Shown in pieces: positions 1-64,000 of a stretch of 64,000 bases of DNA; the stretch's first letter is position 1, and each line of letters starts with the position of its first letter. The DNA is from Weeksellaceae bacterium (GTDB lineage Bacteria; Bacteroidota; Bacteroidia; Flavobacteriales; Weeksellaceae). The DNA lies in contig OX460916.1 of NCBI GenBank assembly GCA_949788275.1, forward strand, positions 3,162,001-3,226,000, given 5' to 3'. Under the pieces are notes generated by a model. That model ran no database searches and was not told the origin of the DNA. It saw nothing but the letters and a program-made list of their open reading frames with translations. The translations under genes and the position numbers were made by a program.

Positions 1-2
1 TT

Positions 3-521
3 GAAGTTCCGGCGATGACAACCGAGAAAAGTTTCCGTAAAGACAGTACATACCACAGTGTTTTACGGGTGGACTTCCCGAAGTACAATTTACCTTATGA
101 CGATTATCCCGATGTAAACGGAAACTTTTATATTCGTAATAACCGTTACGGTAATGAGTACATGGCTGCGTCAGAAGCAGATTATGGTTGGGTGTACTTT
201 GCCTTGGATGATTTTGAAGATCAGAATGGTCAATTCACACCTTATGTGGTCGGAGCTTTTAACAATTGGATGATTACCGAAGAATCGCGTTTGAAAAAAG
301 ACGAAACAGGCCTTTGGGTGAATGAAATTTTTTTAAAACAAGGGTATTATAACTACCACTATGTGGTGAAAAACAATAAAACCAATAAAATAGAGCCGAG
401 TTATGTAAGCGGGAGTTTTTGGCAAACCGAAAACGCCTACCAATCCTTATTCTATTACAGACCATGGGGCGCTCGTTACGATGTGTTAATTGGTTATGGC
501 GTAGGGAATTCTCGCCGTTAA
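3..521 (+). CDS. Type IX secretion system plug protein (DUF5103), C-terminal part
   Basis: The frame is open to the left window edge, so only the last ~172 residues are present. The end, with a carbohydrate-binding-like beta domain (VVGAFNNW at residues ~78-85 counted from the ATG at 15) and a closing segment FYYRPWGARYDVLIGYG, matches the C-terminus of the DUF5103 family. Members of this family act as the periplasmic plug of the SprA translocon in type IX secretion. Full-length members are about 400 residues, so more than half of the gene lies outside. The ATG at 15 is an internal methionine. A rho-independent terminator follows directly. The assignment rests on recall of the family C-terminus, not on a search. 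Confidence 0.85.
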   Translation, partial: EVPAMTTEKSFRKDSTYHSVLRVDFPKYNLPYDDYPDVNGNFYIRNNRYGNEYMAASEADYGWVYFALDDFEDQNGQFTPYVVGAFNNWMITEESRLKKDETGLWVNEIFLKQGYYNYHYVVKNNKTNKIEPSYVSGSFWQTENAYQSLFYYRPWGARYDVLIGYGVGNSRR

Positions 522-538
522 TTAGATATCTTATTGAG

Positions 539-565
539 AACCATTTCAAATGAAATGGTTTTTTT
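539..565 (+). terminator. Rho-independent terminator of the T9SS plug gene
   Basis: A 9-bp perfect stem (539-547 with 552-560), an AAAT loop and a run of seven T directly follow the plug gene stop. Confidence 0.85.
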
Positions 566-608
566 AGGCAAATTTGTTTCCTCGTTTTTTATAAGAATTG
601 AATTGTTG

Positions 609-616
609 TATTTTTG
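609..616 (+). promoter_or_regulatory. Bacteroidota -7 promoter element for the lipoprotein gene
   Basis: TATTTTTG fits the TAnnTTTG consensus. A convincing -33 TTTG at the usual 19-nt spacing is not seen. The element overlaps the TTG that begins the longest open frame at 614, which argues that translation starts later, at the ATG at 638. Confidence 0.5.
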
Positions 617-637
617 ATTTATAAAAAACAACCTTTT

Positions 638-1615
638 ATGCCAAGAGTATTAGTATTCTTTTTATTGATAATCAGTCTTTTGGGGTGTAGCTCGACCAAA
701 GAAGAACATCCCATCGATTTTTACTATTGGCGAAGCCTCTATTCCATCTCTTCGTTCGAAAAACAAAAAGTGGCGGAACTTAAAGTTGGGCGTCTATATA
801 CCCGTTTCTTTGATGTCGATAAAATCCATGGAAAAATCCAACCCATTGGGCTTATTCAAAACTTCAAGGCCGACGATCAACTAACCCTTGAATACGTTCC
901 AACCGTGTTTATAACCAACCGAACATTTGCCGATACCAACCGAACGCAAGTAGCTCAATTAGCCAAGAACGTCGCTAACTTTATTCAGGAAACGGCTGAA
1001 AGAGGGGAGTTACGCGATTATTCCGAAATTCAAATCGATTGTGATTGGACCGCGTCAACCAAAGACCATTATTTTTATTTTTTAGAGGAATTAAAAAAAG
1101 TCTCCAAGAAGAAATTATCAGCAACATTGCGCTTGCATCAAGTTAAATTCAGAAAGAAAGAGGGGGTGCCTCCGCTAGATAAAATGGTTCTAATGTGTTA
1201 TGCCACAGAAAATCCCACAGAGGGTTCTACAAAAAATTCAATTCTTGATGTGGGTATTGCCAAAGACTACTTGCAAAACATAGAAAGCTACCCTATTGAA
1301 TTAGATATCGCCTTGCCTATTTATTCATGGGCCATTATCACCAACCATTTAGGAAAAGTAAGGTTAGTGAATTCCTTTTCGGAGCAAAATTTGCTAAATC
1401 AACCTGTAAAGAAAATAGGCGAAGGCTTATACCAAGCTTATGACGACTTCTTTATTGAGAAATTATACATCAGCAAAGGGTTTACCGTTAAAGTAGAAAC
1501 GGTTTCCCCAGCTGTATTAGACGAAATGAAACAGTTTTTAGACCAAAAATTAACGCATCCTTATCATCTTATTTATTACCATTTGGATGAACGGTTTTTT
1601 AAAACTCTTCAATAA
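638..1615 (+). CDS. Conserved lipoprotein, possible TIM-barrel (glycoside-hydrolase-like)
   Basis: 325 residues from the ATG at 638; the frame extends to a TTG at 614, but that lies in the promoter. The signal peptide ends in a lipobox LLGC with Cys17, so this is a lipoprotein. The body has alternating alpha/beta character and the segment IQIDCDWT (middle of the protein), reminiscent of an acidic strand end in a TIM barrel, such as glycoside hydrolases or DUF3142-like proteins. I do not recognise a specific family. The next gene begins 22 bp downstream and encodes another exported protein, so the two probably form an operon. A secreted polysaccharide-related role is only a guess. Confidence 0.6.
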   Translation: MPRVLVFFLLIISLLGCSSTKEEHPIDFYYWRSLYSISSFEKQKVAELKVGRLYTRFFDVDKIHGKIQPIGLIQNFKADDQLTLEYVPTVFITNRTFADTNRTQVAQLAKNVANFIQETAERGELRDYSEIQIDCDWTASTKDHYFYFLEELKKVSKKKLSATLRLHQVKFRKKEGVPPLDKMVLMCYATENPTEGSTKNSILDVGIAKDYLQNIESYPIELDIALPIYSWAIITNHLGKVRLVNSFSEQNLLNQPVKKIGEGLYQAYDDFFIEKLYISKGFTVKVETVSPAVLDEMKQFLDQKLTHPYHLIYYHLDERFFKTLQ

Positions 1616-1637
1616 ATATTACCTTAAATAGACTACC

Positions 1638-4193
1638 ATGAAAAAACTTTTTGTTACCCTATCATTGGTTTTTGCTACCCAACAAGCGTTAGCCTGTGCT
1701 GACGGGGGTGGAGAAGATTATTACTATTATAATCTATTTTCGCAAACGCTTATCCAAGCGCCCCAATACACGCCATTTTTAATGACGATGGATGAAGCCT
1801 TTTTTTCAGATACCACCAATGCCCCCAATGAAAATATTTCTGCTTGGCAAAAATCGTTGGATATCTCTTATGCGCAAGCCGAATATCTCGTGTTTAAAGC
1901 AAAGAAAGAAGAAGTAGATCAATTAATAAAAGGACAATCCGTTCAGAATGCTCAGTTAAAATTTGCTACAGCAGCTTGGTCAAAAAAAAATAAACAAGCC
2001 TTGTTGTATTTGTCTTATGCGAAATACTTAGAACCTTTTATGGCGTATTATTATATAGACAACGACGAATGGTCTTATGTATCCCGCCCTGAAAAGACAG
2101 CTAAACAACTCGATTCAAATAAAGTAATCAATGTTTTAATCAAAAGTTGGAACGCCGAAACGGATAAGGAAATGAAAATGCGTTATGGCTATCAGTTAGT
2201 GCGCTGGGCTCATTATACACGCGACTTTGCCAAGGCCAAAACCTATTTCAATGAGTATGTTGAAAGTTTAGGGATTAAAAATGTAATGTACTATTATGCT
2301 TTAGATCAAAAGGCAGGTGCAGAGCGTGCTTTAGATAATTTTATTCAAGCCAATTACGATTTCTTTGAAGTGTTTTCTCATTCAAATGACCGTAAATTAA
2401 GCGCATATAGTTCCATGCGTGTAACCCAAGATTTGGATTATCAACAACTATTGAAAAAAGCCAAAACTAACCAAGAGCGAAGCGATTTATATTTGCTGAT
2501 TGGTTATAAGGATTTTTCAAATCCTTTGGCAGCCATGAAAAAAATTGTAGAGAAAGATGCAGATGCCGTACAAGCCAAAGTGTTATTTGCACGAAGTATC
2601 AACTTACTAGAGCGAGAATATTTACGCCAGTCAATGAACCCTTGGTATTGGCGTAAGGATGAGCAAAAGAAGAAAGCACCCGATTTATTTATCCCGACAA
2701 TGTCTATCTCGGATTATTCAGATTATCAACCTTTGGCTTTTAGTTTAAATGAGGCCATTGAGATGGCGAAAAATCAGGCGAGTATAACGAAAGATAAAGC
2801 GTATTGGAATCTGTCATTATCTTATTTATCACTGATCTCGAAGGATTTTAAAAGCGCTAAAAATTACTTGACCCAAGTAAAAACAACCGATAAAGCCTTA
2901 GAGGATCAGAAAAATGCCATTTCAATGTTAATTGAAATTTTTGAAATAAAAACCATAACGCCGGCTTTCGAAGACCAATTAATGGCCAAATATGGTCATT
3001 TGATCAACTTCACCTATTCTCCTCTTCCTGAGAATCAATGGCAAAATCCTGCCGAAGAGGAACAACAGATGCGTTATAAAAATATCGTGGTCGACGTACT
3101 GGCTAACCGGTATTTTATGCAAGGGGATAAAGCAAAAGCATTTTTGTTGCACAATGGGATCGACGCCTTTGGATCTAACCCCGATTGGGCATTGTTAGAA
3201 GATTTAGAGAAATTTAATGCCAAGAAAAACAAAACAAACTTTGAAAAGTATTTGTTTTCCAATGTCGGTATCTCGTATTGGGATTTGGATACAAAGACCC
3301 ACAAGAAAAACAAAGCAACATTAACCGAATATTTGGCCAACTATAAAGGCACACTTTATTTACGGGAACAAAAATTTGATTTGGCAAAGAAAGAATTCCA
3401 AAAAATTGGTCTTGATTTCGAAGTCACCAAAGCCGATTACGCCTACTACGATTATTATTCAGATAATACCGTTACGCTTACTGGGCAATACGATGGCTAT
3501 AAGAATATTTCATCCCGTATTTTTGGCTATAATAAGATCGAATGTTTTAATTGTGAAGTGGAGGAGGTTATGGACACACCTTATCTAAGTGAATTTAAGT
3601 TCATAAAGAACAAAATGAACAAATTAGAACTAACGACTGCCTTAATTGAATTAGATAAATTAGCCCATGGAAAATCGGAGCAAGCGGCAAGAGCGAATTA
3701 TCTATTGGGTAACTTTTATTACAATACAACAACACTGGGGTATTTTAGAGAGTTGTTGAGTTTCGATACGAATAATCAAAACGGCCCAAAGTTCAATACC
3801 TATAATTATAGAAGTTTACCTGAAGACAATAATAAACAGTATCAATTCTATTACAAAGATTACGCCTACCACAATGTTTTTAATGATCGTTTTTCGCCTT
3901 CTGAAAACTATTTAACTACAGCTTTAGGAAAAACCACTGACAACGAATTAAAGGCTAAAATTCTTTTTGCACTTTCTAAAAATGAACAAGGAAAGTTTTA
4001 TACAACGGCAACCGATAAGGGTTTGAATCTTTTATTAGAAAACGAATGGAATAATCGCCAACAGATAGACCAATACCAACAAAAGCACTATAAAAATTAT
4101 TTTAAAGAATTAAAAAATTATTCAACAACACAAGCCTATAAAGAAGCAAAGTCGAATTGTCAATACTTCGCTTACTATGCTCAAAATTATTAA
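1638..4193 (+). CDS. Large exported protein of unknown function, helical-repeat-like
   Basis: 851 residues with an N-terminal signal peptide ending ALA before Cys20 (CADGGGEDYYYY). This could be signal peptidase I cleavage or a weak lipobox. The remainder is rich in Tyr, Lys, Leu and Ala and looks like a series of helical hairpins: segments such as residues ~190-215 and ~680-700 (SEQAARANYLLGNFYYN) resemble tetratricopeptide units. Cys-x-x-Cys occurs at about residue 635 (IECFNCEVEE). No catalytic motif is recognised. It follows the lipoprotein gene by 22 bp and has no promoter of its own. I cannot name a function. Confidence 0.6.
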   Translation: MKKLFVTLSLVFATQQALACADGGGEDYYYYNLFSQTLIQAPQYTPFLMTMDEAFFSDTTNAPNENISAWQKSLDISYAQAEYLVFKAKKEEVDQLIKGQSVQNAQLKFATAAWSKKNKQALLYLSYAKYLEPFMAYYYIDNDEWSYVSRPEKTAKQLDSNKVINVLIKSWNAETDKEMKMRYGYQLVRWAHYTRDFAKAKTYFNEYVESLGIKNVMYYYALDQKAGAERALDNFIQANYDFFEVFSHSNDRKLSAYSSMRVTQDLDYQQLLKKAKTNQERSDLYLLIGYKDFSNPLAAMKKIVEKDADAVQAKVLFARSINLLEREYLRQSMNPWYWRKDEQKKKAPDLFIPTMSISDYSDYQPLAFSLNEAIEMAKNQASITKDKAYWNLSLSYLSLISKDFKSAKNYLTQVKTTDKALEDQKNAISMLIEIFEIKTITPAFEDQLMAKYGHLINFTYSPLPENQWQNPAEEEQQMRYKNIVVDVLANRYFMQGDKAKAFLLHNGIDAFGSNPDWALLEDLEKFNAKKNKTNFEKYLFSNVGISYWDLDTKTHKKNKATLTEYLANYKGTLYLREQKFDLAKKEFQKIGLDFEVTKADYAYYDYYSDNTVTLTGQYDGYKNISSRIFGYNKIECFNCEVEEVMDTPYLSEFKFIKNKMNKLELTTALIELDKLAHGKSEQAARANYLLGNFYYNTTTLGYFRELLSFDTNNQNGPKFNTYNYRSLPEDNNKQYQFYYKDYAYHNVFNDRFSPSENYLTTALGKTTDNELKAKILFALSKNEQGKFYTTATDKGLNLLLENEWNNRQQIDQYQQKHYKNYFKELKNYSTTQAYKEAKSNCQYFAYYAQNY

Positions 4194-4228
4194 CCATTTA
4201 GAGCTTTCGTTCTTTGGTAAATAATATG

Positions 4229-4236
4229 TAAATTTG
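4229..4236 (+). promoter_or_regulatory. -7 promoter element for pruA
   Basis: TAAATTTG fits TAnnTTTG and lies 40 bp before the pruA ATG. The only nearby TTTG (4213-4216) is too close at 12 nt to be its usual partner. Confidence 0.5.
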
Positions 4237-4276
4237 AATAATAATTCGTCAATACGTAACAAATAAACCAAAAATA

Positions 4277-5905
4277 ATGTCAAAAGGATTTGCACAATTA
4301 CCATTCGTTCATAACGAAGAAGTCTTAGGTTATGCCGCAGGTTCTGCCGAAAGAGCAGAATTACAAGCAGCGTATAAAAAAATGTTCAATGAGGTGATGG
4401 AAGTTCCTCAGTACATTGGATCTGAAAGAGTAACAACAGGAGAAAAGTTACCGATTTGTCCTCCCCACGATCACCAACATGTGGTTGGATATTACTACAA
4501 AGGAAATAAACAAGATGTTCAAAAAGCCATTGACGCAGCTTTAGCAGCTCGTCCAGCTTGGTCAAACCTATCTTGGGAAAATAGAGCAGCCATCTTTTTA
4601 AAAGCAGCTGATTTAATTGCAGGGCCTTACCGTGCGAAATTAAACGCTGCAACCATGATTGGCCAATCAAAAAATGCCATGCAAGCGGAGATTGATGCCG
4701 CTTGTGAAATGATTGATTTCTTACGTTACAACGTAGAGTTCATGACACAAATCTATGGTGATCAACCAATTTCTGGTGATGGTGTTTGGAATAGAGTTGA
4801 ATACCGCCCATTGGAAGGATTTACATTTGCCATTACGCCGTTTAACTTTACAGCGATTGCAGGTAACCTAGCTTCTTGTATGGCCATGATGGGGAATGTT
4901 GTTGTTTGGAGACCTTCTGATAAACAATTATTGGCCGCTAATGTTTTAATGGAAATTTTCCAAAAAGCAGGTTTACCAGACGGTGTAATCAATATGATTA
5001 TTGCGGGTGGTCAAGAAACAGCTGAAACATGTACATCGCACCCTGATTTTGCGGGTCTTCATTTTACAGGTTCAACAGCTGTCTTTAAAGATTTATGGAA
5101 ACGTATTGCAAGCCATATCGATACCCACAAAACCTACCCAAGAATTGTTGGGGAAACCGGGGGTAAAGATTTCGTAATGGTTCATAAATCAGCTTGTCCT
5201 ACAGAAGTTGCTGTTGCTTTAGTGCGTGGTGCTTTCGAATACCAAGGACAAAAATGTTCTGCGGCTTCTCGTGCTTACATTCCTTCTAACTTATGGGAAC
5301 AAGTAAACGAGAAAATGCAAGCGATGTTAAAAGAAATTAAGATGGGTTCTCCTGAAGATTTCTCTAACTTCGTGAATGCGGTAATTGATAAAGTTTCTTT
5401 CAAGAATATTACCGGGTATATCGACCGTGCAAAAGCGTCTTCTGATGCTGAAATTATTGCGGGTGGTACCTACGATGATTCGAAAGGATACTTTGTGACA
5501 CCAACGGTTATCTTAGCTTCTAATCCTCATTACGAGAGCATGGTAGAAGAAATCTTCGGGCCTGTTCTTTCCATTTATGTTTACGATGAAAATAAATACG
5601 AAGAAACCTTAGCATTAGTCGATCAAACTTCAGAGTATGCCTTAACAGGGTCTATCTTCTCAAAAGATCGTTATGCGACAGATATCGCGTTTAAAGCGTT
5701 AGAAAATGCAGCGGGTAACTTCTACATTAATGATAAGCCAACAGGTGCTGTTGTTGGTCAACAACCATTTGGTGGTGCACGTGCATCAGGAACGAATGAC
5801 AAAGCAGGTTCTTCAATGAATTTATTGCGTTGGGTTTCTGTACGTACCATTAAAGAAACTTTTGTTCCAGCGAAAGATTACAAATACCCTTTCTTGGAAA
5901 AATAA
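4277..5905 (+). CDS. pruA: L-glutamate gamma-semialdehyde dehydrogenase (1-pyrroline-5-carboxylate dehydrogenase)
   Basis: 542 residues, the usual length for the stand-alone enzyme in Flavobacteriia. It oxidises glutamate semialdehyde to glutamate with NAD+, the last step of proline breakdown, in the cytoplasm. Visible family marks are the active-site Cys327 in GQKCSAASR, the general base Glu293 in VGETGGKD, the nucleotide-binding region around FTGSTAVF and the C-terminal QQPFGGARASGTNDK. The gene stands alone: it has its own promoter element and a strong terminator. No proline dehydrogenase gene is in the window. Confidence 0.95.
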   Translation: MSKGFAQLPFVHNEEVLGYAAGSAERAELQAAYKKMFNEVMEVPQYIGSERVTTGEKLPICPPHDHQHVVGYYYKGNKQDVQKAIDAALAARPAWSNLSWENRAAIFLKAADLIAGPYRAKLNAATMIGQSKNAMQAEIDAACEMIDFLRYNVEFMTQIYGDQPISGDGVWNRVEYRPLEGFTFAITPFNFTAIAGNLASCMAMMGNVVVWRPSDKQLLAANVLMEIFQKAGLPDGVINMIIAGGQETAETCTSHPDFAGLHFTGSTAVFKDLWKRIASHIDTHKTYPRIVGETGGKDFVMVHKSACPTEVAVALVRGAFEYQGQKCSAASRAYIPSNLWEQVNEKMQAMLKEIKMGSPEDFSNFVNAVIDKVSFKNITGYIDRAKASSDAEIIAGGTYDDSKGYFVTPTVILASNPHYESMVEEIFGPVLSIYVYDENKYEETLALVDQTSEYALTGSIFSKDRYATDIAFKALENAAGNFYINDKPTGAVVGQQPFGGARASGTNDKAGSSMNLLRWVSVRTIKETFVPAKDYKYPFLEK

Positions 5906-5933
5906 ATAACAACCAGTGAGTGGATGTTCCTCT

Positions 5934-5967
5934 AGCGTCTCAGATAAATCTGAGACGCTTTTTTTTT
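5934..5967 (+). terminator. Rho-independent terminator of pruA
   Basis: Near-continuous inverted repeat (5934-5945 with 5948-5959, GC-rich GCGTCTCAG arms) followed by a run of T from 5959 onward. Confidence 0.92.
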
Positions 5968-6006
5968 CAAATTATCGACTTATTTACCCAATTAAAACGG
6001 TGTTTT

Positions 6007-6114
6007 GCGGCAGCGATAGCAGCGGCATCCTTTTTTGGACAAATGTTCATTCAACCCTTCCATTTCATTCCCAAAAAAGATAGAGCGAATAGCGCGATCC
6101 TTTAGGAGCCGCCC
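6007..6114 (-). repeat. Dispersed structured repeat, copy A
   Basis: One of five related elements in this window. Read on the minus strand it starts GGGCGGC, has a small hairpin TCC(TAAA)GGA, the core GCTATTCGCTCTATC, a long hairpin with stem CTTTTTTGG/CCAAAAAAG, a GAT/ATC hairpin, and ends GCTGCCGC, which can pair with the start (GCGGC/GCCGC). It lies between the pruA terminator and the promoter of the cation transporter and points toward pruA. Apart from this element and the promoter nothing is seen in the 5968-6253 gap. Confidence 0.8.
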
Positions 6115-6226
6115 TAAAAATAAGGTCGATGAGCGTTTAAACATCTAAAGATTGTAGGCCTTCGCTCTATGCAATATCTTTTTGTAATTTTTGTCAGCAA
6201 AGTCTTCGCTTACTATTTAAAACCTA

Positions 6227-6234
6227 TACCTTTG
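6227..6234 (+). promoter_or_regulatory. -7 promoter element for the cation transporter gene
   Basis: TACCTTTG fits TAnnTTTG, 19 bp before the ATG at 6254. A TTCG 18 nt upstream is a poor -33 match. Confidence 0.5.
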
Positions 6235-6253
6235 TTAGGCTTATTTTATTGGT

Positions 6254-7141
6254 ATGAACAACACAGAAACGGCTATTAAAGCTTCGGTTTTTAGTATTAT
6301 TGGAAACGCAGCGCTTGCGGTAATTAAATTTACAGCAGGTTATTTTGGAAATTCGTACGCCTTAATTGCAGATGCCATAGAATCCACTACTGATATTTTT
6401 TCATCTATTTTTGTTTTCTTTGGTTTAAAATATTCATCGCGTCCAGCCGACGAAAACCATCCTTACGGACACGGAAAAGCAGAAGTGCTAATTACCATAC
6501 TCGTGGTTTCTTTCTTAGTTATTTCTGCAGGAATTATTGCCAAAGAAAGTATCGAGAATATTCTTACACCCCACAGTCAACCAAAACCGTTTACCTTATT
6601 GGTCTTAGGAGCCATAATTCTTTTTAAAGAATTCTCTTACCAATATGTGATGCGGAAAAGTAAAATCACCAACAGTTCATCTTTAAAAGCCGATGCCTGG
6701 CATCACCGAAGCGATGCGATTACGTCGCTGATGGCTTTTATAGGGATTTCCATTTCCCTTGTGATGGGCGATGGTTGGGAAGCGGCCGATGATGTAGCTG
6801 CCCTTGTTGCTTCGGGTGTTATTCTTTATAATGCCTACCGCATTCTAAGACCAGCCTTGGGGGAAATTATGGATGAGCATTTATACGAAGCCGAAGAAGA
6901 GCAAGTACGTATCATCGCCTTAAAAGTGGATGGGGTGATCGCCACCGAAAAATGCCATATTCGTAAATCGGGTATGAGTTATTACGTCGATTTACATTTA
7001 ATTGTTAAAGGGAGTATTCCTGTGGTTGAAGGCCACGAAATAGGACACCACGTAAAAGACGCCATTATAAAAGAAATGCCTTTGGTGGCGAATGTACTTA
7101 TCCACATAGAACCCGATAACTGTCAATTGGCTTGTAAATAA
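6254..7141 (+). CDS. Cation diffusion facilitator family transporter
   Basis: 295 residues. CDF proteins export divalent metal ions (Zn, Fe, Mn, Cd) from the cytoplasm in exchange for protons. Membrane segments cover roughly residues 8-30, 36-56, 78-97, 112-130, 155-175 and 180-198. The transport site is readable as E43-xxx-D47 and H150-xxx-D154 (WHHRSDAITS); the E43 position is Asp in the E. coli YiiP site. HPYGHGKAE at residues 69-77 is the family loop motif. The cytoplasmic C-terminal domain carries GHEIGHHVKD. Inverted copies of the dispersed repeat lie on both sides of the gene. The metal specificity cannot be told. Confidence 0.92.
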   Translation: MNNTETAIKASVFSIIGNAALAVIKFTAGYFGNSYALIADAIESTTDIFSSIFVFFGLKYSSRPADENHPYGHGKAEVLITILVVSFLVISAGIIAKESIENILTPHSQPKPFTLLVLGAIILFKEFSYQYVMRKSKITNSSSLKADAWHHRSDAITSLMAFIGISISLVMGDGWEAADDVAALVASGVILYNAYRILRPALGEIMDEHLYEAEEEQVRIIALKVDGVIATEKCHIRKSGMSYYVDLHLIVKGSIPVVEGHEIGHHVKDAIIKEMPLVANVLIHIEPDNCQLACK

Positions 7142-7157
7142 GACCATTTGTTTATTT

Positions 7158-7264
7158 GGGCGGCCGCTTCGCGCCGGGCTATTCGCTCTATCTTTGCTGC
7201 AAGTGCATCTCGGTTGATGGAGAATAGAGCTGGCAGCAAAGGATGCCGCTGCTATCCCTGCCGC
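7158..7264 (+). repeat. Dispersed structured repeat, copy B
   Basis: Starts GGGCGGC 16 bp after the transporter stop. Small hairpin CGC(TTC)GCG, core GCTATTCGCTCTATC, long hairpin stem CTTTGCTGC/GCAGCAAAG, hairpin GGAT/ATCC, closing CTGCCGC. Same order of parts as copies A, C, D and E, with different but complementary stem bases. Confidence 0.82.
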
Positions 7265-7392
7265 AAGTCCTGCGTTTAAATAAAAATCTTCAATTGAAAA
7301 ACAACGTAATTTCAATTTATTATGCACTGTATCAATAAATGACCTTAGCTATTCTTAATAAAAAAATCCTTTGAATCAGGACTTTTTAAAAC

Positions 7393-7422
7393 AAAAAAAA
7401 GGACTTCCATAGAAATCCTTTT
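7393..7422 (-). terminator. Rho-independent terminator of ompW
   Basis: On the minus strand an 11-bp stem (7412-7422 with 7397-7407, one G-T pair), a 4-nt loop and eight T lie 25 bp past the ompW stop. The remainder of the 7142-7447 gap holds only repeat copy B. Confidence 0.88.
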
Positions 7423-7447
7423 GAGTAAGTTGTAGTTTATAGGTTGG

Positions 7448-8086
7448 TTAAAATAATTTAAACCCAATCCCTGTACTGAACATCCATGGATTTAAATCCA
7501 CTTTTGCAGGTACATCGACACCTAAATTTGTGTATACATCAACATCTGTTTTTAAGTATACTTTTTTAACGTCTACGTTCCAGTATAAACGGTCGTTGAT
7601 TTTATAATCAAAACCTAATTGGAAAGCATAACCTAATTTATTTTCATAATCCACTTTTGTGACAGCAGCATTGCGCCCTTTTCCGGCACCTTCGTCATAA
7701 AATATGGTGTAGTTTAATCCGATACCCGCATACGGTTTTAAATTGGCAGTCGGATAGAAGTGGTATTGTAAGTTAAGGGTTGGAGGTAATAACATTACAC
7801 GACCCAAATCTACATTACCTAAAGAGGTGTTTACCGCGACAACTTCGTGTTTAGAAGTTCCAAGAATTAATTCTGCTGCAATATTTTTTGTAAAGAAGTA
7901 AGTTAAATCTACTTCTGGAATAAGGTTATTGGTTACGGCTACATTTCCACCGATAACACCTACATTGGCGTCTTCCATAGGGACAACTCCTGTTGCTCTA
8001 ATACGCATGTGCAACTCACCAGCCTCTTGTCCGAAAGCCATTAATGATGTAAATAAAGCACCTGCCAATAATATATGTTTTCTCAT
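7448..8086 (-). CDS. ompW: OmpW family outer membrane protein
   Basis: 212 residues. Signal peptide of about 19 residues ending AFG before QEAGELHMRIRATGV, which is the typical first strand of OmpW (ARxGxxxV type). The family forms an eight-stranded barrel with a hydrophobic channel in the outer membrane. LPPTLNLQYHFYP and LKPYAGIGLNYTIFYDE are family strands, and the protein ends in aromatic Phe (GIGFKLF), as outer-membrane barrels do. It is a single-gene transcript with its own terminator. The substrate is unknown. Confidence 0.9.
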   Translation of the reverse strand: MRKHILLAGALFTSLMAFGQEAGELHMRIRATGVVPMEDANVGVIGGNVAVTNNLIPEVDLTYFFTKNIAAELILGTSKHEVVAVNTSLGNVDLGRVMLLPPTLNLQYHFYPTANLKPYAGIGLNYTIFYDEGAGKGRNAAVTKVDYENKLGYAFQLGFDYKINDRLYWNVDVKKVYLKTDVDVYTNLGVDVPAKVDLNPWMFSTGIGFKLF

Positions 8087-8472
8087 GATAGATTGTTTTA
8101 TAATTTCTTAGTACAAATGACGGACTAATTTGTCCGAATTAAAATGCGCAAAATCATTAACCACTTATGAATAAAATCAGTTGTTATTTTCAATGATTTT
8201 ACTACCTTAAAAAGACCACATCTGCTTTGTTTTTAGTGAAAATAAATAAGAGTTTATCTGATGAGTTATTTTGCTAATAATCAGTCATATAGTTTGTTTT
8301 TTAAAAGCTCAAAAAAAACCATTAAACAATATTGTTTATTTTAATGTTTGACAAAATTTATCCGACGATTTTTATGTAAAACAAGACAACCGATTGCATC
8401 GTCTAAAAATAAAATAAAAAACCAGAGCCGTATCCTTTTTTAAATAAGAAGAAGATTGTGTATTTATTTTGT
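8087..8472. other. AT-rich divergent intergenic region with a 16-bp palindrome
   Basis: About 385 bp between the divergent ompW and acyl-CoA dehydrogenase genes. It contains a perfect palindrome TAAACAATATTGTTTA at 8323-8338, enclosed by imperfect CATT/AATG arms, and a small inverted repeat CGGAC-N6-GTCCG at about 8124-8139 close to ompW. Either could be an operator, but no known site is recognised. No gene or RNA is seen. Confidence 0.35.
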
Positions 8473-8480
8473 TACTTTTG
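8473..8480 (+). promoter_or_regulatory. -7 promoter element for the acyl-CoA dehydrogenase gene
   Basis: TACTTTTG fits TAnnTTTG, 26 bp before the ATG at 8507. It lies inside the longer open frame that begins at 8456 and so supports the later start. Confidence 0.6.
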
Positions 8481-8506
8481 AAAGTCTTAAAATAAAACTC
8501 AAAGAA

Positions 8507-9649
8507 ATGGATTTTTTAATCAATGAAAACTTAAGTTTGATTGCACAATCAGCAAGGGAATTTGCCAAACAACATATTGAACCACACATTATGGAGTGGG
8601 ATGAAGCGCAAACTTTTCCAGTAGAAGTGTTTAAAGAGCTTGGGAAAATGGGATTCATGGGGATTCTAGTACCAGAAGAATTAGGTGGAAGCGGATTGGG
8701 GTATGATGAATACGTTAGTATTGTCGACGAAATCTCGCAAGTTGATCCTTCAATTGGTTTATCAGTTGCAGCCCATAATTCTTTATGTACAAACCACATT
8801 TTAACGTTCGGTAACGAAGAACAAAAGAAACGTTGGATTCCGAAATTAGCAACCGCCGAATGGATTGGTGCTTGGGGTCTAACTGAGCACAATACAGGAT
8901 CTGATGCTGGTGGTATGAGCACAACAGCGCGTAAAGAAGGTGATGAATGGGTTATTAATGGTGCAAAAAACTTTATTACACACGCTATCTCAGGAGATAT
9001 TGCTGTTGTGATGACCCGTACCGGTGAAAAAGGAGAAGCCAATAATGCGACTGCCTTTGTAATCGAAAAAGGAACACCAGGATTCACTTCAGGAAAAAAA
9101 GAAAATAAATTAGGGATGCGTGCTTCGGAAACAGCTGAATTAATTTTTGATAATGTACGTATATCCGATGCGAACCGTTTAGGTGAAGTAGGGGGTGGTT
9201 TTAAACAAGCCTTAGCCATTTTAGATGGTGGAAGAATTTCTATAGCAGCTCTTAGTTTAGGAATTGCAAAAGGCGCTTACAATGCGTCTTTAAAATATGC
9301 CAAAGAACGTCATCAATTTGGCCAAGCGATTGCCAATTTCCAAGCAATCAATTTCAAATTAGCAGAAATGGCCACTGAAATTGAAGCATCAGAATTATTA
9401 ATTCGCAAAGCGAGTTTCTTAAAAAATAATAAACAACCCATGACCACTATTGGTGCAATGTGTAAATATTACGCCTCAGAAGCTTGTGTGAAAGTGGCAA
9501 ACGAAGCCGTTCAAATATTTGGAGGTTACGGATATACCAAAGATTTCCCCGTAGAGAAATTCTACAGAGACTCGAAGTTATGTACCATTGGAGAGGGGAC
9601 AACCGAGATTCAGAAATTGGTTATTGGAAGAAATATTTTAAAAGATTAA
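8507..9649 (+). CDS. Short-chain-type acyl-CoA dehydrogenase
   Basis: 380 residues from the ATG at 8507; the open frame continues up to a TTG at 8456, but that extension overlaps the promoter. This FAD enzyme makes the first double bond in acyl-CoA during beta-oxidation or branched-chain amino acid breakdown, passing electrons to electron-transfer flavoprotein. Marks: the FAD-binding segment AWGLTEHNTGSDAGG, FQAINFKLAEMATEIEA, and the catalytic base Glu363 in IGEGTTEIQ near the C-terminus. The length and pattern fit the SCAD/butyryl-CoA group best; the exact chain length cannot be read. It is monocistronic, followed by the rpsU promoter. Confidence 0.92.
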   Translation: MDFLINENLSLIAQSAREFAKQHIEPHIMEWDEAQTFPVEVFKELGKMGFMGILVPEELGGSGLGYDEYVSIVDEISQVDPSIGLSVAAHNSLCTNHILTFGNEEQKKRWIPKLATAEWIGAWGLTEHNTGSDAGGMSTTARKEGDEWVINGAKNFITHAISGDIAVVMTRTGEKGEANNATAFVIEKGTPGFTSGKKENKLGMRASETAELIFDNVRISDANRLGEVGGGFKQALAILDGGRISIAALSLGIAKGAYNASLKYAKERHQFGQAIANFQAINFKLAEMATEIEASELLIRKASFLKNNKQPMTTIGAMCKYYASEACVKVANEAVQIFGGYGYTKDFPVEKFYRDSKLCTIGEGTTEIQKLVIGRNILKD

Positions 9650-9659
9650 TAAGAAAGTA

Positions 9660-9690
9660 TTTGGTTACTATCGAAAGAGTTGTATATTTG
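9660..9690 (+). promoter_or_regulatory. Canonical Bacteroidota promoter of rpsU
   Basis: TTTG at 9660-9663, 19 nt, then TATATTTG at 9683-9690: a full match to the -33/-7 consensus, 27 bp before the rpsU ATG. Confidence 0.85.
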
Positions 9691-9717
9691 CAATCTTAAA
9701 AAGAAATAGATAAAATT

Positions 9718-9912
9718 ATGTTGATTATACCAGTAAAAGACGGAGAGTCAATCGAAAGAGCTCTAAAAAAATACAAAAGAAAATTTGATAAAACAGGAGT
9801 TGTACGTAAGCTAAGAGCGCGTCAACAGTTTATTAAGCCTTCGGTTACAAAACGTATTAAAATGAGTAGAGCAATCTACAAACAAGCTTTAATCGAGAAG
9901 GAAGAGGCTTAG
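9718..9912 (+). CDS. rpsU: 30S ribosomal protein S21
   Basis: 64 residues, basic, with the family start MLIIPVKDGESIERALKKYK and the internal FDKTGVVRKLRARQ. In Bacteroidota S21 sits near the anti-Shine-Dalgarno end of 16S rRNA and is linked to its sequestration. It has a full consensus promoter and a strong hairpin terminator immediately before the next gene. The position before a Xer recombinase gene and hpf is common in Flavobacteriia. Confidence 0.97.
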   Translation: MLIIPVKDGESIERALKKYKRKFDKTGVVRKLRARQQFIKPSVTKRIKMSRAIYKQALIEKEEA

Positions 9913-9953
9913 ATCTTATTTACCTTATAAAGAAATTCTCTATAATTTCTGTT

Positions 9954-9996
9954 AACCTATTTATGAAAGTACTAACTTTGATAAATAGGTTTTTTT
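9954..9996 (+). terminator. rpsU terminator hairpin that also contains the xer -7 element
   Basis: Arms 9954-9964 and 9981-9991 pair over 11 bp. After one G-G mismatch, 9966-9970 pairs with 9975-9979 around an ACTA loop. Seven T follow at 9990-9996 and the next gene starts at 9997. TAACTTTG at 9973-9980 fits TAnnTTTG and lies inside the hairpin. Confidence 0.85.
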
Positions 9997-10905
9997 ATGC
10001 AATACATTCAACCCTTTTTAGATTATTTACTGCTGGAGAAAAACTTTTCTCCTTTAACTGTTGTTAGTTACCGTCGTGATCTCGACGATTTTTTAATTTT
10101 TTATGAATCAGAAGAAGGCGAGCAAACGATGCACAGTGCCTCGCGTAACCATATTCGCGCGTTTATGATGGTCTTGTCACAAGATGGTAAGACAGAGCGC
10201 ACCGTTAACCGTAAGCTAAGTGCTCTGCGCAGCTATTACCGCTATTTAATCAAAGAAAGTGTCCTTGAGGTGAATCCAATCGAGCAAATTCAATCTTTAA
10301 AGCAAACCAAGGAGGTGATTATACCTTTTACCAAACAAGAGATGGAAAGCCTTTTGGGAAATGATGCGTTTTTTTCAGATGATTTCAATGGGATTCGCGA
10401 TCGTTTAATGATCGAGTTGATGTACCAAACCGGTATCCGCCGGGCAGAGTTAATTACTTTAACACAGAAAAATATCGATGAAAATACGTTGAGCATTAAG
10501 GTGTTGGGAAAAAGAAATAAAGAGCGTATTATCCCCATTGCTGCCCCATTGTTGGCTAAAATAAAAGAATATCAAGCGTTGCGAGATCAATTAAGAATTC
10601 ACCCGATTGAAGCGGTTTTTGTCACCGAAAAAGGGAAACCTTTGTACGATAAGCTTGTGTATTCAAAAGTAAAATATTACCTTAGTTTAATCAGTGAAAA
10701 GAGCAAGAAAAGTCCTCATATGTTGAGGCACTCTTTTGCGACCCATATGTTAGATGCTGGTGCAGATCTGAATGCAGTGAAGGATATCTTAGGGCATTCA
10801 AGTTTGTCGTCGACCCAAGTCTATACCCATGGGAGCATAGAGAATCTAAAAAAAGTGTTTAATCAAGCTCACCCTAGGGAGAGTAAAAAACGAAAAGATT
10901 TATGA
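9997..10905 (+). CDS. xerC: Tyrosine recombinase, XerC/XerD type
   Basis: 302 residues, typical of Xer proteins that resolve chromosome dimers at dif. N-terminal SAM-like core-binding domain (residues ~1-85), then the catalytic domain with Arg148 (TGIRRAEL), Lys172, His241 and Arg244 (HMLRHSFATH), His267 (LGHSS) and the nucleophile Tyr276 (VYTH). All catalytic residues are present. The housekeeping setting (rpsU before, hpf overlapping by 4 bp) speaks for a chromosomal Xer and against a mobile-element integrase. Whether it is the XerC or XerD paralogue is uncertain. The start lies directly after the rpsU terminator. Confidence 0.9.
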   Translation: MQYIQPFLDYLLLEKNFSPLTVVSYRRDLDDFLIFYESEEGEQTMHSASRNHIRAFMMVLSQDGKTERTVNRKLSALRSYYRYLIKESVLEVNPIEQIQSLKQTKEVIIPFTKQEMESLLGNDAFFSDDFNGIRDRLMIELMYQTGIRRAELITLTQKNIDENTLSIKVLGKRNKERIIPIAAPLLAKIKEYQALRDQLRIHPIEAVFVTEKGKPLYDKLVYSKVKYYLSLISEKSKKSPHMLRHSFATHMLDAGADLNAVKDILGHSSLSSTQVYTHGSIENLKKVFNQAHPRESKKRKDL

Positions 10906-11201
10906 CAATTAACGTTCAAGCAGTTAACTTTGATGCTAAACCCGGTTTAGAGGAGTTCCTAGTGAAAAAATTATCAAAACTATCGGTTTTATCAGACGAC
11001 ATTATCGGTGCTCAAGTTTTCTTAAAAGTGGAGAATATCTCTGAAAAAAATAACAAATCAGTGGATATTCGTTTAGAGGTTCCAGGCGATGATATTGTGG
11101 TTAATAAAATTGGTGAATCATTCGAGGAATCAATTGATTTAGCGGTGGATACATTAAAGAGATTGGTGATTCGAAAAAAAGAGAAAATAAACGATCGTTA
11201 A
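10902..11201 (+). CDS. hpf: Ribosome hibernation promoting factor (HPF/RaiA family), short form
   Basis: 99 residues, beta-alpha-beta-beta-beta-alpha pattern (MTINVQAVNFDAKPGLEEFL... LAVDTLKRLVIRKKEK). It binds the 30S decoding region and helps form inactive ribosomes in stationary phase. It lacks the C-terminal dimerisation domain of long HPF. The ATG overlaps the xer stop (ATGA), so the two are translationally coupled. A promoter for the tRNA cluster follows about 40 bp downstream. Confidence 0.93.
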   Translation: MTINVQAVNFDAKPGLEEFLVKKLSKLSVLSDDIIGAQVFLKVENISEKNNKSVDIRLEVPGDDIVVNKIGESFEESIDLAVDTLKRLVIRKKEKINDR

Positions 11202-11238
11202 ACGTAACAATAAATTAATCGAAAAAATGATTCAAAAA

Positions 11239-11269
11239 TTTGGTTAATTCAAAAAACTACGTAAATTTG
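11239..11269 (+). promoter_or_regulatory. Promoter P1 of the tRNA-tuf region
   Basis: TTTG at 11239-11242, 19 nt, TAAATTTG at 11262-11269: full Bacteroidota consensus, about 70 bp before the first tRNA. Confidence 0.85.
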
Positions 11270-11297
11270 CAGTCCGTTATACAAAGATATACTTTTG
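11266..11297 (+). promoter_or_regulatory. Possible overlapping second promoter P2 of the tRNA-tuf region
   Basis: The TTTG at the end of P1's -7 box (11266-11269) is 20 nt from TACTTTTG at 11290-11297, which also fits TAnnTTTG, so the P1 -7 box could double as a -33 box for P2. Confidence 0.45.
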
Positions 11298-11314
11298 GTA
11301 ACGGACTGTTCTTT
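11270..11314 (+). terminator. Leader hairpin between the tRNA promoter and tRNA-Thr (attenuator or hpf terminator)
   Basis: Perfect 10-bp stem CAGTCCGTTA/TAACGGACTG (11270-11279 with 11299-11308) with a 19-nt loop, followed by TTCTTT. It may end hpf transcripts, attenuate P1 transcripts, or be removed during tRNA processing. The T run is weak. Confidence 0.5.
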
Positions 11315-11339
11315 AACAATAGTTCAAGATTTTAAAAAT

Positions 11340-11413
11340 GCCGATGTAGCTCAGTTGGCTAGAGCAGCTGATTTGTAATCAGCAGGTCGTGGGTTCGAGT
11401 CCCTCCATCGGCT
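11340..11413 (+). tRNA. tRNA-Thr (anticodon TGT)
   Basis: Cloverleaf with acceptor stem GCCGATG/CATCGGC, D-loop AGCTCAGTTGGCTAGAGC, anticodon arm CTGATT-TGT-AATCAG and T arm GTGGGTTCGAGTCC. CCA is not encoded. First of four clustered tRNAs before tuf. Confidence 0.97.
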
Positions 11414-11451
11414 CTATTTTTTTAAAAAAGAACACCATTAAATACAAACAA

Positions 11452-11533
11452 GGGGAGATACTCAAGCGGCCAACGAGGACGGACTGTAAATCCGTTGGTT
11501 TCACCTTCGCAGGTTCGAATCCTGCTCTCCCCA
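11452..11533 (+). tRNA. tRNA-Tyr (anticodon GTA)
   Basis: 82-nt class II tRNA with a long variable arm. Acceptor stem GGGGAGA/TCTCCCC, anticodon loop CTGTAAA within GGACTGTAAATCC, T arm GCAGGTTCGAATCCTGC. CCA is not encoded. Confidence 0.97.
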
Positions 11534-11568
11534 CGTTTCTTTTGAACTAAAAATTAGTTTAAAAAGAT

Positions 11569-11598
11569 TTTGTGAATTCAAATTAAGTTTTAAATTTG
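11569..11598 (+). promoter_or_regulatory. Promoter before tRNA-Gly
   Basis: TTTG at 11569-11572, 18 nt, TAAATTTG at 11591-11598, ending 18 bp before tRNA-Gly. This suggests that the second half of the tRNA cluster and tuf have their own promoter. Confidence 0.75.
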
Positions 11599-11616
11599 CA
11601 AAGCTTTAATAGAGAG

Positions 11617-11689
11617 GCGGGAATAGCTCAATTGGTAGAGCGTCAGCCTTCCAAGCTGAATGTTGCGAGTTCGAGTCTCGTTTCCCGCT
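11617..11689 (+). tRNA. tRNA-Gly (anticodon TCC)
   Basis: 73 nt. Acceptor GCGGGAA/TTCCCGC, anticodon arm TCAGCCTTCCAAGCTGA with TCC, T arm GCGAGTTCGAGTCTCG. CCA is not encoded. Confidence 0.97.
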
Positions 11690-11698
11690 CTAATTTTG

Positions 11699-11770
11699 GC
11701 CGATGTAGCTCAGGGGTAGAGTGCGTCCTTGGTAAGGACGAGGTCGTGGGTTCAAATCCCATCGTTGGCT
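11699..11770 (+). tRNA. tRNA-Thr (anticodon GGT)
   Basis: 72 nt. Acceptor GCCGATG pairs with CGTTGGC using two G-T pairs. Anticodon arm GTCCTTGGTAAGGAC with GGT, T arm GTGGGTTCAAATCCCAT. It lies 9 nt after tRNA-Gly and 126 bp before tuf. Confidence 0.96.
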
Positions 11771-11896
11771 CAGATAGCTGAGAAAGCTCATTCAAATTGG
11801 GAAAATACTTTATAAGTAAAGGTTTTTTAGCCTTTATTAAATCATTATAAAATATTTTTAATTTAAGTATAACAATAGAAATTAATAAAAAGTAAC

Positions 11897-13084
11897 ATGG
11901 CAAAGGAAACCTTTCAACGTAACAAGCCGCACTTAAATATTGGTACTATTGGTCACGTTGACCATGGTAAAACCACTTTGACTGCAGCAATTACTAAAGT
12001 ATTAGCTGATGCTGGATTTTCAGAAGCAAAAGCTTTTGATCAGATAGATAACGCTCCAGAAGAAAAAGAAAGAGGTATTACAATTAATACATCTCACGTA
12101 GAATATGAAACGGCGAACAGACACTACGCACACGTAGATTGTCCTGGTCACGCGGATTATGTTAAAAACATGGTAACGGGTGCAGCACAAATGGATGGTG
12201 GTATCTTAGTAGTAGCTGCTACTGATGGTCCAATGCCTCAAACACGTGAGCACATCTTATTATGTCGCCAGGTAAACGTTCCTCGTATCGTTGTTTTCTT
12301 AAACAAAGTTGATATGGTTGATGACGAAGAGTTATTAGAATTAGTTGATATGGAAGTTAGAGACTTATTGTCTTCTTACGAGTACGACGGTGACAATACT
12401 CCAGTTATCCAAGGATCTGCATTAGGTGCATTAAACGGTGAGCCAAAATGGGTTGATACAGTATTAGAGCTTATGGCTGCTGTTGATGTTTGGATCGAAC
12501 AACCAGTTCGTGAGTCAGACAAACCATTCTTAATGCCAGTAGAAGATGTATTCTCTATTACAGGACGTGGTACTGTAGCAACAGGACGTATCGAAGCAGG
12601 TGTTATTAACACAGGTGATGCAGTTGATATCGTTGGTATGGGTGAAGAGAAAATGACTTCAACTGTAACAGGGGTAGAGATGTTCCGTAAAATCTTAGAT
12701 AGAGGTGAAGCAGGAGATAACGTAGGTTTATTACTACGTGGTGTTGAGAAAGCTGATATCCGTCGTGGTATGGTAATCGCGAAAGCGGGATCTGTAACTC
12801 CACACAAAAAATTCAAAGCGGAGGTTTATATCTTAACAAAAGAAGAAGGAGGTCGTCACACACCTTTCCACAACAGATACCGTCCACAATTCTACGTTCG
12901 TACAACTGACGTAACTGGAGAGATCCACTTACCAGAAGGAGTAGAGATGGTATTACCAGGGGATAACTTAACGATTACCGTTGATTTATTACAACCTATC
13001 GCATTAAACAGTGGTTTACGTTTTGCAATCCGTGAGGGAGGTAGAACAGTAGGAGCTGGTCAGGTAACTGAAATCTTAGAATAA
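11897..13084 (+). CDS. tuf: Translation elongation factor Tu
   Basis: 395 residues. The GTPase that delivers aminoacyl-tRNA to the ribosome. G-domain motifs: GHVDHGKT (residues ~19-26), RGITIN switch I, DCPGH (~81-85), NKVD (~136-139), GSAL. Domain 2 ([14 protein letters not shown]) and domain 3 ([13 protein letters not shown]) are complete. It follows four tRNA genes as in the ancestral bacterial order. No separate promoter motif is seen in the 126-bp gap after tRNA-Thr, so it is probably co-transcribed and released by tRNA processing. Confidence 0.99.
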
Positions 13085-13114
13085 GAAATTATTCCATTAT
13101 AATACATAAGAAGT

Positions 13115-13149
13115 AGGTAGTCTTCTTTATAAAAGACTACCTCTTTTTT
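13115..13149 (+). terminator. Rho-independent terminator of tuf
   Basis: 10-bp perfect stem AGGTAGTCTT/AAGACTACCT (13115-13124 with 13133-13142), 8-nt loop, then C and six T. It lies 5 bp before tRNA-Trp, so either termination is partial or tRNA-Trp/secE are transcribed from elsewhere. Confidence 0.85.
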
Positions 13150-13154
13150 ATTCT

Positions 13155-13225
13155 ACGGGCATAGTTCAATGGTAGAATAGCGGTCTCCAAAACCGTTGAT
13201 CAGGGTTCGAATCCTTGTGCCCGTG
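13155..13225 (+). tRNA. tRNA-Trp (anticodon CCA)
   Basis: 71 nt. Acceptor ACGGGCA/TGCCCGT with G discriminator, anticodon arm CGGTCTCCAAAACCG, T arm CAGGGTTCGAATCCTTG. It sits 15 bp before secE, a placement common in Bacteroidota. Confidence 0.97.
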
Positions 13226-13240
13226 CTAATTTACAACGAT

Positions 13241-13432
13241 ATGAAAATCGTACAATACGTTAAAGAATCTTATTCAGAGTTCAGAGAACACGTTACGTGG
13301 CCTACATGGGCTCAGCTTCAGAAAGATACGATGATTGTTACAATAGCTACTATTTTGTTAGCTATATTTTTGTATATAGTTGATTCGGTATTTGCGAAAT
13401 CGCTGTATACAATCTATGAAACACTAAGATAA
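13241..13432 (+). CDS. secE: Preprotein translocase subunit SecE
   Basis: 63 residues from the ATG at 13241. An open frame begins at 13196, but inside tRNA-Trp, so that start is rejected. MKIVQYVKESYSEFREHVTWP is the amphipathic helix typical of short SecE, followed by one membrane segment (residues ~32-52). SecE clamps SecY in the inner-membrane channel. Its position before nusG is universal in bacteria. Confidence 0.95.
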   Translation: MKIVQYVKESYSEFREHVTWPTWAQLQKDTMIVTIATILLAIFLYIVDSVFAKSLYTIYETLR

Positions 13433-13470
13433 TTAGTAAGTAATTAATCCGTTTAGTAATAATAAGAATC

Positions 13471-14016
13471 ATGAGTGAAAAAAAATGGTATGTAATCAAA
13501 ACCGTATCTGGACAAGAGATCAAGGTAAAAGATTATATTGAAAGAGAAATTCAATACCAAGATTTGAATGATTATGTAGGGCAGATTGTTGTTCCTATGG
13601 AAAAAGTGATTCAAATGCGAAACGGTAAAAAATATCAAAAAGAAAAAGTGCATTTCCCAGGATATGTGATGGTGGAAGCTTCCCTAACAGGAGAGGTACC
13701 TCATGTGATTAAAAATATCCCAGGAGTGATCAGCTTCTTAAGTGCAACGAAAGGAGGAGATCCTGTTCCGATGCGTCCTTCTGAAGTGAACCGTATGCTA
13801 GGGAAAGTTGATGAACTAGCAGAAAACATCGATACAATGATTGGTACTTCATATATTACGGGAGATACGGTCAAAGTAATCGATGGTCCTTTTAATGGAT
13901 TCAATGGAACTATTGAAAGAATCATTGAAGACAAACGTAAATTAGAGGTGATGGTTTTAATCTTCGGACGAAAAACCCCTTTAGAGTTAAACTTCACACA
14001 AGTAGAGAAAATTTAG
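13471..14016 (+). CDS. nusG: Transcription termination/antitermination factor NusG
   Basis: 181 residues. N-terminal NGN domain (KKWYVIKTVSGQEIKVKDYI... FPGYVMVEA) and C-terminal KOW domain (GDTVKVIDGPFNGFNGTIERI). It binds the RNA polymerase clamp and couples transcription to translation. It is the first gene of the nusG-rplKAJL-rpoBC run. Confidence 0.98.
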   Translation: MSEKKWYVIKTVSGQEIKVKDYIEREIQYQDLNDYVGQIVVPMEKVIQMRNGKKYQKEKVHFPGYVMVEASLTGEVPHVIKNIPGVISFLSATKGGDPVPMRPSEVNRMLGKVDELAENIDTMIGTSYITGDTVKVIDGPFNGFNGTIERIIEDKRKLEVMVLIFGRKTPLELNFTQVEKI

Positions 14017-14055
14017 GCTGCTTCCACATAAACGCTTAATTTTAAGATTAAAAAA

Positions 14056-14496
14056 ATGGCAAAAAGAATTGAAAAAGTTGTAAAACTTCAAGTTAAAGGA
14101 GGTTCTGCAAATCCTTCGCCACCGGTTGGACCTGCTTTAGGGGCTGCTGGTGTTAACATTATGGAGTTTTGTAAACAGTTTAACGGTCGTACACAAGAGA
14201 AACAAGGGCAAATTTTACCTGTTGTTATCACCGTGTACCAAGACAAATCATTTGATTTCGTAATTAAAACGCCTCCAGCTGCTATCCAGTTGATGGACGC
14301 TGCGAAATTAAAAAAAGGATCAGGTGTTCCCAACCGTCAAAAAGTAGGGGCAATCACTTGGGATCAAGTAAGAGCTATTGCTGAAGACAAATTAGCAGAT
14401 ATGAACTGTTTTACTGTTGAATCGGCTATGAAAATGGTTTCTGGTACTGCACGTTCTATGGGTATAACTGTAAAAGGCGGACAAGCTCCAGAATAA
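14056..14496 (+). CDS. rplK: 50S ribosomal protein L11
   Basis: 146 residues. [20 protein letters not shown] followed by [22 protein letters not shown] is diagnostic. It forms the stalk base with L10/L12 and binds the GTPase-associated 23S rRNA. Located 39 bp after nusG. Confidence 0.99.
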
Positions 14497-14514
14497 TTTA
14501 AAACATTTTAAGAA

Positions 14515-15210
14515 ATGGCAAAGTTAACAAGAAAGCAAAAGGAAGCGTCAGCTAAAATCGATAAAACGAAACTTTACTCTATGGAAGATGCGTCTTCTTT
14601 AGTGAAAGAAGTAAATTACGCGAAATATGATGCCTCTGTAGATATCGCAGTTCGTTTAGGTGTAGATCCTAAGAAAGCGAATCAAATGGTTCGTGGTGTA
14701 GTTTCTCTTCCTCACGGAACAGGGAAAGATGTTAAAGTTTTAGCATTAGTTACTCCAGACAAAGAAGCCGAAGCTAAAGCAGCAGGTGCAGACTACGTTG
14801 GATTAGATGAGTACTTACAAAAAATTAAAGAAGGTTGGACAGATGTTGACGTGATCGTTACTATGCCAGCTGTAATGGGGAAATTAGGACCATTAGGACG
14901 TATTTTAGGTCCTCGTGGATTAATGCCTAACCCTAAAGCAGGTACCGTTACTTTAGAAGTAGGTAAAGCAGTTTCAGAAGTGAAAGCTGGTAAAATCGAT
15001 TTCAAAGTTGACCGTTATGGAATTATCCATGCAGGTATTGGTAAAGTATCTTTTGATGCAGCTCAAATTAAAGATAATGCTAACGAATTAGTACAAACTT
15101 TAATTAAATTAAAACCAACTGCTTCAAAAGGAGTGTACGTTAGAAGTATTACACTTTCTACAACACAATCTGTTGGTGTACCAGTTGATCCAAAAAGTGT
15201 AAACGCTTAA
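14515..15210 (+). CDS. rplA: 50S ribosomal protein L1
   Basis: 231 residues with [20 protein letters not shown] and [10 protein letters not shown], the conserved RNA-binding loop. It forms the mobile L1 stalk at the tRNA exit site. 18 bp after rplK, 12 bp before rplJ. Confidence 0.99.
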
Positions 15211-15222
15211 AATTAGTAGACT

Positions 15223-15762
15223 ATGGCAATGACAAAACAAGATAAAGCACAGATGATTGAAGAATTACAAGGAGTTTTAGCTTCTTCTAAAATCATCTAT
15301 TTAGCAGATATCGAAGGGTTAAACGCTGTTAATTCTACTGAATTAAGAAGAGCTTGTTATAAAAACAATGTTTCTTTACGCGTTGTAAAAAACACTTTAT
15401 TAAAGAAAGCAATGGAGCGTTCAGAAGATAAAAACTTCGAAGAGCTTTACGGATCTTTAAAAGGAAATACGGCAATCATGACTGCTGAAGTAGGAAATGC
15501 TCCTGCAAAAGTAATCGAGACATTCAGAAGAAAAGCAGAAAAACCTCTTCTTAAAGGTGCTTGGATTGAAGACAACTCTTATGTTGGTGATGATAAATTA
15601 GCTCAATTAGTTGCTCTTAAATCAAGAGAAGAATTAATTGCAGATATCGTTGCATTACTTCAATCTCCTATCCAAACCCTTATTTCTCAATTAGGAAATA
15701 AAGAGAATGAAAGCGAAGCACAAGTTGACGTTGTTGAAACGCCAGCTGCTGAGCAAGAATAA
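15223..15762 (+). CDS. rplJ: 50S ribosomal protein L10
   Basis: 179 residues. The start at 15223 gives MAMTKQDK; the ATG at 15229 is also possible. It carries [13 protein letters not shown] and GNTAIM motifs and a C-terminal helix that anchors L7/L12 dimers. The acidic end ([17 protein letters not shown]) is common in Flavobacteriia. The gap to rplA is too short for the long L10 leader known in proteobacteria. Confidence 0.98.
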
Positions 15763-15805
15763 GACACACCCATATAAAATAGTTGTAATACAAAAAAATC
15801 AAACA

Positions 15806-16171
15806 ATGGCAGATTTAAAAAAATTAGCTGAAGAGTTAGTAAACTTAACAGTAATCGAAGTTAACGAATTATCAACAATCTTAAAAGACGAGTACGGTAT
15901 CGAGCCTGCTGCTGCTGCTGTAGTAGTTGCTGCTGCTGGTGCTGAAGCTGCTGAAGAGCAATCAGAATTTGATGTAATCTTAAAAGCTGCTGGTGCAAGT
16001 AAATTAGGTGTTGTTAAATTGGTTAAAGAATTAACTGGTAAAGGATTAAAAGAAGCTAAAGATTTAGTGGATTCTGTTCCTGCAGTAGTTAAAGAGGCAG
16101 TTTCTAAAGATGAAGCTGAAGCTCTTAAGAAACAGCTTGAAGAAGCTGGTGCTGAAGTTGAATTGAAGTAA
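15806..16171 (+). CDS. rplL: 50S ribosomal protein L7/L12
   Basis: 121 residues from the ATG at 15806 ([21 protein letters not shown]). The frame continues upstream into rplJ, but the family start is clear. N-terminal dimerisation domain, Ala-rich hinge at residues ~32-50, and C-terminal domain with [21 protein letters not shown] that recruits elongation factors. Confidence 0.98.
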
Positions 16172-16191
16172 TTTTTATTACTCAAAAATAT

Positions 16192-16233
16192 AGGTTTGGG
16201 CCTTCACAGCTTGTGATAGGTCCAAGCCTTTTT
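16192..16233 (+). terminator. Hairpin between rplL and rpoB (attenuating terminator)
   Basis: 12-bp outer stem (16192-16203 with 16218-16229, two G-T pairs) topped by a 5-bp stem TCACA/TGTGA, then five T. Its place 39 bp before rpoB resembles the partial terminator that lowers rpoBC expression relative to ribosomal proteins in other bacteria. Confidence 0.8.
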
Positions 16234-16272
16234 ACGCATAAAGTCATTATATAAACCAAAATTCGTTCGAAA

Positions 16273-19200
16273 TTGGCCACTAAAGCAACAACAAGCAACT
16301 CGACTGAGAAAAAACAACGATTTAGTTTTTCTTCTGCTAAAGCAGTCGCTCAGTTCCCAGATTTTCTTGACATTCAGATCAAATCATTCGAAGATTTTTT
16401 CCAGTTGGAAACCAGACCTGACCAACGAAAAAATGAAGGTCTTTATCGAACATTTGCGGAAAACTTCCCCATTACGGATACCCGCAATCAGTTTGTTTTA
16501 GAATTTTTGGACTACTTTGTAGATCCACCTCGTTACTCTATCGATGAATGTATCGAAAGAGGTTTAACGTATAGTGTGCCTTTAAAAGCACGACTAAAAT
16601 TGTACTGTACTGACGAAGAACATGAAGATTTCGAAACCGTTGTGCAAGATGTGTATTTAGGAACTATTCCTTATATGACACCTTCTGGTTCGTTTATCAT
16701 CAACGGTGCTGAACGTGTGATTGTTTCTCAATTACACCGATCTCCTGGTGTTTTCTTTGGACAGTCTTTCCATGCGAACGGGACTAAACTTTATTCGTCT
16801 CGTATTATTCCTTTCAAGGGTTCTTGGATTGAATTTGCGACGGATATCAACAGTGTAATGTATGCTTACATCGACCGTAAAAAGAAATTACCTTTAACAA
16901 CATTGCTTCGTGCAATTGGTTACGAAAGAGATAAAGATATCTTGGAAATTTTCGACCTTGCGGAAGAAGTAAAAGTGAACAAAGCTACCCTTAAAAAAGC
17001 CATTGGCCGCAAATTAGCTGCTCGTGTTTTAAACACTTGGCATGAGGATTTTGTTGATGAGGATACAGGTGAAGTTGTATCAATCGAACGTAATGAAATT
17101 ATCTTAGACCGTGAAACTGTTATCGAAAAAGATCATATCGATCAAATCGTTGATTCAGGGGTTAAAACAATTTTATTACACAAAGAAGATGTGAATTCTG
17201 CTGACTACGGAATTATTCATAACACGCTTCAAAAAGACCCTACCAACACTGAAAAAGAAGCGGTAGAGTATATCTATAGACAATTGCGTAACGCCGAGCC
17301 ACCAGATGAGGAGACTGCAAGAGGAATTATCGATAAGTTATTCTTCTCTGATCAACGCTACTCTTTAGGGGAAGTTGGTCGTTACCGATTAAATAAAAAA
17401 TTAGGGTTATCGATAGGCGACGAGATTCAAGTCTTGACGCGTGAAGATATCATTTCAATCATTAAGTACTTGATTGAATTAATCAACTCTAAAGCAGAGG
17501 TGGATGATATCGATCACTTATCTAACCGTCGTGTTCGTACAGTTGGGGAACAAATGGCCAGCCAATTCGGCGTTGGGTTAGCTCGTATGGCTAGAACAAT
17601 CCGTGAGCGTATGAATGTGCGTGACAATGAAGTGTTTACTCCTATTGATTTGATCAATGCGAAAACATTATCATCTGTTATTAACTCATTCTTTGGGACC
17701 AACCAATTGTCGCAGTTTATGGATCAAACCAATCCATTATCTGAAATTACACACAAACGTCGTTTATCAGCATTAGGACCTGGAGGTTTATCAAGAGAAA
17801 GAGCGGGATTCGAGGTACGTGATGTACACCACACTCACTATGGACGTTTATGTCCCATAGAAACTCCTGAGGGACCAAACATTGGTTTGATTTCGTCATT
17901 ATGTGTATTCGCTAAAGTTAATAACTTAGGGTTCATCGAAACACCGTATAGAAAAGTAGAAAATGGAATTGTGGATATCGAATCAACTCCAATCTATTTA
18001 TCAGCGGAAGAGGAAGAATCTAAAGTAATTGCTCAAGCAAATATCGACATTGCCGACGATGGTAGTATTTCCACTGAACGTGTTACGGCACGTGAAGATG
18101 GTGATTTCCCTGTTGTTGAACCAAACGAAGTGGATTTAATTGACGTTGCACCTAACCAAATCGCATCGATTTCGGCTTCATTGATTCCTTTCTTGGAACA
18201 TGATGATGCCAACCGTGCGTTGATGGGATCGAACATGATGCGTCAAGCAGTTCCGTTATTACAACCAGAAGCACCAATTGTAGGTACAGGATTAGAAAAG
18301 CAAGTTGCTAAAGATTCTCGTATCTTAATTAATGCCGCTGGAGCCGGAGTTGTGACCTATGTGGATGCAAATAAAATTACCATTAAATATGACCGTTCAG
18401 AAGATCAAGAGCTTGTTAGCTTCGATACTTCAGAAAAAACATATAAATTAACCAAATTCAGAAAAACCAACCAAGGAACTACAATTACCTTGAAACCAAT
18501 TGTTAAAATTGGCGATCGTGTAGAAAAAGGGCAGGTATTGACTGAAGGTTATGCTACGCAAGGTGGAGAATTAGCGATTGGTCGTAACATGGTTGTTGCC
18601 TTTATGCCTTGGCAGGGGTACAACTTTGAGGATGCGATTGTTATCTCTGAAAAAGCCGTGCGTGACGACTGGTTTACATCGATTCATATCGATGAATATT
18701 CATTGGAAGTTCGTGATACGAAATTAGGAATGGAAGAATTAACTTCTGATATCCCTAACGTTTCTGAAGAGGCTACAAAAGACTTGGATGAAAACGGTAT
18801 GATTCGTATTGGTGCTGAAGTGAAACCAGGTGATATTCTAATTGGGAAGATTACGCCTAAAGGTGAATCGGATCCAACACCAGAAGAAAAATTATTACGT
18901 GCGATCTTTGGTGACAAAGCCGGTGATGTGAAAGATGCTTCTTTAAAAGCTTCGCCTTCATTACGTGGAGTTGTTATTGATAAAAAATTATTCTCACGTA
19001 GTATTAAAGATAAACGTAAACGTTCTCAAGATAAAGCCGTAATTGATGCGATCGAAGGTGACTTTGATGTAAAATTCGACGAATTGAAAGACGTTTTACT
19101 AGAGAAACTTTATGTCTTATTAAACGGGAAAACGTCTCAAGGTGTCTTTAACGACTTGAACGAAGAAGTGATTAAAAAAGGTGTAAAATATACTCAAAAA

Positions 19201-20115
19201 ATCTTATCGAACGTAGAAGATTACTTAAACCTAACTGGTTTAGATTCTCTATGGACGACCGATGAAGATAAGAACGAATTGGTCAAAGAATTGTTACATA
19301 ATTACAAAATTAAGTACAACGATTTACAAGGAGCGCTTAATCGCGAACGTTTCACAATCTCTATTGGTGATGAATTACCAGCAGGAATCGTAAAACTGGC
19401 GAAAATCTACGTCGCTAAAAAACGTAAATTAAAAGTAGGGGATAAAATGGCTGGACGCCACGGTAACAAAGGTATTGTTGCTCGTATCGTTCGTGACGAA
19501 GATATGCCTTTCTTGGAAGATGGAACACCTGTAAACATCGTCTTAAACCCTCTTGGGGTACCTTCTCGTATGAATATTGGTCAGATTTATGAGACCGTAT
19601 TAGGATGGGCTGGTCAAAAATTAGGACGTACGTACGCTACACCAATCTTTGATGGTGCAGAAAGTGATCAAATCAATGATATTACAGACGAAGCAGGTTT
19701 ACCACGATATGGGACAACTTACTTATACGACGGAAATACTGGAGAGCGTTTTACGCAGAAAGCAACTGTTGGAGTAATTTATATGTTGAAATTAGGGCAC
19801 ATGGTCGACGATAAAATGCACGCGCGTTCAATCGGACCATACTCACTAATTACTCAGCAACCATTAGGAGGTAAAGCGCAGTTTGGAGGTCAACGTTTTG
19901 GAGAGATGGAGGTTTGGGCATTAGAAGCCTTCGGTGCATCTAATATCCTTCGCGAAATCTTAACCGTTAAGTCGGATGATGTAATTGGTCGTGCTAAAAC
20001 GTACGAAGCAATTGTTAAAGGAGAACCAATGCCTGAACCTGGAATTCCAGAATCATTCAACGTATTGTTGCATGAATTACAAGGTCTTGGATTAGACATA
20101 AACTTGGAAGAATAA
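16273..20115 (+). CDS. rpoB: DNA-directed RNA polymerase subunit beta
   Basis: 1280 residues, full length for Bacteroidota. Fork and rifampicin regions are readable: [39 protein letters not shown], and later [48 protein letters not shown] and the C-terminal [15 protein letters not shown]. The rifampicin-cluster residues look wild type. The start is TTG: a stop lies at 16252-16254 and the first in-frame ATG is more than 130 codons downstream, inside conserved sequence. It is probably co-transcribed from nusG with rpoC 62 bp after. Confidence 0.99.
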
Positions 20116-20177
20116 TTAGGGAAACCTAATTATTTGACCTTTTCGTTATAAAATAAAATTGTTAGATACATTACTAT

Positions 20178-23100
20178 ATGTCAACAAAAAATAAAACAAG
20201 TCAATTCTCAAAAATTCGTATCGGATTAGCTTCTCCCGAGTCGATTCTTCAAGAGTCGAAAGGCGAAGTTTTAAAACCTGAGACGATTAACTATCGTACG
20301 CACAAACCAGAGCGTGATGGGTTATTCTGTGAGCGTATTTTCGGACCTGTTAAAGATTACGAATGTGCTTGTGGAAAATACAAAAGAATCCGTTACAAAG
20401 GAATCGTTTGTGACCGTTGTGGGGTAGAAGTGACTGAGAAAAAAGTCCGTCGTGAGCGTATTGGACACATCAATTTGGTGGTTCCTATTGCACACATCTG
20501 GTATTTCCGTTCATTGCCAAACAAAATTGGATATATTTTAGGTTTACCATCTAAGAAATTAGATATGGTTATATACTATGAAAGATATGTAGTAATCCAA
20601 CCAGGTATTGCAAAAGGTTTAGAAGGAGAAGAATTAACGAAATTAGATTTCTTATCGGAAGAAGAATACCTAGACATTCTAGAGACTCTTCCAATCGAAA
20701 ATCAATATTTAGAAGATACAGACCCTGCTAAATTTGTCGCGAAAATGGGAGCTGAAGCCTTAGAAGACTTATTAGCTCGTGTTAACCTTGATGAATTATC
20801 ATACGATCTTCGTCATAAAGCACACCATGAAACGTCAAAACAACGTCGTACAGAAGCCTTAAAGCGTCTGCAAGTTGTTGAAGCGTTACGTGAATCAAAT
20901 ATGCACCACGTTAACCGCCCTGAATGGATGGTGATGCGCGTTGTTCCGGTTATTCCACCAGAATTACGTCCATTAGTTCCTCTAGATGGTGGTCGTTTTG
21001 CTACATCCGATTTAAATGATTTATACCGTCGTGTAATTATTCGTAACAATCGTTTAAAACGATTAATGGAGATTAAAGCACCCGAAGTAATCTTACGTAA
21101 TGAAAAACGTATGTTACAAGAGGCTGTGGATTCTTTATTCGATAATACCCGTAAGGCATCGGCTGTTAAAGCTGATGGTAACCGTCCGTTGAAATCGTTA
21201 TCGGATTCCTTAAAAGGTAAACAAGGTCGTTTCCGTCAAAACTTACTGGGTAAACGTGTTGATTATTCTGCGCGTTCAGTAATTGTTGTAGGGCCAAACC
21301 TTAAATTGCACGAATGTGGTTTACCAAAAGACATGGCTGCTGAATTGTTTAAACCTTTCGTCGTTCGTAAATTAATCGAACGTGGAATTGTTAAAACCGT
21401 AAAATCGGCCAAGAAAATAATAGACAGAAAAGAGCCTGTTGTTTGGGATATTTTAGAGAATGTAATTAAAGGTCACCCGGTTTTATTAAACCGTGCCCCT
21501 ACCTTACACCGTCTAGGTATTCAAGCTTTCCAACCAAAATTAATTGAAGGAAAAGCAATCCGTTTACACCCATTGGTGTGTACGGCTTTCAACGCCGATT
21601 TCGATGGTGACCAGATGGCGGTACATTTACCGTTAGGGCCAGAAGCTATTTTAGAAGCACAATTATTAATGTTGGCTTCTCAGAATATCTTAAACCCAGC
21701 CAATGGTTCGCCAATTACAGTACCTTCTCAGGATATGGTTTTAGGTCTATATTACATGACCAAAATCCGTCGTTCTACAGAAGAGCACAAAGTAAAAGGA
21801 GAAGGACTTACGTTTTATTCTGATGAAGAAGTACAAATTGCTTACAACGAAAAAGCAGTTGACTTAAATGCACCAATTAAAGTAAAAACAATCGTTAGAG
21901 AAGGAGAAGAATTACTTCCTCGTATCATCGAAACTTCAGTTGGACGTGTTTTATTCAATCAAATTGTACCGAAACAAGTAGGTTATGTAAACGAAGTTTT
22001 AACTAAAAAATCCTTACGTACAATTATTAACCGAATCATTAAAATTACTGATTTCCCAACGACAGCATCTTTCTTAGATGACATGAAAACGTTAGGTTAC
22101 CGTAATGCTTTTGAGGGTGGTTTATCATTCTCGTTAGGAGATATTATTATCCCAGAACAAAAGAAAGATTTAATTCAAAATGCGATCAACCAAGTGGCGA
22201 CCATTAAAATGAATTATAACATGGGATTAATTACCAACAACGAACGTTACAACCAGGTGATTGATGTGTGGACAACAACCAACGCAACATTAACCGAGAT
22301 TGTAATGAAGCGTATGACCGAAGATGACCAAGGTTTCAATGCTGTCTTTATGATGCTTGATTCTGGAGCACGTGGTTCGAAAGAACAGATTCGTCAGTTA
22401 GCCGGTATGCGTGGGTTGATGGCTAAGCCTCAAAAAGCAGGTTCTTCTGGAGGAGATATTATCGAAAACCCGATTATCTCTAACTTCCGTGAAGGTCTGT
22501 CAATTTTAGAGTACTTTATTTCTTCGCATGGTGCCCGTAAGGGACTTGCGGATACGGCACTGAAAACAGCCGATGCTGGATACTTGACTCGTCGTCTTGT
22601 TGATGTAGCACAGGATGTTATCGTTATGTCAGAAAACTGTGGTACACTAAGAGGTTTAGAAGTTACAGCGTTAAAGAAAAAAGAAGACATTATTGAAAAT
22701 CTTGCTTCTCGTATCTTAGGACGTACTTCATTAAATGATATCTTTAATCCAGAAACCAGCGAATTAATCGTTGCTTCAGGTGATTTGATTGATGAAGAAA
22801 TTGCTGACGCTATCCAAGATGCTGGTGTAGAGGCTGTAGAAGTACGCTCGCCATTAACCTGTGAAGCTAAAACCGGAATTTGTGCAGCGTGTTACGGACG
22901 TAACCTTGCGACTGGAAATGGTGTACAACGTGGAGAATCTGTAGGAGTTGTGGCAGCACAATCTATTGGTGAACCAGGTACACAGTTAACTTTACGTACT
23001 TTCCACGTTGGAGGTACGGCAGGTAACGTTTCTGAACAATCGTCTATTAGTGCTAAAGCAAACGGTACAGTCGATTTTGATGATTTACGTACAGTAAAAA

Positions 23101-24452
23101 GTGAAATAGAAGAAGGAAAAATTGTTGATATTGTTGTTTCTCGTTCTACGGAGATGAAATTAATTGACGATGCAGGTAATGTACGTCAAACAACGAATAT
23201 TCCTTACGGTACTATTTTATTGGTTAACAATCACTCACGTGTTGAAAAAGACCAAGAAATTGGGTACTGGGATCCATACAACGGGGTAATCGTAGCTGAA
23301 TCTACTGGTAAAGTAGAATACGAAAACCTAGAACAAGGGATCACTTTCCAAATTGAAATTGATGAACAAACAGGATTCCAAGAAAAAGTTATTTCAGAAT
23401 CACGAAATAAAAAGATCGTTCCTGCGTTAAAAGTAATCAGTAGTGATGGGGAAGAAAAAACCTATAACTTACCTTTAGGAGCTCACTTAATGGTGGGGGA
23501 CAACGATAAAATTAAAGCCGGTAAGGTTTTAGTGAAAATCCCGCGTAAGTCTGCTAAAACAGGCGATATTACCGGAGGTCTACCACGTATTACAGAGTTA
23601 CTAGAAGCACGTAATCCTTCTAACCCAGCAGTGGTGTGTGAAATGGATGGTGTGGTATCATTTGGTAAAATTAAACGCGGTAACCGTGAAATTATCATTG
23701 AATCTAAAAATGGTGAAATTCGTCGTTATTTAGTAAAATTATCAGCACAAATCTTAGTTCAAGAAAATGACTTTATTCGTGCCGGTGAACCTTTATCAGA
23801 TGGTGCAATTACGCCAGAGGATATCTTAAAAATTAAAGGACCTACTGCCGTTCAAGAATACTTAGTAAACGAAATTCAAGATGTATACCGTTTACAAGGG
23901 GTAAAAATTGACGACAAACACTTCGAGATTATCGTACGCCAAATGTTACGTAAAGTTCGTATTGTTGATGCAGGAGATTCTAGATTCTTAGAAGATAGCT
24001 TAGAGCATAAAGACGATTTCATGATTGAAAACGATCGACTTTTCGGAATGAAAGTCGTAGAAGACGCCGGAGATAGTAACGTATTAAACGCTGGTCAAAT
24101 TGTGACTGTTCGTGAAGTACGTGACGAAAACTCTCGTCTAAAACGTGAAGACAAAGTATTAGTAACTGCTCGTGACGCTATGTCAGCAACAGCAGAAGCC
24201 GTATTACAAGGGATTACACGTGCATCGTTACAAACCAAGTCGTTTATGTCTGCAGCATCGTTCCAGGAAACGACGAAAGTCTTGAATGAAGCAGCCGTTG
24301 CAGGTAAAGTGGACCGTTTAACTGGATTGAAAGAAAACGTTATCGTTGGACATCTTATCCCAGCTGGTACAGGTCTTAAAGAATATCAGAACATTATTGT
24401 AGGATCGAATCGTGAATACGAAGAATTAATAAACGCAAAACAAGAATTATAA
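20178..24452 (+). CDS. rpoC: DNA-directed RNA polymerase subunit beta'
   Basis: 1424 residues. Zinc-binding Cys residues in [20 protein letters not shown] near residue 70, the catalytic Mg site [16 protein letters not shown] (~residue 470), bridge/trigger region [19 protein letters not shown] and second zinc site [16 protein letters not shown]. The stop codon overlaps the ATG of the following small gene (TAATG), which couples their translation. Confidence 0.99.
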
Positions 24453-24748
24453 TGTCAGAAAATCAACAAAACGAAGGATTAAACATCGAGTTAAATGAAT
24501 TAGTAGCTCAAGGTGTTTACGCAACAGGTGCAATCATTAACCACTCTCCATCAGAGTTCGTGGTAGATTTTGTACAGTTTATGCCAGGTGCAAGACCAAG
24601 CGTAAAATCAAGAATCATTTTATCGCCATTACAAGCGAAACAATTGGTTAAATCATTAGCAGAAAACGTGACAAACTTTGAAACAAACTTCGGTGAGATC
24701 AAAGAACCACAAGCAAACAACAACGGAACTGCAACTTACGAAGCGTAA
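24452..24748 (+). CDS. DUF3467 domain protein
   Basis: 98 residues. NIELNELVAQGVYATGAIINHSPSEFVVDFV and FMPGARPSVKSRIILSP are typical of DUF3467, a small family of unknown function. Its start overlaps the rpoC stop by one base, so it is made with beta'. A strong terminator follows, making it the last gene of the operon. The linkage suggests a role with ribosomes or RNA polymerase, but this is only context. Confidence 0.9.
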   Translation: MSENQQNEGLNIELNELVAQGVYATGAIINHSPSEFVVDFVQFMPGARPSVKSRIILSPLQAKQLVKSLAENVTNFETNFGEIKEPQANNNGTATYEA

Positions 24749-24769
24749 GCAGCATTCTTAAATATTTTA

Positions 24770-24804
24770 AAAATCCCCCAATCAACGATTGGGGGATTTT
24801 TTTT
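24770..24804 (+). terminator. Terminator of the rpoBC operon
   Basis: 13-bp stem with a CCCCC/GGGGG core (24770-24782 with 24788-24800), CAACG loop, and a run of eight T at 24797-24804. Confidence 0.95.
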
Positions 24805-24816
24805 GTTTATGTAGGC

Positions 24817-24858
24817 GGTGTGCTTAGAATGTTCTATGGAGAACATTCTAAGCACACC
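24817..24858. repeat. Perfect 19-bp inverted repeat
   Basis: GGTGTGCTTAGAATGTTCT (24817-24835) and its exact complement (24840-24858) flank an ATGG loop. No T run follows on either strand, and it lies just past a complete terminator, so it is not an ordinary terminator. No open frame or transposase is nearby. Confidence 0.8.
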
Positions 24859-24860
24859 TC

Positions 24861-24897
24861 GTTTAAGGTTTAAAGGGTTTAAGGTTTATTACGTTTA
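24861..24897 (-). repeat. Degenerate inverted copies of the 7-mer array unit
   Basis: GTTTAAG, GTTTAAA, GGGTTTAAG, GTTTATT: three to four decayed units in the opposite orientation to the perfect array 140 bp downstream. Confidence 0.6.
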
Positions 24898-25033
24898 ATG
24901 TTAAATTATAGCAATACAATAAGAATGGAGACCACCGAATCGACCATATCATTTAGCTATAAGCTCTTTTTTTGGAATAAATTTATTGAAATAATCCGCC
25001 TTTTTATTTGCAAAGAATAGTCCCATTTTTTAG

Positions 25034-25180
25034 CTTAAACCTTAAACCTTAAACCTTAAACCTTAAACCTTAAACCTTAAACCTTAAACCTTAAACCTTA
25101 AACCTTAAACCTTAAACCTTAAACCTTAAACCTTAAACCTTAAACCTTAAACCTTAAACCTTAAACCTTAAACCTTAAAC
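25034..25180. repeat. Tandem array of 21 identical 7-bp units (CTTAAAC)
   Basis: 147 bp made of exactly 21 uninterrupted copies with no variant unit. In the phase CCTTAAA it resembles plant-type telomere repeat CCCTAAA, but it lies inside a chromosome between housekeeping genes. It occupies most of the centre of a 590-bp gap (24805-25396), in which no gene is seen. The perfect identity implies recent expansion or active homogenisation by slippage. Confidence 0.97.
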
Positions 25181-25366
25181 ACCATCCATCTAAAAAATAA
25201 TAGAAGGTGCTCTTGAAGTGGCGACATGCTCTTTCTTTATGAATTCTGCAAAACAGAATGAATAAAATTAACGATTTTTATTAAATTCATAAATATCCGC
25301 GTTATTCATGGTGAATATTTAATCGATTAGGTAAAAAAATCGGTTTTTAGAATTGAAAAAATTGAT

Positions 25367-25374
25367 TAGATTTG
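25367..25374 (+). promoter_or_regulatory. -7 promoter element for the E2 gene
   Basis: TAGATTTG fits TAnnTTTG, 22 bp before the ATG at 25397. No good -33 box is seen at the expected distance. Confidence 0.5.
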
Positions 25375-25396
25375 TATTTAGCAAATAAAACAGAGA

Positions 25397-26683
25397 ATGT
25401 CTGATTATAAATTAATTCTTCCTTCAATGGGTGAAGGTGTCATGGAAGCCACTGTAACCAATTGGATTAAAAATATAGGCGATTCTATCGCCGAAGATGA
25501 ATCGGTTGTAGAAATTGCAACGGATAAAGTAGATTCGGATGTACCGTCTCCTGTAGCTGGTGTCTTAAAAGAGATCTTAATTCCCGTAGATGGGGTAGCG
25601 AAAGTGGGTGAAGCCATTGCTATTTTATCGGTGGATGGAGATGTTGCTCAAGTAGAGACAACTTCTAAGACGACCGATACACCGAATGAGGTTGTTGAGG
25701 CTGCTAGCACGCTAGAGCAAGAGATGACATCGACGATAAACGAACCCATTAGTTCGTCTGATGATAAGTTTTATTCGCCATTGGTTAAATCGATTGCCCA
25801 AGCGGAGGGTATTTCTCAACAAGAATTAGATCGCATTCAGGGAACGGGTTCTGGTAATCGCGTTTCGAAAGAAGATATTTTGGCTTATGTACAAAATCGT
25901 CAGCAACCACAAGCTGCTGTTGTTCCTGTAACAGAAAAAGCGATTGTGAAAGTAGCTCCGGTTCAATTAGCTTCTGGTGATGAAGTGATTGAAATGGATA
26001 GAATGCGTAAGATTATTGCGAAGAATATGGTGTCTGCGAAACAAGTTGCACCCCATGTTACGAGCTTCTTAGAAGTTGATGTTACCAATATTGTACTTTG
26101 GAGAAATCGAGTGAAGAATGCGTTTTTAGCCAAAGAAGGTGAGAAAATTACCTTTATGCCTATTTTTATTGAAGCCATAGCGAAAGCGATCAAGGATTTT
26201 CCAATGATCAATGTTTCAGTAGATGGGGATACCATTATTAAAAAGAAAAATATTAATATAGGGATGGCTGCGGCTTTACCTTCGGGTAACTTAATTGTTC
26301 CCGTGATTAAAAATGCTGATCAATACAATTTAGCTGGTTTAGCTAAAAAAGTAAATGATTTAGCGAACCGCGCTCGTCAGAATAAATTAAAACCAGACGA
26401 GATTCAAGGCGGAACGTATACCATTACCAACATTGGTTCTTTTGGGAATGTGTTGGGTACCCCAATTATTCCACAACCTCAGGTTGCTATTATGGCTGTA
26501 GGAGCTATTGTTAAGAAGCCTGCAGTTATTGAAACACCTCAGGGCGATGTTATTGGTATTCGTCATAAAATGTACTTATCGCATGCGTACGATCACCGTG
26601 TGGTGGATGGTGCTTTAGGTGGTATGTTTGTAAAACGCGTAGCGGAATATCTTGAAGCTTTTGATATGGATCGTCCTGTTTAA
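25397..26683 (+). CDS. 2-oxo acid dehydrogenase E2 (dihydrolipoyl acyltransferase)
   Basis: 428 residues. N-terminal lipoyl domain with Lys44 in EIATDKVDSDVPSP, an Ala/Thr/Pro-poor linker (residues ~80-115), a peripheral subunit-binding domain (SPLVKSIAQAEGISQQELDRI, ~128-160) and a catalytic domain with His400 and Asp404 in DHRVVDG. It transfers the acyl group from lipoate to CoA in a pyruvate, 2-oxoglutarate or branched-chain complex. The lipoyl motif (DKVDSDVPSP) and single lipoyl domain fit the branched-chain type best. It is alone here: no E1 or E3 gene adjoins, so the partners are elsewhere. Confidence 0.9.
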   Translation: MSDYKLILPSMGEGVMEATVTNWIKNIGDSIAEDESVVEIATDKVDSDVPSPVAGVLKEILIPVDGVAKVGEAIAILSVDGDVAQVETTSKTTDTPNEVVEAASTLEQEMTSTINEPISSSDDKFYSPLVKSIAQAEGISQQELDRIQGTGSGNRVSKEDILAYVQNRQQPQAAVVPVTEKAIVKVAPVQLASGDEVIEMDRMRKIIAKNMVSAKQVAPHVTSFLEVDVTNIVLWRNRVKNAFLAKEGEKITFMPIFIEAIAKAIKDFPMINVSVDGDTIIKKKNINIGMAAALPSGNLIVPVIKNADQYNLAGLAKKVNDLANRARQNKLKPDEIQGGTYTITNIGSFGNVLGTPIIPQPQVAIMAVGAIVKKPAVIETPQGDVIGIRHKMYLSHAYDHRVVDGALGGMFVKRVAEYLEAFDMDRPV

Positions 26684-26708
26684 GGTTAAATTCGTTCATT
26701 ATACCATA

Positions 26709-26740
26709 AAAAACCGCTGATTTGTCAGCGGTTTTTCTAT
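26709..26740 (+). terminator. Terminator of the E2 gene
   Basis: 12-bp perfect stem AAAAACCGCTGA/TCAGCGGTTTTT (26709-26720 with 26725-26736) with a TTTG loop, T-rich 3' end. Confidence 0.9.
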
Positions 26741-26844
26741 TTTTTTAAGCCGTATAATCCAAGGGTTTTTTTTCAACTTTAAAAGTTTGTTGGTTTGTAT
26801 TTAATCTAAAAATAATTGTACATTAAACATTGGATGTATTTCTG

Positions 26845-26875
26845 AAAACCATTCCCATTATCAATGGTTTTTTTA
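26845..26875 (+). terminator. Second terminator-like hairpin before the small membrane protein gene
   Basis: 9-bp stem AAAACCATT/AATGGTTTT with a 9-nt loop and a T run, 31 bp before the next start. It may be a leader terminator or backup to the E2 terminator. Confidence 0.5.
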
Positions 26876-26905
26876 TAACTTTATACACAGACTAAAAGAT
26901 ATTTT

Positions 26906-27421
26906 ATGGCCACCTTATTATCGATACTCATACTTTTCTTAATCTTTACTGTTTTTATGGCTGCATTTTTTATTATAGCCGTTTCTGATGCAAAAGTCAG
27001 AGAGAAGAACGAATTGTATATCTTAGAGAACTTACCTGCTGACATAAGCTTAAAAGCGGTTGTACGGTATAATATTGGTCGCCCACAAGGTCGTTTCTTG
27101 AAGATGAAATCATTTCAAGGCAGTGGTGTGCTTTATGTGCAAGGTGAACAATTATTTTTTAAAGATATTTTAGGAAACGAAGATCATCAGTTCGATTTGA
27201 AGTCGTGTAAAATTTCATGGGTTGAAAACAAAATTAATGGGATCACCAATGCATTTAAAGTCGTTGATCACGATATATCGATCTTTTTCTATATTGAGAA
27301 AGGACTATTTATCTTTAAAGCCATTGAAGAAAATGCTTCAACTTCTGCGCTCTATGTTCGTTTAAAGGAACTTCGAAAAGAATTGAAAAAAAACCATAAA
27401 GATGCTAAAACAACTGAGTAG
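26906..27421 (+). CDS. Small membrane-anchored protein of unknown function
   Basis: 171 residues. One hydrophobic segment at residues 4-27 (LLSILILFLIFTVFMAAFFIIAV would form a membrane helix) followed by a soluble, beta-rich domain of about 120 residues (GVLYVQGEQLFFKDI, ISIFFYIEKGLFIFKA) and a Lys/Glu-rich tail. The hydrophilic part reads like a PH- or GRAM-like beta fold, but I recognise no family. The last 17 bp overlap the end of the convergent gene on the other strand. Confidence 0.6.
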   Translation: MATLLSILILFLIFTVFMAAFFIIAVSDAKVREKNELYILENLPADISLKAVVRYNIGRPQGRFLKMKSFQGSGVLYVQGEQLFFKDILGNEDHQFDLKSCKISWVENKINGITNAFKVVDHDISIFFYIEKGLFIFKAIEENASTSALYVRLKELRKELKKNHKDAKTTE

Positions 27422-27887
27422 GTAGATGTAATTTTAGTCCGAAACGAAAGCCTTCCATCGATTTAAAATTTTTATTCTCGTTGAACTCAAATGCATAACC
27501 AGCGTTAAATTCTAACAATCCCAGTACCGCTATACCTGCTTTTGGACTAATCGTCCATGGTGATACTTCTGCGCGAATGCTGTAGAATGAGGCATTTAAA
27601 TTACTTGAATAGGGATCCATGCCATTGTTCTTGAAATTGAATAGGTACCCTATACCTGCTTCTGGAATGACACGAAGTCTATCTTGCATATAGCCCATAT
27701 TTGCATTTGCGCTAAAAGCAATAATCGAATGATTGTTTTGGACCAAGTATAATTCCGCACCTACATTACCCCAGCTTCCCTGCCAATTTTCGTATCCCGC
27801 ATTCAGGAGTATATAACTCGTCGATTTCGATTGAGCAAAGCCGATTGAACTCGTTAAGAGAAGTAAGCCTAACCATAAATTTCGCAT
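27405..27887 (-). CDS. Outer-membrane beta-barrel-like protein of unknown function
   Basis: 160 residues from the ATG at 27887. The frame extends to 27911, but TAATTTTG at 27909-27916 (minus strand) is a -7 promoter box and places transcription start after that. Signal peptide ending GFAQ. Alternating strands with Gly and aromatic residues (YILLNAGYENWQGSWGNVGAELYLV) suit a small eight-stranded barrel. The end is LPTQLF with a terminal Phe, as in outer-membrane proteins. No named family is recognised. Confidence 0.6.
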   Translation of the reverse strand: MRNLWLGLLLLTSSIGFAQSKSTSYILLNAGYENWQGSWGNVGAELYLVQNNHSIIAFSANANMGYMQDRLRVIPEAGIGYLFNFKNNGMDPYSSNLNASFYSIRAEVSPWTISPKAGIAVLGLLEFNAGYAFEFNENKNFKSMEGFRFGLKLHLPTQLF

Positions 27888-27908
27888 ACGTTTTTGTTTT
27901 ATTCTTGA

Positions 27909-27916
27909 CAAAATTA
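27909..27916 (-). promoter_or_regulatory. -7 promoter element for the small barrel protein
   Basis: TAATTTTG on the minus strand fits TAnnTTTG; it lies 22 bp before the chosen ATG. Confidence 0.5.
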
Positions 27917-27992
27917 CAAATAAAAAAATCGAGCGAGTGCATGAATCACCGGCCCGATTTTCAATATATAGATAAAATCGACTTTTTGTTAA

Positions 27993-29513
27993 TTAGTCCA
28001 TTGTAAACCCTTTGGTATACATTTGACCATAGAAATCAACGAAACTGATAGAGACACGTCCTTTGTAATTTTTAAGGACCTTATTGATGTCGTCTTCAGA
28101 GGTAATTTGTTTATCGTTAATTTTTAAGATAATAAAATCTTCACGAACACCAGCCTGAGCCAGTTTTCCTTGGGTTAAGTTTTTAACCATCACCCCGTGA
28201 TTGATACCAAAACTATCTTTTTGTTTCTCGGTTAAGGGTTCGAAATCGGCCCCAAGAAGTTCGGCAGCACTTAAATCGGCTTTACTTCTTGCTTTTGTAC
28301 TTCCTTTCGAATCTTTCAACGTCATCATATAGCTACGTTGTTTTCCATCGCGTAAAACTTTAACTTCAATTTTATCGCCTGGACGACGGCTACCAACAAT
28401 AAGTGATAGGGTAGAGAAGCTCGATATTTTTTTACCGTCGACTTCAATAATGATATCCCCTTCTTCAATTCCTGCATCAATGGCCGAACCTTTATCGACT
28501 AATTCAGTTACTAAAACGCCGTCTTGGGTTTTAATGTTCTTTTTGTATTCTTTGTTGTAAGCTTTTACTGCATCGGGTTCCGATAAATCGAATCCTTTAA
28601 CACCTAAGAATCCACGTTGTACTAAACCAAATGATTTAATATCCTCCACTACTTTTTTAACTAAGTTCGCTGGAACAGCAAATCCATACCCTGAATAGCT
28701 CCCAGTAGGTGAAGAAATAGCGGTATTAATTCCAATTAAATCACCATTGGCATTGACTAAGGCACCTCCCGAGTTACCAGGGTTAATGGCGGCATCTGTC
28801 TGAATAAAAGATTCAATAGGTGAGTTGGAGTTACGACCAAGAATATTAATGTTACGACCTTTTGCCGATACAATTCCTGCGGTTACCGTTGAGTTTAATC
28901 CAAATGGGTTTCCAACAGCCAATACCCAATCACCGACATTGATATTGTCTGAATCGATGAACTTAATAAAAGGTAAACCTTTGTCTTCGATTTTTAATAA
29001 AGCAATATCTGTACTTGGATCGGTTCCGACCAATTGAGCCGTATACGATTTTTTGTTATTTAAGGTGACCTCAATTTTAGAAGCGCCTTGAATTACGTGG
29101 TTATTGGTAACGATATACCCATCGTGAGACAAGATGACTCCAGAGCCCATTCCCGATGGTTGATTCGGTTCTTGTTCTTGTGGCTGTTGTCTTCCTCTGC
29201 TCGGATCGGGTTGCCCAAAGAAAAACTCAAAGGGATCCATCATTCGTTGTTGACTTCTATTTTGAGTGGAAAAGTTTTTAATACTAACCACGGTATTGAC
29301 TGTCTTTTGAGATGCCTGCACAAAATTAGGGGCATCATAACCGTAATTTCCTTTGTAATCGACCAATTGAAAATCGCCATTTTGCTGATTCGATTGGGCA
29401 TTGGAGGTTAAGGGATGTCCAATTACATTCGATTGATCCAATAAATAGAATCCACCTAATGTGGTCATCGAGCTCACTAATCCAACCAATAAGTAATTTG
29501 TGTATTTTTTCAT
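27993..29513 (-). CDS. degP: HtrA/DegP-type periplasmic serine protease
   Basis: 506 residues from the ATG at 29513; the open frame reaches 29567, but a -7 promoter box sits there and the family start is MKKYTNYLL. An N-terminal signal/anchor (residues 5-25) is followed by a trypsin-like domain with the complete triad His139 (TNNHVIQG), Asp169 (STDIALLK) and Ser248 (NPGNSGGAL). Two PDZ domains follow (about 300-395 and 425-505). It degrades or refolds damaged envelope proteins. It is transcribed divergently from dapF and stands alone. Confidence 0.94.
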   Translation of the reverse strand: MKKYTNYLLVGLVSSMTTLGGFYLLDQSNVIGHPLTSNAQSNQQNGDFQLVDYKGNYGYDAPNFVQASQKTVNTVVSIKNFSTQNRSQQRMMDPFEFFFGQPDPSRGRQQPQEQEPNQPSGMGSGVILSHDGYIVTNNHVIQGASKIEVTLNNKKSYTAQLVGTDPSTDIALLKIEDKGLPFIKFIDSDNINVGDWVLAVGNPFGLNSTVTAGIVSAKGRNINILGRNSNSPIESFIQTDAAINPGNSGGALVNANGDLIGINTAISSPTGSYSGYGFAVPANLVKKVVEDIKSFGLVQRGFLGVKGFDLSEPDAVKAYNKEYKKNIKTQDGVLVTELVDKGSAIDAGIEEGDIIIEVDGKKISSFSTLSLIVGSRRPGDKIEVKVLRDGKQRSYMMTLKDSKGSTKARSKADLSAAELLGADFEPLTEKQKDSFGINHGVMVKNLTQGKLAQAGVREDFIILKINDKQITSEDDINKVLKNYKGRVSISFVDFYGQMYTKGFTMD

Positions 29514-29552
29514 TTTATATGTTATAAGAATTAGTTTCTGTTTTGTCTTATT

Positions 29553-29584
29553 CAAATTTAAGACCAATTTTTTAACATATCCAA
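29553..29584 (-). promoter_or_regulatory. Promoter of degP
   Basis: On the minus strand TAAATTTG (29553-29560) is preceded by 20 nt and TTGG (29581-29584), close to the -33/-7 consensus. Confidence 0.6.
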
Positions 29585-29680
29585 CGGGTTTAACGCCATT
29601 TTAACATAAGAATCAAAATACATGGCGATTCGTTAATGGTAACAGAAAAAGTCTTTATTTTGTAGAATAATTTAACAGTA

Positions 29681-30457
29681 TTGAAACTACAATTTTTTAA
29701 ATATCAGGGTGCGGGAAACGATTTTGTCATGATCGATAACCGTCTAAGTGGGCTAAATTTGTCAACAAAGCAGATCGAACGGCTTTGCGACCGCCATTTT
29801 GGCGTAGGTGCCGATGGTTTAATTCTGCTGGAAAAAGATCCTCAAACCGATTTTAGAATGGTTTATTACAACTCAGACGGAAGGGAGAGTACCATGTGTG
29901 GAAACGGTGGTCGTTGTATTGCCCAGTTCGCTTTCGATTTGGAGGCCGCACCGGCTCAAATGACTTTCTTAGCCGTTGATGGGGTACACCAAGCGATTGT
30001 ACAGCAAGAGCAGGTGCAATTGCAAATGATTGATGTTCATCAGATCACCCTAGAAACGAATTATACATTTATGAATACAGGTTCGCCCCATCATGTGGTA
30101 TTTGTTAATGATGTAAAGGGCATTGATGTTTTCAATGAAGGCAAACAAATTCGGTATGGAGCTCCTTATTTTGATGAAGGGACGAATGTGAATTTTGTTG
30201 AAGTAATGGGTGAAAATCATTTGTCGATTCGGACCTATGAAAGGGGCGTAGAAGATGAGACTTTAGCGTGTGGAACAGGAATAACGGCAGCGGCTATTGC
30301 TGCTTATTCTAGAGGTTTAGTCCATAATAATCTGATAAAGGTTGATGCATTGGGTGGAAAATTATCTGTTTCATTTGATGAAAAAAATAATACCTTTGAA
30401 CAAGTTTGGCTAAATGGGCCAGCCCGTCAAGTTTTTGAAGGTGTAATAGAAATCTGA
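29681..30457 (+). CDS. dapF: Diaminopimelate epimerase
   Basis: 258 residues. It converts LL- to meso-diaminopimelate for lysine and peptidoglycan synthesis in the cytoplasm. FFKYQGAGNDFVMIDNR is the family start, and the two catalytic cysteines are Cys73 (MCGNGGRC) and Cys197 (LACGTGITAAA). The start is TTG: an in-frame stop lies at 29663-29665 and no ATG precedes the conserved N-terminus. mltG follows after 3 bp, so the two cell-wall genes form an operon. Confidence 0.97.
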   Translation: MKLQFFKYQGAGNDFVMIDNRLSGLNLSTKQIERLCDRHFGVGADGLILLEKDPQTDFRMVYYNSDGRESTMCGNGGRCIAQFAFDLEAAPAQMTFLAVDGVHQAIVQQEQVQLQMIDVHQITLETNYTFMNTGSPHHVVFVNDVKGIDVFNEGKQIRYGAPYFDEGTNVNFVEVMGENHLSIRTYERGVEDETLACGTGITAAAIAAYSRGLVHNNLIKVDALGGKLSVSFDEKNNTFEQVWLNGPARQVFEGVIEI

Positions 30458-30460
30458 TAT

Positions 30461-31477
30461 ATGAAAAAGACAATCGTCCTAATGATGATGGCAATTTTTA
30501 CGTTAACAAGTTGTCATTTTATGGAAGGATTTAAAGGCAATGCGATTAAAGATGGCTTCGTTTATATCCCACGCGGCTCATCATTTGATCAAGTGATGGA
30601 TTCTTTAGCTCCGTTTTTAAAAGATGTAAATCAATTTAGAAGTTATGCGGAAGAAGCCGACTATCCAACGACCATTAAATCGGGAAAATATAAAATAAAT
30701 TCAGATGATTCTAACGGGGCTATTATCGATCGTTTGCAAGGTGGTGAAGAAGTAGAAACCAAATTGACGATTAAGAATCACCCAACGTTATATCATTTAG
30801 CCGGTGCAGTCTCAAAGCAAATCGATGCAGATTCAACGCAATTGATAAAAGCGGTGATGGATTGGGCCCATGAAAAAGATTCAACGCTGAATGAGGAAAC
30901 GGTGAAACAGTTCTTTATTCCCGAAACTTATTTCGTTTATTGGTCAATTACGCCAGAGAAATTTATGCAACGCATGGATAAGGAGTATAACAAGGTTTGG
31001 ACTGATGCGCGTAAGCAAAAGGCAGCAGACTTAGGATTTACCCCTTTAGAAGTCGTTACATTAGCGTCAATTGTTCAATTAGAGTCGTCAGACAACAAAG
31101 AAGAGCAACAAATGGTCGCCAAAGCTTATATGAATCGTTTAGAGAAAGATATGCGCTTAGAAGCCGATCCAACCTCTATTTATGCGTATAAACTTGAAAA
31201 CGGCTTCGATCAGAACGTTCAAAGGGTGTATAAAAAATGGACATTTTCTTCCAATGCTTATAATACCTACCGAAACAAAGGTTTACCACCTGCTCCAATT
31301 TGCTTGCCTAATTTAGGAGCGGTCGATGCGGTGTTATCGCCAGCGTCCCATGATTATATTTATTTTTGTGCCGACCCCGATCGCCCAGGCTTTCATAGTT
31401 TTACCAACAACTACAGCGAACACTTACAGAATGCGGCGAAATACCGTGCTTGGGTAAAAGCCAATAATATTCGTTAG
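30461..31477 (+). CDS. mltG: Endolytic murein transglycosylase MltG, lipobox-bearing
   Basis: 338 residues. MltG cuts nascent glycan strands at the outer face of the inner membrane. The YceG-like domain shows FFIPETYFVYW, the catalytic Glu208 in ASIVQLESSD, RLEADPTSIYAY and AYNTYRNKGLPPAPICLP. The N-terminus is unusual: MKKTIVLMMMAIFTLTSC ends in a lipobox (LTSC, Cys18) where most MltG proteins have a plain membrane anchor, so this one may be a lipoprotein. It begins 3 bp after dapF and has its own terminator. Confidence 0.93.
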   Translation: MKKTIVLMMMAIFTLTSCHFMEGFKGNAIKDGFVYIPRGSSFDQVMDSLAPFLKDVNQFRSYAEEADYPTTIKSGKYKINSDDSNGAIIDRLQGGEEVETKLTIKNHPTLYHLAGAVSKQIDADSTQLIKAVMDWAHEKDSTLNEETVKQFFIPETYFVYWSITPEKFMQRMDKEYNKVWTDARKQKAADLGFTPLEVVTLASIVQLESSDNKEEQQMVAKAYMNRLEKDMRLEADPTSIYAYKLENGFDQNVQRVYKKWTFSSNAYNTYRNKGLPPAPICLPNLGAVDAVLSPASHDYIYFCADPDRPGFHSFTNNYSEHLQNAAKYRAWVKANNIR

Positions 31478-31509
31478 AAATTAGTGATAAACAATATACA
31501 TCATAAAAG

Positions 31510-31540
31510 AAAAATCCGCCTCGAGCGGATTTCTTTTTTA
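31510..31540 (+). terminator. Terminator of dapF-mltG
   Basis: AAATCCGC/GCGGATTT stem (31512-31519 with 31525-31532), CTCGA loop, then T-rich tail TTTCTTTTTT. Confidence 0.9.
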
Positions 31541-31601
31541 TAGGTCAAGTCTATTCTTAAGTTGAATGCGTTAATGGTTCTTACTTGGGACCCTTCTAAA
31601 T

Positions 31602-31640
31602 ATAAAATGGAGTTATTCGGTACCGAATAACTCCATAAAA
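31602..31640 (-). terminator. Perfect 30-nt palindrome, likely terminator of the outer-membrane protein gene
   Basis: Positions 31607-31636 are self-complementary without a spacer (15 bp arms meeting at GGTACC). On the minus strand TTTTATATTT follows. It lies 22 bp past the stop of the gene at 31658. Confidence 0.7.
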
Positions 31641-31657
31641 TGCCATCATCAATCGCT

Positions 31658-34366
31658 TTAGAATTTGTAACGGAGGTTAACTAAGAAGTAACGTCCTAAT
31701 ACATCGGTGGTGGTGGTCTGAATGTAATTAAACTGGGTATTGGCCGAGTTATTTACAATGACGTTGTTTCCGAATATATTCCCAGCGACAAAAGTGATAT
31801 AGGTCTTCTTAAACATCTTATAGCGAATCGAAGCATTTAATTCTTTTGCTTCATTGATTTTCTCTTTGTCACGATATTGTAAACGGTAAGAGATATCGGT
31901 TTGAAACAAGAAGTTATCGTTAATCGACCAAGCTAATTCTCCAAAAGGGCGCCAGTTTTCGAATTTCACACTCGTTTCGGCATCATAGGATGAAAGCGAG
32001 GTGTTTAACCCTGCTTTTAGTTCCAACTTCTTGCGCAGTGTAAACGTATTGGTTAATGTGTAGTTTTGACTTACCGATGTGTTGTTAACCGAATTGGTTT
32101 CCGTGACACCCGTATTATTTTTCCGTTGTATATACGTATGGAAGTCGGAATACGAAATATTTGCATTTAAACGAACGTTGTACCAACGTACAAAACGTTT
32201 ACTAATGTACCAGTTGGTTGAATATGATTTTTCATTAAAATCGGAATTCAATAACGAACTTTTTTGGGCTACGCCAAATTCGGTTAGTTCAGCTAATGAA
32301 CTTGTTTGAATATTCTTTTCGCGTAAGTTGTAATTTATCGATCCAAAAATACTTAGAAAAGAGAACGAATTAAAATGGTTAAAATTTAAAGAGGCATTAT
32401 GGGTAAGCGCCTGTTGTAAATTACTGTTTCCTTCGAAAATTGAAAAATAGTTTTGCAAGACTGTCGTTGCTGATAAATCGCGTGCATTGGGGTAAGCATA
32501 ACTCTGGTTATAACTCGTCGAAATACTGGTTGCATTATTAAAATTGTATTTAATATTGGCATGGGGCAACAAGCGTGTCTCACTATTTTTGACCGATGTA
32601 CGGTCGTAAAAGTTAGCTGTTTCACTAAAGTAGTGAAGCCCTGTACCTGCATCGATTTGTAATCCGCCAATTTTCTTGGTTAAGTTCACATCGGCAAAGG
32701 TTTCGTTGTAGTCGAAATCAGTTTTGGTCACCGAATTTCCTAAATCGATTAATCGATCATAATTACGGATGTTATTTCCAAAATCTTGAAAGCTAAAGTT
32801 GGTCCCTGCTTTTAATTTTACATTAAAGGTATTGGTCACTAAATGATTGTAAACCGAATACAGCTGTAGGGTATTAATGGTGTATTTCTGATTTTGGGTT
32901 AAGTTATAAACCCCGTTTTGTTCAGTTAAATTTCCGAATATAGAAAACGGATTCACGGTAGAATTTAACGTTAAATCGGGCGTTTCCTCCTGATATTGGT
33001 GGCGGATATAAAACCCAATATTATTGTTTTTTCCTATTCTTCGTATGTACGAAATGTTTTGAGCCAAGTTGTAGTTTTTACGATTGGTAAAGTTCTCGCG
33101 CACACTGGTCGCTTCATTATCCGATTTATAGGTATTAATCAACTGCTCGTCATCATTCCCTAAATAATTAAGGTTTAGACGGTATTTTACTTGGGCATTG
33201 GCTGTAGGCGAATAATCGATTCGTAAGCGAGCCATTCCGGATAAGATATTGTTTTTATTTCGTTGCTCTTCCAAGGTTGAGTACGGATTTTCTTCCGCAT
33301 TGTAAAATCGCTCAACTTTCGAATTATAGCGCAGATTGTTGGTGTTTAATAAACCAAAACCCGAAATCATCATTTTTTTACTCGGTTCGTATCCAAAGTG
33401 AGCTGCCCCATTAAAGGTATTCATCTCTGCTGTATTGGTATTGCCCATAAAGCCTAAACTCGATATTCCATTTCGCAGCGAAAACGAACTTCCTTCAGCA
33501 GTAAATTCAGACATTCCACCAAAAAAACTAAAGTAATCATCTCGATCAAAGACTTCTTTCCCATAGGTATTAAAATCGGCGATTAACGTTGCGTCTGTTT
33601 TCTCGCTAAAGAAAAAGGTCTTCGACTGTAAATCGCTATGTTCTTGAGCATCTCCACCCATAGTGACATTTCCAAAAGCCAATTGCTTCATATCTTCTTT
33701 TAACTCGATGTTTAAAGAAGCTTGTTCATCTTCTTGCAGGGAAGAAGAAAAAGGGTTCGATTTAAATTTGGTGTTTAATTGAATCTTCGAGACCGCATCT
33801 GAGGGAAGGTTTTTGTTTAGCAATTTGGTGTTACCGCCCAATACTTCGCGTCCCCCTACGGTAATGTTCTTAATTTCTTTCCCTTTGTGGTATACTTTTC
33901 CATTTTCTACCTCAATTCCTGGTAATTTTTTAAGAATATCCTCCAAGACCTCTTCATTTCCTACCTTAAAAGAATCGGCGTCGTATTCAATGGTGTCCCC
34001 CTTAACTTTTATAGCTTGTTGGGCTTTAATAATGGTTTCTTGTAAAGAAATGGTTTCTCCTTTTAGTAGGCGAATGCGTTCGGTTTTGGTTTTATCCAAT
34101 TCAAATTTTTTCACGAAAAGTTGAAAACCTGGCTGATCAATTTCTATTTCATAGGTTTCATTACAGGGCAATGAAATTTCAAATTCCCCTTGGTTGTTGG
34201 TAAAGACAAAACCCTTTCCCTGGTTGTTTTTATCAAAAGCAGATACCGAAGCATCGGTTACAGCAATACCGTTTTCGTCTTGCACAATTCCTTTCAGTTT
34301 ACAATCTTGGGCAAGGGCCATTGGGCCAAAACAGATTAAACAGATAAAGTAGAGTAAATTTTTCAT
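31658..34366 (-). CDS. Outer membrane beta-barrel protein, TonB-dependent-receptor-like
   Basis: 902 residues. Signal peptide ending ALAQ, then a carboxypeptidase-regulatory-like beta domain (residues ~22-105, GIVQDENGIAVTDASVSA), a plug-like domain (~110-220, EEVLEDILKKLPGIEVENG) and a large C-terminal barrel rich in aromatic and Asn residues ending FLVNLRYKF. A canonical N-terminal TonB box is not evident. This architecture is frequent in Bacteroidota for import or surface assembly. It is expressed with the GLPGLI gene 39 bp upstream, a common partner. The substrate is unknown. Confidence 0.85.
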   Translation of the reverse strand: MKNLLYFICLICFGPMALAQDCKLKGIVQDENGIAVTDASVSAFDKNNQGKGFVFTNNQGEFEISLPCNETYEIEIDQPGFQLFVKKFELDKTKTERIRLLKGETISLQETIIKAQQAIKVKGDTIEYDADSFKVGNEEVLEDILKKLPGIEVENGKVYHKGKEIKNITVGGREVLGGNTKLLNKNLPSDAVSKIQLNTKFKSNPFSSSLQEDEQASLNIELKEDMKQLAFGNVTMGGDAQEHSDLQSKTFFFSEKTDATLIADFNTYGKEVFDRDDYFSFFGGMSEFTAEGSSFSLRNGISSLGFMGNTNTAEMNTFNGAAHFGYEPSKKMMISGFGLLNTNNLRYNSKVERFYNAEENPYSTLEEQRNKNNILSGMARLRIDYSPTANAQVKYRLNLNYLGNDDEQLINTYKSDNEATSVRENFTNRKNYNLAQNISYIRRIGKNNNIGFYIRHQYQEETPDLTLNSTVNPFSIFGNLTEQNGVYNLTQNQKYTINTLQLYSVYNHLVTNTFNVKLKAGTNFSFQDFGNNIRNYDRLIDLGNSVTKTDFDYNETFADVNLTKKIGGLQIDAGTGLHYFSETANFYDRTSVKNSETRLLPHANIKYNFNNATSISTSYNQSYAYPNARDLSATTVLQNYFSIFEGNSNLQQALTHNASLNFNHFNSFSFLSIFGSINYNLREKNIQTSSLAELTEFGVAQKSSLLNSDFNEKSYSTNWYISKRFVRWYNVRLNANISYSDFHTYIQRKNNTGVTETNSVNNTSVSQNYTLTNTFTLRKKLELKAGLNTSLSSYDAETSVKFENWRPFGELAWSINDNFLFQTDISYRLQYRDKEKINEAKELNASIRYKMFKKTYITFVAGNIFGNNVIVNNSANTQFNYIQTTTTDVLGRYFLVNLRYKF

Positions 34367-34405
34367 GTAAATTGAATTGGTTAAATATTTTATTCTGTAG
34401 CAGTA

Positions 34406-35170
34406 TTATTTATTGTCGACACCGCCACTAGTCATTTCTTTCATTTTATTTTGTAGGGCGATCATATCGTCCATAAATTCTTTGTTGGTAACGACTTGCC
34501 CTTTCGTTGGTAACGAAATTTTTAATTCTTTCTCTAATACGTTCAAGCTTTTAAGGGTATAAATGGTTTTAAATCCGCCTGTTTCCATTTCAGCTTTTAC
34601 AATTAAACCAGGTAAACCCGATAAGTAGTTAGGACCATCTTTATAAGGTAACGATGGCGCATACCAGGCTGTTACATGTATAGAGTCCATCATAACCCCT
34701 TCGGCTTTGTTGGCACTGTAACCAGCAATGTCCATTTTTTCACGGGTCATTTTCCATTTAAAATCGGGAATTTCATCTTTAATCAAGTATTTTTTACCTG
34801 CATCCACTTCTTTGTAAAAGGTAGCAGTGCTATAATCCTTATACATGGGGTATTTTTCCATGGCTGTCATTTGTTGTATAATTATACCAGCTGCATCTTG
34901 CGAATTATTTAACTTTTGTTCCATGGTAAAACTGGACATTTTACCATTGCTTTCAAGAAAATAATTCATAAAAATGCCTTTGGCTATCTCTGCTTTCAAA
35001 GGAGCAGCAACGGATGAACGCCATTGTTCGGGTATGTTTTTTATAATTTGATCGTAGTCTAAAATAATTTCAGCGACATAATCGGCTTTAATGTTTTGTT
35101 TTGCAGGTTGTGCAAAAGCCGTGATGCTTGTTAGAATGCCTAATCCAAAGGCGAATATTGTTTTTTTCAT
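34406..35170 (-). CDS. GLPGLI family protein
   Basis: 254 residues. Signal peptide ending AFAQ. The family name motif is visible as YLSGLPGLIVKAEM at about residue 185, followed by TIYTLKSL. The GLPGLI family is of unknown function, exported, restricted to Bacteroidota and often encoded beside TonB-like outer-membrane proteins, as here. The Met/Lys/Asp-rich end (MIALQNKMKEMTSGGVDNK) may be disordered. It lies 39 bp after pncA on the same strand. Confidence 0.9.
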   Translation of the reverse strand: MKKTIFAFGLGILTSITAFAQPAKQNIKADYVAEIILDYDQIIKNIPEQWRSSVAAPLKAEIAKGIFMNYFLESNGKMSSFTMEQKLNNSQDAAGIIIQQMTAMEKYPMYKDYSTATFYKEVDAGKKYLIKDEIPDFKWKMTREKMDIAGYSANKAEGVMMDSIHVTAWYAPSLPYKDGPNYLSGLPGLIVKAEMETGGFKTIYTLKSLNVLEKELKISLPTKGQVVTNKEFMDDMIALQNKMKEMTSGGVDNK

Positions 35171-35209
35171 AATACTCTTTTTAGCATTAGTATGCTTTTT
35201 TACAAAACG

Positions 35210-35812
35210 TTACAAAATATAGGTCGATATTTTACCTCCCTTATCCTCAAATGCCGCTTTTAACTCCTCAAATACTTCGGGATTAATCGCTTTTGTAGAC
35301 CCTTCTAATATATGGGTCGGATAACCCAACGATAAAGCATCCATGGCTGTATAATAAACGCAAAAATCAGCTGCTAAACCGCATACATAAACACTGGTAA
35401 CTAAGTGATCTTTAAGATACCCATCTAAGCCAGTGGCCTTTTTACGTTGATTGTCGAAAAAAGCACTGTAGGAATCGATTTCTGTGTTTGTTCCTTTACG
35501 GATTATAGCCTCAATGCGTTCTTGCTTTAAATCTTTATGCAAAGCAGCACCAAAAGTACCTTGTACACAATGGTCTGACCAAAGGGTTTGCGGAGTACCT
35601 TTCCAATCAATCACATCAAAAGGTTTTTTTCCTTCGTGCTGAGAGGCAAAACTCTTATGTTTTGCTGGATGCCAATCTTGTGTAGCCACAATTAATTCAA
35701 ATTTCTCTTGCAATTGATTAATGCGCTCAATCAATTCATTTCCGTGTTCTACGGCTAATGCACCACCTTCTAAGAAGTCGTTTTGCATGTCAACAATAAT
35801 TAATGCTTTCAT
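35210..35812 (-). CDS. pncA: Nicotinamidase (bifunctional nicotinamidase/pyrazinamidase)
   Basis: 200 residues. It hydrolyses nicotinamide to nicotinate for NAD salvage. Catalytic triad Asp8 (IIVDMQNDFLEGG), Lys106 (IIRKGT) and Cys151 (GLAADFCVYYTA). The metal site includes Asp46 and His48 in TQDWHP and the following HKSF histidine. The length is standard. It heads a same-strand run with the GLPGLI and barrel genes, but nothing links them in function. Confidence 0.95.
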   Translation of the reverse strand: MKALIIVDMQNDFLEGGALAVEHGNELIERINQLQEKFELIVATQDWHPAKHKSFASQHEGKKPFDVIDWKGTPQTLWSDHCVQGTFGAALHKDLKQERIEAIIRKGTNTEIDSYSAFFDNQRKKATGLDGYLKDHLVTSVYVCGLAADFCVYYTAMDALSLGYPTHILEGSTKAINPEVFEELKAAFEDKGGKISTYIL

Positions 35813-35998
35813 ATTTTTTTTGAAATAAGATATGCAAAATAAAGCCCAATCTAAAAGAATAAATATTTTTTATTCACTAGCTCTACAAATGTAGAAATAA
35901 ATTTATATTTTCCAACTCTTTTTTTATGATGCAACAAAAATTGTCATTAAAAACCCCTAGAATAGCGAATAGACTCGTTGTCGGTTCGTTTATTGTAT

Positions 35999-36108
35999 GG
36001 GCGCCTCCCTACGGGCCAGGCTATACGCTATATCTTTGCCCAATGAAGAACATAAATTAAATCAACTTCATAATATTGGGCAAAGGATGCCGCTCCTATC
36101 CTTGGCGC
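35999..36108 (+). repeat. Dispersed structured repeat, copy D
   Basis: Starts GGGCGCC. Small hairpin CCC(TAC)GGG, core GGCTATACGCTATATC, long hairpin stem CTTTGCCCAAT/ATTGGGCAAAG extended by ATGAAG/CTTCAT, hairpin GGAT/ATCC, closing TTGGCGC, which pairs with the start as GCGCC/GGCGC. A short inverted remnant of the core (AATAGCGAATAG, 35961-35972) lies just before it. Confidence 0.82.
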
Positions 36109-36219
36109 AATAAGTGTTGTAATTTTGAAACGAAGGCTTTGAAAGAGCAGGGTGTATTTTTAAAACAAAGTAATTAATTCCATAAAAACCCTTGTTACCA
36201 ATTTCTATAAATAGGAATT

Positions 36220-36330
36220 GCAGCAACGATAGAAGCGGAAATCTTTTGCAGTTCTCCCCTTCTCCCTATTTATAGAAATGTTGAACTGCAAAAATTGGGA
36301 GCGGATAGCGTGACCCGTAGGGGGCTGCCC
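36220..36330 (-). repeat. Dispersed structured repeat, copy C
   Basis: On the minus strand it starts GGGCAGC. Small hairpin CCC(TAC)GGG, a diverged core GCTATCCGCTCCC, long hairpin stem TTTTGCAGTTC/GAACTGCAAAA, GAT/ATC hairpin, closing GTTGCTGC, which pairs with the start as GCAGC/GCTGC. It faces copy D 111 bp away. A 15-bp sequence just outside (36201-36215) is repeated in inverted form inside its long-hairpin loop (36265-36279). The 35813-36377 gap holds these two elements and a terminator; no gene is seen. Confidence 0.75.
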
Positions 36331-36340
36331 AAGAAGGAAT

Positions 36341-36366
36341 AAAAAAACCACTCAACAGAGTGGTTT
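36341..36366 (-). terminator. Terminator of the panB-rluA-acyltransferase-GT2 operon
   Basis: On the minus strand AAACCACT/AGTGGTTT (36359-36366 with 36345-36352), 6-nt loop, and seven T; 12 bp past the GT2 stop. Confidence 0.9.
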
Positions 36367-36377
36367 GCAATTGTAAA

Positions 36378-37370
36378 TTATTCTAGGTCTTTGTAGACGT
36401 GTTTTTTCTTAATGAAATATTGATAAGGTACTAATTTCTTTGTTCCGAAATTGGTGATTTGGTGAGGTCCACGTTTTTTATACATTGTTGAAAAACCGCG
36501 GTAAAAGTGCATATGCGACATGAAAATAGCCCAAAGATGACCTATACCTTCATAGAATAGGAAGACAATTGCCGACATACCGTCTAAACAAAGGCGTTTA
36601 AAAATAAGCGGAAATAACTGCTTTTTAGGTAAATTCTTCAGATACATATATAAGCTGTTTCTGAAGTTGAGGTAGGTTTTTTTGGGATTGTTTTTTTGCA
36701 ATGTTCCGCCGCCCACATGGTAAACGGTAGATGACCCGCAATAATAGATTTTACGACCGTTATTTTTTAATCGCCAACACAGATCAATTTCTTCCATATG
36801 GGCAAAGAAATCTTCGTCAAACCCTTGCTGCGCTATAAAGTCGACTTTACGAATAAAAAGGCAGGCACCAGAAGCCCAAAAACATTCGATGGTATCATTG
36901 TATTGGCCTAGATCTTCTTCTAAAGTCCAAAATACGCGGCCACGACAGAAGGGGTAACCGTAATTATCCATAAAGCCACCGCCAGCACCAGCATATTCGA
37001 ACTTATTTCTGTTGTTATAATCTAAGATTTTAGGTTGAATAGCGGCGATTTCAGGATGGGTGTCGAGCAGGTTTTCAATGGGTTTTAGCCAGTCTTTGGT
37101 CACTTCAACATCAGAGTTTAGTAGACAATAGTAATCGGCGTCGATGGTTTTTAAACCTTCGTTATACCCTTGAGCAAATCCGTAATTTTTTTTGTTTTGA
37201 ATGATATGTACAGCTGGAAATTCAGTTTCTAGAACCGATACCGATTCGTCTGTAGAAGCATTATCGATGACATAGATGGCTGCATCTTCTGAATACGAGA
37301 GGACAGATGGTAAAAATTGACGTAATAGTTTTACGCCATTCCAATTAAGGATAACAATGGCTGTTTTCAT
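36378..37370 (-). CDS. Family 2 glycosyltransferase
   Basis: 330 residues. GT-A fold start MKTAIVILNWNGVKLLRQFL, DNASTDES nucleotide loop (~residues 36-43), metal-binding LLNSDVEV (~93-100) and WASGACLFIRK followed by GFDEDFFAHMEEIDLCWRL, the pattern of rhamnosyltransferase-like GT2 enzymes. A hydrophobic stretch near residues 255-280 may touch the membrane. It lies 3 bp after a lipid A-type acyltransferase gene, which suggests a role in cell-surface glycolipid assembly. Donor and acceptor are unknown. Confidence 0.88.
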   Translation of the reverse strand: MKTAIVILNWNGVKLLRQFLPSVLSYSEDAAIYVIDNASTDESVSVLETEFPAVHIIQNKKNYGFAQGYNEGLKTIDADYYCLLNSDVEVTKDWLKPIENLLDTHPEIAAIQPKILDYNNRNKFEYAGAGGGFMDNYGYPFCRGRVFWTLEEDLGQYNDTIECFWASGACLFIRKVDFIAQQGFDEDFFAHMEEIDLCWRLKNNGRKIYYCGSSTVYHVGGGTLQKNNPKKTYLNFRNSLYMYLKNLPKKQLFPLIFKRLCLDGMSAIVFLFYEGIGHLWAIFMSHMHFYRGFSTMYKKRGPHQITNFGTKKLVPYQYFIKKKHVYKDLE

Positions 37371-37373
37371 AAT

Positions 37374-38234
37374 TTATTCGTTCGCATATTTCCAACGTTT
37401 ATGGCTCCAAAGCCAGTTGTCGGGATGTGCATGAATTGTTTTTTCGAGTTTATCAAAGAATTGATGAACGATTTCGTTTTCTTGGAATTTTTCACCTTCT
37501 GGAAAAATGCGTTCAAAAGAGGTGTGGTAATATCCCCGTTTAACTTTTACGGTTTTGCAATAAATAGGAGCCATGTTGAGGCGTCGACTAATTTTATCGA
37601 ACCCAACAAAAACAGGGGTGTCTTGGTTTAAAAAATGAATGCGGTAATGGATGGCATCTTGTTTAGGGCTTTGGTCGGCAATGAAAAGGTAGCACATTTC
37701 TCCATTTTTAGGTGCACGCATCATAAAGCGAATAATCTCTCTCATCTCTACGGCTTTGCTCCCAAATTTACTACGCATTCGATTAATCTTGTCATTCCAA
37801 AACGGGTTTTTAATTCGGTGGTAGACCGCCGAAGTGTTTGGGAAGGGCAAATGATCGTTTAAACCGATATACCATTCCCAATTGAAGACATGACCCGACA
37901 TTAGCATGGCATTTTTATGTTCACTTTTTACATCGTTGAAAACGTCTAATTGAGAATAGGTATGTCTTTTGTCGAGTTCCTGTTGTGTAATTGAAATACT
38001 TTTTAAGGTTTCAACCAGGTAGTCGCAAAAGTTTTTATAGAATTGCTGATGAATCTGCTTAATTTCATGGGGCGATTTTTCAGGAAAAGATCGTTTTAAA
38101 TTCTTTTTTATCACGCCTCTTCTATACCCAATTAAGCGATATAGAATAACGTAAAACACATCGGACATGAAATACATTACCGGAAATGGAAGTCGAGAAA
38201 TTTGATAAATAATGAAATAAAGCAGTGCATTCAT
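37374..38234 (-). CDS. Lipid A biosynthesis acyltransferase (LpxL/HtrB-like)
   Basis: 286 residues from the ATG at 38234; the frame extends two codons to a TTG. N-terminal membrane segment (residues ~3-35), then the catalytic HX4E motif GHVFNWEW and the acyl-acceptor region FIADQSPK. Such enzymes add a secondary acyl chain to lipid A at the inner membrane; some members acylate aminolipids instead. It ends DNWLWSHKRWK, the usual C-terminus of the family. It is part of a four-gene minus-strand operon. Confidence 0.88.
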   Translation of the reverse strand: MNALLYFIIYQISRLPFPVMYFMSDVFYVILYRLIGYRRGVIKKNLKRSFPEKSPHEIKQIHQQFYKNFCDYLVETLKSISITQQELDKRHTYSQLDVFNDVKSEHKNAMLMSGHVFNWEWYIGLNDHLPFPNTSAVYHRIKNPFWNDKINRMRSKFGSKAVEMREIIRFMMRAPKNGEMCYLFIADQSPKQDAIHYRIHFLNQDTPVFVGFDKISRRLNMAPIYCKTVKVKRGYYHTSFERIFPEGEKFQENEIVHQFFDKLEKTIHAHPDNWLWSHKRWKYANE

Positions 38235-38254
38235 AGGCAAAAATTTAGTGAATA

Positions 38255-38941
38255 CTATTCGGCATTAAATATAGTGGTGGCTTGCCAAATTGGGTCTTGA
38301 GGAACGGGTGCCGTCACCGTAATTACCTCTTTGGTCGTAGGGTGTTCGAACGTTATTCTTTGGGCGTGAAGTGAAATACTTCCATCTGGGTTAGAACGTT
38401 TAGCACCGTATTTTAAGTCACCTTTAATCGGGCAACCAATCATTGATAATTGAGCACGAATTTGGTGAGAACGACCGGTAAATAATTTTACTTCAACACA
38501 ATGAAAGCTAGTAAGTGCACCTAAATATGTATACTCTAGAATAGCTTTTTTAGCATCCTCTGTAGGTTTATGAAATACGGTTGTTTTATTGTTCTTCGCA
38601 TTTTTCTTTAAATAGTGCTCTAAACGATCATGATCTTTTGGCGGTTTACTTTGAACGATGGCGCGGTAAACTTTATCGATGGCCCGATTTTGAAATAATT
38701 CGTTCATGCGAGTTAAGGCCTTGCTCGTTTTCGCAAAAATTAATACACCCGACGTTGGTCGATCTAATCGGTGAACTAAACCAAGGTATACGTTTCCGGG
38801 TTTATGATCTCTTTTTTTGATAAACTCTTTTAGGCTATCGATTAATGGAACATCTCCGGTTTCGTCACCTTGGGCTAAATCACCAGCCTTTTTATTGATA
38901 ATTAGAAGATGATTATCTTCAAATAAAATTTCGTTCGTCAT
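38255..38941 (-). CDS. RluA family pseudouridine synthase
   Basis: 228 residues, the short form without an S4 domain. The catalytic aspartate is in GLVHRLDRPTSGVLIFAKT (~residues 54-72), with RSHQIRAQLS downstream. It converts uridine to pseudouridine in rRNA or tRNA; which site cannot be told. It is 9 bp after panB and 20 bp before the acyltransferase. Confidence 0.92.
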   Translation of the reverse strand: MTNEILFEDNHLLIINKKAGDLAQGDETGDVPLIDSLKEFIKKRDHKPGNVYLGLVHRLDRPTSGVLIFAKTSKALTRMNELFQNRAIDKVYRAIVQSKPPKDHDRLEHYLKKNAKNNKTTVFHKPTEDAKKAILEYTYLGALTSFHCVEVKLFTGRSHQIRAQLSMIGCPIKGDLKYGAKRSNPDGSISLHAQRITFEHPTTKEVITVTAPVPQDPIWQATTIFNAE

Positions 38942-38950
38942 TATAGGGTA

Positions 38951-39766
38951 TTAATATTGTTCGTTAGCATTGGGGAAAGATGAATCTTTGACGTCGGTAA
39001 TAAACTGACCGATGGCTTGATGCATTTGATCTTCCATGTTTAGATATCGGCGGACAAATTTGGGTTTAAATTCGTTATTTAATCCAAGCATGTCGTGAAT
39101 AACAAGAACTTGTCCGTCTGTACCAGCACCAGCACCAATTCCAATGGTAGGAATCGTAATGCTTTGGGTGACTTGAGTAGCAAGTTCAGCAGGGATTTTT
39201 TCCATCACCAAAGAGAAACAACCCAGTTGTTCTAGCAATTGTGCATCTTCTAAAAGCTTGTTGGCTTCTGCACCGTCTTTAGCGCGTACTTTATATGAAC
39301 CAAATTGGTAAATAGATTGTGGCGTAAGTCCTAAGTGTCCCATAACTGGAATACCCGCATTTACGATACGACGAATTGATTCTTCTATTTCTTTACCACC
39401 TTCTAATTTTATAGCATGAGCACCTGATTCTTTCATGATTCTTACGGCAGAATCTAATGCTTTTTGTGGATCCGATTGGTAGGTTCCAAAAGGAAGATCA
39501 ACCACTACGAGCGCACGTTTAGCCCCACGAACAACACATTGTGCATGATAAATCATTTGATCCAAAGTAATCGGTAAAGTTGTTTCATGACCTGCCATCA
39601 CATTGGAAGCAGAATCACCCACTAAGATAATTTCTATACCAGCAGCATCAACAAGGGTTGACATAGTAAAGTCATAGGCCGTTAACATGGCAATTTTTTC
39701 ACCTTCAAACTTCATTTTACGTAAAGTCTCGGTGGTAATTCTTTTTATTTCTTTTGTAACAGACAT
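38951..39766 (-). CDS. panB: 3-methyl-2-oxobutanoate hydroxymethyltransferase
   Basis: 271 residues. First step of pantothenate synthesis: transfers a hydroxymethyl group from methylene-tetrahydrofolate to ketoisovalerate. TIM barrel with MLTAYDFTMSTLVDAAGI, VGDSASNVMAGHETTLPIT, MGHLGLTPQSIYQFGSYKVRA and IGIGAGAGTDGQVLVIHDMLGL, all hallmark segments. It is the first gene of the minus-strand operon; coaE, the last step of CoA synthesis, is elsewhere in this window. Confidence 0.97.
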   Translation of the reverse strand: MSVTKEIKRITTETLRKMKFEGEKIAMLTAYDFTMSTLVDAAGIEIILVGDSASNVMAGHETTLPITLDQMIYHAQCVVRGAKRALVVVDLPFGTYQSDPQKALDSAVRIMKESGAHAIKLEGGKEIEESIRRIVNAGIPVMGHLGLTPQSIYQFGSYKVRAKDGAEANKLLEDAQLLEQLGCFSLVMEKIPAELATQVTQSITIPTIGIGAGAGTDGQVLVIHDMLGLNNEFKPKFVRRYLNMEDQMHQAIGQFITDVKDSSFPNANEQY

Positions 39767-39913
39767 CGCTTAAATGATTAATTTCTGCTAAGGTAAAATG
39801 AAAAAAAGGCAACAGCTAATTTTATACCCTTTTTTTAAGGCGTGATGCTCTTATAGGTAGCTAATTAGGTTATATTTAATAGGTATTGATATTTTATTGT
39901 GAAAAGAAAATTC

Positions 39914-39921
39914 TATTTTTG
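39914..39921 (+). promoter_or_regulatory. -7 promoter element opening the polysaccharide locus
   Basis: TATTTTTG fits TAnnTTTG, 29 bp before the ugd ATG. Upstream a TTTT lies 18 nt away but no clear TTTG. It probably drives ugd-rfbB. Confidence 0.55.
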
Positions 39922-39950
39922 TAGCTTAGATAATCAATAAATCCTAAAGA

Positions 39951-41267
39951 ATGAATATAGCAATAGTTGGAACAGGTTATGTAGGTCTTGTGACTGGAAC
40001 TTGTTTAGCTGATTTTGGAAACCACGTTGTCTGTGTTGATATAGATCAGAACAAAGTTGATATGATGCGAAATGGTCAAGTACCCATCTATGAGCCAGGA
40101 TTAGAAGAAGTTTTTTCACGCAATGTGAAAGCTCAACGAATAGAATTTACAACCGATATACAAGATGCATTAAACCACAGTGATGTTATCTTTTTAGCTC
40201 TACCAACACCTCCTGGGGAAGATGGTTCTGCCGATTTATCGTATGTAATAGGTGTAGCGGAGAAAATAGGTGAATTAATGACTTCCTATAAAGTGATTGT
40301 TAATAAGAGTACTGTTCCTGTTGGTACGGCCGATAGAGTAAGGGAGGTTATCTCTTCAAAGACCACGATTGATTTTGATGTGGTCTCAAATCCAGAATTT
40401 TTACGAGAAGGGTATGCCGTACAAGATTTTATGCAACCAAGCCGAGTTATTGTTGGTACATCTTCAGAGAAAGCTTTAGAGATTATGAATCGCATCTATA
40501 AACCGCTAACAGAAGATGGAATACCTGTTATTGCCATGGATGAGAAATCGTCTGAATTAACCAAATATGCCGCAAATTCTTTTTTAGCAACCAAGATAAC
40601 CTTTATGAATGAGGTCGCTAATTTTTGTGAATTGGTAGGAGCTGATGTTGATAAAGTACGTTTAGGGATGGGGTCGGATGACCGGATAGGTAATCGCTTT
40701 TTATTTCCAGGTATCGGATATGGAGGTTCATGTTTTCCGAAAGATGTAAAGGCTTTAGTAAAATCGGGTAAACAAGAAAATTACCAATTTAAAGTTTTGG
40801 AAGCTGTGGAAGAAGTGAATCAAGATCAGAAGATTATCTTAATTCCGGCTATGAAGGAATATTTTAAAGGAAATTTAAAAGGGAAGCGTATTGCTTTGTG
40901 GGGACTGTCATTTAAAGAAAATACAGATGATATTCGGGAAGCTTCTTCTTTAGATATGATTGAAGAACTTTTAAGAGAAGGCGCAAACATTGTTGCGTAT
41001 GATTCAGCAGCCATGGATAATGTAAAGCAAGTTTTAGGTGATAAAATTAGCTATGGAGAAGATATGTATGCGGTTTTAGAAGATGCTGATGCATTGCTTA
41101 TTGCAACGGAATGGTCGGAATTTAGAAACCCAAAATTTGAAATAATAGCCGATAAATTAAAAAATAAGGCTATTTTTGACGGTAGAAACTTGTATGAACC
41201 CAAACGTTTACAAGAAAAAGGTTTTTTCTATAAATCAATTGGACGTCAAACAGTTTTGCCTAACTAA
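39951..41267 (+). CDS. ugd: UDP-glucose 6-dehydrogenase
   Basis: 438 residues. Oxidises UDP-glucose to UDP-glucuronate with NAD+. Rossmann start MNIAIVGTGYVGLVTG, NKSTVPVGT, SNPEFLREG and the catalytic Cys261 in YGGSCFPKD are all present. It is the first gene of the polysaccharide locus, 8 bp before rfbB. The UDP-GlcA could feed the epimerase at 54.8-55.8 kb to give UDP-galacturonate. Confidence 0.96.
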   Translation: MNIAIVGTGYVGLVTGTCLADFGNHVVCVDIDQNKVDMMRNGQVPIYEPGLEEVFSRNVKAQRIEFTTDIQDALNHSDVIFLALPTPPGEDGSADLSYVIGVAEKIGELMTSYKVIVNKSTVPVGTADRVREVISSKTTIDFDVVSNPEFLREGYAVQDFMQPSRVIVGTSSEKALEIMNRIYKPLTEDGIPVIAMDEKSSELTKYAANSFLATKITFMNEVANFCELVGADVDKVRLGMGSDDRIGNRFLFPGIGYGGSCFPKDVKALVKSGKQENYQFKVLEAVEEVNQDQKIILIPAMKEYFKGNLKGKRIALWGLSFKENTDDIREASSLDMIEELLREGANIVAYDSAAMDNVKQVLGDKISYGEDMYAVLEDADALLIATEWSEFRNPKFEIIADKLKNKAIFDGRNLYEPKRLQEKGFFYKSIGRQTVLPN

Positions 41268-41275
41268 ACCAAACT

Positions 41276-42328
41276 ATGAAAACAATACTAATAACGGGAG
41301 GAGCCGGATTTATCGGCTCTCATGTTGTCAGGGAATTTGTTGTGAAATATCCTGAATATAAAATTCTTAACCTCGATGCATTGACTTATGCGGGAAATCT
41401 TGAGAATTTAAAGGATATTGAGTCTGCAAAAAACTACGAATTCATTAAAGCTGATATCACAGACCAAAAACATATTCAACACATTTTTGAAACCTATCAA
41501 CCCGATGGTGTAATACACTTGGCAGCTGAATCCCATGTAGACCGTTCCATTACAAATCCATTAGAGTTTGTAATGACCAATGTAATTGGAACCGTTAATT
41601 TATTAAATTCGGCTAAATCAATTTGGGAAGGGAATTATGAAGGTAAGCGCTTTCATCATGTTTCCACGGATGAGGTCTACGGGACATTAGGCGAAGAAGG
41701 ATTCTTTTTAGAATCGACCGCTTATGATCCCCATTCTCCATATTCTGCTTCTAAAGCGAGCTCGGATCACTTTGTTAGAGCGTATGCAGATACCTACGGA
41801 TTACCTGTTGTTATAACCAACTGTTCGAACAACTATGGACCTAATCATTTTCCAGAAAAATTAATTCCACTGTGTATTCACAATATCTTAAACAATCATC
41901 CATTACCTATTTATGGCGATGGGAAGTATACCCGTGATTGGTTGTTTGTGATTGATCATGCAAAGGCGATAGACTTGGTTTTTCATGAAGGATTAAATCT
42001 AGAAGCTTATAATGTTGGTGGATTTAATGAATGGAAAAATATAGATTTGGTGAAAGAGCTATGTCGTCAGATGGACCAGAAACTTGGTCGTGAACAAGGA
42101 ACCAGTGAACAATTAATTACGTTTGTAAAAGATCGTCCGGGTCATGATTTACGCTATGCCATTGATGCTACAAAAATTAATCAAGAATTAGGATGGAAGC
42201 CTTCTGTTACTTTTGAGGAGGGACTATCCATCACGATTGATTGGTTTTTATCAAATAAAGCGTGGTTAGAAAATGTAACTTCGGGTGACTATCAACATTA
42301 TTACGAAAAACAATATACGGCTGAATAA
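41276..42328 (+). CDS. rfbB: dTDP-glucose 4,6-dehydratase
   Basis: 350 residues. Extended SDR with NAD motif GGAGFIGSHVV, THR-containing VSTDEVYG, catalytic YSASKASSDH (Tyr and Lys), and NNYGPNHFPEKLIPL plus DWLFVIDHAKAI, typical of RmlB. It makes dTDP-4-keto-6-deoxyglucose from the product of the adjacent rfbA. No rfbC or rfbD for L-rhamnose is found in the window. Confidence 0.96.
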   Translation: MKTILITGGAGFIGSHVVREFVVKYPEYKILNLDALTYAGNLENLKDIESAKNYEFIKADITDQKHIQHIFETYQPDGVIHLAAESHVDRSITNPLEFVMTNVIGTVNLLNSAKSIWEGNYEGKRFHHVSTDEVYGTLGEEGFFLESTAYDPHSPYSASKASSDHFVRAYADTYGLPVVITNCSNNYGPNHFPEKLIPLCIHNILNNHPLPIYGDGKYTRDWLFVIDHAKAIDLVFHEGLNLEAYNVGGFNEWKNIDLVKELCRQMDQKLGREQGTSEQLITFVKDRPGHDLRYAIDATKINQELGWKPSVTFEEGLSITIDWFLSNKAWLENVTSGDYQHYYEKQYTAE

Positions 42329-42331
42329 AGG

Positions 42332-42392
42332 TTCCATGATTCAACATGGAATAGAGTTTGTTGTACCCAATAACTAGCATATAGGTATTGGG
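42332..42392. other. Two hairpins in the rfbB-rfbA gap
   Basis: TTCCATG/CATGGAA (42332-42338 with 42345-42351) and CCCAATA/TATTGGG (42366-42372 with 42386-42392). Neither is followed by a T run, so their role is unclear. No consensus promoter box is seen before rfbA. Confidence 0.4.
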
Positions 42393-42468
42393 GTAACGAT
42401 GAACCAATTTTACCAACTACACAAGAATATTCTTTACAAGAAGAGTGTTTTTACTAAAAAAATATACA

Positions 42469-43329
42469 ATGAAAGGAATTATATTAGCAGGAGGTTCTGG
42501 CACAAGGCTATATCCATTAACCATAGCCGTCAGTAAACAATTAATGCCTGTTTACGATAAACCAATGATTTATTACCCGTTATCTACTTTACTTCTAGCG
42601 GGTATTCAAGATATTTTAATAATCACGACACCACATGATGCTGAACCATTTCAACGACTTTTAGGTGATGGTAGTCAAATAGGTTGCTCTATAGAATATG
42701 CGGTTCAAGATTCTCCAGACGGATTAGCACAAGCATTTATTATTGGAGAAGAATTTATTGGTGACGATTCAGTAGCATTGGTCTTAGGTGATAATATATT
42801 TTATGGAACAGGATTAGGAGAGTTGTTAGAAAGCAAAACAAACGTTCAGGGAGGTTGTGTTTTTGCTTATCAAGTAAGTGATCCAGAACGTTATGGTGTG
42901 ATTGATTTTGATGAAAATTTTAAAGCGCTATCGATCGAAGAAAAACCTTCTGATCCCAAATCTAACTATGCGGTTCCAGGATTGTACTTTTATGATAACC
43001 GTGTTGTTCAAATTGCGAAGGATTTAAAACCATCACCACGTGGAGAATTAGAGATTACTGACATCAATAAGGTTTACTTAGAAATGGGTGAGCTAGAAGT
43101 AGGAATCATGGGAAGAGGAACCGCCTGGTTAGATACAGGAACATTTGATTCTTTACATGAAGCGTCTGAATTTGTTCGGGTGATTGAAAAACGTCAAGGG
43201 GTTAGTATATCATGTATTGAAGAAATTGCTTATCGCAAAGGATTTATTAACAAAGAAGAATTATTAGTTTCTGCCCAAAAATATGGGAAAAGTGGTTATG
43301 GAGAATATATAAAAAAATGTGTTAATTAG
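42469..43329 (+). CDS. rfbA: Glucose-1-phosphate thymidylyltransferase
   Basis: 286 residues from the ATG at 42469; the frame extends to 42445, but [18 protein letters not shown] is the family start. It joins dTTP and glucose-1-phosphate to give dTDP-glucose. [27 protein letters not shown] and [14 protein letters not shown] are diagnostic. The ABC transporter permease begins on the base after its stop. Confidence 0.97.
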
Positions 43330-44190
43330 ATGAGTCAATTAGAAACAACAAACACCGAATGGACTGAAGTTATTGAGTCTAAAAATAAATTTCTATCTCT
43401 AGATCTGAAAGAAGTATGGCGTTATAGGGATTTAGTATATATGTTGGTTAAAAGAGATTTTATAACCTCTTTTAAGCAAACAGTTTTAGGTCCATTATGG
43501 TTTTTTGTGAATCCTATCCTTACAACCATGATGTATGTGATTGTATTTGGGAATGTTGCAGGATTATCAACTGATGGAGCACCTATGATGGCTTTTTATT
43601 TATCGGGCGTGACGCTTTGGAATTATTTTTCAACTTGTTTATTAGCTACATCGAATGTATTTAAAGGAAATGCGAGCATATTTGGGAAGGTTTACTTTCC
43701 TCGATTAGTGATGCCTATTTCAATTGTTTTATCCAATTTAATGCGCTTTGCAGTGCAATTCTGTCTTTTTGTGTTGGTAGTCCTTTATTATTATTTTAAA
43801 GAAGGAAGTGTAGCACCTAATTGGTGGGTATTGGCAACTCCATTATTAATTTTATTAATGGCTGGTTTTGCTATGGGGGCTGGAATGTTCATATCGTCAC
43901 TTACAACGAAATACAAAGATATGTCGATGTTATTAGGGTTCGGTATCTCATTATTTATGTATGCTACGCCAGTAATTATGCCTGTATCCGCATTTCCAGA
44001 AAAGTATAAATGGATTCCAGAAATTAATCCTTTGACGGGTATATTTGAATGTTTTAAATATGGCTATTTAGGAGTAGGTGATTTCTCAATCTCCATGTTA
44101 ATGTATTCAGTAATTTTTACAATGGTTATATTTTTCTTAGGCTTATTAGTTTTTAATAAAGTAGAGAAAAGCTTTATGGATACTGTCTAA
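43330..44190 (+). CDS. wzm: Polysaccharide ABC exporter permease (Wzm-like)
   Basis: 286 residues of ABC-2 type. Cytoplasmic N-terminus with WRYRDLVYMLVKRDFITSFKQTVLGPLW, the family coupling segment, then about six membrane helices (residues ~60-85, 95-115, 140-160, 172-195, 205-225, 257-277). With Wzt it moves a finished undecaprenyl-linked glycan across the inner membrane. The start directly abuts the rfbA stop. Confidence 0.93.
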   Translation: MSQLETTNTEWTEVIESKNKFLSLDLKEVWRYRDLVYMLVKRDFITSFKQTVLGPLWFFVNPILTTMMYVIVFGNVAGLSTDGAPMMAFYLSGVTLWNYFSTCLLATSNVFKGNASIFGKVYFPRLVMPISIVLSNLMRFAVQFCLFVLVVLYYYFKEGSVAPNWWVLATPLLILLMAGFAMGAGMFISSLTTKYKDMSMLLGFGISLFMYATPVIMPVSAFPEKYKWIPEINPLTGIFECFKYGYLGVGDFSISMLMYSVIFTMVIFFLGLLVFNKVEKSFMDTV

Positions 44191-44223
44191 TTCGCCCTAT
44201 CCATTAATTTATTAATTTTACGT

Positions 44224-45495
44224 ATGAACAACAAAAATATAGTTTTAGATATAGAAAATGTTTCCAAACAATACCGTCTAGGTGAAGTGGGGACAGGCAC
44301 ATTGTCCCACGATTTGAATCGTTGGTGGGCTGGTATTCGTGGTAAAGAAGATCCTTATTTAAAGATTGGAGAAACCAATGATCGTACAAATAAAGGGAAC
44401 TCGGATTACGTGTGGGCGATAAAAGATATTAATTTTCAGGTAGAACAAGGTCAAGCTGTTGGAATTATTGGACGAAACGGCGCTGGAAAATCAACCCTGC
44501 TAAAACTTTTAAGTCGTGTAACCAAACCAACAACGGGCTCAATTAAATACAAAGGACGTATTGCTTCCTTATTAGAAGTTGGTACAGGTTTTCATCCAGA
44601 AATGACGGGACGTGAGAATATTTATTTAAATGGGGCGATCTTAGGAATGACTCGAAGGGAAATCACGCGAAAATTTGATGAAATAGTCGCATTCGCAGGG
44701 ATTGAACGTTATGTCGATACGCCTGTTAAACGTTATTCTTCTGGGATGTATGTGCGTTTAGCATTTGCCGTTGCAGCTCATTTGGAATCGGAAATCCTTA
44801 TTGTTGATGAAGTATTGGCTGTAGGTGATGCTGAATTTCAAAAAAAATGCCTTGGTAAAATGGGAGATGTGACTCAAGGAGAGGGACGTACTATTTTGTT
44901 TGTAAGCCATAATATGGCCGCAGTTAAAACATTGTGTGAAAGTGCGATTATGTTAGACAAAGGTATGATTAGTTATGTCGGAAGTACAGAAGAAGCCATT
45001 AGTCACTATTTAGGCGCTAGTAATGGAAAAATTTCAAATCAAAGAGCTTTTAATGACATTAAGAATAATTTTTTTGAACTAAAAGAGATTTATTTTAATA
45101 ATTTAAATCAATCGATTGAAAATCCATTGACGGAAAATAATGATATAGAATTCACTACTATTCTTGAATTAAACACCTCTCTACCGGAACGCTATCATAT
45201 TACCTATCATTTACTGAATGAATATGGAGAGGCATTGTTTTCAATTTCTCCAAGTTCCTCTGACATAAAATTACATCAAGGGGTGAATAAATTAACTTGT
45301 ACGTTTCCAAAAGGTTTTTTCCAATCAGGGAATTATTATTTATCTTTTTTCTTAATAGAAGATAAAGCGAAAGCTGTTTTAGTTGAAAAAGATATAATAG
45401 TATTTACAGTCACCGATGCTGATCGTGAATTGGGTGTTTATCTAGGAAGAGAGCCTGGTTTTATTCGCCCAAAATTTAATTGGATAAATCAATAA
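44224..45495 (+). CDS. wzt: Polysaccharide ABC exporter ATPase (Wzt-like) with C-terminal glycan-binding domain
   Basis: 423 residues. ATPase domain: Walker A GRNGAGKSTLLKLL (~residues 85), signature RYSSGMYVRLAFAVA, Walker B LIVDEVLAVGD and switch SHNMAA. Residues ~275-423 form a beta-rich extension like the Wzt carbohydrate-binding domain, which checks the chain end before export. The extension is more AT-rich and diverged than the ATPase part, as expected for a serotype-specific domain. Pairs with wzm 33 bp upstream. Confidence 0.93.
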   Translation: MNNKNIVLDIENVSKQYRLGEVGTGTLSHDLNRWWAGIRGKEDPYLKIGETNDRTNKGNSDYVWAIKDINFQVEQGQAVGIIGRNGAGKSTLLKLLSRVTKPTTGSIKYKGRIASLLEVGTGFHPEMTGRENIYLNGAILGMTRREITRKFDEIVAFAGIERYVDTPVKRYSSGMYVRLAFAVAAHLESEILIVDEVLAVGDAEFQKKCLGKMGDVTQGEGRTILFVSHNMAAVKTLCESAIMLDKGMISYVGSTEEAISHYLGASNGKISNQRAFNDIKNNFFELKEIYFNNLNQSIENPLTENNDIEFTTILELNTSLPERYHITYHLLNEYGEALFSISPSSSDIKLHQGVNKLTCTFPKGFFQSGNYYLSFFLIEDKAKAVLVEKDIIVFTVTDADRELGVYLGREPGFIRPKFNWINQ

Positions 45496-45507
45496 AAATT
45501 AAGAGAT

Positions 45508-46590
45508 ATGATACCCGTAACAATTCCTTTTCTACCCCCTCAAGAAGAATATAATAAAATATTAGAGGGTGTTTGGAAGCGTAAAAGGCTTACCAATATG
45601 GGACCACTAGCAAGTGAATTAGAAATGAAATTAAAAGATCATTTAGAGGTTAAGCACTTACTGTATGTAACTAATGGAACAACTGCCTTGCAAATGGCGA
45701 TTAAAGTGCTAAATCTAAAAGGAGAAATTATTACAACTCCGTTTTCTTTTGTAGCGACTACGAGTACAATTGTTTGGGAAGGCTGTACTCCTGTTTTTGT
45801 GGACATCAATTCTGAGACATTGAATATTGATGCCGATAAAATAGAGGAGGCTATAACAGAAAAGACATCTGCTATTTTAGCAACACACGTGTACGGTAAT
45901 CCATGTGATGTTGAAAAAATTGATAGAATTGCTAAAAAATATAATTTAAAAGTGATTTATGATGGTGCTCATGCTTTTGGTGTTAAAATAAAAGATAAAT
46001 CTATCTTTGAGTACGGTGATATTTCTACCTGTTCTTTACATGCAACAAAATTGTATCACTCCATTGAAGGAGGTCTTGTTGTTACAAAAAGTGCGGTATT
46101 ATTACAAAAGCTTTCTTCTATTCGAAATTTTGGAATTTCTAGCCATGATTCATTTCAGGAGTTAGGAATCAATGGGAAGAATTCTGAATTACATGCTGCT
46201 ATGGGAATTGTCAATCTAAACCATATTGATGATATTAATGAGAAGAGAAAACAGTTAAGTGAACGTTATGATGATAAATTAAGTGATTTTAAAGCTTATC
46301 GACCTAAATGGCATCATCAAGCAACCATAAATTACCCTTACTATCCGATAGTTATAGATAACGAAGAATTACTTCTTAAAGTGAAAGCTAATCTTGATTT
46401 GAATGAAATATTTACCCGACGATATTTTTATCCTTCTTTAGCAAGTTCACTTCCATATCTAAATTCTCAGTTTTTTGAAATAACAGAAGATATTTCAAAA
46501 AGAGTTTTATGTTTACCACTGTACTACGATTTAACTATTGAGGAAGTTGATATGATATGTCGGTTAATTTTAAGAGTTCAAAATAATTAA
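45508..46590 (+). CDS. DegT/DnrJ/EryC1/StrS sugar aminotransferase, VioA/FdtB-like
   Basis: 360 residues. PLP enzyme of nucleotide-sugar pathways. TNGTTALQMAIK phosphate-binding region, IYDGAHAFGV with the PLP-pyridine Asp, and the PLP lysine in SLHATKLYHSIEGG. HVYGNPCDVEKID resembles enzymes that act on dTDP-4-keto-6-deoxyglucose. With rfbA and rfbB present and a NeuD/VioB-like acetyltransferase next door, a dTDP-4-amino-4,6-dideoxyglucose product is the simplest reading. A 3-amino product would need a ketoisomerase, which is not seen. Confidence 0.88.
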   Translation: MIPVTIPFLPPQEEYNKILEGVWKRKRLTNMGPLASELEMKLKDHLEVKHLLYVTNGTTALQMAIKVLNLKGEIITTPFSFVATTSTIVWEGCTPVFVDINSETLNIDADKIEEAITEKTSAILATHVYGNPCDVEKIDRIAKKYNLKVIYDGAHAFGVKIKDKSIFEYGDISTCSLHATKLYHSIEGGLVVTKSAVLLQKLSSIRNFGISSHDSFQELGINGKNSELHAAMGIVNLNHIDDINEKRKQLSERYDDKLSDFKAYRPKWHHQATINYPYYPIVIDNEELLLKVKANLDLNEIFTRRYFYPSLASSLPYLNSQFFEITEDISKRVLCLPLYYDLTIEEVDMICRLILRVQNN

Positions 46591-46593
46591 CTT

Positions 46594-47226
46594 ATGCTTG
46601 TAATTGGTGCAAAAGGGTTTGCTAAAGAAGTATTGGAAGTTATACATTTAAATAATGATTTAGTTAATTTAGCTTTTTATGATGATGTAAATGAGGATAT
46701 AGGAGAATTGTTATATGACGTATATCCAATTCTTAATAACGTAGAAAAAGCAAAGAACTATTTTGATGAAGTTGATAAAAGATTTACAATAGGTATTGGA
46801 AATCCTGTCCTAAGAAAACAACTTTATGAAAAATTTTCCAAGCTTGGAGGTGAATTTACTTCAATAATTCATCCGAATATTGTCATGGGGCATTATGGGA
46901 ATAAATTAGGTACAGGTTGTAACCTAATGGCAAGTGTAATTTTAACCAATGATATTATTGTTGGAAAAGGAGTAATTATTAATCAATTAACTTCAATTGG
47001 TCATGACGTGATAATTGGAGAGTTTACAGAAATATGTCCTAATGTTTCATTGTCAGGAAATTGTGTTATAGGTGATTTTACTTTTATTGGAACAGGAGCT
47101 ATAATCTTACCAAAGATTACCATTGGAAATAATGTTATTGTAGGTGCAGGCGCTGTTGTTTCTAAAGATTTACCTGATAATTGTGTTGCAGTAGGAATCC
47201 CCGCTAAGATTATTAAACAAAATTAA
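46594..47226 (+). CDS. NeuD/PglD/VioB-like sugar acetyltransferase
   Basis: 210 residues. N-terminal nucleotide-sugar binding domain (MLVIGAKGFAKEVLEVI) and a left-handed beta-helix of hexapeptide repeats (IIVGKGVIINQLTSIGHDVIIGEFTEICPNV is spread over several turns, ~residues 125-200). His in SIGHDV is the likely catalytic base. It would N-acetylate the amino sugar made by the aminotransferase 3 bp upstream. O-acetylation is also possible. Confidence 0.88.
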   Translation: MLVIGAKGFAKEVLEVIHLNNDLVNLAFYDDVNEDIGELLYDVYPILNNVEKAKNYFDEVDKRFTIGIGNPVLRKQLYEKFSKLGGEFTSIIHPNIVMGHYGNKLGTGCNLMASVILTNDIIVGKGVIINQLTSIGHDVIIGEFTEICPNVSLSGNCVIGDFTFIGTGAIILPKITIGNNVIVGAGAVVSKDLPDNCVAVGIPAKIIKQN

Positions 47227-47232
47227 TATTAT

Positions 47233-48159
47233 ATGAGCTATCCATTAGTGAGTGTGGTAATGATTTCATATAATCATGCTGAATATTTAGAGAATGCTAT
47301 AAGAGGAGTTCTATCTCAAATTTATAATGGTCAAATAGAATTAATTATAGCGAATGATAATTCACCTGATCATTCAGATGAAGTCATTCTAAATTTAGTA
47401 AATCTTTCAACAAATAAAATTGTTATCAAATACACTAAGCACCAAAAAAATAAAGGGATGATGAAAAATTTTTCATGGGCGCTTAGCGAAGCTAAAGGAG
47501 AATATGTTGCTTTATGCGATGGTGATGATTATTGGATTGATCCATATAAAGTACAAAAACAAGTTGATTTTTTAGAAAAAAATTCAGATTATTTAATTCA
47601 TAGTGGCAATGCGCAAGTTTTAAAAAATGGTATATTAGGTGAGTTTGTACGAATGCAATTAGGACAAAATACGTGTTCTTTTAATGATTTTTTAACTAAA
47701 AATAACCTAGCGACTTGCACAGTTATGTATAGGAATAAACCAATTGATATCACAATCTTTAATGATATCATTTTTGGAGATTGGATGTTATATATCTATC
47801 TATTATCACAAGACAAGTCTAAAAAAGCTTGGATTGATAATGATGTTTTTTCAGTATATAGAGTTCATGATAAGGGAATTATGAGTAGTATATCACAGTT
47901 TCAATTAAATGAACAACATATTAATCAGACAAAAAGAATTTTAAAAAACTTTAATGTTAAATTTTCTTCAAAGGATTGTGAAATAATAAACCGATTTAGC
48001 ATTAATAGTTTTAAATATTTAATTTATCATCATCAATATTTAAAAAGTCTCACTGTATTCTTCAGAAACTTTTTACTGACTAAATCTCAGATGAATTATA
48101 GAAATTATCTAGGGGTATTACGTTACAAAAATTTAATAAAAAACACTTTTGGAGGATGA
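47233..48159 (+). CDS. Family 2 glycosyltransferase
   Basis: 308 residues. GT-A domain MSYPLVSVVMISYNHAEYLENAI, NDNSPDHSDE, and CDGDDYWIDPYKVQKQVDFL with the DxD-type metal site. The C-terminal third is basic and helical. It overlaps the next gene by 4 bp. The AT-rich composition matches the other transferases in this block. The linkage formed is unknown. Confidence 0.9.
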   Translation: MSYPLVSVVMISYNHAEYLENAIRGVLSQIYNGQIELIIANDNSPDHSDEVILNLVNLSTNKIVIKYTKHQKNKGMMKNFSWALSEAKGEYVALCDGDDYWIDPYKVQKQVDFLEKNSDYLIHSGNAQVLKNGILGEFVRMQLGQNTCSFNDFLTKNNLATCTVMYRNKPIDITIFNDIIFGDWMLYIYLLSQDKSKKAWIDNDVFSVYRVHDKGIMSSISQFQLNEQHINQTKRILKNFNVKFSSKDCEIINRFSINSFKYLIYHHQYLKSLTVFFRNFLLTKSQMNYRNYLGVLRYKNLIKNTFGG

Positions 48160-48983
48160 ATACATTAATTTCTATAATAGTTCCTTGTTATAATCAAGCT
48201 CAATATATGGATGAATGTTTGCAATCAGTCTATGATCAAACATTTATTAATTGGGAATGTATAATTGTTAATGATGGATCGCCCGATTATACAGAAATGG
48301 TTGCAAAAAAATGGGTAACTAAAGATTCTCGATTTAAATACTTGTTAAAAGAGAATGGAGGATTATCTTCCGCTAGAAATGCTGGTATTCGGATAGCTGA
48401 AGGTCAATGGATTTTACCATTAGATTGTGATGATCTCATTTCAAGTAATTATTTAGAATTAGCCTCAATGAGATTTAATATGGATAATATTAAAGTGATT
48501 TACGCAAAAGCTGAGAAATTTGGAATAGAGAATGGAACTTGGAAATTAGCAAAATTTTCATTAGAACAATTGGCTCAAGGTAATCTAATTTATTGTACTG
48601 CTTTTTTTAGAAAAAAGGATTGGATAGCTGTTGGAGGCTATGATGAAAAAATGATTTATGGGCTAGAAGATTGGGAGTTTTGGATATCTATTTTAAAAAA
48701 TGAAGGAGATGTCTACTTTATCGATTCCGTTTGTTTTTACTATAGAACAAAAGAAATATCAATGATTAACGAACTTTCTGAAGAAAGACTTCATTTGATG
48801 TATAATTATTTATCGAAAAAGCACACCGATTTTTTTATCCAATACTTAGGCAGCTTCAATTATTTAAACAAAGAGATTCGCAAGTTAAATTATCAAAGAA
48901 ATATGTATAAAAGAGCTTATGAAAGTAAGCGATATAAAATTGGAGATGTTATTGTTTCAATACTTAATAAATTTAAATTATGA
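48156..48983 (+). CDS. Family 2 glycosyltransferase
   Basis: 275 residues. MNTLISIIVPCYNQAQYMDEC, VNDGSPDYTE, GGLSSARNAGI and LPLDCDDLIS are the standard GT2 segments; GLEDWEFWISIL holds the ED acceptor-side motif. Starts and ends overlap both neighbours by 4 bp, so three transferases are translationally coupled. Confidence 0.92.
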   Translation: MNTLISIIVPCYNQAQYMDECLQSVYDQTFINWECIIVNDGSPDYTEMVAKKWVTKDSRFKYLLKENGGLSSARNAGIRIAEGQWILPLDCDDLISSNYLELASMRFNMDNIKVIYAKAEKFGIENGTWKLAKFSLEQLAQGNLIYCTAFFRKKDWIAVGGYDEKMIYGLEDWEFWISILKNEGDVYFIDSVCFYYRTKEISMINELSEERLHLMYNYLSKKHTDFFIQYLGSFNYLNKEIRKLNYQRNMYKRAYESKRYKIGDVIVSILNKFKL

Positions 48984-49900
48984 ATCTTTTTTCAATCATT
49001 GTCATTTATAATGGAATGCGAAATAATTGGATTGAAAAATGCTTCAACTCCTTGTTAACATCTACATATTCTACAAAAATTATTGCGGTCGATAATGCTT
49101 CTAACGACGGAAGTGTAGATTTTATTAAAAAGAATTATCCACACATTGAATTAATCGAATCATCTGAAAATTTAGGATTTGGTGGAGCTAATAACCTCGG
49201 GATTTCTTCTGCTCTAAAACAAGGAGCACAATACTTTTTTTTATTAAATCAAGATGCTTGGGTAGAACCATCTACCTTAAATCAATTAATTAATTTTAGT
49301 AAAGAACATCCTGCTTATGGTATAATAAGTCCTTTGCACTTAGATGGTAATGGGGAAGGGTTAGATCGTAGTTTTGCGCGATCTGTTAGTCCTTATTTCT
49401 GTGAAGATTTTTTATCTGATTTAGCTCTAAGTAAACCCCTAAAAGATATCTATCCTATAGATTTTATTTGTGCAGCTGCGTGGCTAGTGACAAAAAAGTG
49501 TATAGAAAAGGTTGGAGGATTTAGTCCAACGTTTTTCCATTATGGTGAAGATGATAATTTTTGTCATCGGATGAAATATAAAAAGATAGGGCTAGGTTTT
49601 CTGCCATCTGCTAAAATATTTCATGATCGAAAAGATCGAGCTAAAAATAAATTTGCTCAACGTGTGGAAACAGAAAAGCGACAGATGTTACTCAGTGCTT
49701 CTAATCCTAATAAGCCTATTGATATTCAAATATTAATTAAACAGTATAGAAATAAGGTTATAAAAAACAAATTACTTTTTGATAAAAAAGAATTGAAAAT
49801 TAATAAAGAAATTCTTTCATATTTAAAGAAAAACTCAGCCATTTTGACATCTAATTTAAAAAAATCAATGGCTTCAACTAACTATTTATTCTTAGATTAG
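48980..49900 (+). CDS. Family 2 glycosyltransferase, rhamnosyltransferase-like
   Basis: 306 residues. VDNASNDGSVDFI, SENLGFGGANNLGI, FLLNQDAWVEPSTL and FFHYGEDDNFCHRMK follow the pattern of the rhamnosyltransferase-type GT2 group. The C-terminal ~70 residues are Lys-rich. The protein lacks a membrane segment. The donor sugar is not predictable. Confidence 0.9.
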   Translation: MNLFSIIVIYNGMRNNWIEKCFNSLLTSTYSTKIIAVDNASNDGSVDFIKKNYPHIELIESSENLGFGGANNLGISSALKQGAQYFFLLNQDAWVEPSTLNQLINFSKEHPAYGIISPLHLDGNGEGLDRSFARSVSPYFCEDFLSDLALSKPLKDIYPIDFICAAAWLVTKKCIEKVGGFSPTFFHYGEDDNFCHRMKYKKIGLGFLPSAKIFHDRKDRAKNKFAQRVETEKRQMLLSASNPNKPIDIQILIKQYRNKVIKNKLLFDKKELKINKEILSYLKKNSAILTSNLKKSMASTNYLFLD

Positions 49901-49923
49901 TATTAACTAATTTTAAAAAACTG

Positions 49924-50820
49924 ATGAAACCTTTTATTACCATATTTACACCTACTTATAATAGAGCCTATATTTTACCCATATTATATCGTAGTTTACT
50001 AGATCAAACGAATAAAGAGTTCGAATGGCTTATTGTTGATGATGGTTCTACCGATGATACAAAGAATTTAATTGATCAATATATACAAGAAAATAAAATC
50101 CCAATACGTTATTTTTCACAAGAAAATCAAGGTAAGCACGTTGCAATTAATAAAGGTGCTCTTAATGCCAAAGGGTTGTTATTTATGACAGTAGATAGTG
50201 ATGATTTATTAGTTGATAATGCTATCGAAATACTAGCTAATAAATATGAACTAATCAAAGATAGTGAAGATGTAGCAGCAATTGTTGCGGTAACTAGACA
50301 TATCAATGATACTTCACTCATGATGACTAATCAGCGTATTCCTCAGCAAGATTGGGTATTGTCTCCGTATGAACTTAAATATAAACATAAGGTTGTGGGA
50401 GAATTCTCAATGGCTTTTAAAACAGCAATTCTTAAAAACTATCCCTTTCCTGCTTTCATAGATGAACGATATATGAAGCTAACCGTTGTATATAATCGTA
50501 TTGCTAAAAAATATAAAAATATTTATATCCAAGAACCTATTTATTTAGCAGAGTATTTATCTGATGGATTGACGGCTAAATATTGGTCTTTAATGAAATC
50601 GAATCCTAAAGGCGCAAAGTTATCTTTTAAAGAGTTAGTAAATTATCCCATTCCTTTGATTGATAAATTAAAGGCAATCAATATGTATTGGAATTTTCAA
50701 AATAAAGAAAAAAATTTATCTTTTAAAGACAAAAGTCAAGATATCCCTTATTTTTTAATACTTATCGTCTTACTCTTGAGGAAAACAAAAATATTCCATT
50801 TCATAATTAATAAACCCTGA
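49924..50820 (+). CDS. Family 2 glycosyltransferase
   Basis: 298 residues. MKPFITIFTPTYNRAYILP, LIVDDGSTDDT, GKHVAINKGA and FMTVDSDDLL are clear GT2 motifs. This variety (FTPTYNRA... QGKHVA) is frequent in capsule and O-antigen clusters. A 23-bp gap separates it from the preceding coupled trio. Confidence 0.92.
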   Translation: MKPFITIFTPTYNRAYILPILYRSLLDQTNKEFEWLIVDDGSTDDTKNLIDQYIQENKIPIRYFSQENQGKHVAINKGALNAKGLLFMTVDSDDLLVDNAIEILANKYELIKDSEDVAAIVAVTRHINDTSLMMTNQRIPQQDWVLSPYELKYKHKVVGEFSMAFKTAILKNYPFPAFIDERYMKLTVVYNRIAKKYKNIYIQEPIYLAEYLSDGLTAKYWSLMKSNPKGAKLSFKELVNYPIPLIDKLKAINMYWNFQNKEKNLSFKDKSQDIPYFLILIVLLLRKTKIFHFIINKP

Positions 50821-50845
50821 TAAAACATTGTAATTTCACATATCC

Positions 50846-51637
50846 ATGATCCCTAAAAAAATACATTATTGTTGGTTTGGTGGTAAACCTAAACCTGAAT
50901 CATTCATCATTTGTTTAGATAGTTGGAAAAAAAATCTTCCAGACTACGAAATTATCGAATGGAATGAATCGAATTTTGATCTCGAGATTTGTACCTATGT
51001 TAAATTAGCAGTTGAAAATAAAAAATGGGCATTTGTCTCAGATTATGCCCGTGCACTTGCTTTATATGAGCAAGGCGGCATTTACATGGATATTGATGTT
51101 GAAGTGAAGTTTAACCTTGACGAGTTCCTTGTTCACCGCGCATTTTCAGGTTTTGAAATCAAAGGATCTCCTTTTACAGCACTTTGGGGGACAGAAAAAG
51201 GACACCCTTGGCCAAAAAAAGTAATTGATTTTTATCATACAAAAACCAATTTCGATTTAACAACAAATACCGTCTTTGTTTCCGATTTACTAATTAAGGA
51301 ATACGGTGTAGATCCTCAAAAAGATCAATATCAAGAAGTAGCGGATGGTATTATTATCTATCCATCTACCTATTTTTGTTTAGATCTTCCTAAGAACTAC
51401 GCCACTCATCATTTTGTAGGTACCTGGCATGAACGTGATACGCCTAATCCATTCAAGGACTATGTCCATGCATATCATCATTTAGAACAAGTTGTTTTAC
51501 TACCAAATGGAAAAAAACAAATTCATAATGTAATCTACAATCAAAAAATGATTAAAGCAGATGATGTGTTAAATCAAATTCCTTTCCGAATGATTGTCCA
51601 TTATGTTTTGCGTAGCTTATTTAAAAATAGAAAGTAA
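50846..51637 (+). CDS. GT32-like glycosyltransferase (DXD sugar-binding type)
   Basis: 263 residues. MIPKKIHYCWFGGKPKPESF, then the region WAFVSDYARALALYEQGG and YMDIDVEV with the DxD motif (~residues 86-92), as in the Gly_transf_sug/capsular transferase family. The first ATG region is preceded by a short AT-rich leader. It probably transfers mannose or galactose, but this cannot be settled. Confidence 0.9.
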   Translation: MIPKKIHYCWFGGKPKPESFIICLDSWKKNLPDYEIIEWNESNFDLEICTYVKLAVENKKWAFVSDYARALALYEQGGIYMDIDVEVKFNLDEFLVHRAFSGFEIKGSPFTALWGTEKGHPWPKKVIDFYHTKTNFDLTTNTVFVSDLLIKEYGVDPQKDQYQEVADGIIIYPSTYFCLDLPKNYATHHFVGTWHERDTPNPFKDYVHAYHHLEQVVLLPNGKKQIHNVIYNQKMIKADDVLNQIPFRMIVHYVLRSLFKNRK

Positions 51638-51667
51638 TTAGCGTCATTCATTTATCCAACCCTGGTT

Positions 51668-52339
51668 ATGATTATAGGTAAAGGGCTTATTGCCTCTGCA
51701 TTTAATAATGTTGATAGAGAAAATGTTATTTTTTTCGCTTCCGGTGTTTCCAATTCATTAGAGGCAGATCCTTCTCAATTTAAGAGAGAAGAAAATTTAG
51801 TTTTAGAAACTATTCATAAATACCCCAGCAAATACTTTATTTACTTTAGCACTTGTAGTATTTATGATTCTTCTAAATATAATAGTCCTTATGTACTCCA
51901 TAAACTACATATGGAAGAAATTATAAAAACACTATGTAAAACTTTTTTAATACTTCGAATTAGTAATGCGGTTGGAAGAGGTGGTAATCCAAACCTATTA
52001 ATGAATTATCTTTCGAGTACTATTCGAAAAAATCAACCCATTACGGTTTATAAAAATGCTGCAAGAAATTTAATCGGTATTGACGATGTAAGAAGAATAA
52101 CAATTCAATTAATCGATAATGAGGTGATTAAGAATAAAATTATTAATATTGCATATACACAGAACTTTTCAATATTAGAAATTATAGAAGAATTCGAGGT
52201 TTTTTATGGAATTGTTGTTCCAAAAAATATACGAGAGCAAGGTCAGAGTTATTCAATTGATATAACTGAAATAGAATCCTATTTTGCGTTGAATTCTACG
52301 ACGGAATACCTCAAACAATTGATTCATTTATACTATTGA
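51668..52339 (+). CDS. Short NAD-dependent epimerase/dehydratase-like protein
   Basis: 223 residues, shorter than the 300 or more typical of extended SDRs. A glycine-rich start MIIGKGLIASAF, STCSIYDSS, and a catalytic-type YVLHKLHMEE (Tyr-xxx-Lys) are visible, with NLIGIDDVRR near the C-terminal substrate domain. The Rossmann fold is compact, with the region after the first strand apparently shortened. It may be a nucleotide-sugar reductase or epimerase for this polysaccharide. No frameshift is apparent. Confidence 0.75.
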   Translation: MIIGKGLIASAFNNVDRENVIFFASGVSNSLEADPSQFKREENLVLETIHKYPSKYFIYFSTCSIYDSSKYNSPYVLHKLHMEEIIKTLCKTFLILRISNAVGRGGNPNLLMNYLSSTIRKNQPITVYKNAARNLIGIDDVRRITIQLIDNEVIKNKIINIAYTQNFSILEIIEEFEVFYGIVVPKNIREQGQSYSIDITEIESYFALNSTTEYLKQLIHLYY

Positions 52340-52380
52340 AAAATGATGTGAATTTTTAACCATACATTATACCTCTATTT

Positions 52381-53490
52381 ATGCCTAAATTACTAGAACG
52401 CGTAACCTCTTCAGGAAAATTTCTTCCATTCATAGATGGTTTACGCTTTGTATCAATTCTAGGAGTTGTACTCTTTCATTTTTTTAATTATTATCACGCA
52501 CGCGTTTATAGTTTCACCTTAGAACAAGAAGAAATTATCAAAAAATTTACTACCACAGGTTTTTTCGGTGTAATGCTTTTTTTCGGAATATCAGGTTTTA
52601 TTCTAGGGATGCCCTTCCTTAAATACTACGTATATGATGGTAAAAAAGTGAAAATAAGAGATTATTTGCTTCGTCGGGTTACGCGTCTTGAACCTCCCTA
52701 TATCATTGTACTAACCTTGCTATTTATGCTTAGTTTAGTTGCTGGAACAAAAGGAGGTTTTACAGAATTATTACCCCATTACATAGCTTCACTTTTCTAT
52801 AGTCATAATGCAATTTATGATGGATTTCCTGTATTAAGCGATGTGTTGTGGAGCTTAGAAGTCGAAATTCAATTTTACCTTTTAGCTCCCCTTTTAGCCC
52901 TAGTCTTTCGGTTCAATAAAGTTACACGACGTATCATATTACTTCTGCTTATCCTATTTTACACGCATTACATCCGTTCTTATATCGACCCTTTTGCTTT
53001 TAAATCTATTTTTAAATACGTTGAATATTTCTTAGCAGGCTTCTTAGCAGTCGATTTATATTTAGACTACAAAGATCACTTAAAACCTCATTTTATATTT
53101 GATATAATCTGTGTTTATTTATTGTTGAGTGCATGGATTAAAATAGATGATTATATTCCCCTATCATTTAAAGTATTTGGAATTATTGCGGCAACTCCAT
53201 TTTCAATACTTTGGAAAAAGATTCTTTCCTTAAAATGGATAACAATAATAGGAGGTATGTGTTATACCATTTACATGCTACATCAGCGTATACTTTATCT
53301 AGTCTTAGGTAATTTTTCACCCAATAAATTAATCGTTGATCAATTGTGGTTAGATGCGCTTATTCGTTTCTTAATCTATCTTTTCTCGTTGATTCTAATC
53401 TGTTCCATTTTCTTTATATTTATAGAACGTCCAACGATGAAGCGTAAGTGGTGGAAATATAAAAGTCTCAAGAAACTATTTTTCGAATAG
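52381..53490 (+). CDS. Acyltransferase family 3 membrane protein (OafA-like)
   Basis: 369 residues. Multi-pass protein: FIDGLRFVSILGVVLFHFFNYYH with the catalytic-type His near residue 30, RDYLLRRVTRLEPPYII, DVLWSLEVEIQFYLLAPLL, and some ten membrane segments. These enzymes add acetyl or other acyl groups to surface glycans at the inner membrane. It is the last gene of the plus-strand block; repeat copy E begins on the final base of its stop codon. Confidence 0.9.
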   Translation: MPKLLERVTSSGKFLPFIDGLRFVSILGVVLFHFFNYYHARVYSFTLEQEEIIKKFTTTGFFGVMLFFGISGFILGMPFLKYYVYDGKKVKIRDYLLRRVTRLEPPYIIVLTLLFMLSLVAGTKGGFTELLPHYIASLFYSHNAIYDGFPVLSDVLWSLEVEIQFYLLAPLLALVFRFNKVTRRIILLLLILFYTHYIRSYIDPFAFKSIFKYVEYFLAGFLAVDLYLDYKDHLKPHFIFDIICVYLLLSAWIKIDDYIPLSFKVFGIIAATPFSILWKKILSLKWITIIGGMCYTIYMLHQRILYLVLGNFSPNKLIVDQLWLDALIRFLIYLFSLILICSIFFIFIERPTMKRKWWKYKSLKKLFFE

Positions 53491-53598
53491 GGCGGCCACT
53501 ATGTGCCGGGCTATTCGTTCCCTATCTTTGCCAATTAGCTTACGGAAAAGCTCAACTTTTTATGAAAGGCAAAGGATTTCCACTTCTATCCCTGCCGA
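53490..53598 (+). repeat. Dispersed structured repeat, copy E
   Basis: Starts GGGCGGC on the last base of the acyltransferase stop. Small hairpin CAC(TAT)GTG, core GGGCTATTCGTTCCCTATC, long hairpin stem CTTTGCC/GGCAAAG with an inner AGCTT/AAGCT, hairpin GGAT/ATCC, closing CTGCCG. It separates the plus-strand block from two minus-strand genes. Confidence 0.8.
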
Positions 53599-53658
53599 AG
53601 TTTCCGATGTATTCAGATTGCTATCACACATTATATCTTTTAGAAATAAGTAAATCAT

Positions 53659-53689
53659 AAAAAAAGCTTAACCTATAGGTTAAGCTTTT
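53659..53689 (-). terminator. Terminator of the epimerase-GT2 minus-strand pair
   Basis: 12-bp perfect stem AAAAGCTTAACC/GGTTAAGCTTTT (53662-53673 with 53678-53689), TATA loop, seven T on the minus strand. It abuts the GT2 stop codon and could also work weakly on the plus strand. Confidence 0.92.
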
Positions 53690-54691
53690 CTATGATCCAT
53701 ATCTCTTTTTAAAAACTTTGAAACCAATCGAAGTTGGTAAATTTTGATAAAAATTTCTCTTTTTTTCCTGCCTCGTAAAGAAATTAGTACAGTAATCTAT
53801 AACCGATAAACTAGGGGCTTTTTTCAAACGGCTATAATTTTTTTTCCAGTAATCGATATCGTCTCTCATACTTTTCCATTGCATTTGCATCGTAAGATCT
53901 TTAAAGTTAATTAACTTACGTTTAATTAAACGCTTTCTTTTTAAAGTACGAGCTTCTTTATATGATTTACCGAACCATTCAACAATCGTTTGATGATTCT
54001 CAAAATTTACTTTCTTCTTATTAAAAATTGTAGACTCTCCATGTAAATAGTAGATGTAAGTTACGTCTTTTATGAAACTGATAGACACTAATTTTAAGGC
54101 ACAATGAAAAGCAAATAATTCATCTTGAGAGTATAAATCCCTTACGAAACGAATCGAATTTTTATTTAAAAAACTTCGTCGATATAATTTATTTGGACCA
54201 ATTACAGGCCAATCACCATTCACAAACCGTTCAAAAATAATATGATTTTCGGTTACATAATTATTGATACTTTTATTTCGAAATAACTGCTTTTTTTCAT
54301 TGGATTCTGCAACTAGGCAAATAGTCTCACCAACAGTTATCTCACAGCTATATTTCTCAGAGTTTTCCACTAATTTTTCTATGCAATCAGGTGTAATATA
54401 ATCATCGCTATCAAGCATGTAAATATACTTTCCCATCGATTCATCTATACCTCTATTACGAACAATCGATAATCCCTGATTTTTATCATGATGAATTAAA
54501 CGCATATTTAATTCAGGGTTTTTTGAAAGATAATCTTCAATGATAGCGACACTATTATCAGGTGTACAATCATTAATTAAGAGTGTTTCTATAGCGGGGT
54601 AAGTCTGTTTCTTTACAGATTCCAAACAACGTAGAATATATGCTTCACAGTTGTATACAGGGATATTTATACTGACCAAAGGCGTCTCCAT
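53690..54691 (-). CDS. Family 2 glycosyltransferase
   Basis: 333 residues. VSINIPVYNCEAYILRCLES, INDCTPDNSVAII, NQGLSIVRNRGIDES and YMLDSDDYITPDCIEKL are GT2 motifs. The C-terminal region is very basic (TLKRKRLIKRKLI). It lies opposite to most of the locus, downstream of the epimerase gene. Confidence 0.92.
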   Translation of the reverse strand: METPLVSINIPVYNCEAYILRCLESVKKQTYPAIETLLINDCTPDNSVAIIEDYLSKNPELNMRLIHHDKNQGLSIVRNRGIDESMGKYIYMLDSDDYITPDCIEKLVENSEKYSCEITVGETICLVAESNEKKQLFRNKSINNYVTENHIIFERFVNGDWPVIGPNKLYRRSFLNKNSIRFVRDLYSQDELFAFHCALKLVSISFIKDVTYIYYLHGESTIFNKKKVNFENHQTIVEWFGKSYKEARTLKRKRLIKRKLINFKDLTMQMQWKSMRDDIDYWKKNYSRLKKAPSLSVIDYCTNFFTRQEKKRNFYQNLPTSIGFKVFKKRYGS

Positions 54692-54772
54692 TTTCTATAT
54701 TTTTTAATAAAATACGAATTATTCATAAAATAATTCATAAAAATTGGGTAAAATTATTGAAAGATTAGTAGT

Positions 54773-55822
54773 TTAATCAATTTGATAATAGATTTTATAC
54801 CAATCTATAAATTCAGAAACTCCAAATTCAACAGTTTTAGTTGATTTATATCCCAAATTAAACATCAATTCATTCACATCAGCATAGGTGCTGGTGACAT
54901 CACCAGGCTGCATAGGTAACAAATTTTGTTCTGCTTTAACACCTAATTTATTCTCTATAGCTTCAATAAAATCGGTTAATTTTACGGGGTTGTTGTTTCC
55001 AATATTATAGACTTTGTAAGGCGCGGAAGACTGAGAAACTGTAGTTGTTTGCCAATTTAAATCTTCTTTAGGTGGCGAATCGTTGACTAAAATAATCCCA
55101 TTAACAATATCATCAATGTAAGTGAAATCTCTTTTCATCTCGCCATAATTAAATACATTAATAGGCTGGTTTTTTAATATGGCTTCGGTGAATAGAAACA
55201 AAGCCATGTCTGGGCGACCCCAAGGACCATATACTGTGAAAAAACGGAGACCTGTGGTGGGAATTTTAAATAAATGACTATACGTGTGTGCCATTAATTC
55301 ATTACTCTTTTTACTCGCTGCATACAAACTAACTGGATGGTCTACATGATCTTCTGTAGAGAAAGGCTGTTTCTCATTCAAACCATATACACTCGACGAA
55401 CTAGCATAGGTTAAATGTTGTACTGGGAATTGTCTGCAGCATTCCAAAATATTAAGAAAACCTACAATGTTTGATTGAATGTAGGCATCAGGGTTGCTTA
55501 GTGAATAACGAACACCAGCTTGAGCTGCTAAATGAATAACGTGATCAAAATGCTCATTTTTAAATAACTCAATTAACTCACTTTTATCATTTAAATCTAA
55601 CTGAATAAAACGGTAATCTAAGTATTTACTACTCTTAACTAATTGATTGTATTTTATTTTATTTCTTGAAATACCTGAATGAGCTAACCGATCATATTTT
55701 AAATCTATATTATAATAATCATTGATATTATCTAAGCCAATAATTTCATCTCCTCGTTTTAAAAGTTGTTCTGCCACATGGAAGCCAATGAAACCAGCAG
55801 TTCCTGTAATTAGTATTTTCAT
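54773..55822 (-). CDS. UDP-glucuronate 4-epimerase-like SDR
   Basis: 349 residues. Start MKILITGTAGFIGFHVAEQL, DNINDYYNIDLKYDRL (typical of uronate epimerases), SSSSVYG, catalytic YAASKKSNE, and FFTVYGPWGRPDMALFLFTEAIL. It would turn UDP-glucuronate, made by the Ugd of this locus, into UDP-galacturonate. It is transcribed with the GT2 gene 81 bp downstream. UDP-glucose 4-epimerase activity is less likely from the motif set. Confidence 0.92.
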   Translation of the reverse strand: MKILITGTAGFIGFHVAEQLLKRGDEIIGLDNINDYYNIDLKYDRLAHSGISRNKIKYNQLVKSSKYLDYRFIQLDLNDKSELIELFKNEHFDHVIHLAAQAGVRYSLSNPDAYIQSNIVGFLNILECCRQFPVQHLTYASSSSVYGLNEKQPFSTEDHVDHPVSLYAASKKSNELMAHTYSHLFKIPTTGLRFFTVYGPWGRPDMALFLFTEAILKNQPINVFNYGEMKRDFTYIDDIVNGIILVNDSPPKEDLNWQTTTVSQSSAPYKVYNIGNNNPVKLTDFIEAIENKLGVKAEQNLLPMQPGDVTSTYADVNELMFNLGYKSTKTVEFGVSEFIDWYKIYYQID

Positions 55823-55893
55823 AGTTAAGTTGTTGTATTGGTAAACAAATTTAACGCCTTCGAATTGAAATTAAAATTCTAAATAGTTTTAAT

Positions 55894-55901
55894 TATCTTT
55901 G
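55894..55901 (+). promoter_or_regulatory. -7 promoter element for the acetyltransferase-GT operon
   Basis: TATCTTTG fits TAnnTTTG, 25 bp before the ATG at 55927. No -33 TTTG is seen at the expected place. Confidence 0.5.
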
Positions 55902-55926
55902 ATATCAATTCTAAATAACCTAATCG

Positions 55927-56499
55927 ATGTTTAAACGCTTTATCTTTAGCTTGTGTGATACAATTCGTAAATTTTTTAAGTGGTTTGAAAAAGAGCAATT
56001 GATTCAGTTGACCGATTCAAAAAAAAACCAACATTTTAAATTAGGGAAAGGAACGACTTGGATTATTCATCCAAAACGAAAGTCATTTAAAATTGGACAA
56101 CAAGTTGATCTTAGAAATTATCTTAATTTTGTTGTCGGTCAATCAGCCAATTTATTGATTGAAGATGGAGTCTTTATGAATAATTATTGTTCAATTAATT
56201 GCTTAGATTCAATCACTATCGGATCTCATACATTATTCGGAGAGGGCGTTAAGATTTACGACCATAATCACCTCTATACATTTAAGGATCAATTAAACGT
56301 TAGCCATAAAGAATTTTCTACTGCTCCAGTATATATTGGAGAAAATTGTTGGCTAGGTTCTAATGTTACCGTTTTAAAAGGGGTAACGATTGGAGCAAAC
56401 ACAATTATAGGTGCAGGATGTGTTATTCATAAAAATATACCTGCTAACAGTATTATAATTAATCAACAACAATTAGTTATAAAAAAACAAATCAACTAA
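55927..56499 (+). CDS. Hexapeptide-repeat O-acetyltransferase (maltose/galactoside acetyltransferase-like)
   Basis: 190 residues. Left-handed beta-helix in the C-terminal half with the WbbJ/LacA-type active site IYDHNHLY (His) and APVYIGENCWLGSNVTVLKGVTIG in two overlapping motifs. The N-terminal 60 residues are basic. It probably acetylates a sugar of the surface glycan or a glycosyl precursor. The next gene begins 4 bp after its stop. Confidence 0.9.
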   Translation: MFKRFIFSLCDTIRKFFKWFEKEQLIQLTDSKKNQHFKLGKGTTWIIHPKRKSFKIGQQVDLRNYLNFVVGQSANLLIEDGVFMNNYCSINCLDSITIGSHTLFGEGVKIYDHNHLYTFKDQLNVSHKEFSTAPVYIGENCWLGSNVTVLKGVTIGANTIIGAGCVIHKNIPANSIIINQQQLVIKKQIN

Positions 56500-56503
56500 A
56501 CAT

Positions 56504-57313
56504 ATGAAATTTTCTGTTCTCGTTGCACATTACAATAATTGGGACTATTTCCAACAATGCTATCAATCCTTGAAACAACAAACGGTACAAACGTTTGATA
56601 TCGTTATTTTGGACGATTATTCAACTGATGGTTCTTTTTTGAAATTAGAAGAACTAGCTCAAAGCGATTCATCGATTAGGCTTTTTCAAAACGATATGAA
56701 TCAAGGGGTAGGGTATACTAAGAAAAAATTGATCGATTTAGCCCAAGGTGAAATTTGCGGATTTCTAGATCCAGATGACGCATTAGCAGAATGCGCTATT
56801 GAAGACTCATTAGCTGAGTATATTGGTCATAGTGACTGTATCGCTACTTATTCACAGATTATGGTTTATAACAAAGATTTTGAACCAGTTAAATACTTTG
56901 AATTTACAAAAAAAATAAAAAATGGTGACGATAAATTCCTAAATATTAATTTTGAAGTAGCCCACTTTTTTACATTTAAAAAATCAGTTTATGCTTTGAC
57001 AGAAGGGATTAATACTAATTTAACTTCTGCAGTAGATCAAGATTTATATCTCAAACTTTATGAAAAGGGGCCATTTTATTACATTAATAAACCATTGTAT
57101 CAATATAGAATCCATGAGCATGGAGTTTCCCAAAATAAAAGTAAAAAAACTAAATTAAATCTAAACTGGCATCAAGTGATATTCGATACTCTAAAACGTC
57201 GAAAAATAACTCATTGGAAAGGAAAGGCTATTAATGATATTGAATCATTGCCTAAATACATTCGTAAACACCAATATAGCATCTTTCAAAAGCTTTTATT
57301 AAAATTGAAATAA
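56504..57313 (+). CDS. Family 2 glycosyltransferase
   Basis: 269 residues. MKFSVLVAHYNNWDYFQQCYQ, LDDYSTDGS, NQGVGYTKKKLI and GFLDPDDALAE match GT2. SAVDQDLYLKLYEKG takes the position of the ED motif. It is coupled to the acetyltransferase gene before it and to the next gene (4 bp). Confidence 0.9.
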   Translation: MKFSVLVAHYNNWDYFQQCYQSLKQQTVQTFDIVILDDYSTDGSFLKLEELAQSDSSIRLFQNDMNQGVGYTKKKLIDLAQGEICGFLDPDDALAECAIEDSLAEYIGHSDCIATYSQIMVYNKDFEPVKYFEFTKKIKNGDDKFLNINFEVAHFFTFKKSVYALTEGINTNLTSAVDQDLYLKLYEKGPFYYINKPLYQYRIHEHGVSQNKSKKTKLNLNWHQVIFDTLKRRKITHWKGKAINDIESLPKYIRKHQYSIFQKLLLKLK

Positions 57314-57317
57314 TCTT

Positions 57318-58352
57318 ATGCTAACCATTCTTATTAAATCTTTTAATCGACCGCATTACCTCGATCGCTGTATTTACTCAATTATTAAAAATGTATCAGG
57401 AAACTATCAAATAAAAATATTGGATGATGGTACTCCTGATGTCTATCTACAAAAAATATTGGTTAAATATCCTCAAGTCGATTTAGAAAAGTCCGCTGCT
57501 TATAATCAAAAAATTCAAGCGATTATACTTAATATTGAAAAAGGAGTGCCTATTAATGGTTTTCATATTCCAACCGATATGTGGGTAAACAATGTAAAAA
57601 AAGCCAATCGATATGTATTAGTAACTGAAGATGATGTGTGGTTTACTGAGGCAGTTAACGTTGATGAGCTTATGCAACAAATAAAAGAACATCAAATGCA
57701 GCTTTTAAAACTCGGATGGTTAGGAAATTCCAAAGATGATACGAGTTTGAATATTTCCACGTTGACTTCTTTAATCAATACCACCCAACCAAAAGATTTG
57801 TTTACAGCAAATAATCTTATTATGAACATGTTTATGTTCAATCGTTTTAAATTATTTAGTATTCTTTTTAAACTAGGCCTAGTTGATAATTATACCAAAA
57901 GAAAATATTGGGCACTTAATTCAATTTTAATGGGACTTTATGATAAAGAGTATTGGTTGTATATGTGGAAAGATTCTACCACTCAGATGAATGAGAAAAT
58001 TCAATTAAAAAATGCCGCAGTCTACTACCATAAAAATAAGAAGAATCCTCATTTAGTAGGAAGGACAGTTAATGAAATTATGAAGACTACTTTTCAGTCG
58101 TCGGCTTCAGGTTCTTATCATGAATATGGGATAAATTTCGATGCGAATCGATTCAATTATATATTAAATGAAGCTTGGCTGAAGGGTGATTTTGATGCAT
58201 TAGAGAATTACCCAAAAGACTTCTCAGACGACTATATAAAAGTGTTTTTAGACAAAGAAAACCATCCTTTAGCTCAATTTAATCAATGGAAGCAATGGGC
58301 CGATCGATTTAGACAACAGTATAGAAATTTAGGGGCACAAGTAGATAAATAA
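57318..58352 (+). CDS. Divergent glycosyltransferase, GT2-like N-terminus
   Basis: 344 residues. The N-terminus MLTILIKSFNRPHYLDRCIY and KILDDGTPD look like GT2, and RYVLVTEDDVWFTE gives a plausible metal site, but the spacing between them (~90 residues) and the long C-terminal region (~200 residues with AVYYHKNKKNPH) differ from the other family 2 enzymes here. The catalytic ED/Q motifs are not clear. It is the last gene of the plus-strand operon. Confidence 0.7.
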   Translation: MLTILIKSFNRPHYLDRCIYSIIKNVSGNYQIKILDDGTPDVYLQKILVKYPQVDLEKSAAYNQKIQAIILNIEKGVPINGFHIPTDMWVNNVKKANRYVLVTEDDVWFTEAVNVDELMQQIKEHQMQLLKLGWLGNSKDDTSLNISTLTSLINTTQPKDLFTANNLIMNMFMFNRFKLFSILFKLGLVDNYTKRKYWALNSILMGLYDKEYWLYMWKDSTTQMNEKIQLKNAAVYYHKNKKNPHLVGRTVNEIMKTTFQSSASGSYHEYGINFDANRFNYILNEAWLKGDFDALENYPKDFSDDYIKVFLDKENHPLAQFNQWKQWADRFRQQYRNLGAQVDK

Positions 58353-58360
58353 TATCATAA

Positions 58361-58390
58361 AAAAAGCACTCCAATTGGAGTGCTTTTTTT
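58361..58390. terminator. Bidirectional terminator between the polysaccharide locus and rprXY
   Basis: Perfect 30-nt palindrome (58361-58390) with a GCACTCC/GGAGTGC core and six A/T at each end; it serves converging transcripts from both sides. Confidence 0.95.
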
Positions 58391-58405
58391 ATGTTTTGTG
58401 TTCTG

Positions 58406-59101
58406 CTAGTCTTGTACTAATAAGCGGAAGCCTTCTCCATGTATGTTGACAATTTCAACTGCAGGATCTTTTTTCAAATACTTACGCAATTTAGCGATAT
58501 AAACATCCATGGAACGTGACGTAAAGTAATTATCATCGTGCCATATGCGTGTTAAAGCAATTTCGCGAGGCATTAAATCATTTTTATATACGGCTAATAA
58601 GCGTAGTAATTCGTTTTCTTTGGGAGATAATTTTTGAGGTTTTCCATCATAGATGAGCTGTCTCAATTTTGCATTGAAAGAAAATTGCCCAATTTTAAAA
58701 TCTTCTTGTTCAAATTTTTCTTCATCCCCTGAATTACGTTGTAATACAGCTTTAATTTTATATAATAAGACTTCAGAGTCAAATGGTTTTAAGACATAAT
58801 CATCTGCACCAATTTTATAGCCTGTTAGTACATCTTCACGCATGTTTTTTGCGGTTAAGAAAATGATAGGTTGTTCACTTTTTAGTTCTTTGATTTCCTT
58901 TCCAAGAGTAAAGCCATCTTTTTTAGGCATCATTACATCTAGGATACATAAATCATAATCACTTTCTTTAAATTTGGTAAGTCCGTCTTCACCATCGATT
59001 GCGTGCGTCACGTCATAATCGTTTATAACTAGATAATCCTTTAAAACGCTTCCAAAGCTAGGGTCATCTTCTACTAAAAGTAATCGTTGTTTATCACTCA
59101 T
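58406..59101 (-). CDS. rprY: OmpR/PhoB-type response regulator RprY
   Basis: 231 residues. Receiver domain with Asp55 as the phosphoacceptor (CILDVMMPKKDG), acidic pocket LLVEDDPS and Lys in DYVLKPF, then a winged-helix DNA-binding domain (KLSPKENELLRLLAVYKNDLMPREIAL ... SMDVYIAKLRKYLKKD). It lies 4 bp after the sensor kinase gene. In Bacteroidota RprXY-type systems respond to envelope or oxidative stress; the signal here is unknown. Confidence 0.93.
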   Translation of the reverse strand: MSDKQRLLLVEDDPSFGSVLKDYLVINDYDVTHAIDGEDGLTKFKESDYDLCILDVMMPKKDGFTLGKEIKELKSEQPIIFLTAKNMREDVLTGYKIGADDYVLKPFDSEVLLYKIKAVLQRNSGDEEKFEQEDFKIGQFSFNAKLRQLIYDGKPQKLSPKENELLRLLAVYKNDLMPREIALTRIWHDDNYFTSRSMDVYIAKLRKYLKKDPAVEIVNIHGEGFRLLVQD

Positions 59102-59105
59102 TGAT

Positions 59106-60662
59106 TTATGATTTTAAAGGAATTTTAATATAAAAAGTACTGCCTTTGCCTAATTCACTTTCTGCCCACACCTCACCATGGTGGAGTTGGACAATTTTTT
59201 TAACATAGGCTAAGCCTAATCCGTGACCTTTTACATTGTGTATATTTCCTGTTTCTTCTCTATAAAATTGTTCAAATATTCGTTTAAGCACATTGGCTGA
59301 CATTCCGATGCCTTTGTCTTTTATTTCAATCATAAAAAAATGATCTACATTATAGGTTTTAATCAGAATCTCAGGAGTCTCACTCGAATATTTTCGCGCA
59401 TTATCCAAGACATTGATTATAATGTTTTCTAAGTGAAAAGGATCGCCATTGACAACATAGTGCTCAGCTCTATATTCTTCAAATATTGTACCATTTCTTT
59501 CTTCTACAATAAATCGTATCGGTTCTAGGCTTTGATTAACGACTTTACGCATATCGAGGTCTTGAAAATTCATATCCATTTGATTTCGTTCAAGCTTAGA
59601 CATTCTTAAAACCATCTCTACATGAGCATTCATCCGTTTATTTTCTTGCTTAATTAAATCGGCATAATAATTCACCTTTTCTGGTTGTGTATTAATTTTT
59701 TCATTCTTTAAAGCATCGGATGCAATATTGATTGTTGCAATAGGTGTTTTAAATTCATGGGTCATATTATTAATAAAATCGGTCTTAATTTCAGAAATTT
59801 TACGTTGCATTTGCATATAGTAAATTGCTAAAGCAAATACAGTAATAATAATCATTGTTAAGATAAACGTTAAAGAAAGAATAGGTACAACATCAGCTAG
59901 TACAAGTATTGCTAAATTTCGATCTGGAAAATAAACGGTGAAATTATACTCGGCGTGATCATCTTTATTATAAAAAAGAGGCACGGTGAATCCAATTTCT
60001 TTTTGTTTAAATTTTTCAGAATGAATGGTCGTCATTACCGTGTCTTTTGTAAAGACAGCAATTTTTGCAGGTGAATGAATTCCACGAATCTTTAACTCCT
60101 GTTTAAAAATAGAATCCAATACTTTCAAGGAGATTCGTTTATTTATGGGTGTGGTTCCTGCATCCCATCGAGCGACGCTTTCCAAGGTATAGGTCCCATC
60201 GTTCAGAGATTCTTCTAAATTAAGATTTAATTTTGATAAGCCTTCTGATTTAGCATCTTTCTCTATTTTATACAAACTTTCTTGTGTGTATATGTTTGCA
60301 CTGGTTAAACTATCGTTGTAAAGTCCACTTATAGGAACCATCGATTTCTCTACAACATAACGTGTTACCGATGCATAGGTAACTCCTACAGAATCTTTTA
60401 TTATTTTTGAAGTTACGACTTGAGGTTTTTGTGCATTAGCCTTTAAATCTTTCTCAACGCTGTTAAATTTGTTGTAGTATTTTTCTAATTCAGCTTTATT
60501 AATCCGCTCACTCGTTGAGTTCATCGCTTGATAAACACTTGTGTTAAAGTTTTCAAGTCCCGACTTGAATGTTAAATTAAGCCAATAAAACTGAATGATA
60601 ATTAATCCGATAAGTGCAATACTCATTATCACGATTAATATTTTATAAAATCCTTTTCTCAT
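59106..60662 (-). CDS. rprX: Sensor histidine kinase RprX
   Basis: 518 residues. Two membrane segments (about 8-28 and 251-281) bracket a periplasmic sensor region of ~220 residues. Cytoplasmic part: phosphoacceptor His302 in NMTHEFKTPIATI, N box NVLDNARKYS, G1 DKGIGMS, F box IFEQFYRE and G2 GHGLGLAYVKKIV. It phosphorylates RprY. The sensor region shows no named fold by eye. Lies 21 bp after coaE. Confidence 0.94.
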   Translation of the reverse strand: MRKGFYKILIVIMSIALIGLIIIQFYWLNLTFKSGLENFNTSVYQAMNSTSERINKAELEKYYNKFNSVEKDLKANAQKPQVVTSKIIKDSVGVTYASVTRYVVEKSMVPISGLYNDSLTSANIYTQESLYKIEKDAKSEGLSKLNLNLEESLNDGTYTLESVARWDAGTTPINKRISLKVLDSIFKQELKIRGIHSPAKIAVFTKDTVMTTIHSEKFKQKEIGFTVPLFYNKDDHAEYNFTVYFPDRNLAILVLADVVPILSLTFILTMIIITVFALAIYYMQMQRKISEIKTDFINNMTHEFKTPIATINIASDALKNEKINTQPEKVNYYADLIKQENKRMNAHVEMVLRMSKLERNQMDMNFQDLDMRKVVNQSLEPIRFIVEERNGTIFEEYRAEHYVVNGDPFHLENIIINVLDNARKYSSETPEILIKTYNVDHFFMIEIKDKGIGMSANVLKRIFEQFYREETGNIHNVKGHGLGLAYVKKIVQLHHGEVWAESELGKGSTFYIKIPLKS

Positions 60663-60683
60663 AGAGTGTTAATTACAACAAAA

Positions 60684-61277
60684 TTAAGTTAGTTTTTTGA
60701 TTTCATCAATCACTTTTATTACTTGTTGTTCTAAATAATTTAAATCGTGGTTATTATCAATAATATAATTTGCTACTTCTTTTCTTTTATCATCAGTTGT
60801 TTGATTATTCATGCGCTCAAGAATTTGTCTACGGGTTAATTGATCACGTTCAATGGTTCTTTGTACACGTATTTCCTGATCAACTAAAACAACAACTACA
60901 ATATCACATAAAAGATGCCCTCCTGTTTCGATAAGAATAGCAGCTTCTTTTAAGACAAGGTCTGTCGCTTGTTCGTTTTTCCACTGCTCAAAATCTGCAT
61001 AGACGGCTGGATGGATGATTGCATTTAATGCCGCAAGTTTCGTTGGGTTTGAAAAGGTTTGTGATGCTATATATGAGCGGTTCATTTGATTGTTGACATA
61101 AGATTGTTCACCCAATAAAGCACAAATCTTTGTGCGAATATCAATGGAGGTATTGGTTAATTCTTTCGCCCTTGTGTCTGAGTTGTAGACAGGAATCCCC
61201 ATTTTTTCAAAATAGCGAGCAACGGTTGTCTTGCCAGAACCAATACCGCCCGTTAAACCAATGATTTTTTTTTTCAT
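60684..61277 (-). CDS. coaE: Dephospho-CoA kinase
   Basis: 197 residues from the ATG at 61277; the longer frame to 61325 crosses a terminator hairpin and is rejected. P-loop IIGLTGGIGSGKTTVARYF, YNSDTRAKEL, HPAVYADFEQWKN and VVVLVDQEIRVQRTIERD are standard. It phosphorylates dephospho-CoA, the last step of CoA synthesis. Precedes rprX, a linkage seen in other Flavobacteriia. Confidence 0.95.
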   Translation of the reverse strand: MKKKIIGLTGGIGSGKTTVARYFEKMGIPVYNSDTRAKELTNTSIDIRTKICALLGEQSYVNNQMNRSYIASQTFSNPTKLAALNAIIHPAVYADFEQWKNEQATDLVLKEAAILIETGGHLLCDIVVVVLVDQEIRVQRTIERDQLTRRQILERMNNQTTDDKRKEVANYIIDNNHDLNYLEQQVIKVIDEIKKLT

Positions 61278-61291
61278 GGCTGAAATATAAA

Positions 61292-61323
61292 GAAAATGCC
61301 GAAGATATATCTTCGGCATTTTC
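61292..61323 (-). terminator. Terminator of the nusB-DUF1573-yajC operon
   Basis: 32-nt perfect palindrome with GCCGAAGAT arms; on the minus strand a T-rich stretch TTTTCTTTATATTT follows. It is 20 bp past the yajC stop and only 14 bp upstream of the coaE ATG, so the coaE promoter must overlap it or lie within read-through. Confidence 0.88.
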
Positions 61324-61343
61324 ATATTTAAGAAAACTTTATC

Positions 61344-61676
61344 TTATTTGGTCTCTTCAACAGCCTTTGGGCTAGTATAACGAGAAGCGGTCATTTCTCT
61401 AGAAATAGCAGCTTTTTCAAACTTAATTTTTCCAGCGCCTGTTTCAATAATTACAGCATCATCATAAATCTCATTGATTTTTCCATGAATACCAGCTGTT
61501 GTTACAACTTGATCACCGCGTTTTAATTCGTGTTGAAACTGTTTTTCTTGTTTTGCTTTTTTCTGTTGAGGACGTATCATGAAGAAATACATAATCACGA
61601 ACATTCCTCCGAACATTAACAACATGGACATACTACCTCCTCCAGGTTGTGCTTGTAAAAATATTGATTGAATCAT
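61344..61676 (-). CDS. yajC: Preprotein translocase accessory subunit YajC
   Basis: 110 residues. One membrane segment (residues ~14-34, MSMLLMFGGMFVIMYFFMI) then RPQQKKAKQEKQFQHEL and the conserved GDQVVTTAGIHGKINEI beta domain. It associates with SecDF at the inner membrane. Sits between the DUF1573 and coaE genes. Confidence 0.96.
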   Translation of the reverse strand: MIQSIFLQAQPGGGSMSMLLMFGGMFVIMYFFMIRPQQKKAKQEKQFQHELKRGDQVVTTAGIHGKINEIYDDAVIIETGAGKIKFEKAAISREMTASRYTSPKAVEETK

Positions 61677-61705
61677 TTTTATTTATTAGGCAATTAATCT
61701 ATAAT

Positions 61706-62200
61706 TTATTGAGCTCCAAAAGCTTGCTGCGCAGACTGAGTAGTCGTTGTTGCTCCAGTTACATTGGCAGAGATGTCAAATTGTTCTTTCCCTGTTGCTG
61801 TATTGGTTACTAAAGTTACTGTTTTTTGTTGTTTTCCGTTTTGATTTCCTGCAGTGTAAACTATTTTTACAGAGTCAGTTGCACCTACTGCTATTGGTGT
61901 TTTCGGGAACTCAGGGACTGTACATCCACATGTTGCTGATGCATCACGGATAATTAAAGGAGACTGTCCTTCATTTTTAAATTTGATATAAGTTTCAACG
62001 GCATCATTGGCTTTCACATCACCAAAATCGTGATTGCTTTCTTCCAAAGTTAAAACAGGAGCAGTTGCTGGGTCAATAACATTGGCCGCTTGTTCTGTTT
62101 TTTCTTCTTCGCTATATAAATCGGTTGCACTTTCTTTTTTACACGAAGCGGTTGCTAGAATTATAGCAAGTACGCCTGTGAACCATACATTTTTTTTCAT
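61706..62200 (-). CDS. DUF1573 domain lipoprotein
   Basis: 164 residues from the ATG at 62200; the frame extends 8 codons further. Signal peptide with a lipobox-like TASC (Cys20). DUF1573 core: HDFGDVKANDAVETYIKFKNEG, PLIIRDASATCGCTVPEFPK, an immunoglobulin-like fold common in exported Bacteroidota proteins. The role is unknown. The C-terminal tail is Thr/Gln-rich. It lies between nusB and yajC, as in many relatives. Confidence 0.9.
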   Translation of the reverse strand: MKKNVWFTGVLAIILATASCKKESATDLYSEEEKTEQAANVIDPATAPVLTLEESNHDFGDVKANDAVETYIKFKNEGQSPLIIRDASATCGCTVPEFPKTPIAVGATDSVKIVYTAGNQNGKQQKTVTLVTNTATGKEQFDISANVTGATTTTQSAQQAFGAQ

Positions 62201-62238
62201 TGAAATAGAAATTAAATTAATCAAATTTAAGAAAAATA

Positions 62239-63186
62239 TTAAAGCAAACCTCTACCATATTTCGGTAAATTATTAGTATCCTTTAATTCTTTCAAGGTTT
62301 TATCTAAAATTCCGTTGACAAAAACACGTGATTTTTCCGTTGAATAGTTTTTTGCTAATTCGATGTACTCATTCATTGTTGCTTTGGCTGGGATATTAGG
62401 GAAATATAAAAATTCGGTCAAAGCCATTTGAAGAATGATTAAATCGACAGAAGCAATACGATCTAATTCCCAGTTTTGGGCTTTTTCTTCTATGATCTTA
62501 CGAGTTTCACTTTGGTAACGAACTGTTTTACGGTAAAGTTCTTCTGTAAATCTTCGATCATCTTCATCTTTGTATACTTTGAACAGACGAATTAAGCTAT
62601 CACTACTTGCGCGGAAAGATTTTAGTGTGGTGTGAACCATTGAGTTGGCGATGTATAAGTCATCAGCCCAATTTAACTGAATTCCTTCTAACCAATCGTG
62701 TAGATCTTCATAGTCGGCAATAAATTCAATGAAAAAATCAACAATAAATGCTAAATCCTCGTCAAAAGATGACGTTGTTGATTGCATATAATTTTTGTAA
62801 AGTTCACTTTCTGTAAGATTCTTGTAGATATGATTGGGGTAAGTATCGTAGATATCCCAATTGAGGTTAGAATGATCGTTGGTGTAACGATTCAATTCAA
62901 GATTGCTATCTAGAATTCTGAAAACACGGTTGTTGACAAATTTTAGATTTGGATTTAAATCTTCGGTTGTTGGTAAGTTTTTATTTTTTGCCAGTTCGAT
63001 TTTACTGTATGCAATATCTTGTTGTACTTTGACTAAATTTAGAAGATAAATGTACAAATCATAAATTTGATCAATTCCATTCATCAAATTTTTTTCGACC
63101 ATTCGCTCTTCTCCTTCAGTGCGTAAACTATTGTATGCATACACGCTTTGCATTACTTTTTCTCGGAGTTGTCTTCTTCCCAACAT
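62239..63186 (-). CDS. nusB: Transcription antitermination factor NusB (long form)
   Basis: 315 residues from the ATG at 63186 (MLGRRQLREKVMQSVYAY); the open frame reaches 63261, but a -7 promoter box lies in between. The C-terminal ~130 residues carry the NusB fold (WELDRIASVDLIILQMALTEFLYFPNIPAKATMNEYIELAKNYS spread over several segments). The N-terminal extension makes it about twice the E. coli length, as is usual in Bacteroidota. It works with NusE in rRNA antitermination. Confidence 0.94.
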   Translation of the reverse strand: MLGRRQLREKVMQSVYAYNSLRTEGEERMVEKNLMNGIDQIYDLYIYLLNLVKVQQDIAYSKIELAKNKNLPTTEDLNPNLKFVNNRVFRILDSNLELNRYTNDHSNLNWDIYDTYPNHIYKNLTESELYKNYMQSTTSSFDEDLAFIVDFFIEFIADYEDLHDWLEGIQLNWADDLYIANSMVHTTLKSFRASSDSLIRLFKVYKDEDDRRFTEELYRKTVRYQSETRKIIEEKAQNWELDRIASVDLIILQMALTEFLYFPNIPAKATMNEYIELAKNYSTEKSRVFVNGILDKTLKELKDTNNLPKYGRGLL

Positions 63187-63219
63187 AATTTCAATGATAT
63201 AACGACTATTAAATTGATG

Positions 63220-63227
63220 CAAAGGTA
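63220..63227 (-). promoter_or_regulatory. -7 promoter element of nusB
   Basis: TACCTTTG on the minus strand fits TAnnTTTG, 33 bp before the chosen ATG. Confidence 0.55.
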
Positions 63228-63239
63228 AGTAAAAAGATG

Positions 63240-63247
63240 TAATTTTG
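63240..63247 (+). promoter_or_regulatory. -7 promoter element of the ABC exporter gene
   Basis: TAATTTTG fits TAnnTTTG and ends only 4 bp before the GTG start at 63252, which would leave little or no 5' leader. Confidence 0.45.
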
Positions 63248-63251
63248 TTCT

Positions 63252-64000
63252 GTGAAATCATTACAGAAACTTAATAAATTTTTATGGAAGTATAAATGGA
63301 GAATCTTTGCAGGCTTCATTTTTACATTATGTGCCAATTTTGTCCAAGTTTATTCGGTCACTTTTATCCGTGAAGCGATTAATACAGTGGAAGAATTGTT
63401 ACGTGGATACAATGACCAAAATCAAGATCAATACGCGCTGCTAAAACAAGGTTTAATGTATGCTAGTTTGGCTTTTGTTGGTTATAAGTTGTTAGCGGGG
63501 GTCTTAACCATAGGAACTCGTCAGATGATCATTGTGGCCTCACGACTCATTGAATTCGACTTGAAGAATAAAATCTATCAGCAATATCAAGAACTGTCTT
63601 TGTCTTTTTATAAAAAATACAAGACGGGTGATTTAATGAATAGAATTACGGAAGATGTAGCGCTTGTGCGAATGTATTTAGGCCCTGGCATTATGTATCC
63701 CATGGATTTAATCTCACGGGTGAGCATCATTGCGTATTTTATGATACAGATTGATTCAGAACTGACTTTGTATACGTTAGCTCCTCTTCCGGTACTATCT
63801 GTGTTGATTTATTATGTAGCAAAAGTTATTAACCAAAAGAGTAAGAAAGTTCAAGAACAGCAATCGACTATTTCATCTTCGGTTCAGGATACATTTTCAG
63901 GGATTCGAGTGATTAAGTCGTTTAATACCGAAAATTACGTGAAGACTAATTATGAGGTGGAAGCAGAAGAATATCAAAAGAGAGCACTAAGTCTTTCTCA
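63252..64000 (+). CDS. ABC exporter, membrane domain (MsbA/MdlB type), cut by window end
   Basis: The frame is open from a TAA at 63240-63242 to the window edge; 249 codons are present. The start is GTG at 63252 (MKSLQKLNKFLWKYKWRIFAG), because no ATG precedes the conserved first membrane helix. The part seen is the first four helices of a type-I exporter, with YKKYKTGDLMNRITEDVALVRMYLGPG, the coupling helix region, and SSSVQDTFSGIRVIKSFNTE. The ATPase domain lies outside. The substrate may be lipid or drug. It is divergent from nusB. Confidence 0.88.
   Translation, partial: MKSLQKLNKFLWKYKWRIFAGFIFTLCANFVQVYSVTFIREAINTVEELLRGYNDQNQDQYALLKQGLMYASLAFVGYKLLAGVLTIGTRQMIIVASRLIEFDLKNKIYQQYQELSLSFYKKYKTGDLMNRITEDVALVRMYLGPGIMYPMDLISRVSIIAYFMIQIDSELTLYTLAPLPVLSVLIYYVAKVINQKSKKVQEQQSTISSSVQDTFSGIRVIKSFNTENYVKTNYEVEAEEYQKRALSLS

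Follow-up and report, generated by a model that had tools for sequence, protein, structure and literature searches.

The window analysed here, a stretch of 64,000 nucleotides, comprises bases 3162001-3226000 of a 3,342,924-base (3.34 Mb) single-contig chromosome. Within it the genes rpoB and rpoC are followed by a gene for a DUF3467 protein, a strong intrinsic terminator, an element that carries an array of heptamers, and the gene for a 2-oxoacid dehydrogenase E2 subunit. A first-pass annotation had placed the array between rpoBC and the E2 gene. These flanks are correct, but the DUF3467 gene and the strong terminator separate rpoC from the array. The features, in window coordinates, are as follows.

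24452-24748, plus strand: DUF3467 gene, 3' of rpoC (E 2.8e-27)
24769-24809, plus strand: intrinsic terminator that closes the rpoBC-DUF3467 operon, with the strong terminator at 24769-24801; its position is conserved in congeners
24817-24858, no strand: perfect palindrome with a 19-bp stem and a 4-nt loop, adjoining the left inverted units
24861-24888, no strand: inverted heptamers GTTTAAGGTTTAAAGGGTTTAAGGTTTA, the left inverted end
24889-25033, no strand: body of the element, about 74-91% identical to three other chromosomal copies
25034-25180, no strand: perfect array of 21 CTTAAAC heptamers, the right end of the element
25364-25374 (position approximate), plus strand: promoter-like TTAGATTTGTA 5' of the E2 gene, conserved in congeners
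25397-26683, plus strand: 2-oxoacid dehydrogenase E2 (dihydrolipoamide acyltransferase) gene

The array, at chromosome position 3187034 of 3342924, consists of exactly 21 units, as had been annotated, and has no variant in 147 bp. One given unit has a probability of about 1e-4 at the base composition of the window, so that 21 tandem units are not due to chance. From the end of the array it is about 180 bp to the promoter-like TTAGATTTG, a correction to the earlier value of about 190 bp, and 216 bp to the E2 start codon. The promoter role of TTAGATTTGTA is inferred from its match to the Bacteroidota -7 consensus, TAnnTTTG. All six frames of the array contain stops, and the element region has no open reading frame of at least 100 amino acids. 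The likeness of the unit to a plant telomere repeat, pointed out previously, appears coincidental. The plant unit is TTTAGGG and is found at chromosome ends, whereas the present TTTAAGG lies inside a bacterial chromosome.

The array forms the right-hand end of a dispersed element about 320-364 bp long, in which a long perfect palindrome, inverted heptamers, a body of about 145 bp and the array follow one another from left to right. The inverted units that the first-pass annotation had described as decayed are present at the left end; the palindrome and the other genomic copies of the element were not part of that description. Within the left units, the 13 bp GTTTAAGGTTTAA are exactly complementary to the array units, giving the window copy inverted ends, GTTTAAGGTTTAA and TTAAACCTTAAAC, that are exact over 13 bp. 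The predicted single-strand DNA fold of positions 24810-25060 (-45.5 kcal/mol, z -8.6) has the palindrome and the left units folded back on the array units. The best conserved part of the body is proximal to the array (AAATAATCCGCC...TTTTTTAG).

The genome search suggested earlier for further CTTAAAC arrays found at least three perfect units at eight chromosomal places, on both strands; three places have about 22, 21 and 9 units, and each of the remaining five has about 4. The body is shared by four of the eight places and is always followed by the array. It is near-complete at 3187034 (the window), 777999 and 1204768 and partial at 2101061, and the adjacent arrays have 21, 22, 9 and 4 units. 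The stretch of body next to the array is again the best conserved (AAATAATCCGCCTTTTATTTGCAAAGAATAATCCCATTTTTTAG). In the three fuller copies the body opens with GTTTAAGGTTTAAA, which is inverse to the array units, and these left units are directly flanked on the outside by a palindrome. The palindromes of the window and 777999 copies are visibly related (TGTGCTTAG...CTAAGCACA), with one differing pair that is changed on both arms. The bodies of the copies diverge by about 25%.

Comparison with congeners indicates that the element was acquired in this lineage. The gap between the DUF3467 and E2 genes is 648 bp long here, as opposed to 229-239 bp in all 13 congeners, where it contains a terminator together with the promoter-like TTAGATTTGTA, which shows slight variation in one congener, and none of palindrome, body or array. 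Both the terminator and the promoter-like site remain in place around the element. The 777999 copy starts directly after the terminator of the isocitrate lyase gene, and the element is missing from all 11 congeners that have this gene. At 1204768 the array runs into the end of prmC, whose last residues and stop codon it provides; in 13 of 13 congeners prmC ends without an array. A search of the congeners for the body gave only short weak matches, none above AT-rich noise. Because it is absent from congeners at the window locus and at two other loci, the element is best read as an insertion that was gained after the split from the 13 congeners. As these are distant (76-79% identity in E2), the edges of the insertion are known only to about 20-50 bp.

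We consider it likely that the array is the right terminus, expanded by slippage, of a non-coding and MITE-like dispersed repeat, inserted in this species and probably without a role for E2. A copy of the element would have inserted into the gap between the rpoBC-DUF3467 operon and the E2 gene, just after the operon terminator, bearing terminal inverted heptamers, GTTTAAG... on the left and CTTAAAC... on the right. Slippage would then have lengthened the right end, so that it has 21 units here and 22, 9 and 4 in the sister copies, and the array would have been tolerated because it is flanked by a terminator and a promoter that are both intact. The length of the element and its lack of coding capacity are those of a MITE (below about 600 bp). 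Its ends are inverted repeats, with GTTTAAGGTTTAAA also to the left of the 777999 and 1204768 copies, and there are three near-complete copies and a partial one at non-homologous sites. The small size of the family, only four copies of which one is partial, weighs against this assignment. Comparison of the target sites of the three fuller copies, the edges of which are blurred by array and palindrome, gave 5-nt matches at chance level at two and none at the third, and thus no consistent target-site duplication. A search of the genome for Y1_Tnp genes yielded a single gene, associated with unrelated repeats, and no transposase with matching ends was found. Movement as a unit, which we infer together with the absence of a cellular function, is for these two reasons unproven. 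The element is called MITE-like, and not a proven MITE, because length, inverted ends and dispersed copies fit while the target-site duplication and the partner transposase are not established. On this reading the source of a bacterial satellite array can be traced to the inverted end of a dispersed repeat, which slippage then extended into long arrays. With unit numbers of 4, 9, 21 and 22, the four sister copies make up a natural series in which slippage could be measured, and they are a potential marker for strain typing.

The array is unchanged over its whole length, in contrast to the bodies and to the decayed left units. It is therefore younger than the element or is kept uniform by turnover. 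Replication slippage is probably the simplest cause of its growth, given zero changes in 147 bp beside bodies that differ by about 25%. The recent slippage growth proposed in the first-pass annotation fits the perfect units, the divergent bodies and the paralogue counts of 22, 21, 9 and 4; the differences in unit number are those seen between paralogous copies within one genome.

Slippage by seven nucleotides looks like a general habit of this genome, because periods that are multiples of 7 account for 14 of the 28 short tandem repeats in 157 kb (p = 7e-5 against an assumed null of even use of periods 7-35). This sample, which consists of the window and 30 loci centred on Flavo-1, is non-random and includes the array itself; what is said here of the genome as a whole derives from searches and samples. 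Many of the multiple-of-7 repeats are of other words, such as ATCTAAATACTAAC. In most of the genomes surveyed, heptanucleotides are reported to outnumber every other category of long simple repeat (PMC4679880). At least three copies of CTTAAAC occur in 7 of 198 relatives, and also in many unrelated genomes. A composition-matched permuted unit and its reverse reached this number in 0 of 198 and the reversed unit in 1 of 198, so that the difference (7/198 versus 0/198, Fisher p = 0.015) is modest evidence against chance recurrence of the unit. A broader process, so far unrecognised in Bacteroidota, might seed and grow period-7 DNA of many words beside intergenic palindromes and Flavo-1, favouring CTTAAAC across genera. 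We regard this as doubtful; if true, the present element would be one carrier of it. Both the period-7 bias and the very high copy number of Flavo-1 are poorly explained in Bacteroidota.

It is distinctly unlikely that local units and slippage alone made the arrays, with no mobile element involved and with shared flanks left by an old segmental duplication. Arrays of 7-nt and multiple-of-7 period, of many words, are common in the genome and the family, and the failure to find a target-site duplication also agrees with such an origin. However, palindrome, left units and body stand in one order at three unrelated intergenic sites, and the element is absent from the congeners at each of these sites.

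We think it very improbable that the array is a contingency locus, in which E2 transcription is tuned by the number of units, be it through the spacing of the promoter, the binding of a protein or the shape of the DNA. In other bacteria genes are indeed tuned by perfect short tandem repeats that precede a promoter, and a role as regulator sites has been proposed for intergenic heptamers (PMC4679880). However, the window array lies in no reading frame, leader or promoter spacer, where a contingency locus would be expected; it ends upstream of the promoter-like site, outside the promoter boxes and the 5' leader. Since it is situated between the terminator and this distant site, a change in unit number would alter neither the promoter spacing nor the E2 leader, and control of E2 by spacing or via its mRNA is unlikely. 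The congeners have the same gene layout without the array, and the unit also occurs beside unrelated genes, two sister arrays being at the 3' ends of isocitrate lyase and prmC. The array has no phased A-tracts, its AAA tracts having zero coherence at 10.5 bp, and DNA bending was rejected on this ground. Folding gave no RNA structure for the array, and an Rfam scan of the window and seven array loci of the same genome found no known RNA at the array itself. The part in E2 expression suggested by the first-pass annotation is thus unsupported, given that congeners keep terminator and promoter without the array and that phased A-tracts and RNA structure are lacking. Judged from sequence, the array is most likely a tolerated repeat that has no specific function for E2. 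An assembly artefact or a wrong unit count can hardly be the explanation, as the chromosome is one closed contig, the 147-bp array has unique flanks and the unit is found at eight places with differing counts.

REP and BIME palindromes are mobilised by Y1 transposases (RAYTs). The present element is like them in being associated with intergenic palindromes near gene ends, and differs in that the only Y1_Tnp gene found in the genome lies within an array formed by another repeat. A RAYT origin was therefore rejected. The nearest element in kind is BrickBuilt of Porphyromonas gingivalis, a MITE with 19 copies that contains a minisatellite with a 23-nt unit between leader and tail (PMC4596501). 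Both are dispersed intergenic repeats of Bacteroidota that end in small inverted repeats and include a tandem array. Unlike in BrickBuilt, the 7-nt unit here is itself the inverted end, a long palindrome lies outside, the sequence is different, and there are only four bodies as against 19 copies. The nearest heptamer case is that of the TAACTGA intergenic repeats of Beggiatoaceae, Cyanobacteria and some Bacteroidetes, which reach 43 copies in some members of the latter two groups (PMC4679880). These are likewise perfect intergenic heptamer arrays, missing in relatives whose gene neighbourhoods are otherwise similar. However, the word is different, the array described here is part of a larger element, and it is not in an evident 5' leader, whereas TAACTGA in Beggiatoaceae stands just before start codons. 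Compared with the long simple sequence repeats of prokaryotes, with units of 5-11 nt (PMC4679880), the array is distinguished by a definite origin, namely the end of a dispersed repeat. No description of a heptamer that forms an inverted end and expands there was found in the literature searched.

The sole Y1_Tnp gene (155 amino acids; L309:1-3345, at about 718.7-722.0 kb of the chromosome) is embedded in a dense array of REP-like hairpins (GCCCC..GGGGC) and probably represents a RAYT that has repeats of its own.

Flavo-1 (RF01705) is catalogued as an sRNA. It has at least 141 chromosomal copies above the curated cut-off, 150 of 853 candidates having been scored. In the window it is found at 6005-6103, 7168-7266, 36010-36111 and 36218-36319. 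Its copy number, and the report that its matches lie without distinction in sense or antisense orientation to transcribed regions (PMC9723704), make it resemble a dispersed DNA repeat more than a gene for an RNA. GTTTAAG arrays are often near Flavo-1 or its fragments. Flavo-1 was rejected as the source of the array, most of the 30 sampled copies being without one and no match lying close to the window array. Long perfect palindromes occur upstream of Flavo-1 in 11 of 30 cases (among them loci L283, L284, L287, L296, L303 and L308), downstream in 3 of 30 and in 0 of 30 control stretches; the upstream ones have stems of up to 25 bp and differing sequence, and some are ordinary terminators. Adjoining the 9-unit array, the gene of an IS110-family transposase (2284-3327 of L174:1972-3524) splits an apparent single Flavo-1 into GCGGCAGGGATT and GATAGCAGCGG, which suggests that this insertion sequence targets Flavo-1. 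In another genus of the family (L177-L179), CCTTAAA arrays lie beside AATTAGG and CCAACAA-like heptamer arrays, forming mosaics.
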